From the NCBI RefSeq assembly GCF_013347965.1, contig NZ_CP048810.1, forward strand, positions 1,054,001-1,118,000: a stretch of 64,000 nucleotides of DNA, read 5' to 3'. The notes beneath the pieces were generated by a model. The model was not told where the DNA came from and ran no database searches. It saw nothing but the letters and a program-made list of their open reading frames with translations. Numbering within the stretch: position 1 is the first letter of the stretch; the number at the start of each line of letters is the position of its first letter. This DNA is from Pseudomonas bijieensis. Lineage in GTDB: Bacteria > Pseudomonadota > Gammaproteobacteria > Pseudomonadales > Pseudomonadaceae. This document shows, in pieces, positions 1-64,000 of the stretch. A program made the translations under genes and the position numbers.

Positions 1-205
1 AACATAAATCGGATGAAACGCACCATAACGCTGGGCGCTTGAGCGGCGTTCAGCAATGAGCAAATAATTGGCAACTAATTAATTTTAATAACTAATTACC
101 GCAGCAACCTCCCCCCGTTTGGTTCAAGCGCAGCGGTTCTGTGGAGAGTGGATTTATCTCCTCACCACAGATGAATCCCCTCGCCATGAGCCTCGCATCA
201 GTCCA
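1..205. other. A+T-rich flank without a gene
   Basis: I see no supported gene here. The segment lies beyond the 3' end of the OprD-family gene. It holds a short direct repeat, AACTAATTA at 73-81 and again at 90-98 (17 bp apart), in an A+T-rich stretch that could be the promoter or operator of a gene outside the left edge. This is a sequence observation only. Confidence 0.4.
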
Positions 206-1513
206 TCACCAGATCGGCACACTGTAGGTCAGCAGAAACCGCGTCTGGTTCTCATCGCGAAACGCGGCCGCCCCGGGAAAGTCATTGCGGTAAATCGATT
301 TACGCGCAAGCAGTCCGAGGTTTTTCAATGCGCCGCTCTGGATCACATACCCCAGTTCCATCTGGAACTCGCGCTCCTTGCGGTCTTCGGCATTGAGCGC
401 CGCCAGTTCGATGTGGTCGCCGCGCACGTAGCGCAAACGGGTCCTCAGGCCCGGTACGCCGACTGCGGCAAAGTCATAATCATGGATCACCTGCCAGGTG
501 CGCTCCTTGGCGTTGAGAAAATCCGAGCTCATGGTCATTTCACTCAGGCCCATCAACTCGGTGCCAGACACATATGGCGTGGCCGTATCGCCGCTGGCGT
601 GCATGTAGCCCAGGCTTACCCGGTGACCGCCCAAGCGATAACCCACCAGCGCCGAAACATTGCGGTTATCCACCTTGCCGGCCTTGGCCGCGCCGTCTTC
701 GTCGCTGAAAAAACTGCGCAGATCGGTAGTCAACACGCCGTCGCCCAACGGCAGGTTATGCAGCAGCGCCAGCGTATTCTGTCGGTACAAGTCCGCCACT
801 TCGGCGTGGTAGGCCCGCAGGCTGAGGTCTTTGTTGACCTGATAATCGCCGCCCACGTAAGCCATATGAGACGCGGTCGCCGCGCCATTGAAGCGACGGT
901 TGGGCGAGGCGATGCTCATCGGCTGGTAGTCGGTGGAGTCGCGCCGGTTGATGCGGTCGATGTAACCAGTATTCAACGTTAGCCCTTCAATGCCCTTGGC
1001 ACTGAGGGTCGTGCCGCGAAAGGTCTGCGGCAACAGCCGCGACGGGCTGGCGAAGGCAAACGGCAGGAAAATCGATACGTCCCCGGTCTTCACCATGGTC
1101 TGGCCGATTCGCAGCTTGCCGGTCAACGCCAGACGCGAATACTCATCGGCGGCACGCTTGTCACTGCTGGAGACCGGCAACAACTCCGTACCACTGCGGT
1201 CCGGCGACGAGTCCAGCTTGATCCCCACCAGGCCCCGGGCATCCAGGCCGAAACCGACGGGACCTGGGGTAAACCCCGATTCCATATTCATGAACACACC
1301 TTGGGCCCATTCCCGAGCCGCGGTCTTGGCGCCGTCATCCTTGTAGTCGCGGTCCAGGTAGTAATTGCGCAGGGTCAAGGTTCCGTGGCTGTCGTCGATC
1401 AATCCCTCGGCGAGCACTGCGCTGGAAGCGAGGCTCAGCCCGAGGCAGGCCAGCAGACGGACGACAGGTGAAAGAGAAGGCGCCGCAACGGCGTCCCGGA
1501 CAAAGTCAGGCAT
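206..1513 (-). CDS. OprD-family outer membrane porin
   Basis: This 435-residue protein has the length and pattern of Pseudomonas OprD-family 18-strand porins, which let small anionic solutes such as aromatic acids and amino acids cross the outer membrane. The N-terminus carries a signal peptide ending near LASSAVLAEG. The mature protein opens with the family-typical GTLTLRNYYLDRDYK and an REWAQG segment, and ends in an amphipathic strand (FLLTYSVPIW) suited to BAM recognition. I start it at the ATG at 1513; a TTG two codons upstream is also possible. It is transcribed away from an MhpT-like inner-membrane permease at 1830, so the two probably form an uptake pair for one aromatic or carboxylate substrate. 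Substrate is inferred from context; the family call is firm. Confidence 0.93.
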   Translation of the reverse strand: MPDFVRDAVAAPSLSPVVRLLACLGLSLASSAVLAEGLIDDSHGTLTLRNYYLDRDYKDDGAKTAAREWAQGVFMNMESGFTPGPVGFGLDARGLVGIKLDSSPDRSGTELLPVSSSDKRAADEYSRLALTGKLRIGQTMVKTGDVSIFLPFAFASPSRLLPQTFRGTTLSAKGIEGLTLNTGYIDRINRRDSTDYQPMSIASPNRRFNGAATASHMAYVGGDYQVNKDLSLRAYHAEVADLYRQNTLALLHNLPLGDGVLTTDLRSFFSDEDGAAKAGKVDNRNVSALVGYRLGGHRVSLGYMHASGDTATPYVSGTELMGLSEMTMSSDFLNAKERTWQVIHDYDFAAVGVPGLRTRLRYVRGDHIELAALNAEDRKEREFQMELGYVIQSGALKNLGLLARKSIYRNDFPGAAAFRDENQTRFLLTYSVPIW

Positions 1514-1829
1514 GTTCAACGTCCACTTATTGTTGTTGTTTTGGTCGGCCCGAGCTTTCGTAATAGCGGGCTATGCGGACTAAGAATGGAAATGGCGCGG
1601 GTGCTTCGTCAATCCAGACTGACCGATAATCGAACATTAATATAGTTAACCAATTTTTCAGTTCGTCCAAAATAACTCGTCAACCTATTGAATTTTATCG
1701 AAATATCACCTTAATCCACCGCCAGCTCGCGGCGATTCATTTTTTAGTTAGCTTTGTTAATCTTAATTCATCTGCCGGTTTCCCCCGTTACCGGTGCTCC
1801 ACAGACAAAAACAATAAGAGGGATTTGCC
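1514..1829. promoter_or_regulatory. Divergent promoter region with CA motif
   Basis: This 316-bp A+T-rich gap separates the divergent porin and permease genes and must hold both promoters. Just before the permease start, AACAATAA at 1810-1817 sits beside the AGAGGG ribosome-binding site; it matches the CA motif (AAYAAYAA) bound by Hfq/Crc in Pseudomonas catabolite repression. No regulator gene is adjacent, and I could not define a transcription-factor operator with confidence. Confidence 0.55.
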
Positions 1830-3041
1830 ATGAACAGTCCGGCGCGTCGTGCGACGCTGACCATCGCCTTGTGTTTTATCGTTGCGTTGATCGAGGGGTT
1901 CGATCTGCAATCGGCCGGCACTGCCGCCGCCGGTTTGCGACAGACGTTTGCCCTGGACCCGAAAATGATGGGCTGGGTATTCAGCGCCGGGATCATCGGC
2001 CTGCTGCCCGGGGCGTTCTTCGGTGGCTGGATTGCCGATCGCATCGGCCGCAAGAAGATCCTCATCGCTGCGGTCCTGCTGTTCGGCGTGTTTTCCCTCA
2101 GCACCGCGTATGTCGAACAGTTCTCCAGCCTGCTGCTGGTGCGCTTCATGACCGGCCTGGGCCTGGGCGCCGCCCTGCCCAACCTCATCGCATTGTGTGC
2201 CGAAGCCGTGGGCGAGCAACGGCGCGGCACGGCGATCAGTGTGATGTACGCGGGTGTGCCGTTGGGTGGCGCGCTGGCGGCGGTGGTTGCCATGCTGTTT
2301 GGCGAACACTGGCAAATGACCTTTTTCATCGGCGGGCTGGCGCCGCTGCTGGTGGTGCCGTTGATGTTGCTGTGGCTGCCCGAGTCCAGCGCCTTTCGCC
2401 AGGTGCAGGGCGCCAGCGCGCCACTACGCGGCTCCACCGGCCAGGCGCTGTTTGGTGAAGGTCGGGGTCACACGACCCTGGCGCTCTGGCTGAGTTATTT
2501 CTTCACCCTGACGGTGATGTACATGCTGCTCAACTGGTTACCATCGTTGTTGCTCGAACAAGGGTTCAGCAAGCCTCAAGCCGGCCTGGTGCAAATGCTG
2601 TTCAATATCGGCGGAACCCTTGGCTCATTGCTCGGGGGGCTGTTGCTGGACCGCTGCAACGGCATCAAGGTGGTGTTGTTCGTCTATGCCGGGCTACTGA
2701 GCGCATTGGCCGGCGTCGGGTTGTCAGTCGGTATCGTGCCGATGGCGATCGCCGGCTTTGCCGCCGGGTTGTTCGTCATGGCGGCGCAATTGGTACTCTA
2801 CGCCTTGGCACCGCCCGCCTACCCTACGGCCGTACGTGCGACGGGAGTCGGCGCCGCGGTGGCTATCGGGCGCCTGGGGTCGGTCGCCGGACCTTTGGCT
2901 GCGGGGCAGATTCTGGCCGCCGGAGCGGGGACGACTGGGGTGCTGCTCGCGACATCGCCGGGGCTGCTGATTGCGACTGTGGCAGCGATCAGCGTGATGG
3001 CGCGTGCGGTGCCGGTGGGTGAGGCGCAGGCTGCCCGCTGA
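1830..3041 (+). CDS. MFS aromatic-acid:H+ symporter, MhpT-like
   Basis: A 403-residue, 12-helix major facilitator protein of the aromatic acid:H+ symporter (AAHS) type. The N-terminal helix has IEGFDLQSAG, the family signature with an intramembrane Asp. The loop between helices 2 and 3 has the MFS motif GGWIADRIGRKK, and RFMTGLGLGAALPN follows in helix 4. Overall it reads most like MhpT, the 3-(3-hydroxyphenyl)propionate transporter, but no mhp catabolic genes are beside it, so the substrate is unassigned. The ATG at 1830 has a good AGAGGG site, and a CA motif overlaps that site, suggesting translational repression on preferred carbon sources. The gene ends 11 bp before the convergent AraC gene. 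Confidence 0.9.
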   Translation: MNSPARRATLTIALCFIVALIEGFDLQSAGTAAAGLRQTFALDPKMMGWVFSAGIIGLLPGAFFGGWIADRIGRKKILIAAVLLFGVFSLSTAYVEQFSSLLLVRFMTGLGLGAALPNLIALCAEAVGEQRRGTAISVMYAGVPLGGALAAVVAMLFGEHWQMTFFIGGLAPLLVVPLMLLWLPESSAFRQVQGASAPLRGSTGQALFGEGRGHTTLALWLSYFFTLTVMYMLLNWLPSLLLEQGFSKPQAGLVQMLFNIGGTLGSLLGGLLLDRCNGIKVVLFVYAGLLSALAGVGLSVGIVPMAIAGFAAGLFVMAAQLVLYALAPPAYPTAVRATGVGAAVAIGRLGSVAGPLAAGQILAAGAGTTGVLLATSPGLLIATVAAISVMARAVPVGEAQAAR

Positions 3042-3052
3042 GCATTACGGTT

Positions 3053-3955
3053 TCAATTGAACGACAAAGCCCCGCGCCGATACTCACTCGGCGTCTGGTT
3101 CATCTCGATGCGGAAATGTCGGTTGAAGTTGGACAGGTTGTTGTAGCCCACTTCAAAGCAGATATCAGTGACCGGCATTTCACTCTGCAACAGCAAGCGG
3201 CAGGCGCGCTGGACCCGCAGCTTGCGCATCAAGTCGATGAAGCCGTGTCCGGTGATGCGTTTGAAGAACCGCGAGAAGCCTGGTTCGCTCATGTCCAGTT
3301 GACGGGCGATCACCGACAGGCGCAGGTCGCCGGTGAGTTCGGCTTGCAGGTATTCGAAGGCTTTGTGAATGCGCTCGGAACTGCGCGCATCCAGCGTCGG
3401 TGCGTAGCAAGGGCTCGCCAGGCTCAAGGCTTCGTCGACAGGGGCTTGGTTGAGGGTGTGGAGCAGCTCCAGGAACAGCGTCAACCGCGCCAGCCCCTGG
3501 GCCGGGCCGATGGCTTGCAGCAGGTGCGCGGCTTGCAACGCCGTATCGCCGCCAAAGGCCAGGCCTCGGCGGGCGCGCTCGAACAGCCCCTGCAGATCCC
3601 CCAGTTCGGGCAGCGTTCGGCGCAAGGTCAGCAGCGTCGCGCCATCGAACTGCAACACCACGTCGCGCCCGGGCAGGTGCTCGCCCGGCGCCAGGTCCCC
3701 CATCCAGTCGTGGGGCAAATGCGGGCCAATCATCGCTACATGGCCTGGACCAAAGGGGCCAATGTAGTCGCCCGCCAACAGTCTGCCGCTTCCCTGGCGG
3801 ATCAGGTGGATTTCAAATTCAGGGTGATGGTTCCAGCGCGCCATCGGGTACGGGTAGTCATGCTCGTACCAGCGAAAACTGTGTTCGGGCTCGGGCAGAA
3901 TGACTTCCAGTTCGGCGGGTCGCTGCTCGAACAGGGGCGTTCGGTGATCAGGCAT
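3053..3955 (-). CDS. AraC-family regulator, MtlR-like (polyol type)
   Basis: A 300-residue AraC/XylS regulator. The N-terminal half (about 1-170) is a cupin ligand-binding domain with PMARWNHHPEFEIHLIRQG followed by GHVAMIGPHLPHDW. The C-terminal 100 residues hold two helix-turn-helix motifs (LSVIARQLDMSEPGFSRFFKR and VTDICFEVGYNNLSNFNRHFR), with the family-typical PSEYRR near the end. The N-terminal cupin strongly resembles, from memory, MtlR, the mannitol/sorbitol/arabitol activator of Pseudomonas fluorescens. That fits the divergent sorbitol-type dehydrogenase at 4202. The usual mtlEFGK transporter and mtlD genes are not next to it, so either the polyol genes lie elsewhere or this is a reduced locus. 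A perfect inverted repeat in the shared promoter is a candidate binding site. Confidence 0.85.
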   Translation of the reverse strand: MPDHRTPLFEQRPAELEVILPEPEHSFRWYEHDYPYPMARWNHHPEFEIHLIRQGSGRLLAGDYIGPFGPGHVAMIGPHLPHDWMGDLAPGEHLPGRDVVLQFDGATLLTLRRTLPELGDLQGLFERARRGLAFGGDTALQAAHLLQAIGPAQGLARLTLFLELLHTLNQAPVDEALSLASPCYAPTLDARSSERIHKAFEYLQAELTGDLRLSVIARQLDMSEPGFSRFFKRITGHGFIDLMRKLRVQRACRLLLQSEMPVTDICFEVGYNNLSNFNRHFRIEMNQTPSEYRRGALSFN

Positions 3956-4035
3956 GTCGCGCCTCTTTTAGCGTTATAGCAGGCACCTTACGCCGAGTGC
4001 GCAGCCGTTCGCCAGTCTTGGCCTGACCGCCCGCC

Positions 4036-4086
4036 GATACTTTTTTAACCTGCGCCTGGCGCACTGACGAGCGTTAAAAAAGTATC
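4036..4086. promoter_or_regulatory. Perfect 14-bp inverted repeat, candidate operator
   Basis: GATACTTTTTTAAC at 4036-4049 is repeated as its exact reverse complement GTTAAAAAAGTATC at 4073-4086, with a 23-bp spacer. It sits between the divergent AraC regulator (start 3955) and the polyol dehydrogenase (start 4202). A bipartite site with half-sites about 37 bp apart would suit a dimeric AraC-type regulator or DNA looping. AraC-family sites are more often direct repeats, so a hairpin or another factor is possible. Binding is inferred; the repeat is seen directly. Confidence 0.6.
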
Positions 4087-4201
4087 AACTCGTGATCCTC
4101 CCTGCGTTTGTCGGCCTCCACGGGCGTTGGTGTAATAGGCTTGCCATTGCAGACAGGCAGCACCGCCCGACGCCACGGCCCCACAACAATAGGACAATCC
4201 C

Positions 4202-4975
4202 ATGAAACGACTGGAAGGAAAAAGTGCCCTGGTAACCGGTGCCGCCCGTGGCATCGGCAGGACGTTCGCCCAGGCTTATATCAACGAAGGCGCCACGGTG
4301 GCGATTGCCGATATCGACCTCGAGCGGGCCCAGGCTACCGCAGTCGAGCTGGGCAACAGCGCCTATGCGGTCAAAATGGACGTGACGGACCAGGCCTCGA
4401 TCGACCAGGCCATCGAGGCGGTGGTGGCCCGGGCAGGCAAGCTGGATATCCTGATCAACAACGCCGCGCTGTTCGACCTGGCGCCCATCGTGGAGATCAC
4501 GCGCCAGAGCTACGAGCGGCTGTTTTCCATCAACGTCGCCGGCACGCTGTTCACCCTGCAGGCGGCGGCGCGACAGATGATCCGCCAGGGCCATGGCGGG
4601 CGGATCATCAACATGGCCAGCCAGGCCGGCCGGCGTGGCGAGGCCCTGGTGGCGGTCTATTGCGCCACCAAGGCGGCGGTGATCAGCCTGACCCAGTCCG
4701 CCGGGTTGGACTTGATCAAGCATCGGATCAACGTCAACGCCATCGCCCCCGGCGTGGTGGATGGCGAACATTGGGATGGCGTGGATGCGCTGTTCGCTCG
4801 CCACGAAAACCTGCCGCTGGGGGAAAAGAAGCGTCAGGTCGGGCAGCAAGTGCCGTATGGCCGGATGGGGACTGCGCAGGACCTCACCGGAATGGCGATT
4901 TTCCTGGCCTCGGCGGAGAGCGAATACGTAGTGGCGCAGACCTACAACGTCGATGGCGGTAACTGGATGAGCTGA
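4202..4975 (+). CDS. SDR polyol dehydrogenase (sorbitol/galactitol type)
   Basis: A 257-residue classical short-chain dehydrogenase. It has the cofactor motif TGAARGIG near residues 13-20, an acidic residue after strand 2 (IADIDL) predicting NAD+, the NNA motif (ILINNAALF), catalytic Ser (INMASQAG) and YxxxK (YCATK), and the C-terminal DGGNWMS. Sequence style and length match SmoS/PolS-type L-iditol 2-dehydrogenase, which oxidises D-sorbitol to D-fructose and galactitol to L-tagatose. The neighbouring MtlR-like regulator supports a polyol role. An AACAATAG element at 4185-4192 next to the ribosome-binding site resembles a Crc/Hfq CA motif. No kinase or transporter follows directly; the next intact gene is unrelated. 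Confidence 0.88.
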   Translation: MKRLEGKSALVTGAARGIGRTFAQAYINEGATVAIADIDLERAQATAVELGNSAYAVKMDVTDQASIDQAIEAVVARAGKLDILINNAALFDLAPIVEITRQSYERLFSINVAGTLFTLQAAARQMIRQGHGGRIINMASQAGRRGEALVAVYCATKAAVISLTQSAGLDLIKHRINVNAIAPGVVDGEHWDGVDALFARHENLPLGEKKRQVGQQVPYGRMGTAQDLTGMAIFLASAESEYVVAQTYNVDGGNWMS

Positions 4976-5169
4976 TAATCCGCGTTTTTATGGCCTTGAA
5001 AGGACGGAAATGGACTTATTCGCCGGAAAATTGATCCCACTACTTGAGGATCATCCCGAACGCTACCCAACGGTGCCGTTCCAAGGGATTTCAAGAGAGC
5101 GTGAATACCGTTGCCCCAGCGGGGCAAAAATTGCGCATCATAGGCGCCGTCCGCTCAAGGGAGATTTAC

Positions 5170-6021
5170 ATGCGTGCCATTTCATCCGTCATGGGTCTTG
5201 TCGTGCTGTCGCTGGGCCTGGTGTTCACCACCAGTGCCACAGCCACCGAAGAGACACAGCTGGTCGAGTCCATCAACCTTTACCGCAGCCAGTCCCAAAG
5301 CTGTGCCGGCCAGGCCTCGCTGGAGTTGCCACCGCTGGCGATGGATTCGCGGCTGATCCTGTCGGCCAATGGCATCGGCGACTTGCAGCAGGCGCTGGCG
5401 CGGGCGGCCTATCCAATGGTCAACGTGCAGGCCATCAGCCTGTCCGGGCCGCGCGACGCGCAATCGGCCATGAAAGCCGTCCAGGAAAGCTTCTGCCAGG
5501 TGGTGCTCGACCCGCAATTCGTCGACATTGGCGTCAGCCGCCTGGATCGCGAATGGCGCATTGTGCTGGCACGCCCCCTGTTGTCGGCGCGCCTGGGCGA
5601 CTGGCAAGCCGAGGGCCAGAAACTGCTGAAACTGATCAACAGCGCCCGTGCCCAGCCGCGCCGTTGCGGCACCGAAGCCTTCACCGCCACCACACCGCTG
5701 GCCTGGAACGCCACCCTGGCCCTGGCCGCCGTGAATCACACCCGGGCCATGGCCAACAACAATTTCTTCGATCACAAGGACCGTGACAACCGCATGCCGG
5801 GCGACCGCGCCGAACTGGCGGGCTATCTCGGCCAGTTGATCGGCGAAAACATCGCCGCCGGGCAGGACACGGCCCTGAAAGTGGTGGACGGCTGGCTGGC
5901 CAGCCCCGGGCATTGCGCCAACCTGATGAACCCGCAGTTCCGCGAGTTGGGCGCCGGGTATGCGACCGATCCGAAAAGCGATGCAGGGATTTATTGGACG
6001 GCGATGTTTGGCACCCAATAG
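5170..6021 (+). CDS. Secreted CAP-domain (SCP/PR1-like) protein
   Basis: A 283-residue exported protein. I chose the ATG at 5170 because AAGGGAG lies at the right distance upstream and the protein then begins with a signal peptide cleaved near TTSATA; the frame is open further upstream but no signal sequence would be placed correctly. The N-terminal half (about 25-150) is unrecognised. The C-terminal half is a CAP domain with the motifs LALAAVNHTRAMANNNFFDH, GENIAAG and SPGHCANLMNP, carrying the two His and Glu residues typical of bacterial YkwD-like proteins. Bacterial CAP proteins are extracytoplasmic with mostly unknown roles. It appears monocistronic and unrelated to the polyol genes. Confidence 0.87.
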   Translation: MRAISSVMGLVVLSLGLVFTTSATATEETQLVESINLYRSQSQSCAGQASLELPPLAMDSRLILSANGIGDLQQALARAAYPMVNVQAISLSGPRDAQSAMKAVQESFCQVVLDPQFVDIGVSRLDREWRIVLARPLLSARLGDWQAEGQKLLKLINSARAQPRRCGTEAFTATTPLAWNATLALAAVNHTRAMANNNFFDHKDRDNRMPGDRAELAGYLGQLIGENIAAGQDTALKVVDGWLASPGHCANLMNPQFRELGAGYATDPKSDAGIYWTAMFGTQ

Positions 6022-6042
6022 CGCGGTGGCAGAGCCGTCGCC

Positions 6043-6075
6043 ATCGCGGGCAGGCTCGCCCCCACAAGTTTTTTT
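6043..6075. repeat. Degenerate REP element followed by T-tract
   Basis: The sequence at 6043-6065 resembles half of a Pseudomonas GTGGGGGCGAGCCTGCCCGCGA REP unit (read on the minus strand) and is followed by seven T residues. It lies just after the CAP-domain gene and could help terminate its transcript. No clear second REP partner is present. Confidence 0.5.
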
Positions 6076-6222
6076 GGGTGTTCATGGGAACGATGCGGTA
6101 CGCCATCGACCTCAATGCCGGTACTGGCGTCGTTGAGGTTTCGGCGATCAAGATGAAAGCGAAGCTGCCTGAAAGAAAGGTTCATGGCCGAATTCACAGA
6201 ACAATCCTTCAGGCTTCCCCGG

Positions 6223-7020
6223 CTACTGGTGCTGCACCTGCACCATCGAGCTCACCTGCACCCGCGCCTGCATCTGCTCCGCACCACCGCCGCGGCGCAT
6301 GCCGCGTACCGGGCAGGCGTCGAGGTAGTCCAGGCCGATCGCCAGCTTCAGGTGGCGGTCGGGAACAGTCAGGCGGTTGGTCACGTCGAAGCTGTACCAG
6401 CCGTCATCCAGCCAGGCTTCGGCCCAGGCATGGCTTGCCAGATGGCTTTCATCGTCGGTGCACAAATAGCCGGAAACATAGCGCGCGGGAATGCCCAGGC
6501 TGCGGGCGCAGGCCAGGAACGCATGAGTATGGTCCTGGCAGACCCCCGCCCCGCCGGCAAACGCCTCGGCGGCGGTACTGTTGACCGCTGTCGTGCCGGG
6601 ACTGTAAGGCATCCGCGCCGCCAGCCCATTCATCAGATCGGTCAAGGCCGAACGATCGCGCCGGCCTGCGCATTGCTCGACGGCGAAGGCGCTGAGGGTC
6701 TCATCTGCCTGGGTGAGGCGGCTGGTGCGCAAAAACGGCAGTGGCGACTGGTTGTCCGGCTCCATCGCTATCGACTGATGGATTTCCACCTCGCCATAGG
6801 CCGTCAATACCAAAGCCCCATGGGGCTCGTCCATGGTCATCACGTGCAGGATGTTGCCGTAAGGGTCGATCTGGCTGCGCACCAGGCGCGGCAGCTCCAA
6901 GTGCCATTCAAGGATGCGCTGGCGCTGGCTGTCCTTGGGGGTCAGGCGCAGGAACTGGATGCTGGTGCAGACTTCATCGGCATAGCTGTAGGTGGTGTCG
7001 TGGCGTATGGACAGTTTCAT
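6223..7020 (-). CDS. Transglutaminase-like cysteine protease-family protein
   Basis: A 265-residue protein with an N-terminal beta-rich transglutaminase_N region (MKLSIRHDTTYSYADEV at the start) and a transglutaminase-like core. The predicted Cys of the triad is in GGAGVCQDHTHAFLACARSLG, His in SHAWAEAWLDDGWYSFD, and Asp in FDVTN. It is cytoplasmic by sequence. Its start overlaps the stop of the upstream alpha-E gene by 4 bp, so the two are translationally coupled. The trio ATP-grasp, alpha-E and transglutaminase-like protein is widely conserved and thought to make and trim a small peptide-like product; the product has not been established in this family to my knowledge. Domain calls are firm; role is open. 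Confidence 0.9.
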   Translation of the reverse strand: MKLSIRHDTTYSYADEVCTSIQFLRLTPKDSQRQRILEWHLELPRLVRSQIDPYGNILHVMTMDEPHGALVLTAYGEVEIHQSIAMEPDNQSPLPFLRTSRLTQADETLSAFAVEQCAGRRDRSALTDLMNGLAARMPYSPGTTAVNSTAAEAFAGGAGVCQDHTHAFLACARSLGIPARYVSGYLCTDDESHLASHAWAEAWLDDGWYSFDVTNRLTVPDRHLKLAIGLDYLDACPVRGMRRGGGAEQMQARVQVSSMVQVQHQ

Positions 7021-7967
7021 ACGACCTCCAGATAAGACTCATGAACGGTCTGGCCCAAGTGACGGATCTGGCCAATGAGGTCGGTCAACCATTGATGCAG
7101 GCCCGAGGCGAGGATCTCGTCGATCCCGGAATAGCGCAGGCGCGCATTCAGTTCGGCGGCCAGGCGTTGCGCCGGCCGACCGTTGTTGCCCGGCAGGCTG
7201 GCGAGGATATGGTCCAGTTCCTCGATACAGGCATGCAGCGAGCGCGGCACATCGGCGCGCAACAGCAACATCTCCGAGACCTGCTCGGCGTTGGGCGCAT
7301 TGCGGTAGATCTCGTTGAACGCCTCGAACGAAGACAGCGCGCGCAATAAGGCACTCCACTGGTAATAACCGCGGGCCGAGTTGTCGCTGACCTCCTCCGA
7401 TTCCTCGCCGAACATCTCATAACGCGCATCCAGCAGGCGCAGGGTGTTGTCCGCCCGCTCGATAAAAGTCCCCAGGCGAATGAAACAATAAGCGTCATTG
7501 CGCATGATCGTACCCGACGTCGCGCCACGGAACAGGTGCGAACGTTCCTTGACCCACTCGCAGAAATGGCTGATGCCGTAGCGGCCCAGGCCATTGCTGG
7601 CGATGTTGCGCATTTCCAGCCAGGTGGCGTTGATGTTCTCCCACATGTCGGCGGTGATGCGTCCGCGCACCGCGTGGGCATTGGTCCGCGCCGCCCGCAG
7701 GCAGCTGTAGATACTGCCAGGGTTGGTTTCATCCAGTGCGAAGAAATGCAGCATGCGCTCGGTGTTGAGCGCGTCATAACGGGCGTTGTAGTCGTCCAGC
7801 GTACCGGCGGCCAGCAGCGACATCGCCAGCTCGGCATGGCCGTCGCTGCGCCCGGCCTGGGGCATCAGCGACAGCGAATAGCTGACTTCAAGCATGCGCG
7901 CCAGGTTCTCGGCGCGCTCCAGGTAGCGGGACATCCAATAGAGGTCCGAAGCAGTTCTTGAAAGCAT
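7017..7967 (-). CDS. Alpha-E domain protein (DUF403)
   Basis: A 316-residue all-alpha protein of the DUF403/alpha-E family. The family hallmark start LSRTASDLYWMSRYLERAENLARML is present, followed by long helices rich in Arg/Glu pairs and no membrane segment. It sits between the ATP-grasp gene (3 bp upstream) and the transglutaminase-like gene (4 bp overlap), the standard order for this conserved operon. Some genomes fuse alpha-E to the ATP-grasp protein, which suggests physical association. No catalytic residue is known for the family, and I see none that would assign an activity. Confidence 0.92.
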   Translation of the reverse strand: MLSRTASDLYWMSRYLERAENLARMLEVSYSLSLMPQAGRSDGHAELAMSLLAAGTLDDYNARYDALNTERMLHFFALDETNPGSIYSCLRAARTNAHAVRGRITADMWENINATWLEMRNIASNGLGRYGISHFCEWVKERSHLFRGATSGTIMRNDAYCFIRLGTFIERADNTLRLLDARYEMFGEESEEVSDNSARGYYQWSALLRALSSFEAFNEIYRNAPNAEQVSEMLLLRADVPRSLHACIEELDHILASLPGNNGRPAQRLAAELNARLRYSGIDEILASGLHQWLTDLIGQIRHLGQTVHESYLEVV

Positions 7968-7970
7968 GTC

Positions 7971-9386
7971 TTAGTCCTCCACGACCCAAGTGTCTTTGGT
8001 GCCGCCGCCCTGGGACGAGTTCACCACCAGCGAGCCCTCGCGCAGCGCCACGCGGGTCAGCCCGCCAGGCACCAGGCGGGTTTCCTTGCCCGACAGCACG
8101 AACGGACGCAGGTCGATATGGCGCGGCGCGATGCCGCTCTCGACAAAGGTCGGGCACGTGGACAGGCTCAAGGTCGGCTGGGCGATATAGGCTTCGGGAC
8201 GGGCCTTGAGGCGTGCGCGGAAATCTTCGATCTCCGCCGCGCTGGCGGCCGGCCCGACCAGCATGCCGTAGCCGCCGGAGCCCTGGGTTTCCTTGACCAC
8301 CAGATCAGGCAGGTTGGCCAACACATGGGACAGGTCCTGGGGCTTGCGGCACTGCCAGGTTGGCACGTTCTTCAGGATCGGTTCTTCGGTGAGGTAGAAG
8401 CGGATCATCTCGTCGACGTACGGGTAGATCGACTTGTCATCGGCCACGCCGGTGCCGACCGCGTTCGCCAGCACCACATTGCCGGCACGGTACACGGCGA
8501 TCAGCCCCGGCACGCCCAACATCGAATCGGGGTTGAACGACAGCGGGTCGAGGTAGGCATCGTCAAGGCGACGATAAATCACATCCACCTGCCGAGGGCC
8601 GGCGGTGGTACGCATGTAGACGTGGTCGTCACGCACGAACAGATCGGCACCTTCCACCAGCTCCACACCCATTTCGCGGGCGAGGAACGCATGTTCGAAA
8701 TAGGCACTGTTGAAGCGCCCCGGGGTCAGCACCACAGCGGTGGGATTTTCGAGGGGGCTTGAGCTCTTGAGGGTGTCGAGCAACAGGTTCGGGTAATGAT
8801 CGATAGGGGCCACGCGCTGGGCGGCGAAGAGCTCGGGGAACAGGCGCATCATCATCTTGCGGTCTTCGAGCATGTAGCTCACGCCGCTGGGTGTGCGCAG
8901 GTTGTCCTCCAGCACGTAGTAGCTGCCGTCACCGTCGCGAACCAGGTCGACGCCAGCGATATGGGCATAAATGCCCCGGTGCAGGTTCAGGCCCTGCATC
9001 GCGATCTGATAACCCTCGTTGGCGAGCACCTGCTCGGGAGGAATGATGCCTTCCTTGAGGATGTGTTGCCCGTGGTAGATGTCGGCCAGGAACATGTTCA
9101 GGGCCTGGACCCGCTGAATGCAGCCCCGCTCGACCATCTGCCATTCACTGGCCTTGATGCTGCGAGGAATGATGTCGAACGGAATCAACCGTTCAGTGCC
9201 CTGCTCGTCTCCGTAGAGGGTGAAAGTGATACCGGCTCGGTGGAACAGCAGGTCGGCTTCGCGGCGGCGTTGTTCAAGCAGTTCAAGCGGCGTGTCCGCC
9301 AACCAGCGTGAGAAGGCTTGGTAATGCGGGCGGCAGTCACCCTTCGCGTCATACATTTCATTAAAAAAAGCGTGGGGCATAGCCAA
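7971..9386 (-). CDS. Circularly permuted type 2 ATP-grasp protein (DUF404/407)
   Basis: A 471-residue circularly permuted ATP-grasp protein, full length for its family. It has the conserved FDIIPR block near residues 69-75, a central YYVLEDNLRTPSGVSYMLEDR block supplying metal and nucleotide ligands, NPDSMLGVPGL, VKETQGSGGYGM (glycine-rich nucleotide loop) and a C-terminal HIDLRPF. ATP-grasp enzymes join carboxylates to amines, thiols or imino acids through acyl phosphates, so this is probably the ligase of the three-gene unit. It is first in the operon. The region upstream (9387-9957) must contain the promoter. The substrate is unknown. Confidence 0.93.
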   Translation of the reverse strand: MAMPHAFFNEMYDAKGDCRPHYQAFSRWLADTPLELLEQRRREADLLFHRAGITFTLYGDEQGTERLIPFDIIPRSIKASEWQMVERGCIQRVQALNMFLADIYHGQHILKEGIIPPEQVLANEGYQIAMQGLNLHRGIYAHIAGVDLVRDGDGSYYVLEDNLRTPSGVSYMLEDRKMMMRLFPELFAAQRVAPIDHYPNLLLDTLKSSSPLENPTAVVLTPGRFNSAYFEHAFLAREMGVELVEGADLFVRDDHVYMRTTAGPRQVDVIYRRLDDAYLDPLSFNPDSMLGVPGLIAVYRAGNVVLANAVGTGVADDKSIYPYVDEMIRFYLTEEPILKNVPTWQCRKPQDLSHVLANLPDLVVKETQGSGGYGMLVGPAASAAEIEDFRARLKARPEAYIAQPTLSLSTCPTFVESGIAPRHIDLRPFVLSGKETRLVPGGLTRVALREGSLVVNSSQGGGTKDTWVVED

Positions 9387-9957
9387 CTCCCAGCCGCGTT
9401 CTACACGGCATTTCTTATCACTTCGTCATTCCAATGGTCCGGCCTTGCTTTGCTTTAATGAGCCCTGTTTCTCTGAGCACCTCGATAGGCATGGGTCTCT
9501 GGTCTGGCCTTTGCGTCTGGATGACGTGCGCCCCCTGGTTAAATTCGCGTGATGCATGGCTCCTATAGGTTGGGTTTCCTTGAAGCGGTAGCAAAGGCTG
9601 TGCCTAAGCGCAGCGAATCGGATCCAGCTTGGAAAAAACGCCTTAAAAGTGCGCCATGGCGAAATTTGTTTTCATTTCTGCGACAAAAGCCTCTTTAAAG
9701 GCTGAAACGTTTATTTCAGCTTTTCCCTACATGCCCCGGAACGGGTCGAATCGGTGCAAGAAGGTGGGTAGCCGCCGCCGGATGCCCTGAAATGGGGAAA
9801 TTTATACCCATTCGCTGCAGATACACATTTCACCTGTGGCGAGGGGATTTATTCCCTCGCCACAAGAGCGAGCGCGTCGATCCCGCAGCAACCTCAGCAC
9901 CTCCAGCCTTCCGTCGCCTCCCTTCGCACAAATTCATTAGCAGCATTTGCTTCGACA
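9387..9957. other. Intergenic region with a REP-type palindrome
   Basis: No gene is supported in this stretch between the ATP-grasp operon and the AA_synth gene. It contains TGTGGCGAGGG at 9835-9845 paired perfectly with CCCTCGCCACA at 9854-9864 (8-base loop), a single REP of the GTGGCGAGGGG family. A weak hairpin with a T-run (GCTGAAA 9701-9707, TTTCAGC 9714-9720, then TTTT) could end a small transcript on the plus strand, but I see no promoter that would support an sRNA call. Confidence 0.45.
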
Positions 9958-9974
9958 GTATTATGGTATACCAT
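9958..9974. promoter_or_regulatory. GntR-type operator, copy 1
   Basis: GTATTATGGTATACCAT at 9958-9974 contains the perfect palindrome ATGGTATACCAT (9963-9974), about 37 bp before the AA_synth start. Sixteen bases (GTATTATGGTATACCA) recur exactly at 15608-15623 and eleven (TATTATGGTAT) recur inverted near 16900. The TGGTATACCA core suits FCD-type GntR dimers, and a GntR/FCD gene lies at 13969. The regulator-site pairing is inferred. Confidence 0.75.
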
Positions 9975-10011
9975 CATACGCATAGACTTATTCACCGCCC
10001 AGGAGCAGCCC

Positions 10012-10602
10012 ATGAGTTTCGAAATCCGCAAGATCGTCAGCTATGTCGAAGAAACCTTTATCGAAGGCGGCAAGACCACTGACAAACCGGTGACCATGGT
10101 CGGGCTGGCGGTGGTGATGAAAAACCCTTGGCTGGGTCGCGGCTTCGTCGAAGACCTCAAGCCGGAAATCCGCGCCAACTGCTCCGACCTCGGCGCACTG
10201 ATGGTCGAGCGCCTGGTGGGCATCATCGGTGGTGCGCAGAAGATCGAAGCCTATGGCAAAGCCGCCGTGGTGGGTGCCGACGGCGAAATCGAGCACGCCT
10301 CCGCCGTGATCCACACCCTGCGCTTTGGCAACCACTACCGTGAAGCGGTCAAGGCCAAAAGCTACCTGAGCTTCACCAACAAGCGCGGCGGCCCGGGCAC
10401 GTCGATCCAGATCCCGATGATGCACAAGGACGACGAAGGCCTGCGCTCGCACTACATCACCCTGGAAATGCAGATTGAAGACGCCCCGCGTGCCGACGAA
10501 ATCGTCGTGGTACTGGGCTGCGCCGATGGCGGCCGCCTGCACCCGCGTATCGGCAACCGCTACATCGACCTGGAAGAACTGGCCGCCGAGAATGCGCAGT
10601 GA
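10012..10602 (+). CDS. AA_synth-family protein (DUF1185)
   Basis: A 196-residue soluble protein of the AA_synth (amino acid synthesis, DUF1185) family, recognised from IRKIVSYVEETFIEGGK at the start, GRGFVEDLKPEIRANC, and the conserved GGPGTSIQIPMMHKDDEGLRSHY and VLGCADGGRLHPRIGN blocks. Despite the family name, no enzymatic activity is firmly established to my knowledge. It is the first gene after operator copy 1 and runs into an alpha/beta hydrolase 45 bp later, so it opens the catabolic operon. Members often occur beside amidohydrolases and flavin oxygenases, which would fit a step on a carboxylate or amide intermediate. Family call is firm, function unknown. Confidence 0.88.
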   Translation: MSFEIRKIVSYVEETFIEGGKTTDKPVTMVGLAVVMKNPWLGRGFVEDLKPEIRANCSDLGALMVERLVGIIGGAQKIEAYGKAAVVGADGEIEHASAVIHTLRFGNHYREAVKAKSYLSFTNKRGGPGTSIQIPMMHKDDEGLRSHYITLEMQIEDAPRADEIVVVLGCADGGRLHPRIGNRYIDLEELAAENAQ

Positions 10603-10647
10603 TCCAGCCTGGGCAACCACAATAAAAAAGGCATGCAGGAGCGCTCC

Positions 10648-11481
10648 ATGATTCGGCTCACCGCTGAACTCACCCCGGCCGGCACCAGCTTCCTGGCAAC
10701 CGGCCAAGGCCAACCCGTGGTCTTGATCCACGGCGTGGGCCTGAACAAAGAAATGTGGGGCGGCCAGGTCGTTGGCCTGGCCACGCAATACCAGGTGATT
10801 GCCTACGACATGCTCGGCCATGGCGCCAGCCCGCGTCCGCAAAGCGGTACCGGGCTGCAGGGCTACGCCGACCAGTTGCTGGAACTGCTCGATCATTTGC
10901 AACTGCCTCAAGCGACGGTGATCGGTTTCTCCATGGGCGGCCTGGTGGCCCGGGCGTTTGCCTTGCATTACCCACAGCGCTTGCAAGGCCTGGTGGTGCT
11001 CAACAGCGTGTTCAACCGCAGCGCCGAACAGCGCGCCGGGGTCATCGCCCGTACCGCCCAAGCCGCCGAACATGGCCCGGACGCCAATGCCGAGGCGGCG
11101 TTGTCGCGCTGGTTCAGCCGTGAATACCAGGCGGCCAACCCGGCGCAGATCGCCGCGCTGCGCCAGACCCTGGCAGGCAACGATCCCCAGGGCTACCTGA
11201 CCACCTATGAACTGTTCGCCACCCAGGACATGTACCGCGCCGATGACCTGGGCGACATCCAGGTCCCGACGCTGATCGCCACCGGCGAACTGGACCCCGG
11301 CTCGACGCCGGAAATGGCCCGGCAGTTGGCCGAGCGAATTCCAGGCGCCACCGTTGCCGTGCTCGCCGAGCAGAGGCATATGATGCCGGTGGAATCGCCG
11401 CGCCTGGTCAACCAGCTGTTGCTGGAATTTCTCGACACAGCAAACGCCCGACAAAACCAAATAAAGGGGATCGTTGCATGA
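10648..11481 (+). CDS. Alpha/beta hydrolase
   Basis: A 277-residue alpha/beta-fold hydrolase. The oxyanion motif LIHGVGLNKEMWG comes early, the nucleophile elbow GFSMGG places Ser95, the acid is probably the Asp in TGELDPG, and the His is in EQRHMMPVE. The size and layout resemble RutD, 3-oxoadipate enol-lactonase and related C-N or ester hydrolases. I start at the ATG at 10648, which has AGGAG six bases upstream; an ATG at 10633 lacks one. The stop overlaps the aldehyde dehydrogenase start by 4 bp (ATGA), so the two are coupled. In the island it would hydrolyse a lactone, ester or amide formed by oxygenation; the substrate is inferred. Confidence 0.9.
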   Translation: MIRLTAELTPAGTSFLATGQGQPVVLIHGVGLNKEMWGGQVVGLATQYQVIAYDMLGHGASPRPQSGTGLQGYADQLLELLDHLQLPQATVIGFSMGGLVARAFALHYPQRLQGLVVLNSVFNRSAEQRAGVIARTAQAAEHGPDANAEAALSRWFSREYQAANPAQIAALRQTLAGNDPQGYLTTYELFATQDMYRADDLGDIQVPTLIATGELDPGSTPEMARQLAERIPGATVAVLAEQRHMMPVESPRLVNQLLLEFLDTANARQNQIKGIVA

Positions 11482-12959
11482 CACTCGCACGCTTTTCGAT
11501 GTGCATCGGCGGTGAATGGGTCGATGCCTTGTCCGGCAAAACCTTCGAAAGCCTGAATCCGGCCCTGGCCCAGCCCTGGGCCGAGCTGCCTGACGCCGAC
11601 GAAGCCGATGTCGAGCGCGCCGTGCAGGCGGCGCAAACCGCTTTCGATAGCCCCGCCTGGCGCGGCCTGACCGCCACCGCTCGCGGCAAACTGCTGCGTC
11701 GCCTGGGTGATCTGATCGCCGAAAACAAAGAACAGCTGGCCCAGCTGGAAAGCCGCGACAACGGCAAGTTGATCCGCGAAACCCGTGGCCAGGTCGGCTA
11801 TCTGCCGGAGTTTTTCCATTACACCGCCGGCCTGGCCGACAAGCTCGAAGGCGGCACCCTGCCGCTGGACAAGCCGGACCTGTTTGCCTACACCGTGCAC
11901 GAAGCCATGGGTGTGGTCGCGGCGATCATTCCCTGGAACAGCCCGCTGTACCTGACAGCGATCAAGCTCGCCCCGGCGCTGGCGGCGGGCAATACCATCG
12001 TGATCAAACCGTCCGAGCACGCCTCGGCGACCATTCTGGAGCTGGCGCGCCTGGCCCTGGAAGCGGGGATCCCGCCGGGCGTGGTCAATGTCGTCACCGG
12101 TTACGGCCCGAGCACCGGCGCCGCCCTCACCCGCCATCCGCTGGTGCGCAAGATCGCCTTCACTGGCGGCGCTGCCACGGCCCGGCATGTGGTGCGCAGC
12201 AGCGCGGAAAACTTCGCCAAGCTGTCGCTAGAACTGGGCGGCAAATCACCGAACATTATCTTCGCCGACGCCGATCTCGACAGCGCCATCAACGGGGCGA
12301 TTGCCGGGATTTATGCCGCATCCGGCCAGAGCTGCGTGTCCGGTTCGCGCTTGCTGGTGCAGGAGGAAATCTACGACGAATTCGTTGCGCGCCTGGTCGA
12401 ACGGGCCCAGCGCATCCGCATTGGCAACCCGCAGGAAGACGCCAGCGAAATGGGCCCCATGGCCACCGCCCAGCAACTGGCCGTGGTCGAAAGCCTGGTG
12501 GACGACGCCATCGCCGAAGGCGCCCGCCTGCGCCTGGGCGGCAAGCGTCCAAAGAACCTGGGGGACGGCTGGTTCTATGAACCGACCCTGTTCGAATGCG
12601 ACCGCAACTCGATGAAGATCATGCAGGAAGAGGTCTTCGGCCCGGTGGCCTCGGTCATCCGTTTCAAGGACGAAGCCGAAGCCCTGGCAATCGCCAACGA
12701 CTCGCAGTTCGGCCTCGCCGCCGGTATCTGGACCCGCGACCTGGGCCGCGCCCATCGCCTGGCCCGGGACGTGCGCTCCGGGATCATCTGGGTCAACACC
12801 TATCGCGCGGTCTCGGCCATGGCGCCTATCGGCGGTTTCAAGAACAGCGGCTATGGACGCGAAAGCGGCATCGATTCGGTGCTGGCTTATACCGAACTGA
12901 AGACGGTGTGGATCAATCTTTCCCAGGCGCCAATGCCTGATCCGTTCGTGATGCGCTAG
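11478..12959 (+). CDS. NAD(P)-dependent aldehyde dehydrogenase
   Basis: A 493-residue aldehyde dehydrogenase of the standard superfamily length. The catalytic Cys286 is in GQSCVSGSR and the general base Glu252 in LELGGKSP; IIPWNSPLY supplies the catalytic Asn, and FTGG and EEVFGPV are in place. It oxidises an aldehyde to the acid, most likely the final product of the island's route. It is translationally coupled to the hydrolase and followed 12 bp later by a flavin reductase. The cofactor and substrate cannot be read from the sequence with certainty; betaine, semialdehyde and aromatic aldehyde substrates are all possible. Confidence 0.93.
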   Translation: MTLARFSMCIGGEWVDALSGKTFESLNPALAQPWAELPDADEADVERAVQAAQTAFDSPAWRGLTATARGKLLRRLGDLIAENKEQLAQLESRDNGKLIRETRGQVGYLPEFFHYTAGLADKLEGGTLPLDKPDLFAYTVHEAMGVVAAIIPWNSPLYLTAIKLAPALAAGNTIVIKPSEHASATILELARLALEAGIPPGVVNVVTGYGPSTGAALTRHPLVRKIAFTGGAATARHVVRSSAENFAKLSLELGGKSPNIIFADADLDSAINGAIAGIYAASGQSCVSGSRLLVQEEIYDEFVARLVERAQRIRIGNPQEDASEMGPMATAQQLAVVESLVDDAIAEGARLRLGGKRPKNLGDGWFYEPTLFECDRNSMKIMQEEVFGPVASVIRFKDEAEALAIANDSQFGLAAGIWTRDLGRAHRLARDVRSGIIWVNTYRAVSAMAPIGGFKNSGYGRESGIDSVLAYTELKTVWINLSQAPMPDPFVMR

Positions 12960-12971
12960 GAGTCCTGAGAA

Positions 12972-13457
12972 ATGATCGAACCCGGCATCTACAAAGAAGT
13001 CATGAGCTCCTTCCCGTCCGGCGTCACGGTGGTCACCACCCTGGACCCGGACGGGAATATCGTCGGCATCACCGCCAGTGCGTTCAGCGCGCTGTCGATC
13101 GACCCGGCACTGGTGCTGTTCTGCCCCAACTACGCTTCCGACACCTACCCGATCCTGCGCGACAGCAAGCAGTTCGCGATTCATTTGCTCTCGGCTGACC
13201 AGACCGCCGAAGCCTACGCATTTGCAGGCAAAGGCAAGGACAAGGCCAAAGGTATCGACTGGCACCTCAGCGAACTGGGCAACCCGCTGCTTAGCAAGGC
13301 CACGGCGATTATCGAATGCGAACTGTGGCGCGAATACGATGGCGGCGACCACGCGATCATCGTTGGCGCGGTGAAGCACCTGATCCTGCCCGAGCAACCG
13401 GTCACACCGATGATCTACCACAAGGGCAAGCTGGGCCCGCTGCCGGCACTGGCCTGA
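12972..13457 (+). CDS. Flavin reductase (RutF/HpaC-like), copy 1
   Basis: A 161-residue flavin reductase domain protein. It begins MIEPGIYKEVMSSFPSGVTV, has TASAFSALSIDPALVLFC for flavin binding, and YDGGDHAIIVGAV with the conserved GDH motif. Such proteins reduce FMN or FAD with NAD(P)H and hand the reduced flavin to an oxygenase. A close paralogue of exactly the same length lies at 21037, beside the luciferase-like oxygenase. AGGAG ten bases upstream supports the start. It belongs to the same run as the aldehyde dehydrogenase and the following small protein. Which oxygenase it serves is not shown. Confidence 0.9.
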   Translation: MIEPGIYKEVMSSFPSGVTVVTTLDPDGNIVGITASAFSALSIDPALVLFCPNYASDTYPILRDSKQFAIHLLSADQTAEAYAFAGKGKDKAKGIDWHLSELGNPLLSKATAIIECELWREYDGGDHAIIVGAVKHLILPEQPVTPMIYHKGKLGPLPALA

Positions 13458-13503
13458 TGGCTATACACATCCCACAGGTTCATCCACTTTTTCAGGCAGC
13501 CCC

Positions 13504-13908
13504 ATGAGCAACGACAAATACGAACAAGGCCTCAAGATCCGCACTCAGGTGCTGGGCGAGGCTTATGTGCAACGCTCCATCGAGAACGCCGACGACTTCA
13601 CCCGCCCCTTGCAGGAAATGGTCACCGAATACTGCTGGGGCCATGTCTGGGGTCGAGAGGGTTTGTCCCTCAAGGAACGCAGCATGATTAACCTGGCGAT
13701 GATCTCGGCGCTCAATCGCCCCCATGAACTCAAGCTGCATGTGCGTGGCGCCTTGCGTAACGGCTTGAGTCGTGAGCAAATACGCGAAATTCTGCTTCAG
13801 GTCGGTATCTATTGCGGCGTCCCGGCTGCCGTGGACAGTTTCCGGCTTGCCCGTGAAGCCTTCGCCGAAGCCGACGCCGAGGCCTCCAGTCAACCCTCGG
13901 CTGTTTGA
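13504..13908 (+). CDS. Carboxymuconolactone decarboxylase-family protein
   Basis: A 134-residue protein of the carboxymuconolactone decarboxylase (CMD/AhpD-like) family. It has WGREGLSLKERSMINLAMI, followed by HELKLHVRGALRNGLSREQI and VGIYCGVPAAVDSF, which is the PcaC-like arrangement with a His and a single Cys rather than the CxxC of AhpD peroxidases. PcaC decarboxylates gamma-carboxymuconolactone, but no protocatechuate genes are nearby, so it may act on another lactone or beta-keto acid of this island. It lies 46 bp after the flavin reductase and ends 60 bp before the GntR gene. Confidence 0.88.
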   Translation: MSNDKYEQGLKIRTQVLGEAYVQRSIENADDFTRPLQEMVTEYCWGHVWGREGLSLKERSMINLAMISALNRPHELKLHVRGALRNGLSREQIREILLQVGIYCGVPAAVDSFRLAREAFAEADAEASSQPSAV

Positions 13909-13968
13909 TCTGAACGTGCACGGATGTTGCCCGTTTGGCATGGACAGCCATATTACAGAGCGGACCCC

Positions 13969-15286
<1,318 letters not shown>

Positions 15287-15292
15287 CAGGCT

Positions 15293-15586
15293 TCAAGGCG
15301 CCACGCCCTCGACGATGATCACCTCGGCCCGTGCCACACCCTCGCGATGTTCCTTCGCCGCCTGATACTGCTCTGAGTGATAACAGGCCAGCGCCTGCTC
15401 GTATGAGTCGAACTCGATGACCACGCTGCGTTGTGGCGTAGCCCTGCCCTCCACCGCCTCGCTGCGCCCGCCCCGGGCCAGCATCCGACCACCGTACTGA
15501 GCAAACGCCGCTGGCGCCCGCTGGGTGTATTGGCTGTATTGATCGGGGTCGGTGACATCCACATGAGCAATCCAGTACGCCTTCAT
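15293..15586 (-). CDS. DUF1330 family protein
   Basis: A 97-residue dimeric alpha/beta-barrel-type (DUF1330) protein. It begins MKAYWIAHVDVTDPDQYSQY and has VIEFDSYEQALACYHSEQY, the recognisable family core. GAGAGG is well placed before the ATG. Members are common beside catabolic genes, but no activity is settled. It is divergent from the RibBX gene and shares operator copy 2 with it, so it is probably co-regulated with the island. Confidence 0.88.
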   Translation of the reverse strand: MKAYWIAHVDVTDPDQYSQYTQRAPAAFAQYGGRMLARGGRSEAVEGRATPQRSVVIEFDSYEQALACYHSEQYQAAKEHREGVARAEVIIVEGVAP

Positions 15587-15607
15587 AGTGACCTCTCGGC
15601 TTGTTTC

Positions 15608-15623
15608 GTATTATGGTATACCA
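15608..15623. promoter_or_regulatory. GntR-type operator, copy 2
   Basis: GTATTATGGTATACCA is identical over 16 bases to operator copy 1. It lies between the divergent DUF1330 gene (start 15586) and the RibBX gene (start 15669), so one site could control both. The symmetry is slightly shorter here (TGGTATACCA, 15614-15623). Confidence 0.75.
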
Positions 15624-15668
15624 CAACGACATTCCAGCAAGCCCCCATCCAAACAAAGAGAGCCCGAC

Positions 15669-16778
15669 ATGGCCTTTAACAGCATTCAGGAAATCATCGA
15701 AGACTATCGCCAGGGCAAGATGGTGTTGCTGGTCGATGACGAGGATCGGGAAAACGAAGGCGACCTACTACTCGCCGCCGACTGCTGCAACGCCCAGGCC
15801 ATCAGCTTCATGGCCCGCGAAGCCCGTGGGCTGATCTGTCTGACCTTGACCGACGAACATTGCCAACGCCTGGGGCTGGAGCAGATGGTGCCAAGCAACG
15901 GTAGTGCATTCAGCACAGCTTTCACCGTTTCCATCGAGGCCGCCACGGGCGTGACCACCGGTATTTCCGCCGCCGACCGGGCACGCACCGTCGCCGCCGC
16001 CATGGCCGCCGATGCGGGGCCCAGCGATATCGTGCAGCCGGGGCATATCTTCCCATTGCGGGCCAAGGAAGGCGGCGTGCTGACCCGCGCCGGGCACACC
16101 GAAGCCGGGTGCGACCTGGCGCGCCTGGCGGGTTTCACACCGGCATCGGTGATCGTCGAAGTGATGAACGACGACGGCACCATGGCCCGCCGCCCGGACC
16201 TGGAGATTTTCGCCCGCAAGCACGGGATCAAGATCGGCACTATCGCCGACCTGATCCACTACCGCCTGAGCACCGAGCACACCGTGGTACGCATTGGTGA
16301 ACGGGAACTGCCCACCGTGCACGGTACCTTCCGCTTGTTCACCTTCGAAGACCGTATCGAAGGCGGCGTACACATGGCGATGGTGATGGGCAACATTCGC
16401 CGGGAAGAACCGACCCTGGTGCGGGTGCATGTGATCGACCCGCTGCGGGACCTGGTGGGCGCCGAATATAACGGCCCTTCCAATTGGACGCTGTGGGCGG
16501 CCCTGCAACGGGTCGCCGAAGAAGGCAGTGGCGTGGTGGTGGTGCTGGCCAATCACGAGTCGTCCCAGGCGTTGCTCGAGCGTGTACCGCAGTTGACCCA
16601 GCCGCCACGACAGTTCAGCCGCTCGCAATCGCGCATCTATTCTGAAGTGGGCACCGGAGCGCAGATTCTCCAGGACCTGGGCGTCGGCAAGTTGCGACAC
16701 CTGGGCCCGCCGCTCAAATACGCGGGGTTGACCGGGTATGACCTGGAGGTGGTGGAAAGTATTCCCTTCACCGGATAA
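15669..16778 (+). CDS. ribBX: RibBX-like DHBP synthase with degenerate GTP cyclohydrolase II domain
   Basis: A 369-residue RibBA-type protein. The N-terminal 200 residues are a 3,4-dihydroxy-2-butanone-4-phosphate synthase with [11 protein letters not shown], the acidic metal and substrate loop, and [14 protein letters not shown]. This enzyme makes the four-carbon unit of riboflavin from ribulose 5-phosphate. The C-terminal half aligns with GTP cyclohydrolase II but lacks the zinc-binding cysteine triad, so that activity is probably absent; this is the RibBX type described in proteobacteria. I use the ATG at 15669, after GAGAG. Its place next to flavin reductases, with an operator shared with them, suggests substrate-induced flavin supply. 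It is probably a paralogue of a housekeeping rib gene elsewhere. Confidence 0.88.
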
Positions 16779-16800
16779 ACCCGAGACAACACACAACGCC

Positions 16801-16826
16801 TTGTGGGAGCGGGCCTGCTCCCACAA
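16801..16826. repeat. Single REP hairpin
   Basis: TTGTGGGAGC at 16801-16810 pairs perfectly with GCTCCCACAA at 16817-16826 around a 6-base loop. It is a REP unit of the GTGGGAGC family and lies just after the RibBX gene, where it may act as a terminator. Confidence 0.75.
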
Positions 16827-16886
16827 AAGATCGCGAAAAACCCGGCCGGACAGATAGCCGGTACGGCAAAATGCTTGCAGAAAGTT

Positions 16887-16911
16887 TGGAATACCATAAT
16901 ATGATATTCCA
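16887..16911. promoter_or_regulatory. GntR-type operator, copy 3
   Basis: The 25-bp segment starting TGGAATACCATAATATG is a near-perfect palindrome (only one symmetric pair and the centre deviate). Read on the minus strand it contains TATTATGGTAT, as in operator copies 1 and 2. It lies 150 bp before the solute-binding-protein gene, so the ABC importer probably belongs to the same GntR regulon. Confidence 0.7.
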
Positions 16912-17061
16912 TAGACCGAACACTTCAGCCAAGTGCCCCTCGACAGGGAAAGCACAAACAAAAGCCCTTGGCTCGGTCGCCTTTAAGGCCAGATGGACCT
17001 ACTGCTCCCGATAGGCGGGCAACAAAAGCCCGCTCAAAAACACAACAATGAGGGCGTGAAA

Positions 17062-18087
17062 ATGGTGTTGAAGAAAAGTGCAGCCGCAGTACTGTTCGCA
17101 GGTTTGCTGGCCACAGTCAGTCATGTGGCAATGGCGGCGGAAAGCGTCAACTTCGTCAGTTGGGGCGGCAGCACCCAGGACGCGCAGAAACAGGCTTGGG
17201 CCGACCCGTTCAGCAAGGCCAGCGGCATCACCGTGGTCCAGGATGGCCCGACTGACTACGGCAAGCTCAAGGCCATGGTCGAAAGCGGTAACGTGCAATG
17301 GGACGTGGTCGACGTCGAGGCGGACTTCGCCTTGCGCGCCGCCGCTGAAGGCCTGCTCGAGCCCCTGGACTTCTCGGTCATCCAGCGCGATAAGATCGAC
17401 CCACGCTTCGTCTCCGATCACGGCGTCGGTTCGTTCTATTTTTCGTTCGTCCTCGGCTACAACGAAGGCAAACTCGGTTCCGGCAAGCCCCAGGACTGGA
17501 GCGCACTGTTCGACACCAAGACCTACCCCGGCAAACGCGCCCTGTACAAATGGCCAAGCCCTGGCGTGCTTGAGCTGGCCTTGCTGGCCGACGGCGTAAC
17601 GGCCGACAAGCTCTACCCGCTGGACCTGGACCGCGCCTTCAAAAAACTCGACACCATCAAGAAAGACATTGTCTGGTGGGGCGGCGGTGCCCAGTCCCAG
17701 CAGTTGCTCGCCTCCGGCGAAGCCAGCATCGGGCAGTTCTGGAACGGGCGCATCTATGCCTTGCAACAGGATGGCGCTCCCGTCGGCGTAAGCTGGAAGC
17801 AGAACCTGGTCATGGCCGACATCCTGGTCATTCCAAAGGGTTCGAAGAACAAGGCCGCGGCCATGAAGTTCCTGGCCCACGCCAGCAGCGCCAAGGGTCA
17901 GGCCGATTTTTCCAACCTGACCGCCTATGCCCCGGTCAACGTCGACAGCGTCGCACGCCTGGATTCGGTGCTCGCTCCCAACCTGCCGACCGCCTACGCC
18001 AAGGACCAGATCACACTTGATTTCGCGTACTGGGCCAAGAACGGTCAGGACATCGCGACACGGTGGAACGAATGGCTGGTCAAATGA
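17062..18087 (+). CDS. PotD-like ABC transporter solute-binding protein
   Basis: A 341-residue periplasmic binding protein of the spermidine/putrescine (PotD) family. The signal peptide ends near SHVAMAAES. The mature start VNFVSWGGSTQDAQ and the later YPGKRALYKWPSPGVLELALL, IVWWGGGAQSQQLLASGEA and GQFWNGRIYAL are family-typical. The ATG at 17062 follows a GAGGG site; AACAATGA at 17044-17051 resembles a CA motif. It starts a four-gene importer operon (binding protein, two permeases, ATPase). PotD-family proteins bind polyamines but also other amines, amino acids and opines, so the ligand here is open; it should be the substrate of the neighbouring oxygenase system. Confidence 0.92.
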   Translation: MVLKKSAAAVLFAGLLATVSHVAMAAESVNFVSWGGSTQDAQKQAWADPFSKASGITVVQDGPTDYGKLKAMVESGNVQWDVVDVEADFALRAAAEGLLEPLDFSVIQRDKIDPRFVSDHGVGSFYFSFVLGYNEGKLGSGKPQDWSALFDTKTYPGKRALYKWPSPGVLELALLADGVTADKLYPLDLDRAFKKLDTIKKDIVWWGGGAQSQQLLASGEASIGQFWNGRIYALQQDGAPVGVSWKQNLVMADILVIPKGSKNKAAAMKFLAHASSAKGQADFSNLTAYAPVNVDSVARLDSVLAPNLPTAYAKDQITLDFAYWAKNGQDIATRWNEWLVK

Positions 18088-19007
18088 AAATAGCGGCACC
18101 GGCAACCCAGCACACCGCTGGCGCTGCCGGTGTGACAATCGCCAAGACCGTTGCCCCGCAAACCCCGTCGCCGGCCCAGCGCTGGCGCGGGAGCGGCAAT
18201 CTGCTTCCCGCCCTGCTGTTCCTCGGACTGTTCTTCCTGGCGCCGCTGATTGGCCTGTTGTTGCGCGGCGTGCTGGAACCGGTGCCCGGCCTGGGTAATT
18301 ACGAGCAACTGTTCGCCAACTCGGCCTATGCGCGGGTGTTGATCAACACCTTTTCGGTGGCCGGGCTGGTGACGCTGTTCAGCCTGCTGCTGGGTTTCCC
18401 CCTGGCCTGGGCCATCACCCTGGTGCCCCGTGGCTGGGGCCGTTGGATGCTGAACATCGTGCTGCTGTCGATGTGGACCAGCCTGCTGGCCCGCACCTAC
18501 TCCTGGCTGGTGTTGCTGCAAGCCTCCGGGGTGATCAACAAGGCGTTGATGGCCATGGGCATCATCGACCAACCGTTGGAGATGGTGCACAACCTCACCG
18601 GCGTGGTGATCGGCATGAGCTACATCATGATCCCGTTCATCGTCCTGCCGTTGCAGGCAACCATGCAGGCCATCGACCCGATGATCCTGCAGGCCGGCTC
18701 CATCTGTGGCGCCAGCCCCTGGACCAACTTCTTCCGGGTGTTCCTGCCGCTGTGCCGACCGGGGCTGTTCTCCGGCGGGCTGATGGTGTTCGTGATGTCC
18801 CTCGGTTACTACGTGACCCCGGCACTGCTGGGCGGCGCGCAGAACATGATGCTGCCGGAATTCATCATCCAGCAGGTGCAGTCGTTCCTCAATTGGGGGC
18901 TGGCCAGTGCCGGCGCCGCCTTGTTGGTGGCGATCACCCTGGTGCTGTTCTACTTCTACCTGAAGCTCCAGCCGGAATCCCCGGTAGGTGCCAGCAACGC
19001 GAGGTAA
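18084..19007 (+). CDS. ABC transporter permease (PotB-like)
   Basis: A 307-residue permease with six predicted membrane segments, starting after about 45 hydrophilic residues (LLPALLFLGLFFLAPLIGLLL is the first). The EAA coupling loop is seen around QAGSICGASPWTNFFRVFLPLCRPG. The ATG at 18084 overlaps the binding-protein stop by 4 bp (ATGA); an earlier in-frame ATG exists but would overlap more. It forms the channel with the next gene. Confidence 0.92.
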   Translation: MKIAAPATQHTAGAAGVTIAKTVAPQTPSPAQRWRGSGNLLPALLFLGLFFLAPLIGLLLRGVLEPVPGLGNYEQLFANSAYARVLINTFSVAGLVTLFSLLLGFPLAWAITLVPRGWGRWMLNIVLLSMWTSLLARTYSWLVLLQASGVINKALMAMGIIDQPLEMVHNLTGVVIGMSYIMIPFIVLPLQATMQAIDPMILQAGSICGASPWTNFFRVFLPLCRPGLFSGGLMVFVMSLGYYVTPALLGGAQNMMLPEFIIQQVQSFLNWGLASAGAALLVAITLVLFYFYLKLQPESPVGASNAR

Positions 19008-19013
19008 GCCGTC

Positions 19014-19823
19014 ATGCTCCTGACTCCCAATGCCATGAGCCGGCGCATGCGGTTCGGGCTGTACTTCACCACTGGCCTGATCGCGCTGTTCCTGCTGTTG
19101 CCGATCGTGTTCATCGTGCTGCTGTCGTTCGGTTCGTCCCAGTGGCTGGTGTTCCCGCCACCAGGCTGGACCTTGAAATGGTACGGCCAGTTCTTCTCCA
19201 ACCCCGACTGGATGAGCGCGGCCCTGACCAGCCTCAAGGTCGCGGTACTGACCACCGTCTGCGCCGTGGCGCTGGGTTTGCCGACCGCGTTTGCCCTGGT
19301 CCGCGGGCGCTTTCCCGGTCGGGAAATGCTCTATGGCCTGTTCACCCTGCCGATGATCGTGCCGCTGGTGATCATCGCGGTGGCGGTGTACGCGTTGTTC
19401 CTGAAACTGGGTTACACCGGGACGATGTTCGCGTTCGTGGTCAGTCACGTAATCGTCGCACTGCCCTTCACCATTATCTCGATCATCAACTCGCTCAAGC
19501 TGTTCGACCAATCCATCGAGGATGCGGCGGTGATCTGCGGCGCCTCACGCCTGCAAGCGGTGTTCAAGGTGACCTTTCCGGCGATTCGCCCCGGCATGGT
19601 CGCCGGCGCCTTGTTCGCCTTCCTGGTGTCGTGGGACGAGGTGGTGCTGAGCGTGATGATGGCCAGCCCGACTCTGCAAACCCTGCCGGTAAAAATGTGG
19701 ACCACCCTGCGCCAGGACCTGACGCCCGTGATCGCCGTCGCTTCGACGCTGCTGATCGGCCTCTCGGTGTTGGTGATGGTGATCGCCGCCGCCCTGCGCC
19801 GGCGCAATGAAATCAGCGCCTGA
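19014..19823 (+). CDS. ABC transporter permease (PotC-like)
   Basis: A 269-residue permease with six predicted membrane helices, the partner of the previous gene. The EAA-type loop reads EDAAVICGASRLQAVFKVTFP, followed by IRPGMVAGALFAFLVSWDEVV, which is strongly PotC-like. It begins 6 bp after the preceding stop and is followed 17 bp later by the ATPase gene. Confidence 0.93.
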   Translation: MLLTPNAMSRRMRFGLYFTTGLIALFLLLPIVFIVLLSFGSSQWLVFPPPGWTLKWYGQFFSNPDWMSAALTSLKVAVLTTVCAVALGLPTAFALVRGRFPGREMLYGLFTLPMIVPLVIIAVAVYALFLKLGYTGTMFAFVVSHVIVALPFTIISIINSLKLFDQSIEDAAVICGASRLQAVFKVTFPAIRPGMVAGALFAFLVSWDEVVLSVMMASPTLQTLPVKMWTTLRQDLTPVIAVASTLLIGLSVLVMVIAAALRRRNEISA

Positions 19824-19840
19824 GCGCCTAGGAGAATACG

Positions 19841-20992
19841 ATGAGTGCCGTCAAAGACCCCGCACAACAGCACAACAAGACCCTGGTCAGCCTGCGCAAC
19901 CTGAACAAGCACTACGGCGACTTTGCCGCCGTGGACGACATCTCCCTGGACATCCAGGACGGTGAATTCCTGACCTTCCTCGGCTCCAGCGGCTCGGGCA
20001 AGAGCACCACGCTGTCGATGCTGGCCGGGTTTGAAACGCCCAGCAGCGGCGAAATCCTGGTGGGAGGCAAATCCCTGGTCAACGTGCCACCGCACAAACG
20101 CGACATCGGCATGGTGTTCCAGCGTTACTCACTGTTCCCGCACCTGTCGGTGCGCGACAACATCGCCTTTCCCCTGGCGATTCGCAAACTGGCCAGCGCG
20201 GAACGCGAGCGCCGGGTCGATGCCATGCTCAAGCTGGTGCAACTGGGCGAGTTCGCCCATCGGCGTCCTTCGCAACTCTCTGGCGGCCAACAACAGCGTG
20301 TGGCGATCGCCCGGGCACTGGTCTATGAACCACGCATTCTGCTGATGGATGAACCACTCGGCGCCCTGGATAAAAAACTCCGCGAAGACCTGCAGGACGA
20401 ACTGCGCCAATTGCATCGGCGCCTGGGCATCACCATCGTCTACGTCACCCATGACCAGGAAGAAGCCATGCGCCTGTCCCAGCGCATCGCCATTTTCAGC
20501 CACGGCAAGATCGTCGGCCTGGGCAGTGGCTATGACCTCTACCAGAACCCACCGAACGCGTTCGTGGCCTCGTTCCTGGGCAATTCCAACTTCCTCAAGC
20601 TCAAGGCCCAGGGCAACGCGGTAGCCTCCTTCGAAGGCCAGCCACTGTCTATCCGCCTGACCGCTGGCCTGCAAATCGAGCAGGACGTGCTGCTGATGGT
20701 GCGCCCGGAAAAAGCCCTCGCCTTGAGCGTCGAGCAAGCCGGCCAGGAACCCTTGGCGGCTGGCTGGAATGAAGTCTCGGCCAAGGTCGTCGAAGTGCTG
20801 TTCCTTGGTGAAAGCCAGACCTGCAGCGTGGTGACCTCGGGCGGAACCTCGATGACCGTCAAGGCGCTGTCCGCCGCCGGCATGCCGCTCAAGGCCGGCG
20901 ACCCGGTGCGTGTGCGCTGGGCCACCGCCGATGCCTGCGTCTACACCCAATGGGCCGAGAGCGACCTGAACAAAGCCGCAGGTGCCCATTGA
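19841..20992 (+). CDS. ABC transporter ATP-binding protein (PotA-like)
   Basis: A 383-residue ATPase of the polyamine/opine importer type. Walker A is GSSGSGKST, the Q loop is in MVFQRYSLFP, the signature is LSGGQQQRVAIARAL, Walker B is ILLMDEPLGALD, and the switch His is in YVTHDQEEAM. A C-terminal TOBE_2 domain (about 285-370) follows, as usual for PotA. AGGAG precedes the start. The stop TGA overlaps a possible ATG for the next gene (TGATG), so the importer and the second flavin reductase are probably one transcript. Confidence 0.94.
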   Translation: MSAVKDPAQQHNKTLVSLRNLNKHYGDFAAVDDISLDIQDGEFLTFLGSSGSGKSTTLSMLAGFETPSSGEILVGGKSLVNVPPHKRDIGMVFQRYSLFPHLSVRDNIAFPLAIRKLASAERERRVDAMLKLVQLGEFAHRRPSQLSGGQQQRVAIARALVYEPRILLMDEPLGALDKKLREDLQDELRQLHRRLGITIVYVTHDQEEAMRLSQRIAIFSHGKIVGLGSGYDLYQNPPNAFVASFLGNSNFLKLKAQGNAVASFEGQPLSIRLTAGLQIEQDVLLMVRPEKALALSVEQAGQEPLAAGWNEVSAKVVEVLFLGESQTCSVVTSGGTSMTVKALSAAGMPLKAGDPVRVRWATADACVYTQWAESDLNKAAGAH

Positions 20993-21036
20993 TGAACATT
21001 GCGCGCCCACAACCGATAAAGCCCGAGGATCGTCCG

Positions 21037-21522
21037 ATGATCGATGCCAGTGTCTACAAACAAGTCATGGGCTCGTTCCCGTCCGGGGTGACGGTGATCA
21101 CCACGCTCGATGACGATGGGCAGATCGTCGGCCTCACCGCCAGCGCGTTCAGCTCGTTGTCGATGGACCCAGCCCTGGTGCTGTTCTGCCCCAACTACAG
21201 TTCCGACTCCTACCCGGTGCTGATCAAGAACCGCCGCTTCGCCATCCACGTGCTCTCCGGCGGTCAGCAGAACGAAGCCTATGCCTTCGCGCGCAAAGGC
21301 AAGGACAAGGCCCAGGGCATCGAATGGACCCTGAGCGAGCTGGGCAACCCGTTGCTGAGTAACGCCACCGCCATCATCGAATGCGAACTGTGGCGAGAAT
21401 ACGAAGGCGGCGACCACGCCATCATGGTCGGTGCCGTGAAGAATCTGATCGTGCCGCAACACACACCGGGGCCGCTGGTTTATTGCCACGGCAAGATGGG
21501 CGCCCTGCCCGTCCTCGCCTGA
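21037..21522 (+). CDS. Flavin reductase (RutF/HpaC-like), copy 2
   Basis: A 161-residue flavin reductase closely similar along its whole length to the protein at 12972 (same FPSGVTV, DPALVLFCPNY, GNPLL and GGDHAI blocks). I choose the ATG at 21037 because it aligns with the paralogue's start and has GAGGA upstream; an ATG at 20992 overlapping the ATPase stop would add 15 residues. It lies 29 bp before the luciferase-like oxygenase, so it is the natural FMNH2 supplier for it. The gene probably arose by duplication within the island. Confidence 0.9.
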   Translation: MIDASVYKQVMGSFPSGVTVITTLDDDGQIVGLTASAFSSLSMDPALVLFCPNYSSDSYPVLIKNRRFAIHVLSGGQQNEAYAFARKGKDKAQGIEWTLSELGNPLLSNATAIIECELWREYEGGDHAIMVGAVKNLIVPQHTPGPLVYCHGKMGALPVLA

Positions 21523-21551
21523 ACCGATCGCCAACAACAAGAGAAAGCGCC

Positions 21552-22595
21552 ATGAAATTTTCCCTGTTCGTACACATGGAGCGCTGGGACGAAAGCGTCA
21601 GCCATCGCCAGTTGTTCGAAGACCTGACCGAGCTGACCCTGCTGGCAGAGGCTGGCGGTTTCAGCACCGTGTGGATCGGCGAACACCACGCCATGGAATA
21701 CACCATCTCGCCAAGCCCGATGCCGCTGCTGGCGTACCTGGCCGGCAAAACCACCACTATCCACCTGGGCGCGGGTACCATCATCGCGCCGTTCTGGCAC
21801 CCGCTGCGGGTGGCCGGCGAATGCGCGCTGCTGGACGTGATCAGCAATGGCCGTATGGAAGTGGGCCTGGCCCGGGGCGCCTATCAAGTGGAGTTCGACC
21901 GCATGGCCGGCGGCATGCCGGCATCCTCCGGCGGCCAGGCGCTGCGGGAAATGGTCCCGGTGGTGCGCGCCCTGTGGCAAGGCGACTACGCCCACGATGG
22001 CGAGATCTGGAAATTCCCCACCTCCACCAGCGTGCCCAAGCCGATCCGCAAACCCTACCCACCGATGTGGATCGCCGCCCGCGACCCGGACTCCCACAAC
22101 TTCGCCGTCGCCAACGGCTGCAACGTGATGGTCACGCCGTTGATGAAGGGCGATGAGGAAGTCCTGGACCTGAAGAACAAGTTCCAGGCCGCCCTGGACA
22201 ACAACCCCGACGTGCCACGCCCGCAATTGATGGTGCTGCGTCACACCCACGTGCATGCCGTGGATGATCCCGAAGGCTGGAAGGTTGGTGCCCAGGCGAT
22301 CTCCAGGTTCTATCGCACCTTCGATGCCTGGTTCGGCAACAAGCAAGTACCGGTCAACGGTTTCCTCGCGCCAAGCCCGGAAGAAAAGTTCGCCGAGCGT
22401 CCGGAGTTCCAGCTGGAGAACATCCGCAAGAACACCATGATCGGCACGCCGCAGGAAATCATCGAACGCATCAAGTACTACCAGGAACTGGGAGTGGATG
22501 AGTTCAGCTTCTGGTGCGACAACAGTCTGCCCCATGCCGAGAAGAAGAAATCCCTGGAGTTGTTCATCCAGCAGGTGGTGCCGGTGTTTCGCTGA
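21552..22595 (+). CDS. Luciferase-like (LLM) flavin-dependent monooxygenase
   Basis: A 347-residue TIM-barrel oxygenase of the bacterial luciferase family. It begins MKFSLFVHMERWDESVSHRQ, has GFSTVWIGEHHAMEY with the paired His residues, the family block LGAGTIIAPFWHPLRVAGE, and GRMEVGLARGAYQVEF. These enzymes use reduced FMN from a separate reductase and O2 to oxygenate carbonyls, amines or N-heterocycles. AACAACAAG at 21533-21541 next to GAGAAAG is a good CA motif. It is the last gene of the importer-reductase unit and is followed by a long perfect hairpin. With the hydrolase and aldehyde dehydrogenase it defines a plausible oxygenate-hydrolyse-oxidise route; the substrate is unknown. Confidence 0.92.
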   Translation: MKFSLFVHMERWDESVSHRQLFEDLTELTLLAEAGGFSTVWIGEHHAMEYTISPSPMPLLAYLAGKTTTIHLGAGTIIAPFWHPLRVAGECALLDVISNGRMEVGLARGAYQVEFDRMAGGMPASSGGQALREMVPVVRALWQGDYAHDGEIWKFPTSTSVPKPIRKPYPPMWIAARDPDSHNFAVANGCNVMVTPLMKGDEEVLDLKNKFQAALDNNPDVPRPQLMVLRHTHVHAVDDPEGWKVGAQAISRFYRTFDAWFGNKQVPVNGFLAPSPEEKFAERPEFQLENIRKNTMIGTPQEIIERIKYYQELGVDEFSFWCDNSLPHAEKKKSLELFIQQVVPVFR

Positions 22596-22599
22596 TCGG

Positions 22600-22641
22600 T
22601 TATCTGGCCATCGCGAGCGGGCTCGCGATGGCCAGATAACT
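22600..22641. terminator. Perfect 20-bp-stem hairpin after the LLM gene
   Basis: A 20-base arm (22600-22619, starting GTTATCTGGCC) is followed by two bases and its exact reverse complement (22622-22641). It begins five bases after the LLM stop codon. There is no T-run, so it may be an mRNA 3'-end stabiliser or REP-derived element as much as a terminator. The inner part, ATCGCGAGC...GCTCGCGAT, resembles REP sequence. Confidence 0.7.
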
Positions 22642-22761
22642 GAAACATAAGTGTCAAAAGTGACAATTGCCCCCACTACCCCGCCGCCGCTCCGCAAACC
22701 TCTGTTAACGGCTCGCAAAGCCACATAACGTACCGCGCAAACGGATCAACTCTGATTAAGG

Positions 22762-23769
22762 ATGATGCGCGTGGGGGTTTATCGGTTGCTGTTGGCCCTG
22801 CTGGTGGCGGTTTCGCATATGGGCGTGACGTTCATGGGGTTCAACCCCGGCGTCGTTGCCGTGGTGTCCTTCCTGATCATCAGCGGTTTTGTGATGACCT
22901 CGTTGATCGAGAGAACCTACAAAACCCCGGGGCAAATCGGCCTGTTCTACATGGATCGACTGCTGAGGCTGTACCCGCAGTTTTTGGTGTACTTCGTCCT
23001 GTCCTGCGCGGTGATCCATTTCCTGCTGCCGGGAACACCCCAGGCAGCAGCGCTGACCCTCGAAAACATCACCACCAGCCTGCCGATCGTGCCATTGGGT
23101 TTCTACATGTTCGGCATCACCGTGCCCGAAATCCTGCCACCCGGTTGGTCGCTGGGCCTGGAAATGTGTTTTTACCTGCTGATCCCGTTCCTGATCCTCT
23201 ACAAGGCGCGGGGTATTGCTTTTGCGGTGTCCGTGACGGTGTTCATGCTCGCCTCGCTGGGCTACCTCGACACCGACATCTACGGCTATCGCCTGCTGCC
23301 CGGTGTGCTGTTCATTTTTCTTTGCGGCAGCTACCTGTATCGGGTCCGGGCCAAGGGGCTGTGGATCGTGTCCGTCACCCTGCTCGTTGCCGCGTTGATG
23401 TTCCTGAGCATTGTCGTGGGGATCATTCCCCGTCGGCCTTTCAACGCCGAGGTGACCCTGGGCATCGCCCTGGGCCTGCCGGCGGTGTTTTTGCTCAGCA
23501 AGCTGAAGCATCACCGACTGGATGAGTTCCTGGGCAATATCAGCTACGGCGTGTTCCTCAACCACTTTGTGGTGATGTACGTGTTGCGGGCATTCTGGCC
23601 GGTCGAATACAACGCCCTGATCATCACCGCGGTGCTGGTGCTGTCGTTCGCGTTGAGTGGCGTGTCGTACTACGGGGTCGAGCGGCCGGCGCTGAAGCTT
23701 CGTCATGCTCTCAGGTCGGGCGTTAAATCCGCTGCCACACAGGCTCCCGTTGGCAGCACGGTGGCTTAG
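22762..23769 (+). CDS. Acyltransferase family 3 membrane protein (OafA-like)
   Basis: A 335-residue integral membrane protein with about ten predicted helices and the acyltransferase-3 layout: a His in the first helix (LLVAVSHMGVTFMG), SFLIISGFVMTSLIE, RLLRLYPQF in the first long loop, and a late conserved NISYGVFLNHF. Such proteins transfer acetyl or succinyl groups to surface glycans, lipids or antibiotics. No glycan genes are adjacent. Two tandem ATGs at 22762 and 22765 both follow TTAAGG. It is convergent with the TonB receptor and ends before a shared terminator. Confidence 0.87.
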   Translation: MMRVGVYRLLLALLVAVSHMGVTFMGFNPGVVAVVSFLIISGFVMTSLIERTYKTPGQIGLFYMDRLLRLYPQFLVYFVLSCAVIHFLLPGTPQAAALTLENITTSLPIVPLGFYMFGITVPEILPPGWSLGLEMCFYLLIPFLILYKARGIAFAVSVTVFMLASLGYLDTDIYGYRLLPGVLFIFLCGSYLYRVRAKGLWIVSVTLLVAALMFLSIVVGIIPRRPFNAEVTLGIALGLPAVFLLSKLKHHRLDEFLGNISYGVFLNHFVVMYVLRAFWPVEYNALIITAVLVLSFALSGVSYYGVERPALKLRHALRSGVKSAATQAPVGSTVA

Positions 23770-23785
23770 TCTCTGACCGCCGTAC

Positions 23786-23820
23786 AAAAAATGCCCGGGA
23801 CGCAGGTCCCGGGCATTTTG
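23786..23820. terminator. Bidirectional intrinsic terminator
   Basis: AAAATGCCCGGGAC pairs with GTCCCGGGCATTTT around a short GCAG loop, giving a strong G+C stem flanked by A and T runs on both sides. It lies between the convergent acyltransferase and TonB receptor genes and can serve both. Confidence 0.92.
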
Positions 23821-23838
23821 TGTTTCAGTGCGGCGGAA

Positions 23839-25962
23839 TCAGAACGTCACGCTGGCGCTCAGCTTGGCGGTACGCGGCTCGCCGACGTTGACTTGCAACT
23901 GGCTGCCGGTGGAGGACGGGTAGTACTGCTTGTCGAACAGGTTGTCGACGTTCAGTTGCAGTGAGGTCTTGTGCCCGAACACCGGCGACTCCCAACGCAG
24001 GAAGGCGTCGGCGACGGTGTAGCTGCTGAGCCAGAAATCATTCGCGGCATTCGCGGCCCGCTCTCCAACATAACGCGCACCGGCGCCGGCGTGCCAGGCA
24101 CCGAATTCAGCCGGCACGTTCAGGTGGTGGGTCAGGTAGAGGCTAGCGGTGTGCTTGGGTGCGTCGGGCAGGCGATGACCTTCGTTTTTCGGGTCATCCA
24201 ATATCTCGGTATGGGTGTAGGCGTAAGTGCCTATCAAGTCCCAGCGGTCGGCCAAGCGACCGGTGATGTCCAACTCGAGACCTTGGGAGCCGACTTTGCC
24301 GGCGGCTTCGGAGACGTCGTCAACAGTGGTCACCACGTTCTTTTTAACGATGTCGAACAGGGCGAGGTTGATGTTCAAACCTGGCAATGGATCGTACTTG
24401 GCGCCGATTTCATAGCTGCGACCCTCTTCCGGTTTGAATGTACGACGATCCTTGTCGACCACGTCATTGGGTTTGAACGACCGGCTGTAGTTGCCGTACA
24501 GCGACAGGGTTTCGGTGGCTTTGTAGACCAACCCCAGGAATGGCACGAAGGCGTCACCGTTGTCATCGCGATTGACGTCATAATCCTTGCCTAAACCTTG
24601 ATCGCTGTACTGGTCGTAGTGTTGATAACGACCTCCGAACACCAGAATCCAACGGTCATCCAGATGCCAGTTATCCTTCAAATAGATCGAACTGGAATTC
24701 AACTGGTTGCGCAGATCACTGTCGGTAGAGCTGACCAGGCTTGGCTCTGGCAGATTGCCGTAGACCGGTGAAGTGATATCGAAACCAGGCTGAACTTTCC
24801 CACGGTAAGTCTTGCCCCGGAACTGATCGGACACCTGATTATCAATGCCAACCAACAGGTCATGACGCTGGCCGAACAAGTCCTGCTTACCCATGAAATC
24901 CCAGCTGGCGTAACGGGTCTCATCATCGTAATGAGCGCCATTGGCCCGTCGGCTCAACATATTTCCAGTCAGGGTAACAGGCTGCGCAATCGAAAGACTG
25001 TACCGATCATTGTTCCAACCATAAGTCACACGGGTCTTCCACGCCTCACTCAACTCATATTCGAACCGCGCCGTAGCCGTTTCGCGAATACCGACACTTT
25101 TGGCCCAAGGCTCATCCATGCGCTTGTCGTAGTCGATATCCACCGGATGCCCATTCCTGAACACCGTACCCCGGTCAAACGGATTGGAATATTCGTTGTA
25201 TTCATAACTCAAATTCAACGAAGCCCGCTCCCCCGTCCAAGCCAAGGACGGCGCCACCAGCGTGCTCTCATTGACGCCATAGTTGCGCCAGTAGTCCTCA
25301 TGCCCCCGCTCGGCAATCAAGCGATACGCCAGGCCGGTATCGCCCAACGGCCCGGTGGTATCCAGGGCCATGGTGCCGCCACCTTCGCTGTAGGCCGAAC
25401 CGCTCAAGGTGGTGCTCTGGGTGTACTCCGGCTTTTTGCTGATGACGTTGACCAAGCCACCGGGTTCCAGCGCGCCGTACAGCATCGAGGCCGGGCCCTT
25501 GAGCACTTCGACCCGCTCGGTGGTGGCACTGAAGTTGTGCCCCAGGTTCGAACGCACGCCGTCGCGCAGGATCGAGCCATCGTCATTGGTACCGAAACCA
25601 CGCTTGACCAGCGAGTCCCGCGAACCGCCCAGGGTATTGCCCTGGCTGACACCGCTGACGAACTTCATCGCGTCGTTCAGCGAGCGCACCTGGTAGTCCG
25701 CCAAGGTCTGCTGGGTTACCACATTGATCGACTGCGCTTCTTCCTTGATCGGTACATCGCTCTTGCTCGCCGTACTGGCTTGCGACGTCGTATAGCCCTC
25801 GTCCTGAGTGACGCGACTGCCCTGGATGTCCGTGGCGGGCAGCTCGAGAGAGTCCTGCGCCCACAATGGGCTTGCAATGAAGCAGCAGGACAAGGTTGGC
25901 AATACACACTTGATGAAGACATTGCGATTTGCGAGGGGGGTGGAACGATTCAAGACGCGCAC
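23839..25962 (-). CDS. TonB-dependent siderophore receptor
   Basis: A 707-residue outer-membrane receptor of the FhuA/FoxA class. A signal peptide (cleaved near SPLWAQ) is followed by a TonB-interacting stretch, a plug domain (about 60-165) with QSINVVTQQTL, VKRGFGTNDDGSILRDGVR and VEVLKGPASMLYGALEPGG, and a 22-strand barrel ending LSASVTF. It probably imports a hydroxamate-type ferric siderophore; the ligand is inferred from class. The best start I see is a GTG at 25962, without a strong ribosome-binding site, so the exact N-terminus is uncertain. A Fur-like box lies 30-48 bp upstream. No FecI/FecR-type regulator is adjacent and no signalling N-terminal extension is present. Confidence 0.92.
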   Translation of the reverse strand: MRVLNRSTPLANRNVFIKCVLPTLSCCFIASPLWAQDSLELPATDIQGSRVTQDEGYTTSQASTASKSDVPIKEEAQSINVVTQQTLADYQVRSLNDAMKFVSGVSQGNTLGGSRDSLVKRGFGTNDDGSILRDGVRSNLGHNFSATTERVEVLKGPASMLYGALEPGGLVNVISKKPEYTQSTTLSGSAYSEGGGTMALDTTGPLGDTGLAYRLIAERGHEDYWRNYGVNESTLVAPSLAWTGERASLNLSYEYNEYSNPFDRGTVFRNGHPVDIDYDKRMDEPWAKSVGIRETATARFEYELSEAWKTRVTYGWNNDRYSLSIAQPVTLTGNMLSRRANGAHYDDETRYASWDFMGKQDLFGQRHDLLVGIDNQVSDQFRGKTYRGKVQPGFDITSPVYGNLPEPSLVSSTDSDLRNQLNSSSIYLKDNWHLDDRWILVFGGRYQHYDQYSDQGLGKDYDVNRDDNGDAFVPFLGLVYKATETLSLYGNYSRSFKPNDVVDKDRRTFKPEEGRSYEIGAKYDPLPGLNINLALFDIVKKNVVTTVDDVSEAAGKVGSQGLELDITGRLADRWDLIGTYAYTHTEILDDPKNEGHRLPDAPKHTASLYLTHHLNVPAEFGAWHAGAGARYVGERAANAANDFWLSSYTVADAFLRWESPVFGHKTSLQLNVDNLFDKQYYPSSTGSQLQVNVGEPRTAKLSASVTF

Positions 25963-25991
25963 TCTGGAAGGGACGTTAATGAGAGCAAATA

Positions 25992-26010
25992 TACTTTGAG
26001 AATCATTCCC
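25992..26010 (-). promoter_or_regulatory. Fur box
   Basis: Read on the minus strand, GGGAATGATTCTCAAAGTA matches the Fur consensus GATAATGATAATCATTATC at its central AATGATTCTCA core. Its place upstream of the TonB receptor predicts iron repression. Confidence 0.7.
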
Positions 26011-26163
26011 AGTAAATCTTTTGTATCAAATGTAATTCCCCAAACCCTGTGTGAACGGGCTTGACCTCACAGGGTGATATCAAATAGCCCTATTGTCCTA
26101 AAGCTTTTGCGCTCGCGGTCGAATGTATTCCATTGAGAGATTTTTTTGCCCAGGAGCGGTGGC

Positions 26164-27960
26164 ATGCAGACGTTGAAGGCCTTGTACGAGTCTATCGAGA
26201 TGCAGTTTTTCGATACGCTCACCAAAAAGCTGTCGAGCCTTTTCCTGCTGGTGCTGGTCAGTGGCTTGCTCTATTGGGTAGCCCTCAGCGCCCGCGCCGA
26301 GATCCTGCTGTTGTTGCGCAACGCGCAACTGGACGGTGCCTTGCTCGGGCAGATCGAAGGCCGGCTCGATAGCCTGACCCATGCCCTGCTCTTCGGCGCG
26401 GTCCTGACGCTGGGCATGATCAGCTTCATGGTCTGGTATTTCCGCCACCTCATCGTGCGCCCTGTCACCGCCATGACCAAGGCCCTGGAAGAGATCGCCA
26501 ACGGCGAAGGCGACTTGTCCAAGGACCTGCCGCTGGTGACCCACGACGAGATTCGCGTGCTGGCCGGCACCTGTAACCGTTTCCTGGCCAAGCAGCGGGA
26601 AATCATCAGCAACGTCCAGGCGCTGACCGTACACATCGCCGTAGAGTCGGCCCGCTCGCTGAAGAACATCAGCGACTCCAGCGACAGCGCCACCCACCAG
26701 GCCCGCTTCGCCAAGGAAGTGATGGACCAGAGCAACACCGCCGTGGGCCGCATCGAAGAAGTCTCGCGCCAGACCCAGGGCATCTCCAGCACCACCGCCC
26801 AGAACCTGAGCATGGCCCGCGACTCCTACGCCGAACTGTTGGAAGTGACCGGCAACATCAGCGAAATTTCCAACAGCCTCGGGGAATTCGCCACCCTGGT
26901 GAGCGCCCTGAACCAGCGTTCCTCGAGCATCAAGTCGATCGTCGGGTTGATCCAGCAGATCTCCGCCCAGACCAACCTGCTGGCCCTCAATGCCGCCATC
27001 GAAGCGGCCCGGGCCGGCGAAAGCGGTCGTGGCTTCGCGGTGGTGGCCGATGAAGTGCGCACCTTGGCCCAGAACGTCAGTCGGGCCACCGACGATATCT
27101 CGCGCAACATCGACGCCATGCTCGAGGAAGTCAGCTCCACCCACGAGCAAACCACGCAGATCAGCCACAGCGCCCGGGAAACCCAGAAAGTGGTGGAACG
27201 CGCCTCCGGCCATTTCGAAAGCATGATCGGCGATTTCGAATCCACCAACGGCAAGCTGGCGGACATCGCCACCCATATCCAAGAGTTCGCCGACAGCAAC
27301 ACGGGGATCAACGACCGGGTCACCCAGATCCACGCCGACAGCCAGTTGATCGACCAGCGCATGCAGCATTCGGCGACGGCCACCCGCGACCTGTCCGGCG
27401 TGGCCGAAAAGGTCCAGGCGTTGCTGGGTCGCTTCGTGCTCGGCCACGGCAAGCTGGACGCTGCCATTACCCGCGCCAGCGAGTGCCGCGATAACTTGCA
27501 GGTTCGTCTGGAAGCCCTGCAAGGCGAAGGCCTGAACCTGTTCGATCAGAATTACCAGCTGATTCCCGGCACCGATCCCAAGCAGTACATGGCCAGCTAT
27601 ACCGAACGCTTTGCCCAGGTCTGCCAGGAAGAATGCGACAAACTCACCCGCAGCACGCCGGGTGGCAAGGTTTCGTTCATTGTCGACAGCAAAGGCTATT
27701 GCCCGGTGAACAACAGCTGGGTCTCGAAGCCGCCGACCGGCGACCGGACGGTGGATTTGCCAGTGTGCCGCAACAAGCGGATCTTCAACGACCCGATCGG
27801 CCTGCGCGCGGCGGGCAACGTCCAGCGCTTCCTGCTACAGACCTACCTGCGCGATACTGGGGAAATCATGACCGAGATCGACGTCCCGTTCTTCTTCGGC
27901 GGCCGCCATTGGGGCAATCTGCGAGTGGGGTTCGATGCGGCGGTGTTGCTGGCGGAGTGA
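26164..27960 (+). CDS. Methyl-accepting chemotaxis protein with C-terminal sensor-like domain
   Basis: A 598-residue chemoreceptor. Two membrane helices (about 24-42 and 72-91) enclose a periplasmic loop of only about 30 residues, too small for a normal ligand domain. HAMP follows (from [11 protein letters not shown]), then a signalling coiled coil with the hairpin tip [18 protein letters not shown]. After residue 460 there is an extra cytoplasmic domain with [40 protein letters not shown] and a terminal [12 protein letters not shown]. Four cysteines occur in it (VCQEEC, GYCP, LPVCRN). This tail resembles a terminal domain I know from some other proteobacterial receptors and may be the sensor, possibly redox or metal linked. 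The ATG at 26164 has AGGAG upstream. No che genes are adjacent. Confidence 0.92.
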
Positions 27961-28037
27961 TGGTGCGGTAGCACGACTCCTGCTCCGCCCACAAGGGTTC
28001 TGTGGTGCATGCAAATCCTGAGACCACCTCAAAACAA

Positions 28038-28129
28038 CTGTGGGAGCGAGCCTGCTCGCGATCGCGGTGGGTCAGCCGCATGATCTGCTAACTGACACTA
28101 CGCCTTCGCGAGCAAGCCCGCTCCCACAG
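28038..28129. repeat. REPIN (GTGGGAGC family)
   Basis: Two inverted REP units face each other: CTGTGGGAGCGAGCCTGCTC at the left end and its imperfect complement ending GCTCCCACAG at the right, with a less symmetric centre. It lies in the gap between the chemoreceptor gene and the convergent ybdD gene. Confidence 0.85.
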
Positions 28130-28156
28130 GGGGGTTACCTCAATCCAAGCGATGCT

Positions 28157-28354
28157 TCAGCAGCACTTGGGCCCACCCTTGCCGCCGTAACGGGCCTCCT
28201 GGCGTTCGCGAAAGAACGCCTCGTAGTCCATCAACGGCTTGTCCGGGTGTTTGGTCTGCATGTGCTCGACGTAGTTGTCGTAGTCGGGCATGCCGACCAT
28301 CAGGCGGGCGGCCTGACCGAGGTATTTACCCAGGCGACTCAAGTCATTGAACAT
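28157..28354 (-). CDS. YbdD/YjiX family small protein
   Basis: A 65-residue protein of the YbdD/YjiX (DUF466) family: [37 protein letters not shown] and a terminal GPKCC. It is encoded 13 bp after cstA, the usual partner. The pair is conserved across proteobacteria, and the small protein is thought to work with the CstA-type transporter; the paired cysteines at the end are typical. Function is not established. Confidence 0.92.
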
Positions 28355-28367
28355 CGTTGCAATCCTC

Positions 28368-30428
28368 TCAAGCGTCCGGCAGTGCCTGGAATGGCGCTTC
28401 TTTGTCCGTGCGTTCCTTGGTGCCCCAGGCGGCGATGCCGACCTTGAGCGCGTAGAACAGGATGCTGAAGACCACGAACAGGAACAACACCGTCAGCGTC
28501 GCGTTGGTGTAGGCGTTGAACACCACGTGCTGCATCTGCTCGATGCTCTTGGCCGGGGCCAGGATCTGGCCGGCGGCCAGGGCATCGTTGTATTTGCGTG
28601 CCAGGGCCAGGAAGCCGATCGCCGGGTTGGCGTCGAACAGCTTGATCAGGCCCGCGGTGGTGGTGCAGATCAACAGCCAGGACGCCGGCAGCAGCGTGAC
28701 CCAGACGTAGCGCTGGCGCTTCATCTTGATCAGCACCACGGTGGCGAGCATCAGCGCGATACCGGCCAGCATCTGGTTGGAGATGCCGAACAACGGCCAC
28801 AAGGTGTTGATGCCGCCCAGCGGATCGATCACGCCCTGGTACAGCAGGTAGCCCCACAGCGCCACGCAACCGGCGGTGGCGATCAGGTTGGCCGGCCAGG
28901 ATTCGGTACGTTTGAGCGAAGGCACGAACGAGCCGAGCAGATCCTGCAGCATGAACCGCCCGGCACGGGTGCCGGCGTCCACCGCCGTGAGGATGAACAG
29001 CGCCTCGAACAGGATCGCGAAGTGGTACCAGAACGCCATGGTGTTTTCACCCGGCAGCACCGAGTGCAGGATCTGTGCGATCCCCACCGCCAGGGTCGGC
29101 GCACCGCCGGCACGGGCCAGCACGGTGGTCTCGCCGATGTCCTTGGCCACTGCTTGCAGCGCCTCTGGCGTGATGGCGAAGCCCCAACTGCTGACAGTCT
29201 GGGCCACGGCCACCACGTCACCGCCGACGATCGCCGCCGGGCTGTTCATGGCGAAGTACACGCCTGGCTCGATCACCGACGCGGCGACCATGGCCATGAT
29301 CGCCACGAAGGATTCCATCAACATGCCGCCGTAACCGATGTAGCGGGCGTTGGTTTCGTTATCCAGCAGCTTGGGCGTGGTGCCCGAGGAGATCAGCGCA
29401 TGGAAGCCCGAGACCGCGCCGCAGGCGATGGTGATGAACAGGAACGGGAACAGCCCGCCCTTCCACACCGGCCCGGTGCCGTCGGTGAACTGGGTCAGCG
29501 CCGGCATTTTCAGCTCGGGCATGGTCACCAGGATACCGATGGCCAGGGCGACGATGGTGCCGATCTTCAGGAAGGTCGACAGGTAGTCCCGCGGCGCCAG
29601 GATCAGCCACACCGGCAGTACCGCCGCGACAAAACCGTAGCCGATCAGCATCCAGGTGATCTGGATCCCGGTGAAGGTGAAGGCCTTGGCCCAGACCGGG
29701 TCGGCGGCGATCTGCCCGCCCAGCCAGATCGAGCCCAGCAGCAACAGCACGCCGATGAGCGAGATCTCGCCGATGCGGCCCGGGCGGATGTAGCGCATGT
29801 AGAGGCCCATGAACATCGCGATCGGGATGGTCGCCATCACCGTGAAGATGCCCCACGGGCTCTCGGCCAGGGCCTTGACCACGATCAGCGCCAGCACCGC
29901 GAGGATGATGATCATGATCAGGAAGCAGCCGAACAGCGCGATGGTGCCGGGGATGCGGCCCATTTCCTCGCGCACCATGTCGCCCAGGGAGCGCCCGTTG
30001 CGGCGGGTGGACAGGAACAGGACCATGAAGTCCTGCACCGCACCGGCCAGCACCACGCCGGCGATCAGCCAGAGCGTACCGGGCAGGTAGCCCATCTGCG
30101 CCGCCAGCACCGGCCCGACCAGCGGCCCCGCGCCGGCAATGGCCGCGAAGTGGTGGCCGAAGAGAATGTGTTTGTTGGTCGGGACATAGTCCAGCCCATC
30201 GTTGTTGAGCACGGCGGGGGTGGCCCGGCGCGCATCGAGTTGCATCACGTTGTTGGCGATGAAGAGGCTGTAGTAGCGGTAGGCGACCAGGTAGATGGCC
30301 ACGGCTGCGACGACGATCCAGAGGGCGTTGATCGGTTCGCCGCGGCGCAAGGCCACGACACTCAACGCACAGGCTCCTAGAACAGCCACGGCAAACCAGG
30401 CGAGGTGTTTAACCAGACGGGTTGTCAT
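28368..30428 (-). CDS. cstA: CstA-type carbon starvation protein (pyruvate/peptide transporter)
   Basis: A 686-residue membrane protein of the carbon starvation CstA family with about 16-18 predicted helices. Family blocks include the early [35 protein letters not shown], and [21 protein letters not shown]. CstA and its relative BtsT take up pyruvate, and CstA has also been tied to peptide use. The ATG at 30428 has a strong GCAGGAG site; upstream in-frame codons lack one. It is divergent from a Cache-domain histidine kinase and response regulator, which are probably its inducers. The gap between them carries a REPIN. Confidence 0.94.
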
Positions 30429-30742
30429 TGCGTGTCTCCTGCCGATATCCAGTGGATTGCGGCGATTGTTTTTATAGTGTGCCCCGGCTATTCGGAGCCG
30501 GCCCAATATCCCTGCAATGGGTCAATAAATAAATCCGTAGTACTACGTAGAACCCCAATTTCCCCTGTGGGAGCAAGGCTTGCCCGCGATAGAGTCAATT
30601 CGGTCTTTCATACACCGCGGCGCCTGCATCGCGAGCAAGCTTTGCTCCCACATGTCTTGCGCCACAGGTTTTATGCCTCACCCATGGGTTTGGCATATGA
30701 TGCCGCCATTGGCCTCCCCGCCGAGTCCGGACAGGAATACAG
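30429..30742. other. Divergent cstA / kinase promoter region with REPIN
   Basis: This 314-bp gap holds the promoters of cstA and of the histidine kinase. A REPIN of the GTGGGAGC family spans 30566-30652 (TGTGGGAGCAAGGCTTGC ... GCAAGCTTTGCTCCCACA). No other gene is supported here. I could not identify the response-regulator binding site. Confidence 0.6.
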
Positions 30743-32104
30743 ATGCTGCTCAAACACAAAATCGTCGCCCTCGGGATTCTGCCGCTGGTCCTGGCCATCG
30801 CCGTCATCTGCGCCCTGGTGATCTCGCTCAACCGCCAGTTGGGCGACCAGCAGGCGCAACTGATCGAAGACAGCATCCTGGCGAGCAAGCGCGCCGAGCT
30901 GAAGAACTATGTCGAAATGGCGCAGAGCCTGATCGCTCCGCTGTATGACAACGGCCAGGGCGACGAGCGCGCGCAACAGCAGGTACTGGAAGAACTGCGC
31001 AAGCTCAGCTTCGGCATCAACGGCTATTTTTTCGTGTATGACCGCCAGGGCCGTAGCCTGATGCATGCCCGCCAATCGGAGCTGGTGGGGCAATACCTCT
31101 GGGACATGAAGGATCCCCACGGCCTGCCGGTCATCCAGGCATTGCTCAAAAGCGCCGAGTCAGGCGAAGGGTTCCAGCGCTATGCCTGGAACAAACCCTC
31201 CTCCGGCCAGGTGACCGACAAGCTGGCCTATGTCGTAATGCTGGATAAATGGGGCTGGATGCTCGGCACCGGGATTTACCTGGAGGACGTCGAACGCGCC
31301 ACCCAGCAAGCCCGCGACGAAGTTGCCCAGGGCATCCACAGCACCATGCAAGCCATCGCCGCGATCGCGTTGGTGGCGGTCCTGCTGGTATTTGCCGGCG
31401 GCATGACCCTCAACGTCAGCGAACATCGCCTGGCCGACAAAAAGCTGCAGCGCCTGAACCAGCGCATCGTCAGCTTGCAGGAAGAGGAACGCTCGCGGGT
31501 TTCTCGCGAACTGCATGACGGCATCAGCCAACTGCTGGTATCGATAAAATTCCAGTTCGAACTGGCCAGCCATGTGTTGGAGAACGGCCAGGAAAACGGC
31601 CTGGGCATTCTGAAAAATGCCACCGAGCGGCTGGGCGAAGCCATCGGCGAGATCCGTAGCATCTCCCACGACTTGCGCTCGTCACTGCTCGACACCCTGG
31701 GCCTGCCCGCCGCCATCGGCCAGCTCGCCACCGAATTTCAACAACGCAGCGGGCTGGAAGTGTCCTACCGAAGCAACGAATTCGATTGCCGCCTCGAAAA
31801 TGGCGCCCCTGTCTCGCTGTTTCGTATTGCCCAAGAAGCCCTGACCAATATCGAGCGCCATGCCGGGGCGAAAAGTGTCGGCATCACCCTGTTCGGCTCC
31901 AGCCAGTCCTTGCGCCTGACGGTGGTCGACGATGGGATGGGGTTCAACGTCCCGCAAGTGGAACGCGGCCATGCCGGCATCGGCCTGCGTAACATCCGCG
32001 AACGGGTCGAGCATTTCGGCGGACGCCTGGAAGTGACCTCGGTGCCGGGCCGCAGCGAGCTGGACATCCTGCTGCCCATGAACCTCTCGGTCACGGAAAG
32101 CTGA
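30743..32104 (+). CDS. Cache-domain histidine kinase (NarL-group)
   Basis: A 453-residue membrane kinase. A helix at about 8-28, a periplasmic single-Cache (sCache_2-like) domain with GINGYFFVYDRQGRSLMHAR and DKWGWMLGTGIYLEDV, a second helix at about 205-225, then a HisKA_3 dimerisation region with the phospho-acceptor His in RVSRELHDGISQLL, and an HATPase domain with RIAQEALTNIERHA, DDGMGF and GIGLRNIRERV. sCache_2 domains often sense small carboxylates, which matches the divergent cstA gene. The gene is followed 31 bp later by its response regulator. Confidence 0.92.
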   Translation: MLLKHKIVALGILPLVLAIAVICALVISLNRQLGDQQAQLIEDSILASKRAELKNYVEMAQSLIAPLYDNGQGDERAQQQVLEELRKLSFGINGYFFVYDRQGRSLMHARQSELVGQYLWDMKDPHGLPVIQALLKSAESGEGFQRYAWNKPSSGQVTDKLAYVVMLDKWGWMLGTGIYLEDVERATQQARDEVAQGIHSTMQAIAAIALVAVLLVFAGGMTLNVSEHRLADKKLQRLNQRIVSLQEEERSRVSRELHDGISQLLVSIKFQFELASHVLENGQENGLGILKNATERLGEAIGEIRSISHDLRSSLLDTLGLPAAIGQLATEFQQRSGLEVSYRSNEFDCRLENGAPVSLFRIAQEALTNIERHAGAKSVGITLFGSSQSLRLTVVDDGMGFNVPQVERGHAGIGLRNIRERVEHFGGRLEVTSVPGRSELDILLPMNLSVTES

Positions 32105-32135
32105 TGCGCCCCCATTCCAACAAGAGCACCTGCCG

Positions 32136-32768
32136 ATGAACCTGCCCCCCGTGATTCGCGTTGCGCTGGTCGACGACCACTCTCTGGTTCGCGACGGCAT
32201 CAGGGCCCTGCTCTCGGTGATGCCGCAGCTGGATGTGGTGGGCGAAGCCGAGAACGGCGCGCAGGCGATCGAAATGGTCGGTCGCTGCCAGCCGGATCTG
32301 CTGCTGATGGACATCGGCCTCAAGGACAAGAACGGCCTCGAGCTGACCCGGCTGCTGGGCAAGCAATACCCCAGCCTCAAGATCCTGATCCTCAGCATGT
32401 ACGACAATTACGAGTACGTGAGTGAGTCCGTGCGTTCCGGTGCCAGCGGCTATGTGCTCAAGAATGCGCCGTCGCGGGAGATCATCGCGGCCATCGAAGC
32501 CATCATCAGCGGCGGCACTTTCTACAGTGCCGAGATTGCCCAGCGACTCGCCACCGACCCAAACACCGATAACGAGCTGACGCCGCGCGAAAGCCAGGTG
32601 TTGTACAAAATGGTCCAGGGCCTGAACAACAAGGAAATGGCCCGCGAACTGGACATCAGCGTACGGACCGTTGAAACCCATCGCCTGAGCATCCGCCGCA
32701 AGCTGAACATCGACAAGCCCGCAGCCCTGGTGAAATACGCGATCGATCACGGGATCATTTCCCGCTAG
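32136..32768 (+). CDS. NarL/FixJ-type response regulator
   Basis: A 210-residue response regulator. The receiver domain has the acidic pair in LVDDHSLVRDG, phospho-acceptor Asp59 in LLLMDIGL, and the conserved Lys in GYVLKNAPS. A LuxR-type helix-turn-helix follows (LTPRESQVLYKMVQGLNNKE, then DISVRTVETHRLSIRRKL). It is the partner of the preceding kinase and is likely to control the divergent cstA-ybdD operon, by analogy with BtsSR/YpdAB control of pyruvate transporters in enteric bacteria. Confidence 0.93.
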   Translation: MNLPPVIRVALVDDHSLVRDGIRALLSVMPQLDVVGEAENGAQAIEMVGRCQPDLLLMDIGLKDKNGLELTRLLGKQYPSLKILILSMYDNYEYVSESVRSGASGYVLKNAPSREIIAAIEAIISGGTFYSAEIAQRLATDPNTDNELTPRESQVLYKMVQGLNNKEMARELDISVRTVETHRLSIRRKLNIDKPAALVKYAIDHGIISR

Positions 32769-32777
32769 AAGAACCCT

Positions 32778-32872
32778 TGTGGCGAGGGGAGCTTGCTCCC
32801 GCTCGGTTGCGCAGCGACCGTAAAATATTGGGGTCGCTGCGCAACCCAGCGGGAGCAAGCTCCCTCGCCACA
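32778..32872. repeat. REPIN (GTGGCGAGGG family)
   Basis: TGTGGCGAGGG at the left end pairs with CCCTCGCCACA at the right; inside it AGCTTGCTCCCGCT pairs with AGCGGGAGCAAGCT, and TTGCGCAGCGACC pairs with GGTCGCTGCGCAA, giving a nearly full-length cruciform. It separates the response regulator from a convergent gene. Confidence 0.9.
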
Positions 32873-32883
32873 GGTTATTCATT

Positions 32884-33756
32884 TCAATCGGCGTGGTAAT
32901 AGCCCGGCAACTCAAGATCGGCCAACAGGCCCGGGCTACTACTTGGCGTCCAGCCCAGCAAGGCACGGGTGTACTGGCTGGACACCGCCATGTTCGCGCC
33001 CGCCATGTGGGCGAACCAACCGAAGTGCTCGCGCTCCCGGGACTCGACCGGCAACCCCAGACCACGACCGATTGCCAGGGCAATGTCCTTGAACGGCACC
33101 GCCTCGTCGGCGACGGCGTGGTAGACGGACTGCGTCACGCCCTGTTCCAGCGCCAGCCGATAGACCCGTGCGGCGTCCAGCCGATGCACACCCGACCAGC
33201 AGTGACTGCCATCCCCGAGGTAGGCCGAGACGCCCGTCTCCCGGGCCAGGCGAATCAGGATAGGAACGAACCCATGGTCGCCGAGGCCATGGACCGAAGG
33301 GGCCAGCCGTACTGTCGCGACCCGCACCCCGCGCTCGACCAGCGCCCGGGCCGCCGTTTCGGATTTACGTGGCGAGGCCGGGCTGGGAACCTCCAGCTCG
33401 CTCGCCCCCCGCGTCAGACCCAACAGGCCCGACGTCACCAGCAAAGGTCGCTCGGATCCTTGCAGCGCGCTGCCCAAGGTTTCGATCACATGGCGATCCT
33501 GCTCAGCGTTCTCGACAAACCGCGAGAAATCATGATTGAACGCCGTGTGAATCACCGCATCCGCCGCCGAGGCGGCCTGGTGCAGCACGTCGAGGTCGTC
33601 CAGCGTCCCACGGATCACCTTGGCGCCGGTCCCGGCCAGTGCTGCTGCCTTGTCATCGGAACGGGCCAGGCCCGTGACCTGATGGCCGGCATCGATCAAT
33701 TCCTGGACCACGGCAGATCCAACCCAGCCCGTGGCACCGGTAACGAATACGTGCAT
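32884..33756 (-). CDS. NAD-dependent epimerase/dehydratase-family SDR
   Basis: A 290-residue extended/atypical SDR. It begins MHVFVTGATGWVGSAVVQEL with a TGxxGxxG nucleotide motif, has DAVIHTAFNHDFS, and then lacks the classical YxxxK, like other atypical NAD(P)-binding proteins that act as reductases or sensors. The ATG at 33756 is clear; GGAGCA lies upstream. It follows the MFS gene on the same strand after 56 bp, so it may share that transcript and the TetR control. Substrate unknown. Confidence 0.87.
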   Translation of the reverse strand: MHVFVTGATGWVGSAVVQELIDAGHQVTGLARSDDKAAALAGTGAKVIRGTLDDLDVLHQAASAADAVIHTAFNHDFSRFVENAEQDRHVIETLGSALQGSERPLLVTSGLLGLTRGASELEVPSPASPRKSETAARALVERGVRVATVRLAPSVHGLGDHGFVPILIRLARETGVSAYLGDGSHCWSGVHRLDAARVYRLALEQGVTQSVYHAVADEAVPFKDIALAIGRGLGLPVESREREHFGWFAHMAGANMAVSSQYTRALLGWTPSSSPGLLADLELPGYYHAD

Positions 33757-33812
33757 GTGCAATGCTCCTGTTCTAAAAAGCGAGATCGAAAATCTTATAA
33801 CCCATCGAAAGC

Positions 33813-35042
33813 TCAGGATTTGTATAGAACTTGTGCTTCCCGCCCTCTGAGCAGCATCAAGGCCACTGCGAAGGACAGTGCAACGGCGATGGCGCCACCC
33901 AGGTAAACCGCACCGATCCCCCAGCCACTCGCCAACAACCCGGCCAGCGGGCTGGTGATACCCAGGGAAATATCCAGGAACGCGACGTAGGCGCCCATGG
34001 CAAGACCGCGTGCCTGCGGCGGTGCTCGCCGTACCGCTTCCACGCCGAAGCCGGGAAACGCCAGGGAATAACCGAAACCGGTGAATGCCGCGCCCAAATA
34101 GGCAATGGTCGCGGTGTCGGCATCCCAGATCAGCAGCAGCCCAACGGTTTCGATCAATACGCAGACCAGCGCGACCCGGGCGCCGCCGATCTTGTCCGGA
34201 AGGTGCCCGAAAAGCAGGCGCGCCGCGATGAACGCCACACCGAACGCCGTGAACGCCAAGGATGAATTGCCCCAATCCCTGGCCGCGAACAACAGCGCGA
34301 TAAAGGCCGTAACGACACCGAAGCCCACGCTGCAAAACGCCAACCCCAGGCCTGGCACCCACACGGCGCCCATCACTTTGTAGAACGGTGCTCGCCGGGT
34401 CGCCGTGGGCGCCACAGCCCGGACACCCGTGACAATCGCCAGCGCCAGCAGCGGGATAAAAATCGTCGCGACGGCAATGCCCGTGAACCCCCAGCCGGTA
34501 TTCAGCGCCACGCCGAGCGGAGCGCCCAGGGCATACGCGCCGTACATGGCGATACCATTCCATGCCATGACCTTGCCGGCATGCTGCGCACCGACCAGGC
34601 CGATGCCCCAGCCCAACGCGCCAGTGACGATCAGGCTTTCACCCAGCGCCAGCAGGACACGTCCGCCCAGCAGCAGCCAGACCGAAGTGACAGGCGCGGC
34701 AACGAACGCCAGGGAAACCAGATAAATCAACCCGGAAACCGCCGCAGTCACCAGGCCAACCATGACAGCGCGCTTGCCGCCGCGCATGTCGGCGAAGTTA
34801 CCGGCCCAGGCGCGGGACAACAGCGCCGCGGCGAATTGCGCGCCGACCACCAGGCCGATGACCAGCGTACCCATGCCCAGCGTGTCATGCAGGTGAAGGG
34901 GCAAGACCGGCAATTGCATGCCCAGGGTGAGAAAACCGATGAATACCGTCAGTGTGAGTGGCAACAGCTTGAGCACCGTCTTGGCGTCAGCGGTTGCCTG
35001 AGGCGCCAAGGAGGCGCCCTGATGAACGTTTTTTTGAGTCAT
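33813..35042 (-). CDS. MFS transporter (YhhS/AraJ-like efflux type)
   Basis: A 409-residue 12-helix MFS protein. It has FIGFLTLGMQLPVLPLHLHD in helix 1, AAALLSRAWAGNFADMRGGKRA as the loop 2-3 motif, GRVLLALGESLIVTGALGWG in helix 4 and ARLLFGHLPDKIGGARVA in loop 8-9. The pattern matches YhhS-type exporters. I use the ATG at 35042, with AGCAGG upstream, over a GTG four codons earlier. It is divergent from a TetR regulator with palindromic sites between, the usual layout of a substrate-induced efflux pump. The compound exported is unknown. Confidence 0.9.
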   Translation of the reverse strand: MTQKNVHQGASLAPQATADAKTVLKLLPLTLTVFIGFLTLGMQLPVLPLHLHDTLGMGTLVIGLVVGAQFAAALLSRAWAGNFADMRGGKRAVMVGLVTAAVSGLIYLVSLAFVAAPVTSVWLLLGGRVLLALGESLIVTGALGWGIGLVGAQHAGKVMAWNGIAMYGAYALGAPLGVALNTGWGFTGIAVATIFIPLLALAIVTGVRAVAPTATRRAPFYKVMGAVWVPGLGLAFCSVGFGVVTAFIALLFAARDWGNSSLAFTAFGVAFIAARLLFGHLPDKIGGARVALVCVLIETVGLLLIWDADTATIAYLGAAFTGFGYSLAFPGFGVEAVRRAPPQARGLAMGAYVAFLDISLGITSPLAGLLASGWGIGAVYLGGAIAVALSFAVALMLLRGREAQVLYKS

Positions 35043-35100
35043 AACCCTGCTCACAGAAAGGATGCGATGTGACGTTGAACGTTGTTCGTGGAGCCGACTA

Positions 35101-35124
35101 GAATGCGATCAATTCGTCGCATTC
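35101..35124. promoter_or_regulatory. Candidate TetR operator
   Basis: GAATGCGA at 35101-35108 and TCGCATTC at 35117-35124 form a perfect 8-bp inverted repeat with an 8-bp spacer. A further TCCGTCGCATTTC copy at 35138-35150 repeats the right half. The sites sit in the MFS/TetR divergent promoter, so autoregulation plus pump repression is likely. Confidence 0.65.
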
Positions 35125-35183
35125 AAGATACGAATAATCCGTCGCATTTCCTATTCGCATTCCCTTCCGAGGCTCATGCCTGT

Positions 35184-35822
35184 ATGTCCGAACGCTCAAG
35201 CCCGCAGATTTCCTCGCGTAAACAACCGAAACAGGCACGCTCCACCGAGCTCGTCGCCGCCGTTCTGGAGGCGGCTGTTCAGGTTTTGGCGACCCAGGGC
35301 GCGGCCCGTTTCACCGTGGCCCGGGTTGCCGAGCGAGCGGGCGTCAGCGTCGGCTCGGTGTACCAATACTTCCCGAACAAAGCGGCGATCCTGTTTCGGC
35401 TGCAAAGTGATGAATGGCGGCAAACCAGCGATATGCTGCGCGAGATTCTTGAAGACAACCGCAATCCGCCCTTCGAGCGGCTACGTACCCTCGTGCGGGC
35501 GTTCATCCAGTCCGAATGCGACGAGGCCCAGATACGCGTCGCGCTCAACGACGCCGCACCGCTCTACCGCGACGCCCCCGAGCACCACGCGGCGCGAATG
35601 TCGGTGCAGCAGTCGGTGGACGCTTTCATGCTGCAGGCACTGCCAACCGTCCCGACACAAACCCGTGCCCTGGCAGGAGACCTGGTAATCACGACGCTCA
35701 GCACCGTGGGCAAGCGATTTTCATCAGCGCCCCGCTCCCCCGTGGAAGTTGCCACCTATAGCGACGCCATGGCCGATATGTTCTGCGCCTACCTGGAAAG
35801 CTTGCAGCGATGCCCGCTTTGA
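35184..35822 (+). CDS. TetR-family regulator
   Basis: A 212-residue TetR-type regulator. The DNA-binding domain (about 17-65) contains QARSTELVAAVLEAAVQVLA, FTVARVAERAGVSVGSVYQY and FPNKAAILF. The ligand domain is the AefR/PA2273-like C-terminal type, with LVRAFIQSECDEAQIRVALN. I use the ATG at 35184 rather than an upstream in-frame codon, since the extension would cover the operator region. It is divergent from the MFS gene it probably represses. Confidence 0.9.
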   Translation: MSERSSPQISSRKQPKQARSTELVAAVLEAAVQVLATQGAARFTVARVAERAGVSVGSVYQYFPNKAAILFRLQSDEWRQTSDMLREILEDNRNPPFERLRTLVRAFIQSECDEAQIRVALNDAAPLYRDAPEHHAARMSVQQSVDAFMLQALPTVPTQTRALAGDLVITTLSTVGKRFSSAPRSPVEVATYSDAMADMFCAYLESLQRCPL

Positions 35823-35930
35823 GACTGCTCTGTGTCGATTGTTCGTCAGCAATGCTCCAGTGACAGCCCGTCGACACTTTTACTACACTCCCCGATCTTG
35901 TTCCCCTGCGCTGTGAGACGTCCCATCACT

Positions 35931-36722
35931 ATGAAAACCATAACAAGCTCGATGACGCTCTGTGGCCTGTTGGCGCTTTCTTGCGCTGCTCTCGCCGAGC
36001 CGGCCCCCTCGCTCCTGGACCAGGTCCTGCAACGCGGCGAACTGAAGGTGTGCACCACCGGCGACTACAAGCCCTATACCTTTAAAACCGCAACCGGCGA
36101 ATACGAAGGCATCGACATCGACATGGCCCGCTCGCTGGCCGCCAGCCTGGGCGTCAAGGTGCAATGGGTGCAGACCACCTGGAAAACCCTGATGCCGGAT
36201 ATGGTTGCAGGTCAATGCGACATCGGCATGGGTGGGATTTCGGTGACGCTGGAGCGCCAGAAGAAAGCCTATTTCAGTACCACCCTGGACGTGGATGGCA
36301 AGATCCCGCTGGTGCGTTGCGAAGACCAGGAGCGTTACCAGACTATCGAGCAGATGAACCAGCCTTCGGTGCGCCTGGTCGAGCCGGCTGGCGGCACCAA
36401 CGAAGCCTTCGTGCGGGCGTTCCTGCCCAACGGCCAGCTCAGCTTCCACGACAACGTGACCATCTTCCAGCAACTGCTGGACAAGAAAGCCGACGTGATG
36501 ATTACCGACGCTTCGGAAGCGCTCTACCAGCAGAAACTCAAGCCCGGCCTGTGCGCTGTCAACCCGACCCGCTACCTGCAATATGGCGAGAAGGCCTACC
36601 TGCTGCCACGGGACGACACCACCTGGAAGATGTACGTCGATCAGTGGCTGCACCTGAGCAAGGCCAATGGCAGTTACCAGAAAGTGATTGGGCAGTGGCT
36701 GGCCGTTCCAGCCGCCCAATGA
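35931..36722 (+). CDS. pheC: PheC-like periplasmic cyclohexadienyl dehydratase
   Basis: A 263-residue exported protein of the amino-acid-binding-protein fold. It strongly resembles Pseudomonas PheC, which converts prephenate to phenylpyruvate and arogenate to phenylalanine in the periplasm: TTGDYKPYTF, GIDIDMARSLAASLG, GGISVTLERQKKAYFS, PAGGTNEAF (holding the Glu that I take to be the catalytic residue), DNVTIFQQLLDKKADVM and GEKAYLLPRDD all line up. The signal peptide ends near CAALAEPA. A polar amino-acid-binding protein is the alternative, since PheC evolved from that family, but the GGTNE block and the absence of transporter genes favour the enzyme. The ATG at 35931 starts the signal peptide. 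It stands alone before a REPIN. Confidence 0.83.
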   Translation: MKTITSSMTLCGLLALSCAALAEPAPSLLDQVLQRGELKVCTTGDYKPYTFKTATGEYEGIDIDMARSLAASLGVKVQWVQTTWKTLMPDMVAGQCDIGMGGISVTLERQKKAYFSTTLDVDGKIPLVRCEDQERYQTIEQMNQPSVRLVEPAGGTNEAFVRAFLPNGQLSFHDNVTIFQQLLDKKADVMITDASEALYQQKLKPGLCAVNPTRYLQYGEKAYLLPRDDTTWKMYVDQWLHLSKANGSYQKVIGQWLAVPAAQ

Positions 36723-36748
36723 CCGTTCGCTGACGAAACAAAAAACCA

Positions 36749-36836
36749 GTGGGAGCGAGCTTGCTCGCGATGGCGTCAGGTCAGTCACATTGATCTTGGC
36801 TGACACTCCGCTATCGCGAGCAGGCTCGCTCCCACA
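36749..36836. repeat. REPIN (GTGGGAGC family)
   Basis: AGTGGGAGCGAGCTTGCTCGCG on the left faces CGCGAGCAGGCTCGCTCCCACA on the right with a partly palindromic centre. It sits between the pheC gene and the convergent TRAP operon. Confidence 0.88.
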
Positions 36837-36881
36837 GGGCTGGATCGATCAAGCCTGATTTTGACGTCAGGCCCATTCACC

Positions 36882-37901
36882 TCACTGCGCCGCCCGCACC
36901 TTGGCGATCTCCTCGTACATCGTCTTCACCAGGTCGCCATCCAGGGATTTGGCGAACTTGTCGACCACCGGTTTCACCCGCTCGCGCAAGCGATCTTTCT
37001 CGGCTGGGCTTATCTCATTGACGGTCATCGCAGCGGCCAACGTGGCCTTGGCCTTGTCCATGCTCGCCGCCGTGACTTCACGCTGGAATGTTTGCGCCTC
37101 GGCCGCGGCCGCGCGAATCATTGCCTTTTCATCATCGTTGAGACGGCTCCAGGTTTTCTGGCTGATGATCAACGACTGCGGGTTAAAGATGTGGCCCGTC
37201 ACGGAAAGGTACTTCTGCACCTCGTAGAACTTGTTGCCCTCGATCACCGTGAAAGGGTTTTCCTGGCCGTCGATGGTGTGCTGCTCAAGGCCGGTGTAGA
37301 CCTCGGGGAACGCCATCGGCACGGGGTTGGCACCCAGAGCAGAGAAGGTTTCCAGATAGATCGGCGACTGGATGACTCGGATCTTCAGGCCCTGCATGTC
37401 CTCGAGCCGGGTCACCGGGTGCTTGCTGTTGGTCAGGTTACGAAAACCCAGGTCCCAGTAACCCAGCCCTACCAGCCCCTTGCTGTCCAGTTGCGCCGCC
37501 AGTTTCTGCCCGACCGGCCCATCGATGACCGCATGGGCCTCCTCGACGTTATTGAACAGGAACGGGAAATCGAGCATGGCGTAATCCGGTGCCTGGGCGG
37601 CCAGGATGCCGGAGTTGAGCACGGTGATGTCCAGCGTGCCGCCCTGCAACGCCGACACGGTTTGCACGTCGCCGCCCAACGTACCGCCGGGGAACAGGCG
37701 GACCTTGATCTTGCCGCCGCTCTTTTCGCCGAGCAGGTCGGCGAACTTCTGCGCGCCCTGGCCCTGGGGGTGTTCCTTGACGTTCTGGAAAGCGAATCGC
37801 AAGGTCCGCTCGCGGATCTCGTCCGCGTGGCTGGCCACACCGGTCAACAGCAAGCCCGTCGCGCACGCCCCGGCCAGCAGGGTTTTCATCAGTTTTCCCA
37901 T
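36882..37901 (-). CDS. dctP: TRAP transporter solute-binding protein (DctP family)
   Basis: A 339-residue periplasmic binding protein of the TRAP DctP family. The signal peptide ends near GVASHADE. The mature part has LRFAFQNVKEHPQGQGAQKF, FPGGTLGGD, the conserved Arg region GLKIRVIQSPIYLETFSALGA that usually binds a carboxylate, and VYTGLEQHTIDGQENP. The ATG at 37901 follows GGAGAG. It is last in the operon order Q-M-P. Dicarboxylates, sugar acids or keto acids are the expected ligands. Confidence 0.93.
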   Translation of the reverse strand: MGKLMKTLLAGACATGLLLTGVASHADEIRERTLRFAFQNVKEHPQGQGAQKFADLLGEKSGGKIKVRLFPGGTLGGDVQTVSALQGGTLDITVLNSGILAAQAPDYAMLDFPFLFNNVEEAHAVIDGPVGQKLAAQLDSKGLVGLGYWDLGFRNLTNSKHPVTRLEDMQGLKIRVIQSPIYLETFSALGANPVPMAFPEVYTGLEQHTIDGQENPFTVIEGNKFYEVQKYLSVTGHIFNPQSLIISQKTWSRLNDDEKAMIRAAAAEAQTFQREVTAASMDKAKATLAAAMTVNEISPAEKDRLRERVKPVVDKFAKSLDGDLVKTMYEEIAKVRAAQ

Positions 37902-37952
37902 GTCACTCTCCGATCATTATTGTTTTTAAGGTCGAGCCAGACGGCACCGCTG

Positions 37953-39233
37953 TCATCCGGTGAAGAACTTCAACGGCCCCAGGACCAGCTGCGGAAACAG
38001 GACCAACAGGAACAGCACCACAAACTGCGCAAACATGAACGGCCACACCCCGCGGACGATTTCCTCGAAGTCCAGCTTGGCCACCCCGCACACCACGTTG
38101 AGCACCGTGCCCACGGGCGGCGTGATCAGGCCGATGGCGGTGTTGATCAGGAACAGCACACCGAAGTACACCGGGTCGATCCCCGCCTGGATGACAGCAG
38201 GCATCAGCACCGGGGTAAGAATGAGAATGGTCGGGGTCATGTCCATCACCGTCCCCACCAGGATGATCAGCACCATCATCACCAGCAGCAGAAGGGTCTG
38301 GTTGTCCATGAAGGGCGCCAGCAGTTCCGCCAACTGCCCCGGCAGATCGGCGATGGTCACCAGCCACGATGAAACCATCGCCGCGGCCACCAGCAGCATC
38401 ACCACCGAGGTGGTCTTGGCCGAGGACAGGATCACTTCGTACAACTGGCTGACTTTCATTTCCCGGTAGATCACCAGGGACACGAACAGCGAATAGACCG
38501 CCGCGACCACGGCTGCTTCCGTGGGGGTGAAGATGCCGAACTTGAGGCCCAGGATGATGATCAAGGGCAGGCCCATTGCCCAACTGCCGTCGAGCAACGT
38601 GCGCAGCACTTCGGCACGGGAACGCTTGGGCGGCGTCTCGACATTCTCGCGGCGGGAAATGAACCACCAGGCAACAGCCAGCGAAGCCCCGAGCAGCAGG
38701 CCCGGCACAATACCGGCCAGGAACAGCTTGGAAATCGACACCCCCGACGCCACGCCAAAGACGATAAAGCCAATACTCGGCGGAATGACCGGCGCGATGA
38801 TGCTACCGGCGGCGATCAGGCCGGCCGAGCGCCCTCGGTTGTGTCCGGCCAGCACCATCATCGGCACCAGCAACGCCGCCAGTGCCGCCGCATCGGCCAC
38901 AGCCGAACCGGAGAGTGACGCCAGCAGGCAGGAAGCGATGATCGCCACGTAACCAAGGCCACCGCGCTTATGCCCCACCAGCGCCATGGCAATGTTGACG
39001 ATGCGTTTGGACAGGCCTCCGACGTTCATGATTTCACCGGCCAACATGAAGAACGGCACGGCCATCAGCGGGAAGCTATCCGCGCCATTGAGCAGGTTCT
39101 GGGCAATGATTTGCGCGTCGAACAGATCCAGGTAAACCATCAACGCCACGCTGACCACCAGCAAGGCAAACGCGATGGGCATTCCCAGCGCCATGCTACC
39201 CATCAGAGACCCGAGGAAAATAACCAGCGTCAT
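37953..39233 (-). CDS. dctM: TRAP transporter large permease (DctM family)
   Basis: A 426-residue membrane protein with 12-13 predicted helices, full length for DctM. It has GSMALGMPIAFALL in helix 1, FFMLAGEIMNVGGLSKRIV, ASLSGSAVADAAALAALLVPMM, IIAPVIPPSIGFIVFG and PPVGTVLNVVCGVAKLDFEE, all family-typical. It overlaps the small permease by 4 bp and is followed 51 bp later by the binding protein. Confidence 0.95.
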   Translation of the reverse strand: MTLVIFLGSLMGSMALGMPIAFALLVVSVALMVYLDLFDAQIIAQNLLNGADSFPLMAVPFFMLAGEIMNVGGLSKRIVNIAMALVGHKRGGLGYVAIIASCLLASLSGSAVADAAALAALLVPMMVLAGHNRGRSAGLIAAGSIIAPVIPPSIGFIVFGVASGVSISKLFLAGIVPGLLLGASLAVAWWFISRRENVETPPKRSRAEVLRTLLDGSWAMGLPLIIILGLKFGIFTPTEAAVVAAVYSLFVSLVIYREMKVSQLYEVILSSAKTTSVVMLLVAAAMVSSWLVTIADLPGQLAELLAPFMDNQTLLLLVMMVLIILVGTVMDMTPTILILTPVLMPAVIQAGIDPVYFGVLFLINTAIGLITPPVGTVLNVVCGVAKLDFEEIVRGVWPFMFAQFVVLFLLVLFPQLVLGPLKFFTG

Positions 39234-39790
39234 GGGCGGGCACTCTTTGTAGGGTCAGGGGTAATGGGGTTATGTGTGATCACCTCGGCATCGTTGTCCT
39301 TGACCATCACCAGCTCGTCATCCCCGAGTTTGCCGAACAGCGCCAGGTAGAGTTCATAGAGCAGGATCGGTGCGGCACTGGCGCCAAACACCAGGCCAGC
39401 ACCGTAGAACAGTGCCATGGACAACCCCGACGCCGGGGCGACGACATGCAGGTTGATCGCTGCCTGTTGCCAGCTACCACTGAAGATCAGCCAGCAGATG
39501 TACAACATCAGCAGATGGCCGATGACCAGGCAGATGCGCTTGCCTGTTGGCGGCAAGCGCTTGACCAGGCTGTCCATGCCCAGGTGAGCACGGTCCTTGA
39601 GCGCCACCAGGGCACCGAGAAAAATCATCCAGACGAAGAACCAGCGCGACAGCTCCTCCGACACACTGATGCCCGAGTTGAAGGCGTAGCGCAGCACCAC
39701 ATTGCCGAACACCAGCACGATCATTGCGATCATGCACAACACGATCAGCAGCTTGAGCAGCTTGAAATACAGATCCACGACTTTTGTCAT
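39230..39790 (-). CDS. dctQ: TRAP transporter small permease (DctQ family)
   Basis: A 186-residue membrane protein with four predicted helices. It has the DctQ motif VVLRYAFNSGISVSEELSRWFFVWMIFLG and LKDRAHLGMDSL. It is the first gene of the operon, so the long A+T-rich gap upstream must contain the promoter. No regulator is beside it. Confidence 0.93.
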   Translation of the reverse strand: MTKVVDLYFKLLKLLIVLCMIAMIVLVFGNVVLRYAFNSGISVSEELSRWFFVWMIFLGALVALKDRAHLGMDSLVKRLPPTGKRICLVIGHLLMLYICWLIFSGSWQQAAINLHVVAPASGLSMALFYGAGLVFGASAAPILLYELYLALFGKLGDDELVMVKDNDAEVITHNPITPDPTKSARP

Positions 39791-40687
39791 CCTGAAGACC
39801 TCCGAGACTTGCCGAGCGCCGACATCTCAATGGCGCGATAAGACCGCAACAGCGTGGGCCGCTAACGGATCGAACCTGAGAGGTTGGAAGGTGTTCCTGG
39901 ACTGAAACAACGGATCGAGGGGAAGACGTGCGGCGCTCGCGGACGGATAGGCATGGGGTATTCCTGTTTTTTTATTATGGTCTTGGCCACGTCAGGCAAG
40001 ACAGGTTGCCGCTAAAATGTACCACCCGGTTAGTTTGGTCAATAACCCAGATAGGTGTAGATCACAAAGCGTGCGATTATCGGTCGCAATGGAGAACACC
40101 TGAACGGCACTTGGATTTGGATGGGCCGCCCCATGCAACTTTCTTATCGTAATTAATAACTCTACCTGGGAGCGTGATGACAGCAACGTGCCTTTGGACC
40201 ATTAGTATAAAAGCTCAAAATAAATTGAACTTTCACCCAACAGCCAACTTCACCTCCCAGTAACTAACCAATTTAATAACTCCATCACGACGACTTACAG
40301 GCGTCATTCCAATGACACGTCGCGCCGCGACTAAGCGTGGAATTAGGCGCCAAAAAAACCACGGCGCCGCCCTCCTCAACCGCAACAGGACATTAAACCG
40401 GCGCTTAACAATTTAAAAACCCTTCAATATCAATAGGTAATTTAACTTAGAACAACCACGCAAGGCTCCCCTGCCCGACCAATAAAAAGCCCTCTAAAAA
40501 ATTATTAATAACCCCCCGCATATAAACCTTTGCGCCCGCGATCTTTAATGCTATTAATCTGCCGCCCCGACCTGCAAGATGCCACTACGTCACTTCCTGT
40601 GTACGTTAAACCGCTGTCTGACAACGGGCTGTTACTCAACTTAAATCGCTTGCTTGCTCGAACGCCTCATCGCGTCCGGGCGAGCTG
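39791..40687. other. Long A+T-rich intergenic region before the exopolysaccharide operon
   Basis: I see no gene in this 897-bp gap between the divergent TRAP operon and the wecB operon. It is distinctly A+T-rich from about 39960 to 40560, as is common ahead of Pseudomonas surface-polysaccharide operons. An ACCA-N11-TGGT element (40021-40039) is a weak candidate operator for the TRAP side. The long leader before wecB could hold binding sites for c-di-GMP-linked regulators, but I cannot name one. Confidence 0.5.
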
Positions 40688-41950
40688 TTGTGCGGCGCAG
40701 CAAACTGCGCGAGGAAGGGCGTCATCGCAACTAATCATCCCCGAATCAAGGTCCTCTCGATCTTCGGTACCCGTCCGGAAGCCATCAAGATGGCGCCCCT
40801 GGTCAAGGCCCTCGCCGCCGAACCGGGCATTGAGTCGCTGATCTGCGTCACCGGCCAGCATCAGAGCATGCTCAAGCAAGTGCTGGATCTGTTCGATCTC
40901 AAGGCCGATTTCACTCTAGACGTGATGACGCCCCACCAGACACTCAACTCCCTGACCGCCGCGTTGTACGCGGCCATCGACCCGGTACTGGAGCAGACCC
41001 GCCCCGATCGGGTGCTGGTCCACGGCGACACCACTTCGGCCATGGTGGCTTCAATGGCCGCCTTCCACCGACGCATCCCTGTAGGCCACGTGGAAGCCGG
41101 GCTGCGCACCGGAGACATCTATAGCCCTTGGCCGGAAGAAATGAACCGCCGGTGCATCGACCTCAGCGCCGACCTGCTGTTTGCCCCCACCGGACAATCA
41201 CGCGACAACCTGCTGGGCGAACGCCTGCAAGGCCGTTGCCTGGTGACCGGCAACACAGTGATCGACGCGCTGCAACTGACTGCCCGGCGCATCGATGAGG
41301 ATGCCCGGTTGCGTGCCGAACTGGACCAACAGTTCCCGTTCCTGCAAACCCGACGCAAGTTGCTGCTGGTGACCGGCCACCGCCGGGAAAACTTCGGCGA
41401 GGGTTTCCTGGACATCTGCAAGGCCTTGCGTCACCTGGCCCAGCGGCCGGATATCCAGATCGTCTACCCAGTGCATCTCAATCCCAACGTACTGGGTCCA
41501 GTGACCGAACAACTGGGCGAATTGCTCAATGTGCATTTGATCAAGCCGCTGGACTACCTGGCGTTCGTGCGCCTGATGCAACACGCCCATGTCATCCTCA
41601 CCGACTCCGGTGGCGTGCAGGAAGAAGCCCCGTCCCTGGGCAAACCGGTGCTGGTGATGCGCGACGTTACCGAACGCCCTGAAGCGGTGGCGGCGGGCAC
41701 GGTACGCCTGGTCGGCACCTCGCCGGCCTCGATCATCGCCGGCGTGGACGCACTGTTCGACGATGACACGTTGTGGCGCCGCGCCTCACAGGCGGCCAAC
41801 CCTTATGGCGATGGCAAGGCCAGCCAACGCATTGTCGATACCCTGATGGGACGCCCGGTCGACGACTTCGTCGTCACCCCACTGCCTGCACAGCGGTCAG
41901 TCGATACGTCACTGTCCGAGCCACGCGAATTGCTCGCCGATTTCAACTGA
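40688..41950 (+). CDS. wecB: UDP-GlcNAc 2-epimerase (WecB)
   Basis: A non-hydrolysing UDP-N-acetylglucosamine 2-epimerase of about 410-420 residues, making UDP-ManNAc. Diagnostic blocks are FGTRPEAIKMAPLV, VHGDTTSAMVASMAAF, GHVEAGLRTGDIYSPWPEEMNR, VTGHRRENFGEG, and TDSGGVQEEAPSLGKPVLVM with DVTERPE. The start is odd. The first possible codon is a TTG at 40688 without a ribosome-binding site. A good GAGGAAGG site at 40711-40718 is followed at normal distance by ATC at 40724, where an ATG would be expected. It is first in a five-gene glycan operon and should supply the sugar nucleotide to NfrB. Confidence 0.93.
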   Translation: MCGAANCARKGVIATNHPRIKVLSIFGTRPEAIKMAPLVKALAAEPGIESLICVTGQHQSMLKQVLDLFDLKADFTLDVMTPHQTLNSLTAALYAAIDPVLEQTRPDRVLVHGDTTSAMVASMAAFHRRIPVGHVEAGLRTGDIYSPWPEEMNRRCIDLSADLLFAPTGQSRDNLLGERLQGRCLVTGNTVIDALQLTARRIDEDARLRAELDQQFPFLQTRRKLLLVTGHRRENFGEGFLDICKALRHLAQRPDIQIVYPVHLNPNVLGPVTEQLGELLNVHLIKPLDYLAFVRLMQHAHVILTDSGGVQEEAPSLGKPVLVMRDVTERPEAVAAGTVRLVGTSPASIIAGVDALFDDDTLWRRASQAANPYGDGKASQRIVDTLMGRPVDDFVVTPLPAQRSVDTSLSEPRELLADFN

Positions 41951-41988
41951 CCACTGCTATTTCCCTTATCAGATCGAGACTTGCCTGA

Positions 41989-44202
41989 ATGAAGCCTTCC
42001 GTTGCCATCCCTACGGGTGCGCTCAGCGCCCTTGCCTGTGGCTTGAGCCTGCTCGCGCTCATGCCGACTTTTGCCCTGGCCGCGGACAGCCCGCTGACCC
42101 AGGCCATTCATCGACTCAACGCCGATACTCGGCAGACGCGTGAGGTGCGCTTGAGCGACCTGGGCATTACGGCTCCGATCCTCTTGGGCGCCAGCGACGC
42201 ACGTCGCGAGCTCTATCTGCCGGTACCTGCGGGAGTTATCCTCGATGACGCGACGCTGCAACTGGACGCCAGCTACCTCAATGGCGAAGGTGGTCGCAAC
42301 ACCCTGCTGCTGTCCCTCGACGGCTACCCGGTGCGCGCTGAAGGGCTCAGCGAGGCACAAGGCGATGCCAGCGCCACACTTGGCGTCGACAAGGCCGCGC
42401 GTGACAACGGCCTGGTGCGCCTGGGCATTGCCTGGTCCTCGGTGGTGTCTCGGCCATTGTGCGAAGACGACCGGGTCATCGGCAATGTGCTGCGCATCCA
42501 ACCCGAGACGCGCCTGAACTACAGCTATGACGCCAGCCAGTTGCGCGATGTCGGTGCGGCTTGGGCGGCCCTGCCCGGCGAACCCGGCATCCTCGTCGCC
42601 CCCGGCTCGTTGTCCGCCGCCAGCTACGATTCGGCCTGGCGCCTGGGCGTGGCGCTGGAGCGCATCGGCAAACACAGCCGCATCCTGCCTTTCCCTGCGG
42701 TGCAGGACAGCGTCGACCTGGGCAGCCTGCGCATCCCTGCCGAGCTATTGGTCATTCCAGCCTTCGCCAGCCTCAACGGCAAAGGCCCGCACACCTTGGC
42801 CAACCCGGCCGAGATCGGCGCACTGCTGGTGTTGGGCCAGACCCCGAACGTACAGGCCGACCTGGCGATCAACGACCCGCAACTGCTCAAGGCCATCAAC
42901 CAATCCCTGGACGCCTTGCAAAGCCAGGTCCAAGGCCTCGACACGACGGCAGCCAGTGCCCTGACTCAATGGCGCGAACAGCACGTCAACGCAGCACTGG
43001 CGAGCGCCGGCACCGACAATGTAAGCCTGGCCCTGCTGGGTACCCGCCCGGTACTGATGATCGCCCCGCAATCCACCGACAAGGCCTTGTCGCTGCTCGG
43101 TTCGGCCTGGAGCAAACTGGCACGAAGTCGCCAACTGACCGTCAGCGAAGCGCAAACGCCGTTGAGCGACGATGGCCGTGTGGCCCTGTCGCGACTGGGC
43201 GGCGCCCCCGGCAACTTCGACGTGGCCTCGCGATTCGATTGGAGCACCTCGTTCCCCTTGGGCAGCGTGGCTTATGACGGTCGCCTGCCCGTCACCGCCG
43301 TGGTGGACGTCTCCGCGGCCCCGGGAGCTTCCGCTACAGCGCCGGTGGCGTCGCTGTTTTTCAATGACTTCCTGATCGGTGCGCAGCAACTGACCACCGA
43401 CGGTGCGTCGCAGCGCATCCAGGCGCATATCCCGCGCTACGCCCTGGGCTCGAAAAACACCTTGCGCGTATCGTTCCAACGCCAGCCGGTCAGCGATCGC
43501 TGCCTGGAAACGCCGCAAGCCTTCCCGGTGTCGGTCCTGCCGACCAGCCATATCGTCCTGGAAAAAACCTCGCTGGACGACGGCTTCTCCGGCATGGCCG
43601 CGCGCTTCGCCGTGGACACTCAGATCCTGGTGCCCCAGGCCTACCTTGACCATCCGGCCAGCAGCCTGGCGCGGGTCATTTCGGTGGCCGATAGCAGCGG
43701 TGTCTCGCCACTGCGCGCGCAGCTCAAGGTCAGCGCTGACCCCAAAGCCGTCGTCAGCCCGGACAAGCCCTTCCTGGCTTTCGAGTTGCCGCTCAAGGAC
43801 AGCCAGGAATCGGTCCAGGTCGACGAGCAAGGTCGCCTGCGCATCAACCACAAGGACCAAGTGCTGCTGGACGTCCAGCCCCTCAACCAATTGGCCTCGC
43901 TGCAAGTGGTGCAGACCGCGGGCCAGCACGGCCTGGTCTACCGGGCGCTGGGCAACCAGCCGCCAAGCCTGGCCAAACCGATTGTGCTGACCCGTGGCGA
44001 CGTGGCGATCCTGGACAACAATGGCGCCGTGGCGACCTTCGATACCCAGGACCCGAGCGGTAGCCTGTTGATCGGCCGCGAGGAACCCAAGGGGCTGGAT
44101 GCCTGGCGTAAACCTTCGCTGCTCTGGCTGATCCCGGGCGGCATTATCCTGTTCCTCCTCTTGTTGCTGGCCGGCCGTAGCGCCCGTCGCAATCGCCAGT
44201 AA
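41989..44202 (+). CDS. BcsB-like cellulose-synthase-type periplasmic subunit
   Basis: A 737-residue exported protein with a signal peptide (cleaved near ALAADS), a large periplasmic region with alternating carbohydrate-binding-like and flavodoxin-like segments (for example REVRLSDLGI, LYLPVPAG, FFNDFLIGAQQL) and one membrane helix near the C-terminus (LLWLIPGGIILFLLLLLAG). This is the organisation of BcsB, which docks on the cellulose synthase and guides the polymer through the periplasm. Here it lies between the epimerase and an NfrB-like synthase, 12 bp before the latter, so it probably docks on NfrB. As far as I recall, E. coli nfr loci have no BcsB gene, so this is a distinguishing feature. 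Confidence 0.85.
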   Translation: MKPSVAIPTGALSALACGLSLLALMPTFALAADSPLTQAIHRLNADTRQTREVRLSDLGITAPILLGASDARRELYLPVPAGVILDDATLQLDASYLNGEGGRNTLLLSLDGYPVRAEGLSEAQGDASATLGVDKAARDNGLVRLGIAWSSVVSRPLCEDDRVIGNVLRIQPETRLNYSYDASQLRDVGAAWAALPGEPGILVAPGSLSAASYDSAWRLGVALERIGKHSRILPFPAVQDSVDLGSLRIPAELLVIPAFASLNGKGPHTLANPAEIGALLVLGQTPNVQADLAINDPQLLKAINQSLDALQSQVQGLDTTAASALTQWREQHVNAALASAGTDNVSLALLGTRPVLMIAPQSTDKALSLLGSAWSKLARSRQLTVSEAQTPLSDDGRVALSRLGGAPGNFDVASRFDWSTSFPLGSVAYDGRLPVTAVVDVSAAPGASATAPVASLFFNDFLIGAQQLTTDGASQRIQAHIPRYALGSKNTLRVSFQRQPVSDRCLETPQAFPVSVLPTSHIVLEKTSLDDGFSGMAARFAVDTQILVPQAYLDHPASSLARVISVADSSGVSPLRAQLKVSADPKAVVSPDKPFLAFELPLKDSQESVQVDEQGRLRINHKDQVLLDVQPLNQLASLQVVQTAGQHGLVYRALGNQPPSLAKPIVLTRGDVAILDNNGAVATFDTQDPSGSLLIGREEPKGLDAWRKPSLLWLIPGGIILFLLLLLAGRSARRNRQ

Positions 44203-44214
44203 CGGTACCCTTCG

Positions 44215-46329
44215 ATGACGTCGCTTTATTGGCCCTATTGGCTGGCCCATTACTACAACTACCTGGAGATCGCGACCATCGTGGTCGCGGTACTGATCCT
44301 GATCTCCAGCCTGGACGATCTGATCATTGACCTGTGGTACTGGTCTCGTCGCCTGTACCGCAAGTTCACCGTGGACCGCAAATACCGGCCGTTGACCGCC
44401 GAACAACTGTTGGCCCGGGACGAACAGCCCCTGGCGATCATGGTCCCGGCCTGGCTGGAATACGACGTCATCGCGCCGATGATCGAGAACATGGTGTCCA
44501 CGCTCGACTACCAGAACTACGTGGTCTTCGTCGGCACGTACATCAACGACCAACGCACCATCGACGAAGTCGAGCGGATGCGCAGGCGCTACAAACAACT
44601 GCATCGGGTGGAAGTGCCCCATGCCGGGCCGACCTGCAAGGCCGACTGTTTGAACTGGGTGATCCAGGCGATTTTCCTGCATGAAAAAACCCATGGCATG
44701 ACCTTCGCCGGCGTCGTCTTGCACGACAGCGAAGACGTGCTGCATCCATTGGAACTGCGACTGTTCAACTACCTGCTGCCGCGCAAGGACATGATCCAGT
44801 TGCCGGTGGTTTCGCTGGAGCGCAACTGGTACGAATGGGTCGCGGGTGTCTACATGGACGAATTCGCCGAATGGCATGGCAAGGACCTGGTAGTGCGTGA
44901 AAGCATGACCGACACCGTGCCCTCGGCCGGCGTCGGCACCTGTTTTTCCCACCGTGCCTTGCGGGTGCTGGCCGGTGAAACCGAAAACCAGCCGTTCAAC
45001 ACCGACAGCCTCACCGAGGACTACGACGTTGGCGCACGCTTGGCCAAGGTGGGCATGAACGCGATCTTCGTACGTTTCCCGGTGCAGTTCCGGGTGCTGC
45101 GCAAATCCTGGTTCCGCAAACCCTACGAATCGACCCTGACGATGCCGCTGTGCGTGCGCGAGTTTTTCCCCGACACGTTCCGCACTGCCTTCCGGCAGAA
45201 GGCCCGCTGGACCCTGGGCATCGGCTTGCAAGGCTGGGAGCAGATGGGCTGGAACGGCTCGCTGGCCAACCGATACCTGCTGTTTCGCGACCGCAAGGGG
45301 GTGGTGACGGCATTCGTGAGCATCATTGCCTACGTCATCCTGGTACAGCTGCTGGGCTTGATCATCCTGCGCAACAGCGGCTTGTGGGATATCACCTTCC
45401 CTACGCCGTTTGAAAGCAACAGTCTGGTCAAATACCTGCTGTTGGCCAACGGCGGCGCCTTGGCCTGGCGCATCGCGCACCGCTATTACTTCACCACCGT
45501 GTTGTACGGCTGGCAGCATGGCTTGCTGTCCATGCCCCGCATGCTGGTCGGCAACTTCGTCAACTTCATGGCCGCCTCCCGGGCCTGGCGCATGTTCCTG
45601 GTGGGCAAGGTGATGAATCGCAAGCTGGTCTGGGACAAGACCATGCACGACTTCCCTTCCACCGACCTGGTGGCCATTGCGCCGCGCCGCCTGGGCAGCG
45701 TGTTGCTGTCCTGGCAAGCCATCACCGACACGGACCTGCAAAGCGCCCTCGACGAACAACAGTCGCGCAACGTACCGCTGGGACGAATTCTGCTCAATAA
45801 CGGCTGGCTGGACGATGAAACTCTGGCTGAAGCCATCGCGTTCCAGAATGACCTGCCCCGGGTCTTTGACGTCGCCGAAAAAGCCGCTGCCTCGGCATCC
45901 ATCTTGAGCGCCGAGTTTGCCTTGCGCTGGCGAGCCGTGTCCCTGGGACGCAACGGCGAAGGCCGCGAACAGATCGCCGTCGCCAATCCCTTGCCCGACG
46001 AAGGCCTGCAACAGGTCAGCGCCGAACTGGGCAGCGAACCTGTGCAATTGATCGCGCGCGAAAGTGAAATTCTTGCGCTGTTGCGCAAGTTGCCTGCGGA
46101 CAACGGTCATGCCGTACCCGATGCCCGGGCGCCGCTGCTGGGCGACCTGCTGATCGAAATGGGGCTGCTCGATCGCGACGAATTCAGTCGCGTGATGCTC
46201 CAGTACCGGCCCCAACACCACGGCCGTATCGGCGATTACCTGGTCGACAGCGGCGTGCTGCCACGCACGACGATCGAACAGGCCGTGGCCCGCCAGCACA
46301 ATCTCTACCCGACGGAGCTCCCGGCATGA
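44215..46329 (+). CDS. nfrB: NfrB-type glycosyltransferase with tandem MshEN c-di-GMP domains
   Basis: A 704-residue inner-membrane synthase. After an N-terminal membrane helix comes a family-2 glycosyltransferase core with HDSED (170-174), the TEDYD acceptor motif (267-271) and QKARW (328-332), then further membrane helices (about 365-440). From Arg492 there are two 24-residue MshEN repeats (RLGSVLLSWQAITDTDLQSA... and PLGRILLNNGWLDDETLAEA...) five residues apart; a second related pair starts at about 641 (LLGDLLIEMGLLDRDEFSRV... and RIGDYLVDSG...). MshEN pairs bind c-di-GMP, and E. coli NfrB is activated this way. The start of the next gene overlaps its stop by 4 bp. Confidence 0.93.
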   Translation: MTSLYWPYWLAHYYNYLEIATIVVAVLILISSLDDLIIDLWYWSRRLYRKFTVDRKYRPLTAEQLLARDEQPLAIMVPAWLEYDVIAPMIENMVSTLDYQNYVVFVGTYINDQRTIDEVERMRRRYKQLHRVEVPHAGPTCKADCLNWVIQAIFLHEKTHGMTFAGVVLHDSEDVLHPLELRLFNYLLPRKDMIQLPVVSLERNWYEWVAGVYMDEFAEWHGKDLVVRESMTDTVPSAGVGTCFSHRALRVLAGETENQPFNTDSLTEDYDVGARLAKVGMNAIFVRFPVQFRVLRKSWFRKPYESTLTMPLCVREFFPDTFRTAFRQKARWTLGIGLQGWEQMGWNGSLANRYLLFRDRKGVVTAFVSIIAYVILVQLLGLIILRNSGLWDITFPTPFESNSLVKYLLLANGGALAWRIAHRYYFTTVLYGWQHGLLSMPRMLVGNFVNFMAASRAWRMFLVGKVMNRKLVWDKTMHDFPSTDLVAIAPRRLGSVLLSWQAITDTDLQSALDEQQSRNVPLGRILLNNGWLDDETLAEAIAFQNDLPRVFDVAEKAAASASILSAEFALRWRAVSLGRNGEGREQIAVANPLPDEGLQQVSAELGSEPVQLIARESEILALLRKLPADNGHAVPDARAPLLGDLLIEMGLLDRDEFSRVMLQYRPQHHGRIGDYLVDSGVLPRTTIEQAVARQHNLYPTELPA

Positions 46330-48329
46330 ACCGCCCCTTCCTGACCCTTTTGGCCACGGGGCTGAGCCTGATACCTGCGTTTGCTCCTGCCGAAACGTTG
46401 CCGTTGCCATTGTCCGGCCCGGCCTATACCGCCGCCAACGACGCCTACAGCGCCTACGAACGCAAGGATTACGACCTGGCCATCGCCAAGGCACGCGAGG
46501 CCCTGCGCCTGCGTGCCGATGTGACACGCCTGAACACCCTGATCGAGTTGGCCGAGCGGGACAAGAAACGGCGCGACCACCCCCAGCCCCTGGCAGCCTC
46601 TCGTCCCACTCGCGCGGCGCCGGGTTTCATCGCCGCATCCCAGGGATTCAAAGCCTATGACCGCGGACAATTCGGCCTGGCCGCGCAATCGGCTCGCAAG
46701 GCCGTCGCCCAGGCCCCCCGACGCCATGACTATCGCCTGTTGCTGATCGATTCCCTGGAACGCCAACAACACCTGGAAGAAGCCGACCGCGCCACCAGCG
46801 ATGCCCTTGGTGTCTTTGCCAACGACAACACGTTGTTGATGCGCCGCAAAGCCATTCGCCGTCAACTGGCCGTCCCGCTGGCGACCCAGGGTTATCGCGC
46901 CCTGGAACAAGGCAACACAGCCCTGGCCGTGGACCAGGCGCGCAAAGCGGTGGCCTGGGCCCCGGAAATCGCCGCCAACCAACAATTGCTCATCAGCGCA
47001 TTGTTGGCGGCGAAGGATTACGTCTCCGCCGAACAGGCCGCTTCTGCCGCGCTGGCGGTGGACGACCGCCAAGCCGCCCCTTGGGTCTTGCGCAGCTATG
47101 CCCGTAACCGCCAGGGCAAGACGCAGGCGGCCCAGGACGATCTGAACCAAGCCCAGAGCCTTGCGGGTCTGTCGGCAAGGGAGGCTCGTGAAATCCGCTC
47201 CGCCCAGGCCCAATCCACACCACCGGTCCTGCTATGTCAGGAAAGCACCTACGGTCTGACCTGCGCCATCTCGCCGGGAAACACCAACGAACAGGCTCCG
47301 CTGAGTGACCTGCAGCTTGCTTACAATTTGGTTCGGGCCGGCGACGACGAAGCAGCCCATACGGCGTTCCGCAAGGCGGACGCCACCTCTCGACTGGCAC
47401 CGGCACCCGCCCAGGACGCCGCCTACAACGCCATGCGGGTCCATGAAGACGACGAGGCCGTGGCGTACTTCAAGCGCGTCATCGATGGGCAAAAAACCGC
47501 AGAGTCGCCGCTCTCCGCGCAACAGCTGTTCGATACCCGCCGCACCGTGGGTGACGTTTCGCGCACTATCGGCCTGACCAGCACCACCAGCTATCGCGGC
47601 AACAGTTCCAGTGGCCTGAGCGCCGCCCCGGGTTCCAGCAGCAGCGGCAGTCAAAGCAATGACTTGCTGCAAAACAGCACCGAGCTGTCGTGGCGTCCGC
47701 TGGGCTATCGCAATGGCCGCTTTGTCGAACTCTACGGACGCATCACCGACACTCTCTGGAGCAAGAACAGCGATTCGGACACGGGCGCGGATGCCTTGCA
47801 AGGCGCCCTCGGCGTACGGGTCAAGCCTTTCAGTTCGGTCAACATCATGGCGGCCCTTGAACGGACCTTCCCGCTCGGTTCTTCCAATGTCGACGGCGAT
47901 TGGTTGGTGCGACTCGGTTACGGTTCGAGCATCGGTACCGATCTGCGGGTCGATGTGCCGAGCTGGTGGACCTCCCAGCTGTATGCCGAGGTCGGTCACT
48001 ACATCGAAGACTCGCGGGATTACTTCAACAGCGAATGGCAAGTGGGCCGCAGTTATGCCATCGGCGGGACCGGCTCGCGCTGGGTGACCTTTCCCCATGT
48101 CGTCGCGGCGATCGACTACGATTCCAAGATGAAGAGCGACGCCGGCGGTGGTTTTTCTTCCGGCGACGCGGGGGGTATCGGGATAGGAAACAACGTACGC
48201 TATTGGTTCCGGGAAGACGCCTACAACGCGCCACGTTCCTATGTGGACTTTTCCCTGCAATACCGAGCAAGGGTGTTTGGCGAGGATCGCGCCAAAGGCG
48301 TGTTCGCGCGCCTGACCTACTCCTATTGA
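46326..48329 (+). CDS. nfrA: NfrA-like outer membrane exopolysaccharide export protein
   Basis: A 667-residue protein with a signal peptide (cleaved near APAE), an alpha-helical TPR-like periplasmic part (about 35-330; repeats such as AYSAYERKDYDLAIAKAREAL and GYRALEQGNTALAVDQARKAV), then a C-terminal beta-barrel domain like the NfrA/phage-N4-adsorption C-terminus, ending FARLTYSY. TPR plus barrel is the BcsC/PgaA plan for polysaccharide export. In E. coli NfrA is the N4 phage receptor and exports the NGR glycan. It overlaps nfrB by 4 bp. Confidence 0.9.
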   Translation: MNRPFLTLLATGLSLIPAFAPAETLPLPLSGPAYTAANDAYSAYERKDYDLAIAKAREALRLRADVTRLNTLIELAERDKKRRDHPQPLAASRPTRAAPGFIAASQGFKAYDRGQFGLAAQSARKAVAQAPRRHDYRLLLIDSLERQQHLEEADRATSDALGVFANDNTLLMRRKAIRRQLAVPLATQGYRALEQGNTALAVDQARKAVAWAPEIAANQQLLISALLAAKDYVSAEQAASAALAVDDRQAAPWVLRSYARNRQGKTQAAQDDLNQAQSLAGLSAREAREIRSAQAQSTPPVLLCQESTYGLTCAISPGNTNEQAPLSDLQLAYNLVRAGDDEAAHTAFRKADATSRLAPAPAQDAAYNAMRVHEDDEAVAYFKRVIDGQKTAESPLSAQQLFDTRRTVGDVSRTIGLTSTTSYRGNSSSGLSAAPGSSSSGSQSNDLLQNSTELSWRPLGYRNGRFVELYGRITDTLWSKNSDSDTGADALQGALGVRVKPFSSVNIMAALERTFPLGSSNVDGDWLVRLGYGSSIGTDLRVDVPSWWTSQLYAEVGHYIEDSRDYFNSEWQVGRSYAIGGTGSRWVTFPHVVAAIDYDSKMKSDAGGGFSSGDAGGIGIGNNVRYWFREDAYNAPRSYVDFSLQYRARVFGEDRAKGVFARLTYSY

Positions 48330-48416
48330 GGACGTTGGTGTGATGCCCGGTCCATCGGTACGAAAAGCGGTTCACCTTGCCGAGCCGCGACTACACTGCC
48401 TCCAGAAGGGACTTGT

Positions 48417-49292
48417 TTGAAAAGCTTCGCAACGCTCGTCAACCGCAAGACCGTCGCGGCGCTGTTACTGGCCGTGCTCCTCGGCGCAGGTACAGGGACG
48501 TACTACATGAGCACTATCACTGCGAAACCGAACATCGTCGGTATCGTCTGGCAGCCGGACAACCAGACCGTCGGCATCAGCGGCAATTGGGAAAGACTGG
48601 GGGTACACGAGCTACTAGTGCAATGGACTGTAGTGGACGACCAGGCCTTCGTGCCCGGCACCGGCCTGCCCAGCGTACCGGTACTGCCGGACTGGGCGCG
48701 CATCGCCAAGACGCCCTGGGCCCAGGATGTCATCCTCGGGCTGGCTGGCTACTTCAGTGAAAACCGCTCACGGGACGACATCGAGCAACTGGCAGCGCTG
48801 TCGGAGCGTATTGCCGGGTTGCCGACACCATTGCATGTCACCGGCTGGTACTTTCCGGCCGAAGTCGACCCCAGTTGGGCGGCTGCCAAGGAGTTGCCGG
48901 CCTTGCTGGCCAAACTGCCGCGCCCGCTGTGGATCAGCGTCTACGATGGCGCCAACATCGGCCCCGCCGCTACCGCAGACTGGCTCAAGCAGTGGTTGCC
49001 GAACGACATCGGCGTGTTTTTCCAGGACGGCGTCGGCGTCTACGCCCGCACCGCCCCGGTGGCCCGGAACTATGCAGATGCCCTGCGTGATCGACTTGGC
49101 AAGGATCGCGTGCGGATCATCGTCGAAGCCTTCCGTCCCCAATACGGCGGTGGCTTCCGCTCCGCCACAGTCGCCGAACTCACACCCCAACTGGCGGCCT
49201 ATGCAGGCTACCCGCTCTACTTGTTCGACGGGCCGCACTACATGACGCCGACCTTGGTGGACCAACTGAAACAAGCCCTGGCCCAGCCTTGA
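48417..49292 (+). CDS. Putative exported TIM-barrel protein (DUF4434-like)
   Basis: A 291-residue protein with an N-terminal membrane anchor or signal (VAALLLAVLLGAGTG) and a TIM-barrel-like region with GIVWQPDNQTVGISGNWERL, VHELLVQWTVVDD, HVTGWYFPAEVDPSW, PLWISVYDGANIGP and VGVFFQDGVGVYART. It resembles DUF4434 or hydrolase-like proteins in polysaccharide operons, such as endo-glycosidases that trim the exported polymer. The start is a TTG at 48417 with AGAAGG seven bases upstream; no ATG is available. It follows nfrA by 87 bp and closes the operon. The fold assignment is tentative. Confidence 0.7.
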   Translation: MKSFATLVNRKTVAALLLAVLLGAGTGTYYMSTITAKPNIVGIVWQPDNQTVGISGNWERLGVHELLVQWTVVDDQAFVPGTGLPSVPVLPDWARIAKTPWAQDVILGLAGYFSENRSRDDIEQLAALSERIAGLPTPLHVTGWYFPAEVDPSWAAAKELPALLAKLPRPLWISVYDGANIGPAATADWLKQWLPNDIGVFFQDGVGVYARTAPVARNYADALRDRLGKDRVRIIVEAFRPQYGGGFRSATVAELTPQLAAYAGYPLYLFDGPHYMTPTLVDQLKQALAQP

Positions 49293-49335
49293 TCAGGCCT
49301 TCAAGCCATCCGCTTGCCCTCGCTTTACTGAGTTT

Positions 49336-49368
49336 GTATCAGTCTGTATATGAAGCGCGGACTGATAC
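49336..49368. promoter_or_regulatory. 9-bp inverted repeat upstream of the small secreted protein
   Basis: GTATCAGTC at 49336-49344 and GACTGATAC at 49360-49368 are perfect complements with a 15-bp spacer; the arms extend imperfectly outward (TTT / AAA). It lies about 125 bp before the small repeat-protein gene, so it may be an operator or an mRNA hairpin. No cognate regulator is apparent. Confidence 0.45.
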
Positions 49369-49492
49369 GAAACAATGGATTTCGCCCTCTCCCGACACAC
49401 ACCGTCGATACATCCGCGCGTTTAACTTTGATCACCGGACAGCAACACATTCGCTGCCACGGCCCACTCAATCAAGCGCAAGGAGAGTCATC

Positions 49493-49741
49493 ATGTTCAA
49501 TTTCTCGAAAGTATCGTCCCTGGCTATCGCCCTGACATTGGTGGGCGGTGTCGGCCTGTCGAACGCGGCCTCAGCAAAGAACGCCCCGGCCCAGGCTGCG
49601 CATCAACTGGCTGAAGGCGGCTCCGATCGTTTGATCCAGAATCGCGTGGCCGAGGGCGGCTCTGATCGCTTGATCGAGAATCGCGTGGCGGAAGGTGGCG
49701 CTGATCGGTTGCAGGAATTGCGTGAACGCAGCGCGGTGTGA
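49493..49741 (+). CDS. Small secreted protein with three 13-residue repeats
   Basis: An 82-residue protein, with AGGAGAG well placed before the ATG at 49493. A signal peptide ends near NAASAKN. The mature part is about 45 residues, mostly three tandem repeats: AEGGSDRLIQNRV, AEGGSDRLIENRV and AEGGADRLQELRE. The repeats are also visible in the DNA as three 39-bp units. I do not recognise a named family, though similar short Pseudomonas proteins with AEGG-DRL repeats exist to my knowledge. It follows the exopolysaccharide operon but has its own upstream gap. Function unknown. Confidence 0.8.
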   Translation: MFNFSKVSSLAIALTLVGGVGLSNAASAKNAPAQAAHQLAEGGSDRLIQNRVAEGGSDRLIENRVAEGGADRLQELRERSAV

Positions 49742-49748
49742 AGCGATT

Positions 49749-49780
49749 TTGTGGCGTGGGAGCTTGCTCCTTCGCCACAA
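49749..49780. terminator. Hairpin after the repeat protein
   Basis: TTGTGGCG at 49749-49756 pairs with CGCCACAA at 49773-49780; the inner part AGCTTGCT can extend the stem. It begins eight bases after the stop codon and is followed by AA. It is probably a REP-derived terminator; there is no strong T-run. Confidence 0.55.
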
Positions 49781-49793
49781 AAGCCAATAAGGC

Positions 49794-50217
49794 TCAAGGC
49801 TTGATGTTCTTCAGCTCATTGAGCAACGCAAGCAGTTGCTGCATCTTTTCCTCGCCGAACTGTTCTTCGATCCGCCGATAGTTGCTTTCCATGCCTTCGC
49901 TCATGGACACGAAGCACTGCTGCCCAAGCTCGGTCAGCCCGACAAAGACCCGCCGCTGATCCTGGCTGGACTTCTGCCGACGCACCAGGCCATCACGCTC
50001 CAGGCGACTGAGCACACCGGTCATGCTCGGCTTGAGGATACAGGCCTGATGAGCGAGCTGATGGCTTTCCAGCTCCCCCTTGCTGGTGCAGGATGCGAAT
50101 CACCCGCCATTGCTGTTCCGTGAGGTCATGCTGGTTCAGCGCCGGTCGAAAAAAAGCCATGGCGGCTTCGCGGGCTTGCAACAGCGTCAGGGTCAATGAA
50201 GGTCTGGGGTTGGCCAT
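49794..50217 (-). pseudogene. hpaR: HpaR-like MarR regulator, copy 1, frameshifted
   Basis: Two overlapping frames together encode a full MarR-type HpaR protein: the N-terminal part (MANPRPSLTLTLLQAREAAM to RILHQQG) and the C-terminal part (CILKPSMTGVLSRLERDGLV to LLNELKNIKP). They are separated by one extra G in a G5 tract (CCCCC at 50075-50079 on the plus strand), where GGG GAG would keep the frame. The span is 424 bp, one more than the 141 codons needed. The shift comes before the DNA-binding helices, so the product should be inactive. HpaR represses the hpa ring-cleavage operon. A second copy lies at 59108-59531. A sequencing error is possible. Confidence 0.87.
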
Positions 50218-50284
50218 GTTCGGATTGATTTGAATGGGCGAGTCGGCAGCTTAGTGTCGCCATCACACCGCTGCAAGAGCAGCC

Positions 50285-50399
50285 GTGGCGAGGGGATTTA
50301 TCCCCGTTCGGGCGCGAAGCGGCCCTCAGATGAGACTCTGCGGCGCATCGACTCATTGGGTCTGCTTCGCAGCCCAACGGGGATAAATCCCCTCGCCAC
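50285..50399. repeat. REPIN (GTGGCGAGGGG family)
   Basis: GTGGCGAGGGGATTTATCCC at the left end faces GGGATAAATCCCCTCGCCAC at the right, with a GC-rich, partly palindromic centre (GGGCGCGAAGCGGCC). It lies between hpaR copy 1 and hpaA; the frameshifted tail of hpaA reads into it. Confidence 0.92.
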
Positions 50400-51338
50400 A
50401 AATAAGTATTGGTCTCCATCATTAGTGGTGCTCAACGCAACCCCGATTGCCGCTGGCGATACTCCCCCCGGAGTAAGCTGCGCGTAACGCTGGAAAAACC
50501 GGCTGAAATACGCCGGATCCTTGAACCCGAGCTGGTAGCAGATTTCATTGGCCGAGCTGCCGGTGAACAACAACAGGCGCTTGGCCTCTTGCATCAGCCG
50601 CTCCATGATCAGGCGCTTGGAAGGCAGGTCGGCGATACGTCGGCACACGTCGTTAAGGCGCGCCTCGGTCACGCCGATGCCTTCGGCATAGCGCGACAGC
50701 GGCCAGTGCTGCAGGTAGTGGGCCTCGATCAGCTCGTTGAAGCGATGAAAGATCTTCAGGTCCTCATGCCGCGCCGGCCTGGCCTCCAGGGAGTTCGAAC
50801 ACAAGCGCAATAGACTGATCATGATCAGCCGCGTCAACCCGTCCAGCGCTGCGCTGCGTCCCGGACGCCCCGCCACCACCTCCTCGCTCAGTTCCTCGAA
50901 CAGGTACTCCAGCCGTCGCACCTCCCCCGCCTGCTCAGGCCCCAGTTGCGCCAGCGCCACACAGGCGGCCGGCATTTGCACGCCTGCCGGCGCCAGGCTC
51001 GGGTCGGCGTCGATCAGTTGCCATACCAATTGCTGGCGCACCGTCAGAACATGCCCGTCACTGTCAGCCTCGGTCACGAAGGAATGGGGGATGGTCGGCG
51101 GGGTGAGAAAAAACATCGGGCCGGACTCGACGTACTGCTGGTCATCGAGATACACGCGCACGGTGCCGCTCTTGACGTAGTGCACCTGAAAGAAACGATC
51201 GTGGCGGTGGACCGGCATGTTGCGGCCGAAAAAGTCGGCCAGGTTGGCGAGCCGGTCGTAATGCACTTCGGCGTCGCTGTAACGCTGGTCGTACACCTGA
51301 CCGATGTTGATGTTCGGGATCGGCTGGCGGTCAGTCAT
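50298..51338 (-). CDS. hpaA: HpaA AraC-family activator, 3'-frameshifted
   Basis: An AraC-type regulator matching HpaA, the HPA-responsive activator. The N-terminus begins MTDRQPIPNINIGQVYDQRY; the cupin-like sensor has FGRNMPVHRHDRFFQVHYV; the C-terminal DNA-binding part has LSRYAEGIGVTEARLNDVCR and ANEICYQLGFKDPAYFSRFF. After RYAQLTPG a G6 tract (CCCCCC at 50464-50469) carries one G too many: removing it gives EYRQRQSGLR and a stop at 50432, a 301-residue protein of normal length. The actual frame runs on to 50298, into the REPIN, with a 46-residue unrelated tail. The shift follows both helix-turn-helix motifs, so activity may survive. It is divergent from hpaG1. Confidence 0.88.
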   Translation of the reverse strand: MTDRQPIPNINIGQVYDQRYSDAEVHYDRLANLADFFGRNMPVHRHDRFFQVHYVKSGTVRVYLDDQQYVESGPMFFLTPPTIPHSFVTEADSDGHVLTVRQQLVWQLIDADPSLAPAGVQMPAACVALAQLGPEQAGEVRRLEYLFEELSEEVVAGRPGRSAALDGLTRLIMISLLRLCSNSLEARPARHEDLKIFHRFNELIEAHYLQHWPLSRYAEGIGVTEARLNDVCRRIADLPSKRLIMERLMQEAKRLLLFTGSSANEICYQLGFKDPAYFSRFFQRYAQLTPGGVSPAAIGVALSTTNDGDQYLFVARGFIPVGLRSRPNESMRRRVSSEGRFAPERG

Positions 51339-51434
51339 CACGCAGTACTCGTTTTTATTCTGGTTCAGGTGCCTGTCGTACTCATCCTGCCTCGAATCCG
51401 ACAAGGCAACCAGTGCTCGGTCATTCTGTCACGC

Positions 51435-51470
51435 TTGACGATAGTTAACATCTTAATTATAACTGTTAAC
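51435..51470 (+). promoter_or_regulatory. hpaG1 promoter with two GTTAAC operators
   Basis: TTGACG at 51435-51440 and TATAAC at 51458-51463, 17 bp apart, form a strong sigma-70 promoter. GTTAAC occurs at 51444-51449, inside the spacer, and at 51465-51470, just past the -10, exactly 21 bp (two helical turns) apart. The same hexamer doubles in a perfect palindrome in front of the second hpaR gene. This layout predicts HpaR repression by blocking polymerase. Confidence 0.8.
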
Positions 51471-51524
51471 ACATTAACAATAACCGCAGAGCCCTCATCC
51501 CTCTGCCATCGCCAGGAGACAAGC

Positions 51525-52202
51525 ATGAGCCGTGCCCTGCATGACGTCGCGACCGGCACCCTGTTCGGGGTCGCGCTGAACTACCAGGGGCTGCTGAAGC
51601 AGCGCCTCGCCGAGTTCGAGCAACCGCCCTATCAGAAGCCGCCGCTCAAGCCTGTGCTATTCATCAAGACGCCCAATACCCGCAACCGGCACGACGCCGA
51701 TGTGGTTCATCCCGGTCACGGCGAAATACTGCAACCAGGGCCGGCGCTTGGCGTGGTGATGGGCAAGTCGGCCAGTCGCGTCAGCGCCGCCCAAGCCTTG
51801 GACTACGTGGCCGGCTACACCGTCGTCAATGAATTCAGCCTGCCGGAAGACAGCTACTACCGCCCCGCCGTCAAGGCCAAGTGCCGGGACGGCTTCTGTG
51901 CCGTCGGCCCGGAACTGGTGCCGACCGCCCAGGTGACCGACCCTCACAGCCTGGCGATCACCCTGTATGTCAACGGCGAGGTACGCCAGCAAAACAGCAC
52001 GGCGAACTTCGTCCGCAATATTCCCCAATTGATCGCCGAGATCAGCGAATTCATGACCCTGCATGCCGGCGACGTGCTGATCACCGGCACACCTGAAGGT
52101 CGGGTCGATGTCCAGCCCGGCGATCGTGTCGAAGTGGAGATCAGCGGCCTGGGCCGTCTCGTCAATACCGTCGTGGCCGAGGAAACAGGAGCAGGTTCAT
52201 GA
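51525..52202 (+). CDS. hpaG1: HpaG1, OPET decarboxylase/HHDD isomerase subunit
   Basis: A 225-residue fumarylacetoacetate-hydrolase-fold protein. It has GVALNYQGLL, FIKTPNTRNRHDADVVHP, ALDYVAGYTVVNEFS and FMTLHAGDVLITGTPEG, typical of the N-terminal half of the HpaG protein. HpaG decarboxylates 5-oxopent-3-ene-1,2,5-tricarboxylate and isomerises the product in HPA breakdown. In enteric bacteria the two halves are fused; here they are separate genes. The ATG at 51525 follows CAGGAGAC. It starts the operon and overlaps hpaG2 by 4 bp. Confidence 0.93.
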   Translation: MSRALHDVATGTLFGVALNYQGLLKQRLAEFEQPPYQKPPLKPVLFIKTPNTRNRHDADVVHPGHGEILQPGPALGVVMGKSASRVSAAQALDYVAGYTVVNEFSLPEDSYYRPAVKAKCRDGFCAVGPELVPTAQVTDPHSLAITLYVNGEVRQQNSTANFVRNIPQLIAEISEFMTLHAGDVLITGTPEGRVDVQPGDRVEVEISGLGRLVNTVVAEETGAGS

Positions 52203-52969
52203 AACACGCGCGCATTCGTTTTGACGGCCAGATCCACGCCGTTACCGTTGAAGCCGACAACGCCGTGCGCCTGGCCGACGGTCGCCTGTTGGCCGAGGAT
52301 CAGGTCCAGTGGCTGCCACCGGCGGAAGGCAGCATGTTCGCCCTGGGCCTGAACTACGCCGATCACGCCGCCGAACTGGCGTTCAAAGCGCCGACCGAAC
52401 CCCTGGCGTTCATCAAGTCACCCGGCACCTACACCGGCCACAACCAGGTGACCTGGCGCCCCGACAACGTCGCCTACATGCATTACGAGTGCGAACTGGT
52501 GGCGGTCATCGGCAAGGAGGCACGCAACGTCAAGCGCGAGGATGCATTGGACTACCTGGCCGGCTACACCGTGTGCAACGACTACGCGATTCGCGACTAC
52601 CTGGAAAACTACTACCGCCCCAACCTGCCGGTGAAGAACCGCGACGCCACCACGCCTGTCGGCCCATGGATCGTCGATGTGGCCGATGTGCCGGACCCGA
52701 GCAACCTGACGCTGCGCACCTGGATCAACGGTGAACTGCGCCAGGAAGGCAGCACGAAGGACATGATTTTCGACATCCCCTACCTGATCGAATACCTGTC
52801 CGGCTTCATGACCTTGCAACCCGGCGACATGATCGCCACCGGCACGCCGGAAGGCCTGGCGGACGTGGTGCCCGGCGATGAAGTGATCGTGGAAGTGCAA
52901 GGCGTCGGTCGCCTGGTCAACCACATTGTCAGCGAAGCCGAGTTCTTCGCATCCCGTAAAGAGGCTTGA
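52199..52969 (+). CDS. hpaG2: HpaG2, OPET decarboxylase/HHDD isomerase subunit
   Basis: A 256-residue FAH-fold protein, the second half of HpaG. It has ALGLNYADHAAELAFKAP, YECELVAVIGKEARNV with the metal-binding acidic residues, CNDYAIRDYLENYYRPNLP, and FMTLQPGDMIATGTPEGLAD. It should form the active decarboxylase/isomerase with HpaG1. Its ATG overlaps the hpaG1 stop by 4 bp, so the subunits are made together. Confidence 0.94.
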   Translation: MKHARIRFDGQIHAVTVEADNAVRLADGRLLAEDQVQWLPPAEGSMFALGLNYADHAAELAFKAPTEPLAFIKSPGTYTGHNQVTWRPDNVAYMHYECELVAVIGKEARNVKREDALDYLAGYTVCNDYAIRDYLENYYRPNLPVKNRDATTPVGPWIVDVADVPDPSNLTLRTWINGELRQEGSTKDMIFDIPYLIEYLSGFMTLQPGDMIATGTPEGLADVVPGDEVIVEVQGVGRLVNHIVSEAEFFASRKEA

Positions 52970-52974
52970 GCAGC

Positions 52975-54435
52975 ATGATCAAACACTGGATCAACGGCCG
53001 TGAGGTCGAAAGCAAAGACGTCTTCGTCAACTACAACCCGGCCACTGGCGAAGCCATCGGCGAAGTTGCCAGCGGCGGTGCCGAGGAAGTGGCCCAAGCA
53101 GTCGCAGCAGCCAAGGAAGCGTTTCCGAAATGGGCCAACACCCCGGCCAAGGAACGCGCCCGACTGATGCGCAAACTCGGTGAGCTGATCGAGCAAAACG
53201 TGCCTAAGCTGGCCGAACTGGAAACCCTCGACACCGGTTTGCCGATCCACCAGACCAAGAACGTGCTGATCCCTCGGGCCTCCCACAACTTCGACTTCTT
53301 TGCCGAAGTCTGCACGCGGATGGACGGTCATACCTATCCGGTCGACGACCAGATGCTCAACTACACCCTGTACCAGCCGGTGGGGGTCTGTGGACTGGTA
53401 TCGCCGTGGAACGTGCCGTTCATGACCGCGACCTGGAAGACCGCGCCATGCCTGGCATTGGGCAATACTGCCGTGCTGAAAATGTCCGAGCTGTCGCCGC
53501 TGACCGCCAACGAGCTGGGTCGCCTGGCGGTCGAGGCTGGCCTGCCCAATGGCGTGCTGAACGTGATCCAGGGCTATGGCGCAACCGCTGGCGATGCGTT
53601 GGTGCGCCACCCGGATGTGCGAGCGATTTCCTTCACCGGCGGCACTGCCACCGGCAAGAAAATCATGCAGACAGCCGGTTTGAAAAAGTATTCGATGGAA
53701 CTGGGCGGCAAGTCGCCGGTACTGATTTTCGAAGACGCCGACCTTGAGCGGGCCCTTGATGCGGCGCTGTTCACCATTTTTTCCCTCAATGGCGAACGCT
53801 GCACCGCCGGCAGCCGGATCTTCATCCAGGAAAGCGTCTACCCGCAGTTCGTGGCCGAGTTCGCCGCCCGGGCCAAGCGCCTGATCGTCGGCGATCCGCA
53901 GGATCCGAAAACCCAGGTCGGCTCGATGATCACCCAGGCCCACTACGACAAGGTCACCGGCTACATCAAGATCGGTCTCGAAGAAGGTGCCACCCTCCTG
54001 GCCGGTGGCCTGGAACGTCCGGCCAATTTGCCGGCCCACTTGAGCCGCGGCCAGTTCATCCAGCCGACAGTGTTCGCCGACGTGAACAACAACATGCGTA
54101 TCGCCCAGGAAGAAATCTTCGGGCCGGTGGTGTGCCTGATCCCGTTCAAGGACGAGGCCCAAGCCCTGCAATTGGCCAACGACACCGAATACGGCCTGGC
54201 CTCGTATATCTGGACCCAGGACATCGGCAAGGCCCATCGCCTGGCCCATGGCATCGAGGCCGGCATGGTGTTCATCAACAGCCAGAACGTGCGCGACCTG
54301 CGCCAGCCTTTCGGCGGCGTGAAGGGTTCCGGAACCGGCCGCGAAGGCGGACAGTACAGCTTTGAAGTGTTTGCCGAGATCAAGAACGTTTGCATCTCCA
54401 TGGGCAGTCATCACATACCGCGCTGGGGTGTATGA
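52975..54435 (+). CDS. hpaE: HpaE, 5-carboxymethyl-2-hydroxymuconate semialdehyde dehydrogenase
   Basis: A 486-residue aldehyde dehydrogenase. [17 protein letters not shown] at the start is HpaE-typical; catalytic Cys276 is in [10 protein letters not shown] and Glu242 in MELGGKSP. It oxidises the semialdehyde from ring cleavage to the dicarboxylate with NAD+. I use the ATG at 52975; a TTG at 52966 would overlap hpaG2. A nested REP array separates it from hpaD. Confidence 0.94.
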
Positions 54436-54455
54436 CCCAAGGTAAGTGATGAACC

Positions 54456-54594
54456 CTGTGGCGAGGGGATTTATCCCTGTTCCTGTGGGAGCAAGGCTTG
54501 CCCGCGATGAAGGCGATGCGGTTTTTCAGAAATCGGGGCGCCTGTTTCGCGAGCAAGCTTTGCTCCCACATAGAGGGGATATCCCTCACCACAG
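54456..54594. repeat. Nested double REPIN inside the hpa operon
   Basis: An outer GTGGCGAGGGG-type pair (CTGTGGCGAGGGGATTTATC near 54456; GGGGATATCCCTCACCACAG ending at 54594) encloses an inner GTGGGAGC-type REPIN (54484-54570, TGTGGGAGCAAGGCTTGC ... GCAAGCTTTGCTCCCACA). It separates hpaE from hpaD, and may stabilise or partly attenuate the operon transcript. Confidence 0.9.
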
Positions 54595-54653
54595 GCGCTG
54601 TGACTCACCGATTACTCGAAGCTCAACAAGAACAATTTTTCAGGAGAATCATC

Positions 54654-55511
54654 ATGGGCGAAGTCGTCCTGGCTGCGAAAATCTGCCACGTTCCCTCGAT
54701 GTACCTGTCGGAGCTGCCCGGCAAGCACCACGGTTGCCGCGCCGCCGCGATTGCCGGCCACAAGGAAATCGGTCGCCGCGCCCGGGAACTGGGGGCCGAT
54801 ACCGCCGTGGTGTTCGACGTGCACTGGCTGGTCAACAGTGCCTATCACGTCAACAGCGGCGCGCACTTCAAGGGCATCTATACCAGCAACGAGCTGCCGC
54901 ACTTCATCAAGAACATGGAGTACGAATACTCAGGCGCCCCGGAACTGGGCGAGCTGATCGCCGCCGAGGCCAATGCCGCCGACGTGCGCACCCTGGCCCA
55001 CAACATCCCAAGTCTTGAGCTGGAATACGGCACGCTGGTGCCCATGCGCTACATGCACATGGACGTTCCTCAGGAACAGAAATTCAACGTCGTGTCGATT
55101 GCCGCCTGGTGCGCCTGGCACCGCCTGCAAGACAGCTTCACCTTCGGCGCCGCCGTGCGCCGAGCCATCGAGAAAAGCGATCGCAAGGTGCTGGTGCTCG
55201 CCTCCGGCTCGCTGTCGCACCGTTTCTCCGATGATCGCAACGCTGAAGCCAACATCCACAACTGGACGCGGGAATTCGACAAGCAGGTCGACCTGCACGT
55301 CGTCGAGATGTGGCGCCAAGGCCGCTGGAAAGAGTTCTGCGCCATGCTCCCGGACTACGCCGAACACTGCTTCGGCGAAGGCAAGATGCATGACACGGCG
55401 ATGCTGCTGGGGTTGCTCGGCGGGCCGGACTACGACAAGCCTGCCGAAATCATCACCGAGCCTTTCGGCAGCTCCGGCACTGGACAGATCAACGCTGTCT
55501 TCCCTGTTTGA
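54654..55511 (+). CDS. hpaD: HpaD, homoprotocatechuate 2,3-dioxygenase (LigB type)
   Basis: A 285-residue extradiol dioxygenase of the class III LigB fold. It begins MGEVVLAAKICHVPSMYLSE, with Fe-ligand His residues in KICHVPS and DVHWLVNSAYHVN, and a Glu later; GKHHGCR follows early. It cleaves the ring of homoprotocatechuate next to a hydroxyl group. The ATG at 54654 has AGGAGAA upstream; the AACAAGAACAA stretch before it resembles a Crc CA motif. It is after the nested REP and before hpaF. Confidence 0.93.
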   Translation: MGEVVLAAKICHVPSMYLSELPGKHHGCRAAAIAGHKEIGRRARELGADTAVVFDVHWLVNSAYHVNSGAHFKGIYTSNELPHFIKNMEYEYSGAPELGELIAAEANAADVRTLAHNIPSLELEYGTLVPMRYMHMDVPQEQKFNVVSIAAWCAWHRLQDSFTFGAAVRRAIEKSDRKVLVLASGSLSHRFSDDRNAEANIHNWTREFDKQVDLHVVEMWRQGRWKEFCAMLPDYAEHCFGEGKMHDTAMLLGLLGGPDYDKPAEIITEPFGSSGTGQINAVFPV

Positions 55512-55555
55512 CACTGCGGCCGTACGGCATCCCCGTGCGGCCTGAAGGAGCCGTC

Positions 55556-55948
55556 ATGCCTCATTTCATCGCTGAATACACCGACAACATCGAACAACAA
55601 GCCGACCTGCCCGGCCTGTTTGAAAAGGTCCACGCCTTGCTGGGCGACAGCGGCGTGTTCCCCCTGGGCGGCATCCGCAGCCGCGGCGTGCGCCTGGACA
55701 CCTGGCGCATGGCCGACGGCAAGCACGACTACGCCTTCGTACACATGACCTTGAAAGTCGGCCATGGTCGCGACCTGGCCACCCGCCAGAAAGTCGCGGA
55801 AAAACTCTTCGAGATGATCACCGCTCACTTCGCCGAGCTCCAGGCCCAACGCCTGCTGGCCCTGTCATTCGAGATGATCGAGCTGCACGAACAGCTCAAT
55901 TTCAAGGCCAACAACGTCCACGCCTTCCTCAAGGGCCAGGCCATCTGA
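55556..55948 (+). CDS. hpaF: HpaF, 5-carboxymethyl-2-hydroxymuconate delta-isomerase
   Basis: A 130-residue tautomerase-like protein. It begins MPHFIAEYTDNI, giving the N-terminal Pro that is the catalytic base in the 4-OT superfamily. RGVRLDTWRMADGKHDYAFV and a C-terminal NFKANNVHAF match the CHM isomerase. It isomerises the hydroxymuconate between HpaE and HpaG. GAAGGAG precedes the ATG at 55556. Confidence 0.92.
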   Translation: MPHFIAEYTDNIEQQADLPGLFEKVHALLGDSGVFPLGGIRSRGVRLDTWRMADGKHDYAFVHMTLKVGHGRDLATRQKVAEKLFEMITAHFAELQAQRLLALSFEMIELHEQLNFKANNVHAFLKGQAI

Positions 55949-56001
55949 ATCCGTCTGCCTCGTGTTCCCCCATCGGCCTCTCTGACAAAAAGTACAAGAT
56001 C

Positions 56002-57306
56002 ATGAGCACAGCCAATACCGCCGACACTGCCGGCACCGTCGCGCACGACCGCACCCATGCCACCATCACCTGGCGGCTGATGCCGCTGCTGCTGGTCTGT
56101 TACCTCTTTGCCCACCTGGATCGCATCAACATCGGCTTCGCCAAGATGCAGATGAGCGCCGACCTGCAGTTCAGCGATACAGTCTACGGCTTCGGCGCAG
56201 GGCTGTTCTTCATCGCCTATGCGCTGTTTGGGGTACCCAGCAACATGGCCCTGGACCGGGTCGGTCCGCGGCGCTGGATCGCCACGCTGATGGTGGTCTG
56301 GGGCACCTTGTCCACCGGTATGTTCCTTATCGACAGCGCCGCCGGTTTCTATGTGTTGCGCTTTCTGCTGGGCGTGGCCGAGGCCGGTTTCTTTCCTGGC
56401 ATCCTGGTTTTCCTCAACCGTTGGTATCCGGCCCGGCGCCGGGCCCAGGTGACCGCGTTGTTCGCCATCGCCGTGCCGATGGCCGGGGTGATTGGCGGGC
56501 CATTGTCCGGCGGCATTCTCGAGCATTTCCATGACCTTGGCGGCCTGCGCGGCTGGCAATGGATGTTTGTCATTGAAGGGCTGCCGGTGATCCTCCTGGG
56601 CCTCGTCGTGCTCAAGTGCCTGCCGGACAGTTTCGAGGCGGTCAAGTGGCTCACACCACAAGCCAAGCAGCAACTGCGCGAACAACTGAGTCTTGAAGAA
56701 CAGCGCAAATCCATCACCTCGTTCTCGGCGATCCTCAACAACCCGCAGGTCTGGTTGCTGGTAGCGGTGTACTTCGCCGTGATGCTGGCGGTGAACACCC
56801 TGGCCTTCTGGATGCCCACCCTGATCCACGGCGCCGGCATCGGCAGCGACGGCAAGGTCGGGCTACTCAGCGCCGTGCCCTATCTGGCCGGCTGCTTCTT
56901 CATGATCGGTTGCGGGCGTTCCTCTGACCGCAATCGCGAACGCCGCTGGCACCTGTGTGTGCCGCTGTTGATGGCAGCGCTGGGCATTGCGCTCGCCGGG
57001 CTTTCACCCGGCAACCCGACCCTGGTGCTGGCTGGCCTGATCGTCGCCGGCATGGGCGCCAGCGCGGCGTTGCCGATGTTCTGGCAATTGCCGCCGGCGT
57101 TCCTGTCCAACGGTACCCAAGCCGCCGGGATCGCGCTGATCAGCTCCTTCGGCAGCATCGCCTCATTCTTCGCGCCCTACCTGATCGGCTGGATGCGCGA
57201 CACCACCCAGAGCGCCAGCCTCGCCCTGTATGTGCTGGCCCTGCTCATCGCCCTTGGCGGCTTGCTGGTGCTGCGCACCCGGGCCGCCATCGTCAATCCT
57301 CACTAA
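56002..57306 (+). CDS. hpaX: HpaX-like MFS permease (ACS family)
   Basis: A 434-residue 12-helix transporter of the anion:cation symporter family. It has LDRINIGFAKMQMSADLQFS and YGFGAGLFFIAYALFGVPSN near the start, and FLLGVAEAGFFPGILVFLNRW in helix 4, all close to HpaX, the HPA permease. Its place between hpaF and hpaH supports uptake of 4-hydroxyphenylacetate or a close relative. Confidence 0.9.
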   Translation: MSTANTADTAGTVAHDRTHATITWRLMPLLLVCYLFAHLDRINIGFAKMQMSADLQFSDTVYGFGAGLFFIAYALFGVPSNMALDRVGPRRWIATLMVVWGTLSTGMFLIDSAAGFYVLRFLLGVAEAGFFPGILVFLNRWYPARRRAQVTALFAIAVPMAGVIGGPLSGGILEHFHDLGGLRGWQWMFVIEGLPVILLGLVVLKCLPDSFEAVKWLTPQAKQQLREQLSLEEQRKSITSFSAILNNPQVWLLVAVYFAVMLAVNTLAFWMPTLIHGAGIGSDGKVGLLSAVPYLAGCFFMIGCGRSSDRNRERRWHLCVPLLMAALGIALAGLSPGNPTLVLAGLIVAGMGASAALPMFWQLPPAFLSNGTQAAGIALISSFGSIASFFAPYLIGWMRDTTQSASLALYVLALLIALGGLLVLRTRAAIVNPH

Positions 57307-57318
57307 GAGACCCTTGCC

Positions 57319-58122
57319 ATGCTCGACCAGAACTTCATCCAGCAAGCCGCCGCCCGCCTCGACCAAGCCGAGCGCTGCCGCGAGCAGGTGCGGCAGTTTT
57401 CCCTCGACCACCCGGACATCACCATCGAGGATGCCTACGCCATCCAGCGTGCGTGGGTGGCACAAAAGATCAAGGACGGGCGCAAGCTGGTCGGCCACAA
57501 GATCGGCCTGACCTCCCGGGCCATGCAGGTATCGTCGAACATCACCGAGCCGGACTACGGCGCGCTGCTCGACGACATGTTTTTCGACGAAGGCACCGAC
57601 ATCCCGTTCGAGCGCTTCATCGTGCCACGGGTGGAAGTGGAGCTGGCGTTCATTCTCGGCAAGCCGTTGAAAGGCCCGAACGTGACGGTGTTCGACGTGC
57701 TCGACGCCACCGAATGGGTGATCCCGGCGCTGGAAATCATCGATGCGCGTATCCAGCAGATCGATCCGCAGACCAAGGCAACCCGCAAGGTCTTCGACAC
57801 CATCTCCGACAACGCCGCCAATGCCGGCGTGGTCATGGGCGGTCGCGCCGTACGCCCGACCGAGATTGACCTGCGCAAAGTGCCGGCGGTGCTCTACCGC
57901 AACGGCGTGATCGAAGAATCCGGCGTCTCGGCGGCGGTGCTCAATCACCCGGCCAAAGGCGTGGCCTGGCTGGCGAACAAGCTGGCGGCTTATGACGTTA
58001 CGCTGCAACCAGGACAGATCATCCTCGGTGGTTCCTTCACCCGCCCCGTGGCCGCCAACCCCGGCGATACCTTCCATGTCGACTACGACATGCTCGGTTC
58101 CATCGCCTGCCGTTTCGTCTGA
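57319..58122 (+). CDS. hpaH: HpaH, 2-oxo-hept-4-ene-1,7-dioate hydratase
   Basis: A 267-residue hydratase of the 2-keto-4-pentenoate hydratase family. It has [32 protein letters not shown] with the conserved Lys, [15 protein letters not shown] with the metal-binding Glu, and a terminal [20 protein letters not shown]. It adds water to OHED ahead of the aldolase. It lies 12 bp after the permease gene. Confidence 0.94.
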
Positions 58123-58136
58123 TCGGAGACCGCCTC

Positions 58137-58934
58137 ATGGACATGCCCGTCAATACCTTCAAGCAACGCCTGCGCAGCGGCGAGGCGCAGATCGGTCTGT
58201 GGCTGGGGTTGGCCGATACCTACTGTGCGGAACTGGCGGCCAATGCCGGCTTCGACTGGCTGCTGATCGACGGTGAACACGCGCCCAACGACTTGCGCAC
58301 CCTGCTCGGCCAACTCCAGGCCGTGGCCCCCTACCCCAGCCAGCCGGTGATACGTCCAGTGATCGGTGACACGGCACTGATCAAGCAAGTGCTCGACATC
58401 GGCGTGCAGACCTTGCTGGTGCCGATGGTGGAAAGTGCCGGGCAGGCGCGCGAACTGGTGCGCGCCATCCACTACCCGCCCCACGGTGTACGTGGTGTAG
58501 GCAGCGCACTGGCCCGGGCGTCACGCTGGAACAGCATCCCCGGCTATCTCGATAAAGCCGATGAACAGATGTGCCTGCTGGTGCAGATCGAAAGCCGCGA
58601 AGGCCTGGCCAACCTGGATGCCATTGCGGCGGTGGAAGGCGTGGATGGGGTCTTTATCGGCCCGGCGGACTTGAGCGCGTCCATGGGCTTTCGTGGCAAT
58701 CCAGGGCACCCGGATGTGCAAGCGGCCATCGAAGACGCCATCGCCCGCATCCGCAAGGCTGGTAAAGCGGCCGGGATTCTCAGCGCCGATGAGAAACTGG
58801 CCCGCCGCTACATCGAACTCGGCGCGGCATTTGTCGCGGTGGGCGTGGATACGACGGTGTTGATGCGGGGTTTGCAGACGCTGGCCGCGATGTTCAAAGA
58901 CACACCAAAACCTGCGGCCGGCGGCGTGTACTGA
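58137..58934 (+). CDS. hpaI: HpaI, 4-hydroxy-2-oxoheptanedioate aldolase
   Basis: A 265-residue class II aldolase of the HpcH/HpaI family. It has [35 protein letters not shown] with the catalytic His, [25 protein letters not shown] with a metal-binding Glu and [14 protein letters not shown] with the Asp. It splits the final seven-carbon acid to pyruvate and succinate semialdehyde. It ends the operon; a REPIN follows. Confidence 0.95.
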
Positions 58935-58949
58935 GTTTGCCGCATCCCA

Positions 58950-59084
58950 TGTGGCGAGGGGGGATTTATCCCCGCTGGACTGCGCAGCAGGCCCTATATC
59001 TGCCGACTCGGTGTTTCGGGTCCATCAAGGTGGCTTTTCCAGGGGCTGCTGCGCAGCCCAACGGGGATAAATCCCCTCGCCACA
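58950..59084. repeat. REPIN (GTGGCGAGGGG family)
   Basis: TGTGGCGAGGGG at the left and GGGATAAATCCCCTCGCCACA at the right pair across the whole element, with GCGCAGCA / TGCTGCGC pairing inside. It lies between hpaI and the convergent second hpaR gene and may terminate both. Confidence 0.92.
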
Positions 59085-59129
59085 AAAGCTGACCTCTCTT
59101 GGCGATCTCAACGCCTGATCGTCTTCAGG

Positions 59130-59531
59130 TCATTGAGCAACCCCAGCAACGTCTGCAATTTTTCCTCCCCCTAACTTGTCCTGCAGACGCTGGTAATTCT
59201 CTTCCATGCTCTGGCTCATCGAATCGAAGCTCGCTTGCCCTTGCGGCGCCAGGCGCACCAGCACCCGGCGCTGATCCTGTTCGGCCTTGCGCCGCTCCAC
59301 CATGCCCGCCGCTTCCATGCGCACCAGCACACCGGTCATGCTGGGCTTGAGGATGCAGGCCAGCTCGGCCAGGCGATTGATCTCCAGCTCGTCGTGCTGG
59401 CTGAGAATACGGATGACCCGCCATTGCTGCTCGGTCAAGCCATGTTGATTGAGGGAAGGTCGGAAAAACCCCATGGCCGCTTCACGGGCCTGTAGCAGGG
59501 TGAGGGTCAAGGATTGGCGCGGTTTGGGCAT
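59130..59531 (-). CDS. hpaR: HpaR MarR regulator, copy 2, C-terminally frameshifted
   Basis: A MarR repressor of the hpa operon. It begins MPKPRQSLTLTLLQAREAAM, and the winged helix has NRLAELACILKPSMTGVLVR and RKAEQDQRRVLVRL. After LQDKLG one extra G in a G5 tract (CCCCC at 59167-59171) changes the last residues to GGKIADVAGVAQ and stops early at 59130. With that G removed the frame gives LGEEKLQTLLGLLNDLKTIRR and ends at 59108, 140 residues in 424-1 bp, exactly like copy 1. The altered part is the terminal dimerisation helix. A GTTAAC palindrome just upstream suggests autorepression. A sequencing error is possible. Confidence 0.87.
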   Translation of the reverse strand: MPKPRQSLTLTLLQAREAAMGFFRPSLNQHGLTEQQWRVIRILSQHDELEINRLAELACILKPSMTGVLVRMEAAGMVERRKAEQDQRRVLVRLAPQGQASFDSMSQSMEENYQRLQDKLGGGKIADVAGVAQ

Positions 59532-59552
59532 GGAGAGTAGTCGCGAGGAGGA

Positions 59553-59572
59553 TTAGTTAACGAGTTAACTAA
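59553..59572. promoter_or_regulatory. HpaR operator (GTTAAC palindrome)
   Basis: TTAGTTAAC at 59553-59561 and GTTAACTAA at 59564-59572 are exact complements around a 2-bp centre. It lies about 21 bp before the hpaR copy 2 start and shares GTTAAC with the hpaG1 promoter, so it is the likely autoregulatory site. Confidence 0.8.
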
Positions 59573-59600
59573 ATCCTAACAGCTTCGGCGCCGAGTTACC

Positions 59601-59629
59601 TGTGGCAAGAGGATTATTCCCCTGCCACA
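59601..59629. repeat. REP-like hairpin
   Basis: TGTGGCA at 59601-59607 pairs with TGCCACA at 59623-59629 with a GGATTATTCC-type centre. It is a single degenerate REP unit between the hpaR copy 2 promoter and the end of the HPA hydroxylase reductase gene, and could act as that operon's terminator. Confidence 0.55.
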
Positions 59630-59663
59630 AGGATTGGACTCGCGCCTGAACGCCTGTAACAGC

Positions 59664-60605
59664 TCAAGCGCCCTTGATCACGCCCTTGAGCACCTCTTTG
59701 AAATGCTCGACCTGTTCCTCGCTGAACTGGCCGAACACCTTGTCCTGCTGCTCCTTGGCGATGGCCCAGAGCCCTTCGGTCTCATCGATGCCTTTGACAG
59801 TCAGGCGTACCCGCTCGCCCTCATCGCTCACCAGCCCCTTGCGCTTGAGGTTGGCCACGGCTTCTTCGATCTCGCGCACCGGCATCGCCACTTCCCGCTG
59901 CAGGTCGCACAGGTTCAGCCCGGCGTCGTTCTCCAGCACCATCATCATCCGCGCTTCGCTGGTGCGTAACCCCGTGGACAACTGACGTGGCTGGTAGCTG
60001 GCCTGGTAGGCCCGCAGTGCCTGGGTCATCAGGTAATACAGGTTGTGGCTCAAGCGCCCCTGGAAGTGGCTGCTGGGGGACTGGCCCTCTTCCCGCCTGG
60101 TCATGCGAGTGTGGGGCAAGACCATCGAGTAAGCGCCCTGGTGGTAGAGCAGCGGTGAGCGGCCGAAGTCATCAAAAGCCACGACCTTGCCGATCATGAT
60201 CCAATGATCGCCGCCATCGACCTGCTGGAATTTTTCACAGTGAAAACGCGCCGAGCAGTCCACAAATACCGGAGCACCGCCTTCGCCGATGTCGAATTGG
60301 ATTTCAGCGAAACGGTCCTCCTTGGGCCGGGCGAAGTTGTTCGACAGGTCTATCTGGTCGGCGGCCAGCACGTTCACCGCAAAATGGCTGGCGGCTTCGA
60401 ACACCTCGTGACTGCTGGAGCGCTTGTCGATGCTCCACAGGATCAGTGGCGGGTCCAGGGACACCGAGTTGAAACTGTTGGCCGTCACACCGACCTTGCG
60501 GCCATCTTCAGTGGCAGCCGTGACCACGGTCACGCCGGTGGCAAAGTTACCCAGGGCCCGGCGGAACGCACGGGTGTCGAAAGCGGTATTACAAAGACTG
60601 GACAT
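59664..60605 (-). CDS. HPA 3-hydroxylase reductase component (C1-type, with MarR-like tail)
   Basis: A 313-residue protein joining a flavin reductase (about 15-175; FATGVTVVTAATEDGRKVG, SVSLDPPLILWSID, DGGDHWIMIGKV) to a MarR-like winged helix (about 195-310; LRTSEARMMMVLENDAGLNL, VREIEEAVANLKRKGLV). This is the architecture of the Acinetobacter baumannii C1 reductase, in which HPA bound to the tail speeds flavin reduction. It supplies FMNH2 to the oxygenase encoded upstream (60664). This differs from the short HpaC of E. coli. It is on the strand opposite to the ring-cleavage operon. Confidence 0.9.
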   Translation of the reverse strand: MSSLCNTAFDTRAFRRALGNFATGVTVVTAATEDGRKVGVTANSFNSVSLDPPLILWSIDKRSSSHEVFEAASHFAVNVLAADQIDLSNNFARPKEDRFAEIQFDIGEGGAPVFVDCSARFHCEKFQQVDGGDHWIMIGKVVAFDDFGRSPLLYHQGAYSMVLPHTRMTRREEGQSPSSHFQGRLSHNLYYLMTQALRAYQASYQPRQLSTGLRTSEARMMMVLENDAGLNLCDLQREVAMPVREIEEAVANLKRKGLVSDEGERVRLTVKGIDETEGLWAIAKEQQDKVFGQFSEEQVEHFKEVLKGVIKGA

Positions 60606-60663
60606 GCAAGACTCCCGGCCGCCTCAAGCGACGGCCTCGATTATTGTTCTGGAGGACAGGCGG

Positions 60664-61833
60664 TCAAACCATGGAAGGGTCAGGCTCAAGGCCCATCAAC
60701 TCACGACCGAGGATCTGCGCGCAGACGTCGTAGTCGGTGTAGGCATGGGCGCCGGTCAGGTGGGCGTCGCGGAACAATCGCTGCAATTCATTGTTTTCGA
60801 ACCAGGCGCCGCCACCGGCCGCCTCCATCAAACGGTCGACGGCCTGGATGCACATCTTGGTGGCGTAGCCCTGGTTGGTCCGCCAGAACGCCAGGGTTTC
60901 CCGGCTTGGGTATTCGTGGCGCTCGCCGTACTCGGCGTGCTCCTGCCAGGTTTTTTCCAGGAAGGCACGGGCTGCCGCCACCTGATGGGTAGACTCGGCC
61001 AGGCGCATCAACGCCGGGGTGGCGGCACCGACGGCCGCACCGGTATAGGCCCGTACGCGGTTCCTGGTTTTCTCGCGAAAGACCTCCAGCATGCGTTCGG
61101 CCACGCCCAGGCTGACCGTGGAGAAACCGCTGGCGAAGTACGGCCGGTACGGTGAGTAGAAAATCTTGCTGTCAGGGTACAGACCGAACCCGCCGGACTT
61201 GCCTTCCATCATGTCCTTGGCTTTCTGGATCCGGTGTTCCGGCACGAAAGCGTTGTCAATGATCAAGGTCTTGCTGCCACTGCCACGCATGCCCACCGCG
61301 AACCAGTCATCGCGAATTTCATAGTCACTGCGCGGCAGCACCGCAAAGCAATAATCCTGGGTGCCTTCGGCGTTTTTACGGCGAAACCCCACGATCGCCC
61401 ATTCGGCATGATCGCAGCCGCTGCTCCAGCCCATTTCACCGCTGAACATCACACCGCCCTCGACTTCCTCGGTGCGACCAAACGGTGCGATGCTGCTGCT
61501 AGCGGTGGCATCGGGGTCATCGCCCCAGATGTCCTGCTGGGCCTTGGCCGGGAACATTGCCAACTGATGGCTGTGGGTGCACAACAGGCTCATGGCCCAG
61601 GCCGTGCTGGCACAGGCACCGGCCAGCAGCGCGATGCAGTCGGCGAACTGCGGCAGGGAAATCTCCAGGCCACCGTATGGTTTTGGCTGGAAAGCCCGGT
61701 GCATGCCAATGCTTTTGAGCAAGGCGATATTCTCGGCAGGCACGCTACGGTCTTTCTCCGCCTGGAAGGCATTGGCGGCAATGACCGGCAGGAGGGGCTT
61801 GAGGTCTTCGAGCAGCGGATTTGGCTTTTTCAT
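60664..61833 (-). CDS. HPA 3-hydroxylase oxygenase component (C2-type)
   Basis: A 389-residue acyl-CoA-dehydrogenase-fold flavin oxygenase. It has the fold's N-terminal helices (KSIGMHRAFQPKPYGGLEIS), a flavin-binding middle with GMRGSGSKTLIIDNAFVPEH, and a C-terminal helical bundle with ARAFLEKTWQEHAEYGERHE. It matches the C2 oxygenase of Acinetobacter-type p-hydroxyphenylacetate 3-hydroxylase, which makes homoprotocatechuate (3,4-dihydroxyphenylacetate) for HpaD. The reductase gene follows after 58 bp. No classical hpaB gene is present in the window, so this is the first step of the pathway here. Confidence 0.9.
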   Translation of the reverse strand: MKKPNPLLEDLKPLLPVIAANAFQAEKDRSVPAENIALLKSIGMHRAFQPKPYGGLEISLPQFADCIALLAGACASTAWAMSLLCTHSHQLAMFPAKAQQDIWGDDPDATASSSIAPFGRTEEVEGGVMFSGEMGWSSGCDHAEWAIVGFRRKNAEGTQDYCFAVLPRSDYEIRDDWFAVGMRGSGSKTLIIDNAFVPEHRIQKAKDMMEGKSGGFGLYPDSKIFYSPYRPYFASGFSTVSLGVAERMLEVFREKTRNRVRAYTGAAVGAATPALMRLAESTHQVAAARAFLEKTWQEHAEYGERHEYPSRETLAFWRTNQGYATKMCIQAVDRLMEAAGGGAWFENNELQRLFRDAHLTGAHAYTDYDVCAQILGRELMGLEPDPSMV

Positions 61834-62145
61834 GGACGGGCTCTTTTATTATTGGCATCTGCCGATCCCGCCTTTGCCCGACAACCCAAGGTTGCACAAG
61901 CAAAGGGATCAGCGATTAAGGCCGGTCCAGTATGGGCAATCGCAAGCAGGTGAAAAATGCACCTTCCAGATCCAAGATTGTACTTTTCATGGGGCAGGTT
62001 TCGGTCCCATGGCGCGCTCGGTCAAATACCCCGGCACGGATGATCAAGACAGGCGCCCTCATCAGGGCCCTTAATAGAGCCATCCCCTGCAATGCCTTGT
62101 GTAGGCGTTGCAACGGAGTTTCCTTTCACTTTGTCAGGTTGCGTC
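61834..62145. other. Divergent promoter region, no gene seen
   Basis: This 312-bp gap separates the HPA oxygenase gene (minus) from the PuuB-like oxidase gene (plus). I see no supported small gene. It must contain the hydroxylase operon promoter. There is no GTTAAC palindrome in it, so HpaR control of the hydroxylase is not indicated; HpaA control is possible. Confidence 0.5.
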
Positions 62146-63444
62146 ATGATCAATATCGAAACGCCCACCTATTACACGGCCACCAAGAAATACAACCTCA
62201 GCTTCCCCACCCTGGAACAGGACGTAGAAGCCGATGTCGTGGTGATTGGCGGCGGTTTCTCCGGCATCAATACCGCGCTGGAGCTCGCCGAAAAAGGCAT
62301 CACCAACATCGTGGTGCTGGAGGCGCGTTACCTTGGGTTCGGCGGCACCGGGCGCAATGGCGGACAGATCATGGCCGGCATCGGTCACGACCTGGAAAAG
62401 ATCAAGAAGGACGTAGGTGAAGACGGCCTGCGCCAGGTCTTCGAGATCAGCGACCTGGGCGCCGACATCATCAAGGACCGTATCGCCAAATACGATATCG
62501 ACGCCGATTTCTGCCACGGCTACGGCTACATGGGTTTCAACGCCCGCCAGGAAAAGACCCTGCGGGCTTGGGAAAAAGACTTCAAGTCGATCAACAGCAA
62601 GCACGAGATCCGCTTTCTCGGCGGCTCCGACGTGCAGCAGATCATCGGCTCCAAGGCCTACGGCAGCGCATTGCTGCACATGGGCGGCGGGCATGTGCAC
62701 TCGCTGAACCTGTTGCTGGGTGAAGCCAAGGCCCTGGTCAGCCACGGTGTGCGGATTTTCGAGAACAGCCCGGCCCTGGAAGTCAGCTATGGCGAACGCA
62801 TCACCGTGCGCACCGGACGCGGCTCGGTGAAGGCCAGCAAGCTGCTTTGGGCCTGCGACAGTTTCCTCAACAAGCTGGAGCCGGAACTGCACCGTTCGAC
62901 CATCAACACCTACGCCTTCCAGATGATGACCGAGCCGTTGTCGGACGAACTGATCCAGCGCATCAGCCCGATTCGCGGCGCCTACAGCGACATTCGTCCG
63001 GTGATCGACTATTACCGCGTCACCAACGAAAACCGCCTGCTGTTCGGCGCCGCCACGCCATTGGTGGAGCATATCCCCCAGGATCTCAAGGCCTGGAACC
63101 GGCGCCTGATGCTGAAAATTTTCCCGTACCTCAAGGACGTGAAGATCGACCTGGCCTGGGGCGGCCCGATGGCGTGCAGCCCGAACCTGTTTCCGCAGAT
63201 CGGCACCCTGCCCGGTCGCAGCAACGCGTTTTTCGTCCAGGGCTACTCAGGTTTTGGCGTCACCCCAAGCCACATTATCTGCAAGGTGCTGGCCGAGGGC
63301 ATGAGCGAAGGCTCGGCGCGCTACGACCTGGTCAGCTCGATCCACCGCCCGACCATCATCGGCAAAGACGCCATTCGCCCATTGCTGCTGACCGCCGGCA
63401 AGTCCTGGCATCAGCTGTCGGGTTACTGGAACGGCCGGCGCTGA
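62146..63444 (+). CDS. PuuB/OrdL-like FAD-dependent oxidoreductase
   Basis: A 432-residue FAD-dependent amine or amino-acid oxidoreductase. After about 25 residues comes the dinucleotide-binding motif VVVIGGGFSGINTALELAEKG, then LGFGGTGRNGGQIMAGIG (the family's RNGGQ motif), and a late GYSGFGVTPSHI that closes over the flavin. It resembles gamma-glutamylputrescine oxidase (PuuB) and OrdL. The ATG at 62146 gives the usual N-terminus. A cupin protein and another gene follow. Substrates may be polyamine conjugates or aromatic amines such as tyramine, the latter a source of HPA; both are inferences. Confidence 0.9.
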   Translation: MINIETPTYYTATKKYNLSFPTLEQDVEADVVVIGGGFSGINTALELAEKGITNIVVLEARYLGFGGTGRNGGQIMAGIGHDLEKIKKDVGEDGLRQVFEISDLGADIIKDRIAKYDIDADFCHGYGYMGFNARQEKTLRAWEKDFKSINSKHEIRFLGGSDVQQIIGSKAYGSALLHMGGGHVHSLNLLLGEAKALVSHGVRIFENSPALEVSYGERITVRTGRGSVKASKLLWACDSFLNKLEPELHRSTINTYAFQMMTEPLSDELIQRISPIRGAYSDIRPVIDYYRVTNENRLLFGAATPLVEHIPQDLKAWNRRLMLKIFPYLKDVKIDLAWGGPMACSPNLFPQIGTLPGRSNAFFVQGYSGFGVTPSHIICKVLAEGMSEGSARYDLVSSIHRPTIIGKDAIRPLLLTAGKSWHQLSGYWNGRR

Positions 63445-63551
63445 CGGTCATGATGCCAGTCAGTTAAGCGAATCCCCTGTGGGAGCGAGGTTTAACTGAT
63501 TGGCACTGGACACACCCCACCTTTGTTTTTCACTCACCAGGAGTCACTGCC

Positions 63552-63917
63552 ATGCCCCTCATCACCCTCGAAAAAGACATCCAGCTGTCCGACCTGGACG
63601 CCTGGGGCACCGTCGCCGATCTCGGTTCGCAGATTCTCGAAGGCGAAGTCAAGGCCTTCGGCAAGATGACCTTCGGCGCCCCCACCGACCCGGTCAGCAG
63701 CGCCTACTTCGGCACCACCCAAGGCAAGTTCCGGATGGTCTACCCGTTCGCCGAACAAGCCACCGTGGTCACCGGTGAAGTGGTCCTCACCGACGAGGCC
63801 ACCGGCCAGAGCACCCGCTACACGGCCGGCGACAGCTGGTTCGTGACCAAGGGCACGCCGGTGCTGTGGGAAGTGGTCAGCGAAAGTTTCGTCAAGCACT
63901 ACTTCGCGGTAGTCTGA
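63552..63917 (+). CDS. Cupin-domain protein (DUF861/EutQ-like)
   Basis: A 121-residue single-cupin protein. It has GAPTDPVSSAYFGTTQGKF, YPFAEQATVVTGEVVLTDEA and YTAGDSWFVTKGTPVLWEV, typical of DUF861 (EutQ-like) cupins that often accompany PuuB-like oxidases. It lies 107 bp after the oxidase, with CCAGGAGTCACTGCC before the ATG. Catalytic role unknown. Confidence 0.88.
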   Translation: MPLITLEKDIQLSDLDAWGTVADLGSQILEGEVKAFGKMTFGAPTDPVSSAYFGTTQGKFRMVYPFAEQATVVTGEVVLTDEATGQSTRYTAGDSWFVTKGTPVLWEVVSESFVKHYFAVV

Positions 63918-63968
63918 CCGGACAGGGCTGCCGGCACTACCGGCGGCCCGCTTGCGAAGGTTGCGACC

Positions 63969-64000
63969 ATGAACGTCATCCCGACCCAGGACATCGCCGG
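63969..64000 (+). CDS. Start of a further gene, cut by the window end
   Basis: An ATG at 63969 opens a frame reading MNVIPTQDIAG to the last base of the window. A purine-rich GAAGG lies upstream. By context with a PuuB-like oxidase and a cupin protein, a dehydrogenase or related amine-catabolic enzyme would be expected, but ten residues are too few to identify it. Confidence 0.45.
   Translation, partial: MNVIPTQDIA

Follow-up and report, generated by a model that had tools for sequence, protein, structure and literature searches.

Background

Trigonelline (N-methylnicotinate) is a common and widespread plant alkaloid, and a pathway for its degradation has reportedly been described in Acinetobacter baylyi ADP1. 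The Tgn gene names and the sequence of reactions applied here follow that Acinetobacter work. The core genes that trigonelline clusters have in common with the locus described below encode an AA_synth protein, an alpha/beta hydrolase, an aldehyde dehydrogenase (ALDH), a flavin reductase, an LLM oxygenase, a CMD protein, a GntR regulator and an ABC importer. The same core lies between the nod and nif genes on pSymA of Sinorhizobium meliloti, and a related operon on pRL10 of R. johnstonii 3841 is one that we take to be the Gts GABA-transport operon. We assign a probability of about 0.85 to the reading that region 9958..22641 of the window (the whole 64,000-nucleotide stretch of Pseudomonas bijieensis DNA that was analysed) is the Pseudomonas form of a trigonelline catabolic cluster, such that the bacterium most likely imports and eats trigonelline via a pathway already known in other bacteria. 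Judged from sequence, the cluster is a divergent Pseudomonas/actinobacterial form of the ring-opening cluster that Acinetobacter (tgn) and rhizobia carry.

Gene content and layout

All genes named in the first-pass annotation were found in place by profile matches and coordinates, and they form three transcription units on the plus strand, with a single gene on the minus strand:

9962..9973, no strand: predicted GntR operator 1, exact copy of TATGGTATACCA before the AA_synth operon, also found before AA_synth in relatives
10012..10602, plus: AA_synth protein (PF06684, 236 bits)
10633..11481, plus: alpha/beta hydrolase, PcaD-like but below cut-off, proposed TgnD-like amide hydrolase (succinate semialdehyde release)
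11478..12959, plus: aldehyde dehydrogenase, proposed TgnC-like (580 bits)
12972..13457, plus: flavin reductase 1 (161 aa), shares 71% identity with flavin reductase 2
13504..13908, plus: CMD-family protein, 75-77% identical to the Acinetobacter cluster CMD
13969..14721 (alternative start 13924), plus: GntR/FCD regulator
14723..15286, plus: NUDIX hydrolase with Zn-ribbon, proposed flavin-nucleotide role
15293..15586, minus: DUF1330 protein (97 aa), family name as given in the first-pass annotation
15612..15623, no strand: predicted GntR operator 2, TATGGTATACCA before RibBX, also found before RibBX in relatives
15669..16778, plus: RibBX (DHBP synthase and GTP cyclohydrolase II-like; NF009132, 813 bits, cut-off 693), proposed FMN supply
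16887..16898, no strand: predicted GntR operator 3, upstream of the importer genes, with one mismatch
17062..18087, plus: ABC substrate-binding protein (SBP), close relative of Pf622
18084..19007, plus: ABC permease 1, 51% identical to a Mesorhizobium cluster permease
19014..19823, plus: ABC permease 2, 57% identical to its Mesorhizobium and 50% to its S. meliloti cluster counterpart
19841..20992, plus: ABC ATPase, 47-49% identical to the ATPases of the Mesorhizobium and S. meliloti clusters
21037..21522, plus: flavin reductase 2 (161 aa), adjoining the LLM gene
21552..22595, plus: LLM flavin-dependent oxygenase, proposed ring-opening enzyme of a TgnB sister clade (PF00296, 187 bits)

The earlier grouping of these genes on 12.6 kb is real, with an operator common to the units, but the region is not one operon because the DUF1330 gene lies on the minus strand. 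Of the PotDBCA-type importer that had been named, the ABC importer stands; its likeness to PotD is only loose, and the polyamine importer PotABCD was rejected as a match with 46 of 582 bits for the PotD model NF007048 and 38 of 636 for NF007962. The suggested analogy with the Rut pyrimidine pathway, which follows a similar logic of LLM, flavin reductase and alpha/beta hydrolase, does not fit, since RutD (93 of 238.5 bits) and RutF (62 and 66 of 254.75) fall far below cut-off. What does carry over is the notion of a catabolic unit linked to a GntR regulator, in which the LLM enzyme probably oxygenates a cationic N-heteroaromatic brought in from outside, with oxidation and hydrolysis as the other steps.

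Relationship to described trigonelline clusters

The LLM of the window is 50.6% identical to the Acinetobacter LLM, and in a tree with 10 outgroup rows it falls on the side of the Tgn clade (100/100) as a member of the TgnB family in a sister subclade. TgnC-like and TgnD-like genes are encoded with it: the ALDH shares 54.6% identity with its Acinetobacter and 55.8% with its S. meliloti counterpart, and the hydrolase 34% with the Acinetobacter and 40% with the Arthrobacter cluster enzyme. AA_synth, present in every cluster type examined, is 57-59% identical to the Acinetobacter, Sinorhizobium and Mesorhizobium cluster copies, and its AlphaFold model matches 3byq and 2qtp. The GntR protein shares 39% identity with the Acinetobacter cluster regulator; upstream of the S. 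meliloti cluster, an ORF that lacks an annotation encodes a product 41% identical to the window GntR.

The Acinetobacter tgn cluster, seen here as an A. baumannii locus (L145), resembles the window in its GntR, AA_synth, hydrolase, reductase, LLM, ALDH and CMD genes and in carrying the operator, with one mismatch, ahead of AA_synth. Its LLM is 93-94% identical to the LLMs of three Acinetobacter clusters, to which NCBI gives the name flavin-dependent trigonelline monooxygenase oxygenase component. It differs in having one 310-aa reductase, whereas the window lacks a long (~310 aa) reductase beside the LLM gene and carries two of 161 aa (37% identical to the Acinetobacter reductase over ~130 residues); an NCS1-type permease in place of the ABC importer; and a succinate-semialdehyde dehydrogenase (SSADH)-like gene, which adjoins the CMD gene. 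No SSADH gene was found within the cluster in the window, and neither RibBX nor NUDIX was found by homology in 29 kb around the A. baumannii locus. An SSADH-like ALDH in a Zobellella cluster is 69% identical to the Acinetobacter one, and its homologs in the genome of the window strain (65, 62 and 56%) are all encoded outside the cluster. The S. meliloti pSymA and R. johnstonii 3841 pRL10 clusters share AA_synth, hydrolase, LLM, ALDH, the ABC importer and the same SBP pocket with the window (S. meliloti SBP, 61%), together with the operator, an exact copy in R. johnstonii and one with a single mismatch in S. meliloti, but differ in a NIPSNAP gene, one long reductase and, in the R. johnstonii operon, SSADH; RibBX was not found in either rhizobial stretch. 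The S. meliloti LLM is 72% identical to that of Acinetobacter and 50% to that of the window. An Arthrobacter cluster encodes a closer LLM (76%) and has a cytosine permease as its transporter gene. NUDIX genes also occur in the Arthrobacter cluster (with riboflavin kinase) and the R. phaseoli cluster, and DUF1330 genes are annotated in Burkholderia and Gemmobacter clusters.

Because identity to the Acinetobacter proteins is only 50.6% for the LLM and 34% for the hydrolase, the substrate may have shifted, and we considered that the same chemistry might serve to degrade a related zwitterionic or cationic N-heteroaromatic (nicotinate, a pyridine or another N-alkyl pyridinium carboxylate). The strongly supported LLM clade split at ~50% identity and the different flavin reductase architecture are in keeping with this, as is the coexistence in one Pseudomonas genome (G416) of a third, related cluster type with the present one, which indicates that the module can diverge. 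Set against these points are the operator in common with Tgn-type clusters, the importer pocket common to 48/48 SBPs, the SSADH-like and CMD partners in common with the Acinetobacter cluster, and the trigonelline-positive phenotype of P. syringae, in which a second TgnB-like LLM was not found in the one genome searched (PA-6-8C). We consider such a substrate distinctly unlikely and retain trigonelline.

The first-pass annotation had made its case depend on co-conservation across Pseudomonas, and this holds: an ortholog of the hydrolase occurs in 40/40 sampled Pseudomonas genomes with the LLM gene vs 1/36 without it. A hand count puts the LLM gene in about 165 of the 298 Pseudomonas genomes sampled. 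Gene spacing counts against our reading: in most named relatives the two halves of the cluster lie further apart than 10 kb, and among 80 LLM-centred stretches AA_synth was seen in 13, the hydrolase in 14 and the SBP in 31. JGI names point both ways. Among 120 listed relatives of the window LLM, five (74-80% identity) have a trigonelline-monooxygenase-like name, in favour of the reading, and other relatives on the list have only a generic SsuD-type name, against it.

A shared operator

The 10-mer TGGTATACCA occurs with up to one mismatch three times in the window, once before each of the three transcription units, vs 0.47 expected; 1 of 100 shuffles reached three. Its 12-mer form, TATGGTATACCA, was found with up to one mismatch at five distinct places in the 6.73-Mb genome, three of them in the cluster, and the backward control pattern at two; exact copies in the whole genome are limited to operators 1 and 2. 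The exact palindrome is present in 40/40 sampled Pseudomonas genomes with the LLM gene vs 2/36 without it. Beyond Pseudomonas, the operator (up to one mismatch) precedes AA_synth in all nine Tgn-type clusters examined (Acinetobacter, rhizobial, Rhodobacterales and Burkholderia), five times exactly, with 13 such sites in the clusters, whereas 40 control palindromes averaged 0.125 and reached at most 3. It was not found, at up to one mismatch, in the Arthrobacter cluster, which together with the cytosine permease there speaks against our reading. The locus pairs a GntR regulator with a putative shared operator as tgn/trc clusters do, and we predict a compact regulon with a named operator.

Because the trigonelline-type clusters of Acinetobacter and rhizobia are built from these core genes and carry this operator, the pathway cannot be called undescribed, as had first been proposed. 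The Pseudomonas set with RibBX, NUDIX, DUF1330 and two short reductases was not found described among the papers listed in searches of the trigonelline literature, yet its operator and every one of its core genes have counterparts in clusters of the trigonelline type, and we regard a new pathway as very improbable. A specific, testable assignment for the LLM gene takes its place.

The importer and GABA-binding proteins

The unexpected part of the cluster is its import protein, which by sequence is nearly the same as a protein used in a neuroscience GABA sensor: the window SBP is 93.5% identical over 275 aa to Pf622, the binding protein inside iGABASnFR (PDB 6dgv, 9d57). The reported GABA contacts are W9, T13, F100, F/Y102, W202, R205, D228 and Y264; the window SBP keeps all eight, with a natural F at 102, and so do 48/48 SBPs of cluster loci from both LLM clades (F or Y at one position). 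In the same genome, the two nearest SBP paralogs depart from this set at 5 and 4 of its eight positions. Sequence relationship and contact set both place the window SBP in the Pf622/Atu4243 GABA-binding family, for which entries 4eq7 and 4euo are, we assume, Atu4243.

Pf622 and Atu4243 are known as GABA binders, whereas for the cluster SBPs we propose trigonelline, a rigid GABA analogue, as the cognate ligand. We lean, with some reserve, towards a wider view in which Pf622, Atu4243 and GtsA would serve a pyridinium-degrading regulon as trigonelline receptors, with an aromatic cage and arginine that evolved for N-methylnicotinate and with GABA as a flexible mimic. The affinity of wild-type Pf622 should then be higher for trigonelline than for GABA, trigonelline should elicit a response from iGABASnFR or block it, and the R. 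leguminosarum gts operon would be a trigonelline operon. If the ligand proposal holds, a GABA sensor has been built on a receptor for a dietary alkaloid and needs a trigonelline control, and it could be converted into a trigonelline sensor. No mention of trigonelline was found in a limited search of the literature on Pf622/Atu4243-type proteins.

Alternatively, the importer may serve GABA uptake and the enzymes act on something else, with the regulator alone in common. The Gts system of R. leguminosarum was reportedly named for GABA uptake. According to PMC12999171, the Pf622-based sensor binds GABA, with a structure solved with GABA, and Atu4243 is termed a GABA-binding protein. Data on the sensor also point the other way: the engineered F101L change gave a 10-fold gain in affinity and the sensor Kd is 9 uM, which makes weaker GABA binding by the natural protein probable. 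Genome context argues likewise, as plasmid record counts of the SBP equal those of the Tgn-type LLM in six comparable genera, the SBP and LLM genes lie ~3 kb apart in all 17 accessions common to both listings, and in the window they share direction and transcription unit; a GABA transaminase was not found in the cluster. A dedicated GABA importer is therefore improbable, though less so than a different heteroaromatic substrate, and trigonelline uptake is preferred.

Proposed pathway

We infer the substrate and each enzymatic step. Trigonelline would be taken up by the ABC importer, after which the LLM enzyme would open the pyridinium ring with O2 and reduced FMN from the two small flavin reductases. 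The ring-opened product would be oxidised by the ALDH, and the alpha/beta hydrolase would split the result to give succinate semialdehyde, methylamine, formate and CO2. An SSADH encoded elsewhere in the strain, perhaps with the CMD protein, would convert succinate semialdehyde to succinate. RibBX and the NUDIX protein probably supply FMN and would so maintain its availability, and the GntR protein may repress all three transcription units at TATGGTATACCA. The scheme joins the enzymology of tgn clusters, the trigonelline genes of rhizobia and GABA-binding proteins of use to neuroscience, for which a limited literature search found no joint publication.

Trigonelline use in Pseudomonas

Published phenotypes, compared with sequenced genomes of strains other than those phenotyped, lend the reading indirect support. 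Trigonelline is used by 53/53 P. syringae isolates (PMC10890144, Table 2), whose authors point out that for several traits, trigonelline included, their findings on pv. actinidiae disagree with other reports, and P. syringae PA-6-8C carries the window-type LLM and hydrolase. In P. viridiflava, 97.9% of 48 isolates use trigonelline (PMC9412563), and LLM and AA_synth are present. Trigonelline use already separates plant-associated Pseudomonas, with P. syringae pathovars positive and P. coronafaciens negative (PMC6283537).

Gene layout and pathway assignment

Every gene named in the first-pass annotation was found in the window, and the gene layout gives three plus-strand transcription units, each with a candidate palindromic operator of the GntR regulator before it (12-mer TATGGTATACCA):

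9962, exact operator copy, before AA_synth
10012-15286 (+), unit 1, AA_synth to NUDIX
15293-15586 (-), DUF1330 gene, between units 1 and 2
15612, exact operator copy, before RibBX
15669-16778 (+), unit 2, RibBX
16887, operator copy with one mismatch, before the importer
17062-22595 (+), unit 3, importer with its substrate-binding protein (SBP), second flavin reductase and luciferase-like oxygenase (LLM)

The same annotation proposed a candidate undescribed pathway, a view that we abandon because the core genes and the operator match trigonelline-type clusters; we put at about 85% the probability that the window cluster is the known trigonelline pathway in a divergent Pseudomonas form. Opening of the trigonelline ring by the TgnA/TgnB oxygenase system is described in PMC8269262, citing Perchat 2018. 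An A. baumannii cluster (L145) contains GntR, AA_synth, hydrolase, reductase, LLM, ALDH and an NCS1-type permease, followed by a transposase and then by an SSADH-like ALDH and a CMD gene, and its LLM is 93-94% identical to those of three Acinetobacter clusters, which NCBI names flavin-dependent trigonelline monooxygenase oxygenase component. Identities between the window and the Acinetobacter cluster are 50.6% for the LLM, 54.6% for ALDH, 57.5% for AA_synth, 77% for CMD, 39% for GntR and 34% for the hydrolase. PLSDB lists the L145 record (NZ_CP104448.1) among plasmids, along with another such record of 3.66 Mb (NZ_CP077849.1); a length of 4.09 Mb suggests that the L145 record is a chromosome.

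In S. meliloti, pSymA also holds these core genes, with nod genes on one side and nif genes on the other; S. meliloti without pSymA is reported not to grow on trigonelline (PMC4207669), and the title of Goldmann 1991 places trigonelline genes on pSym. In an LLM tree of 47 rows (midpoint root), the window clade (13 rows, support 100/99), a Tgn clade of 13 rows with three intermediate ones (98/93) and a further group holding a third cluster type make up 37 ingroup rows, all apart from the 10 outgroup rows (100/100). The solved AA_synth structure (PDB 2qtp, SPO0826) comes from Silicibacter (Ruegeria) pomeroyi DSS-3, for which better growth on trigonelline than on homarine is reported (PMC8269262).

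Unlike the known tgn clusters, which have one reductase of ~310 aa, the window cluster has two of 161 aa, carries RibBX, NUDIX and DUF1330 in addition, and is without an SSADH gene. In 8 of 80 named LLM-bearing loci, CMD (GntR in locus L124) is directly preceded by an ALDH with 39-43% identity to that of the window, and in Zobellella this ALDH shares 69% identity with the SSADH-like protein of Acinetobacter; homologs of the Zobellella protein in the window's own genome (65, 62 and 56% identity) could provide the SSADH step. The Arthrobacter cluster includes a riboflavin kinase and NUDIX, placing flavin-related genes with the cluster in two lineages, and we propose that these genes may be read as FMN supply.

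Trigonelline use was positive in 33/33 P. syringae pv. actinidiae, 2/2 pv. actinidifoliorum and 18/18 other P. syringae isolates (PMC10890144, Table 2), whose authors state that the pv. actinidiae series deviates from other reports in several traits, including trigonelline. According to PMC6283537, P. syringae pathovars use trigonelline and P. coronafaciens does not, and 97.9% of 48 P. viridiflava isolates were positive (PMC9412563). P. syringae PA-6-8C has the window-type LLM and hydrolase, on two contigs, and P. viridiflava has LLM and AA_synth; since the phenotyped strains differ from the sequenced ones, the link between phenotype and cluster is a correlation.

Conservation across Pseudomonas

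By manual count, some 165 of the 298 Pseudomonas genomes sampled, the window's own among them, hold a strong match to the LLM (E at most 1.9e-179). Two samples were drawn in list order, the first 40 genomes with the LLM (G419 left out for 9% contamination) and 36 without (G443 left out for 87% completeness), and four odd-case genomes (G414, G448, G412, G487) were added. The check for a conserved gene set that the first-pass annotation proposed gave a positive result, in that the hydrolase ortholog (at least 76% identity) tracks the LLM, occurring in 40/40 genomes with LLM versus 1/36 without; the exception, G444, is a 650-contig draft, and 11 further LLM-negative genomes hold only distant hydrolase paralogs (31-35%). 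The exact 12-mer operator follows a similar pattern (40/40 versus 2/36, G444 and G426), with a single occurrence of the reversed control pattern in the 80 genomes. Of the four odd cases, G414 (hydrolase at 95%) and G448 (at 71%) carry hydrolase and operator together, and G412 and G487 carry the third cluster type without an exact operator copy. In 22 named genomes chosen from the 80 loci, the hydrolase was found in all 22 and a second TgnB-like LLM (E up to 1e-40) in none.

The two halves of the cluster are frequently apart: within at most 10 kb on each side of the LLM in the 80 stretches centred on it, AA_synth is found in 13, hydrolase in 14, ALDH in 16, GntR in 27, SBP in 31, RibBX in 33 and the small reductase in 76. 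Genome G426 (L163:8674-11200) keeps operator, CMD and GntR, with partial matches only to AA_synth and NUDIX; hydrolase, ALDH, reductase and LLM were not found in this stretch, nor a close LLM in a genome search, and the locus is apparently a decayed remnant of the cluster.

A shared operator

The window occupies 1054001-1118000 of its genome, a single contig of 6.73 Mb, and the closest named relatives of its LLM come from Pseudomonas. Across this genome, TATGGTATACCA with at most one mismatch occurs at five distinct places, three of them in the window cluster, compared with two matches to the backward control pattern. The three transcription units are thus predicted from sequence to form one regulon. 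One of the two remaining matches lies within a coding gene and the other, with one mismatch, directly 5' of another GntR-family gene (genome position 1221047; L181, near 1548); related FCD regulators may have the operator core in common.

The 10-mer core TGGTATACCA is present exactly in 68 of the 80 named loci and with one mismatch in 10 of the other 12; no copy, even with one mismatch, was found in L099 and L112, contigs of ~3.3 kb. Exact copies number 105 in 1.55 Mb, against 7 for the best of 29 same-composition palindromes. Sorted by the closest gene downstream, the 116 exact copies of a larger locus set divide into LLM (47), RibBX (26), AA_synth (18), small flavin reductase (14), DUF1330, divergent from RibBX (6), and SBP (1); for four copies, none of these six genes (at least 60% identity) lies within 450 bases.

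Upstream of AA_synth, the operator with at most one mismatch is found in 9/9 Tgn-type loci, five times exactly, and there were 13 such sites, where 40 control palindromes averaged 0.125 and reached at most 3. The shared operator links the window and Tgn clades of the LLM. It was not found in the Arthrobacter locus nor, at this tolerance, in the three third-type loci. In the Acinetobacter cluster, a copy with two mismatches (L145:20455) directly precedes the genes for the SSADH-like ALDH and CMD, suggesting that these genes belong to the same regulon.

The importer and GABA-binding proteins

The window SBP, PotD-like in the first-pass annotation, shares 93.5% identity over 275 residues with Pf622, the P. 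fluorescens protein built into the GABA sensor iGABASnFR (structure 6dgv), and the closest copies to Pf622 (96-97%) sit within window-type clusters (L160, L162, L107). Against 4eq7, the SBP of the S. meliloti cluster scores 614 bits; 4eq7 and 4euo we take to be Atu4243. Pf622 was selected by genome screening as an Atu4243 homolog, and the resulting iGABASnFR has a Kd of 9 uM (table in PMC6747460). The iGABASnFR2 paper (PMC12999171) names W9, T13, F100, Y102, W202, R205, D228 and Y264 as GABA contacts, position 102 having been F prior to engineering, and reports a ten-fold affinity gain from the engineered F101L. All eight positions (F or Y at 102) are kept in 48/48 SBPs from the cluster loci examined: 34 are main Pseudomonas copies, 7 are second copies next to these, and another 7 come from rhizobia, Burkholderia and Gemmobacter. 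At residue 101, Y occurs in 32, F in 16 and L in none. The window genome's two closest paralogs of the SBP (38%) differ from it at 5 and 4 of these positions.

Plasmid searches gave 231 SBP records (E up to 1e-100) and 269 of the Tgn-type LLM (E up to 1e-130), the two totals agreeing for Rhizobium (133 each), Sinorhizobium (72), Paraburkholderia (5), Shinella (4), Caballeronia (3) and Mesorhizobium (3). Four genera of the LLM list, Leisingera (17), Acinetobacter (6), Thioclava (5) and Pantoea (4), are missing from the genera named for the SBP, so the Tgn-type LLM also occurs without this importer. Among matches listed in both searches, SBP and LLM are ~3 kb apart in 17/17 accessions; the LLM cluster is present in 5/5 annotated stretches around SBP matches, at ~5 kb in Burkholderia.

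A complete trigonelline-type cluster with operators lies on R. johnstonii 3841 pRL10 (L174:2549-14271). This copy is, we presume, the GABA-transport operon Gts of White 2009. The abstract of that paper reportedly suggests that the Gts substrate is a GABA precursor of greater complexity, and the cluster may answer the old question of the natural substrate of that operon. An aromatic cage with one arginine would fit a pyridinium carboxylate, trigonelline being in effect a rigid GABA analogue. The more surprising consequence of the cluster assignment is our proposal that the GABA-binding protein family be re-read via trigonelline, which was not linked to Atu4243, Pf622 or iGABASnFR in the literature searched, most subscription papers lying outside its coverage.

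A third cluster type

A third, paralogous ring-opening cluster occurs in Pseudomonas genomes G416, G412 and G487 (L157:4777-15611, L158, L159). Its AA_synth is 52-53% identical to the window's and its LLM 41-45% to those of the other types, and it also holds a ~300-aa reductase, an ALDH, a hydrolase (38-40%), a CMD gene (47-53%), another ABC ATPase and an SSADH-like ALDH. Because G416 carries it beside the window type, the third type may serve another N-heteroaromatic. On a Pararhizobium gei plasmid, a second LLM gene adjoins the trigonelline-type cluster (L177:16817-18939), with an acyl-CoA dehydrogenase and another ABC SBP as its neighbours.
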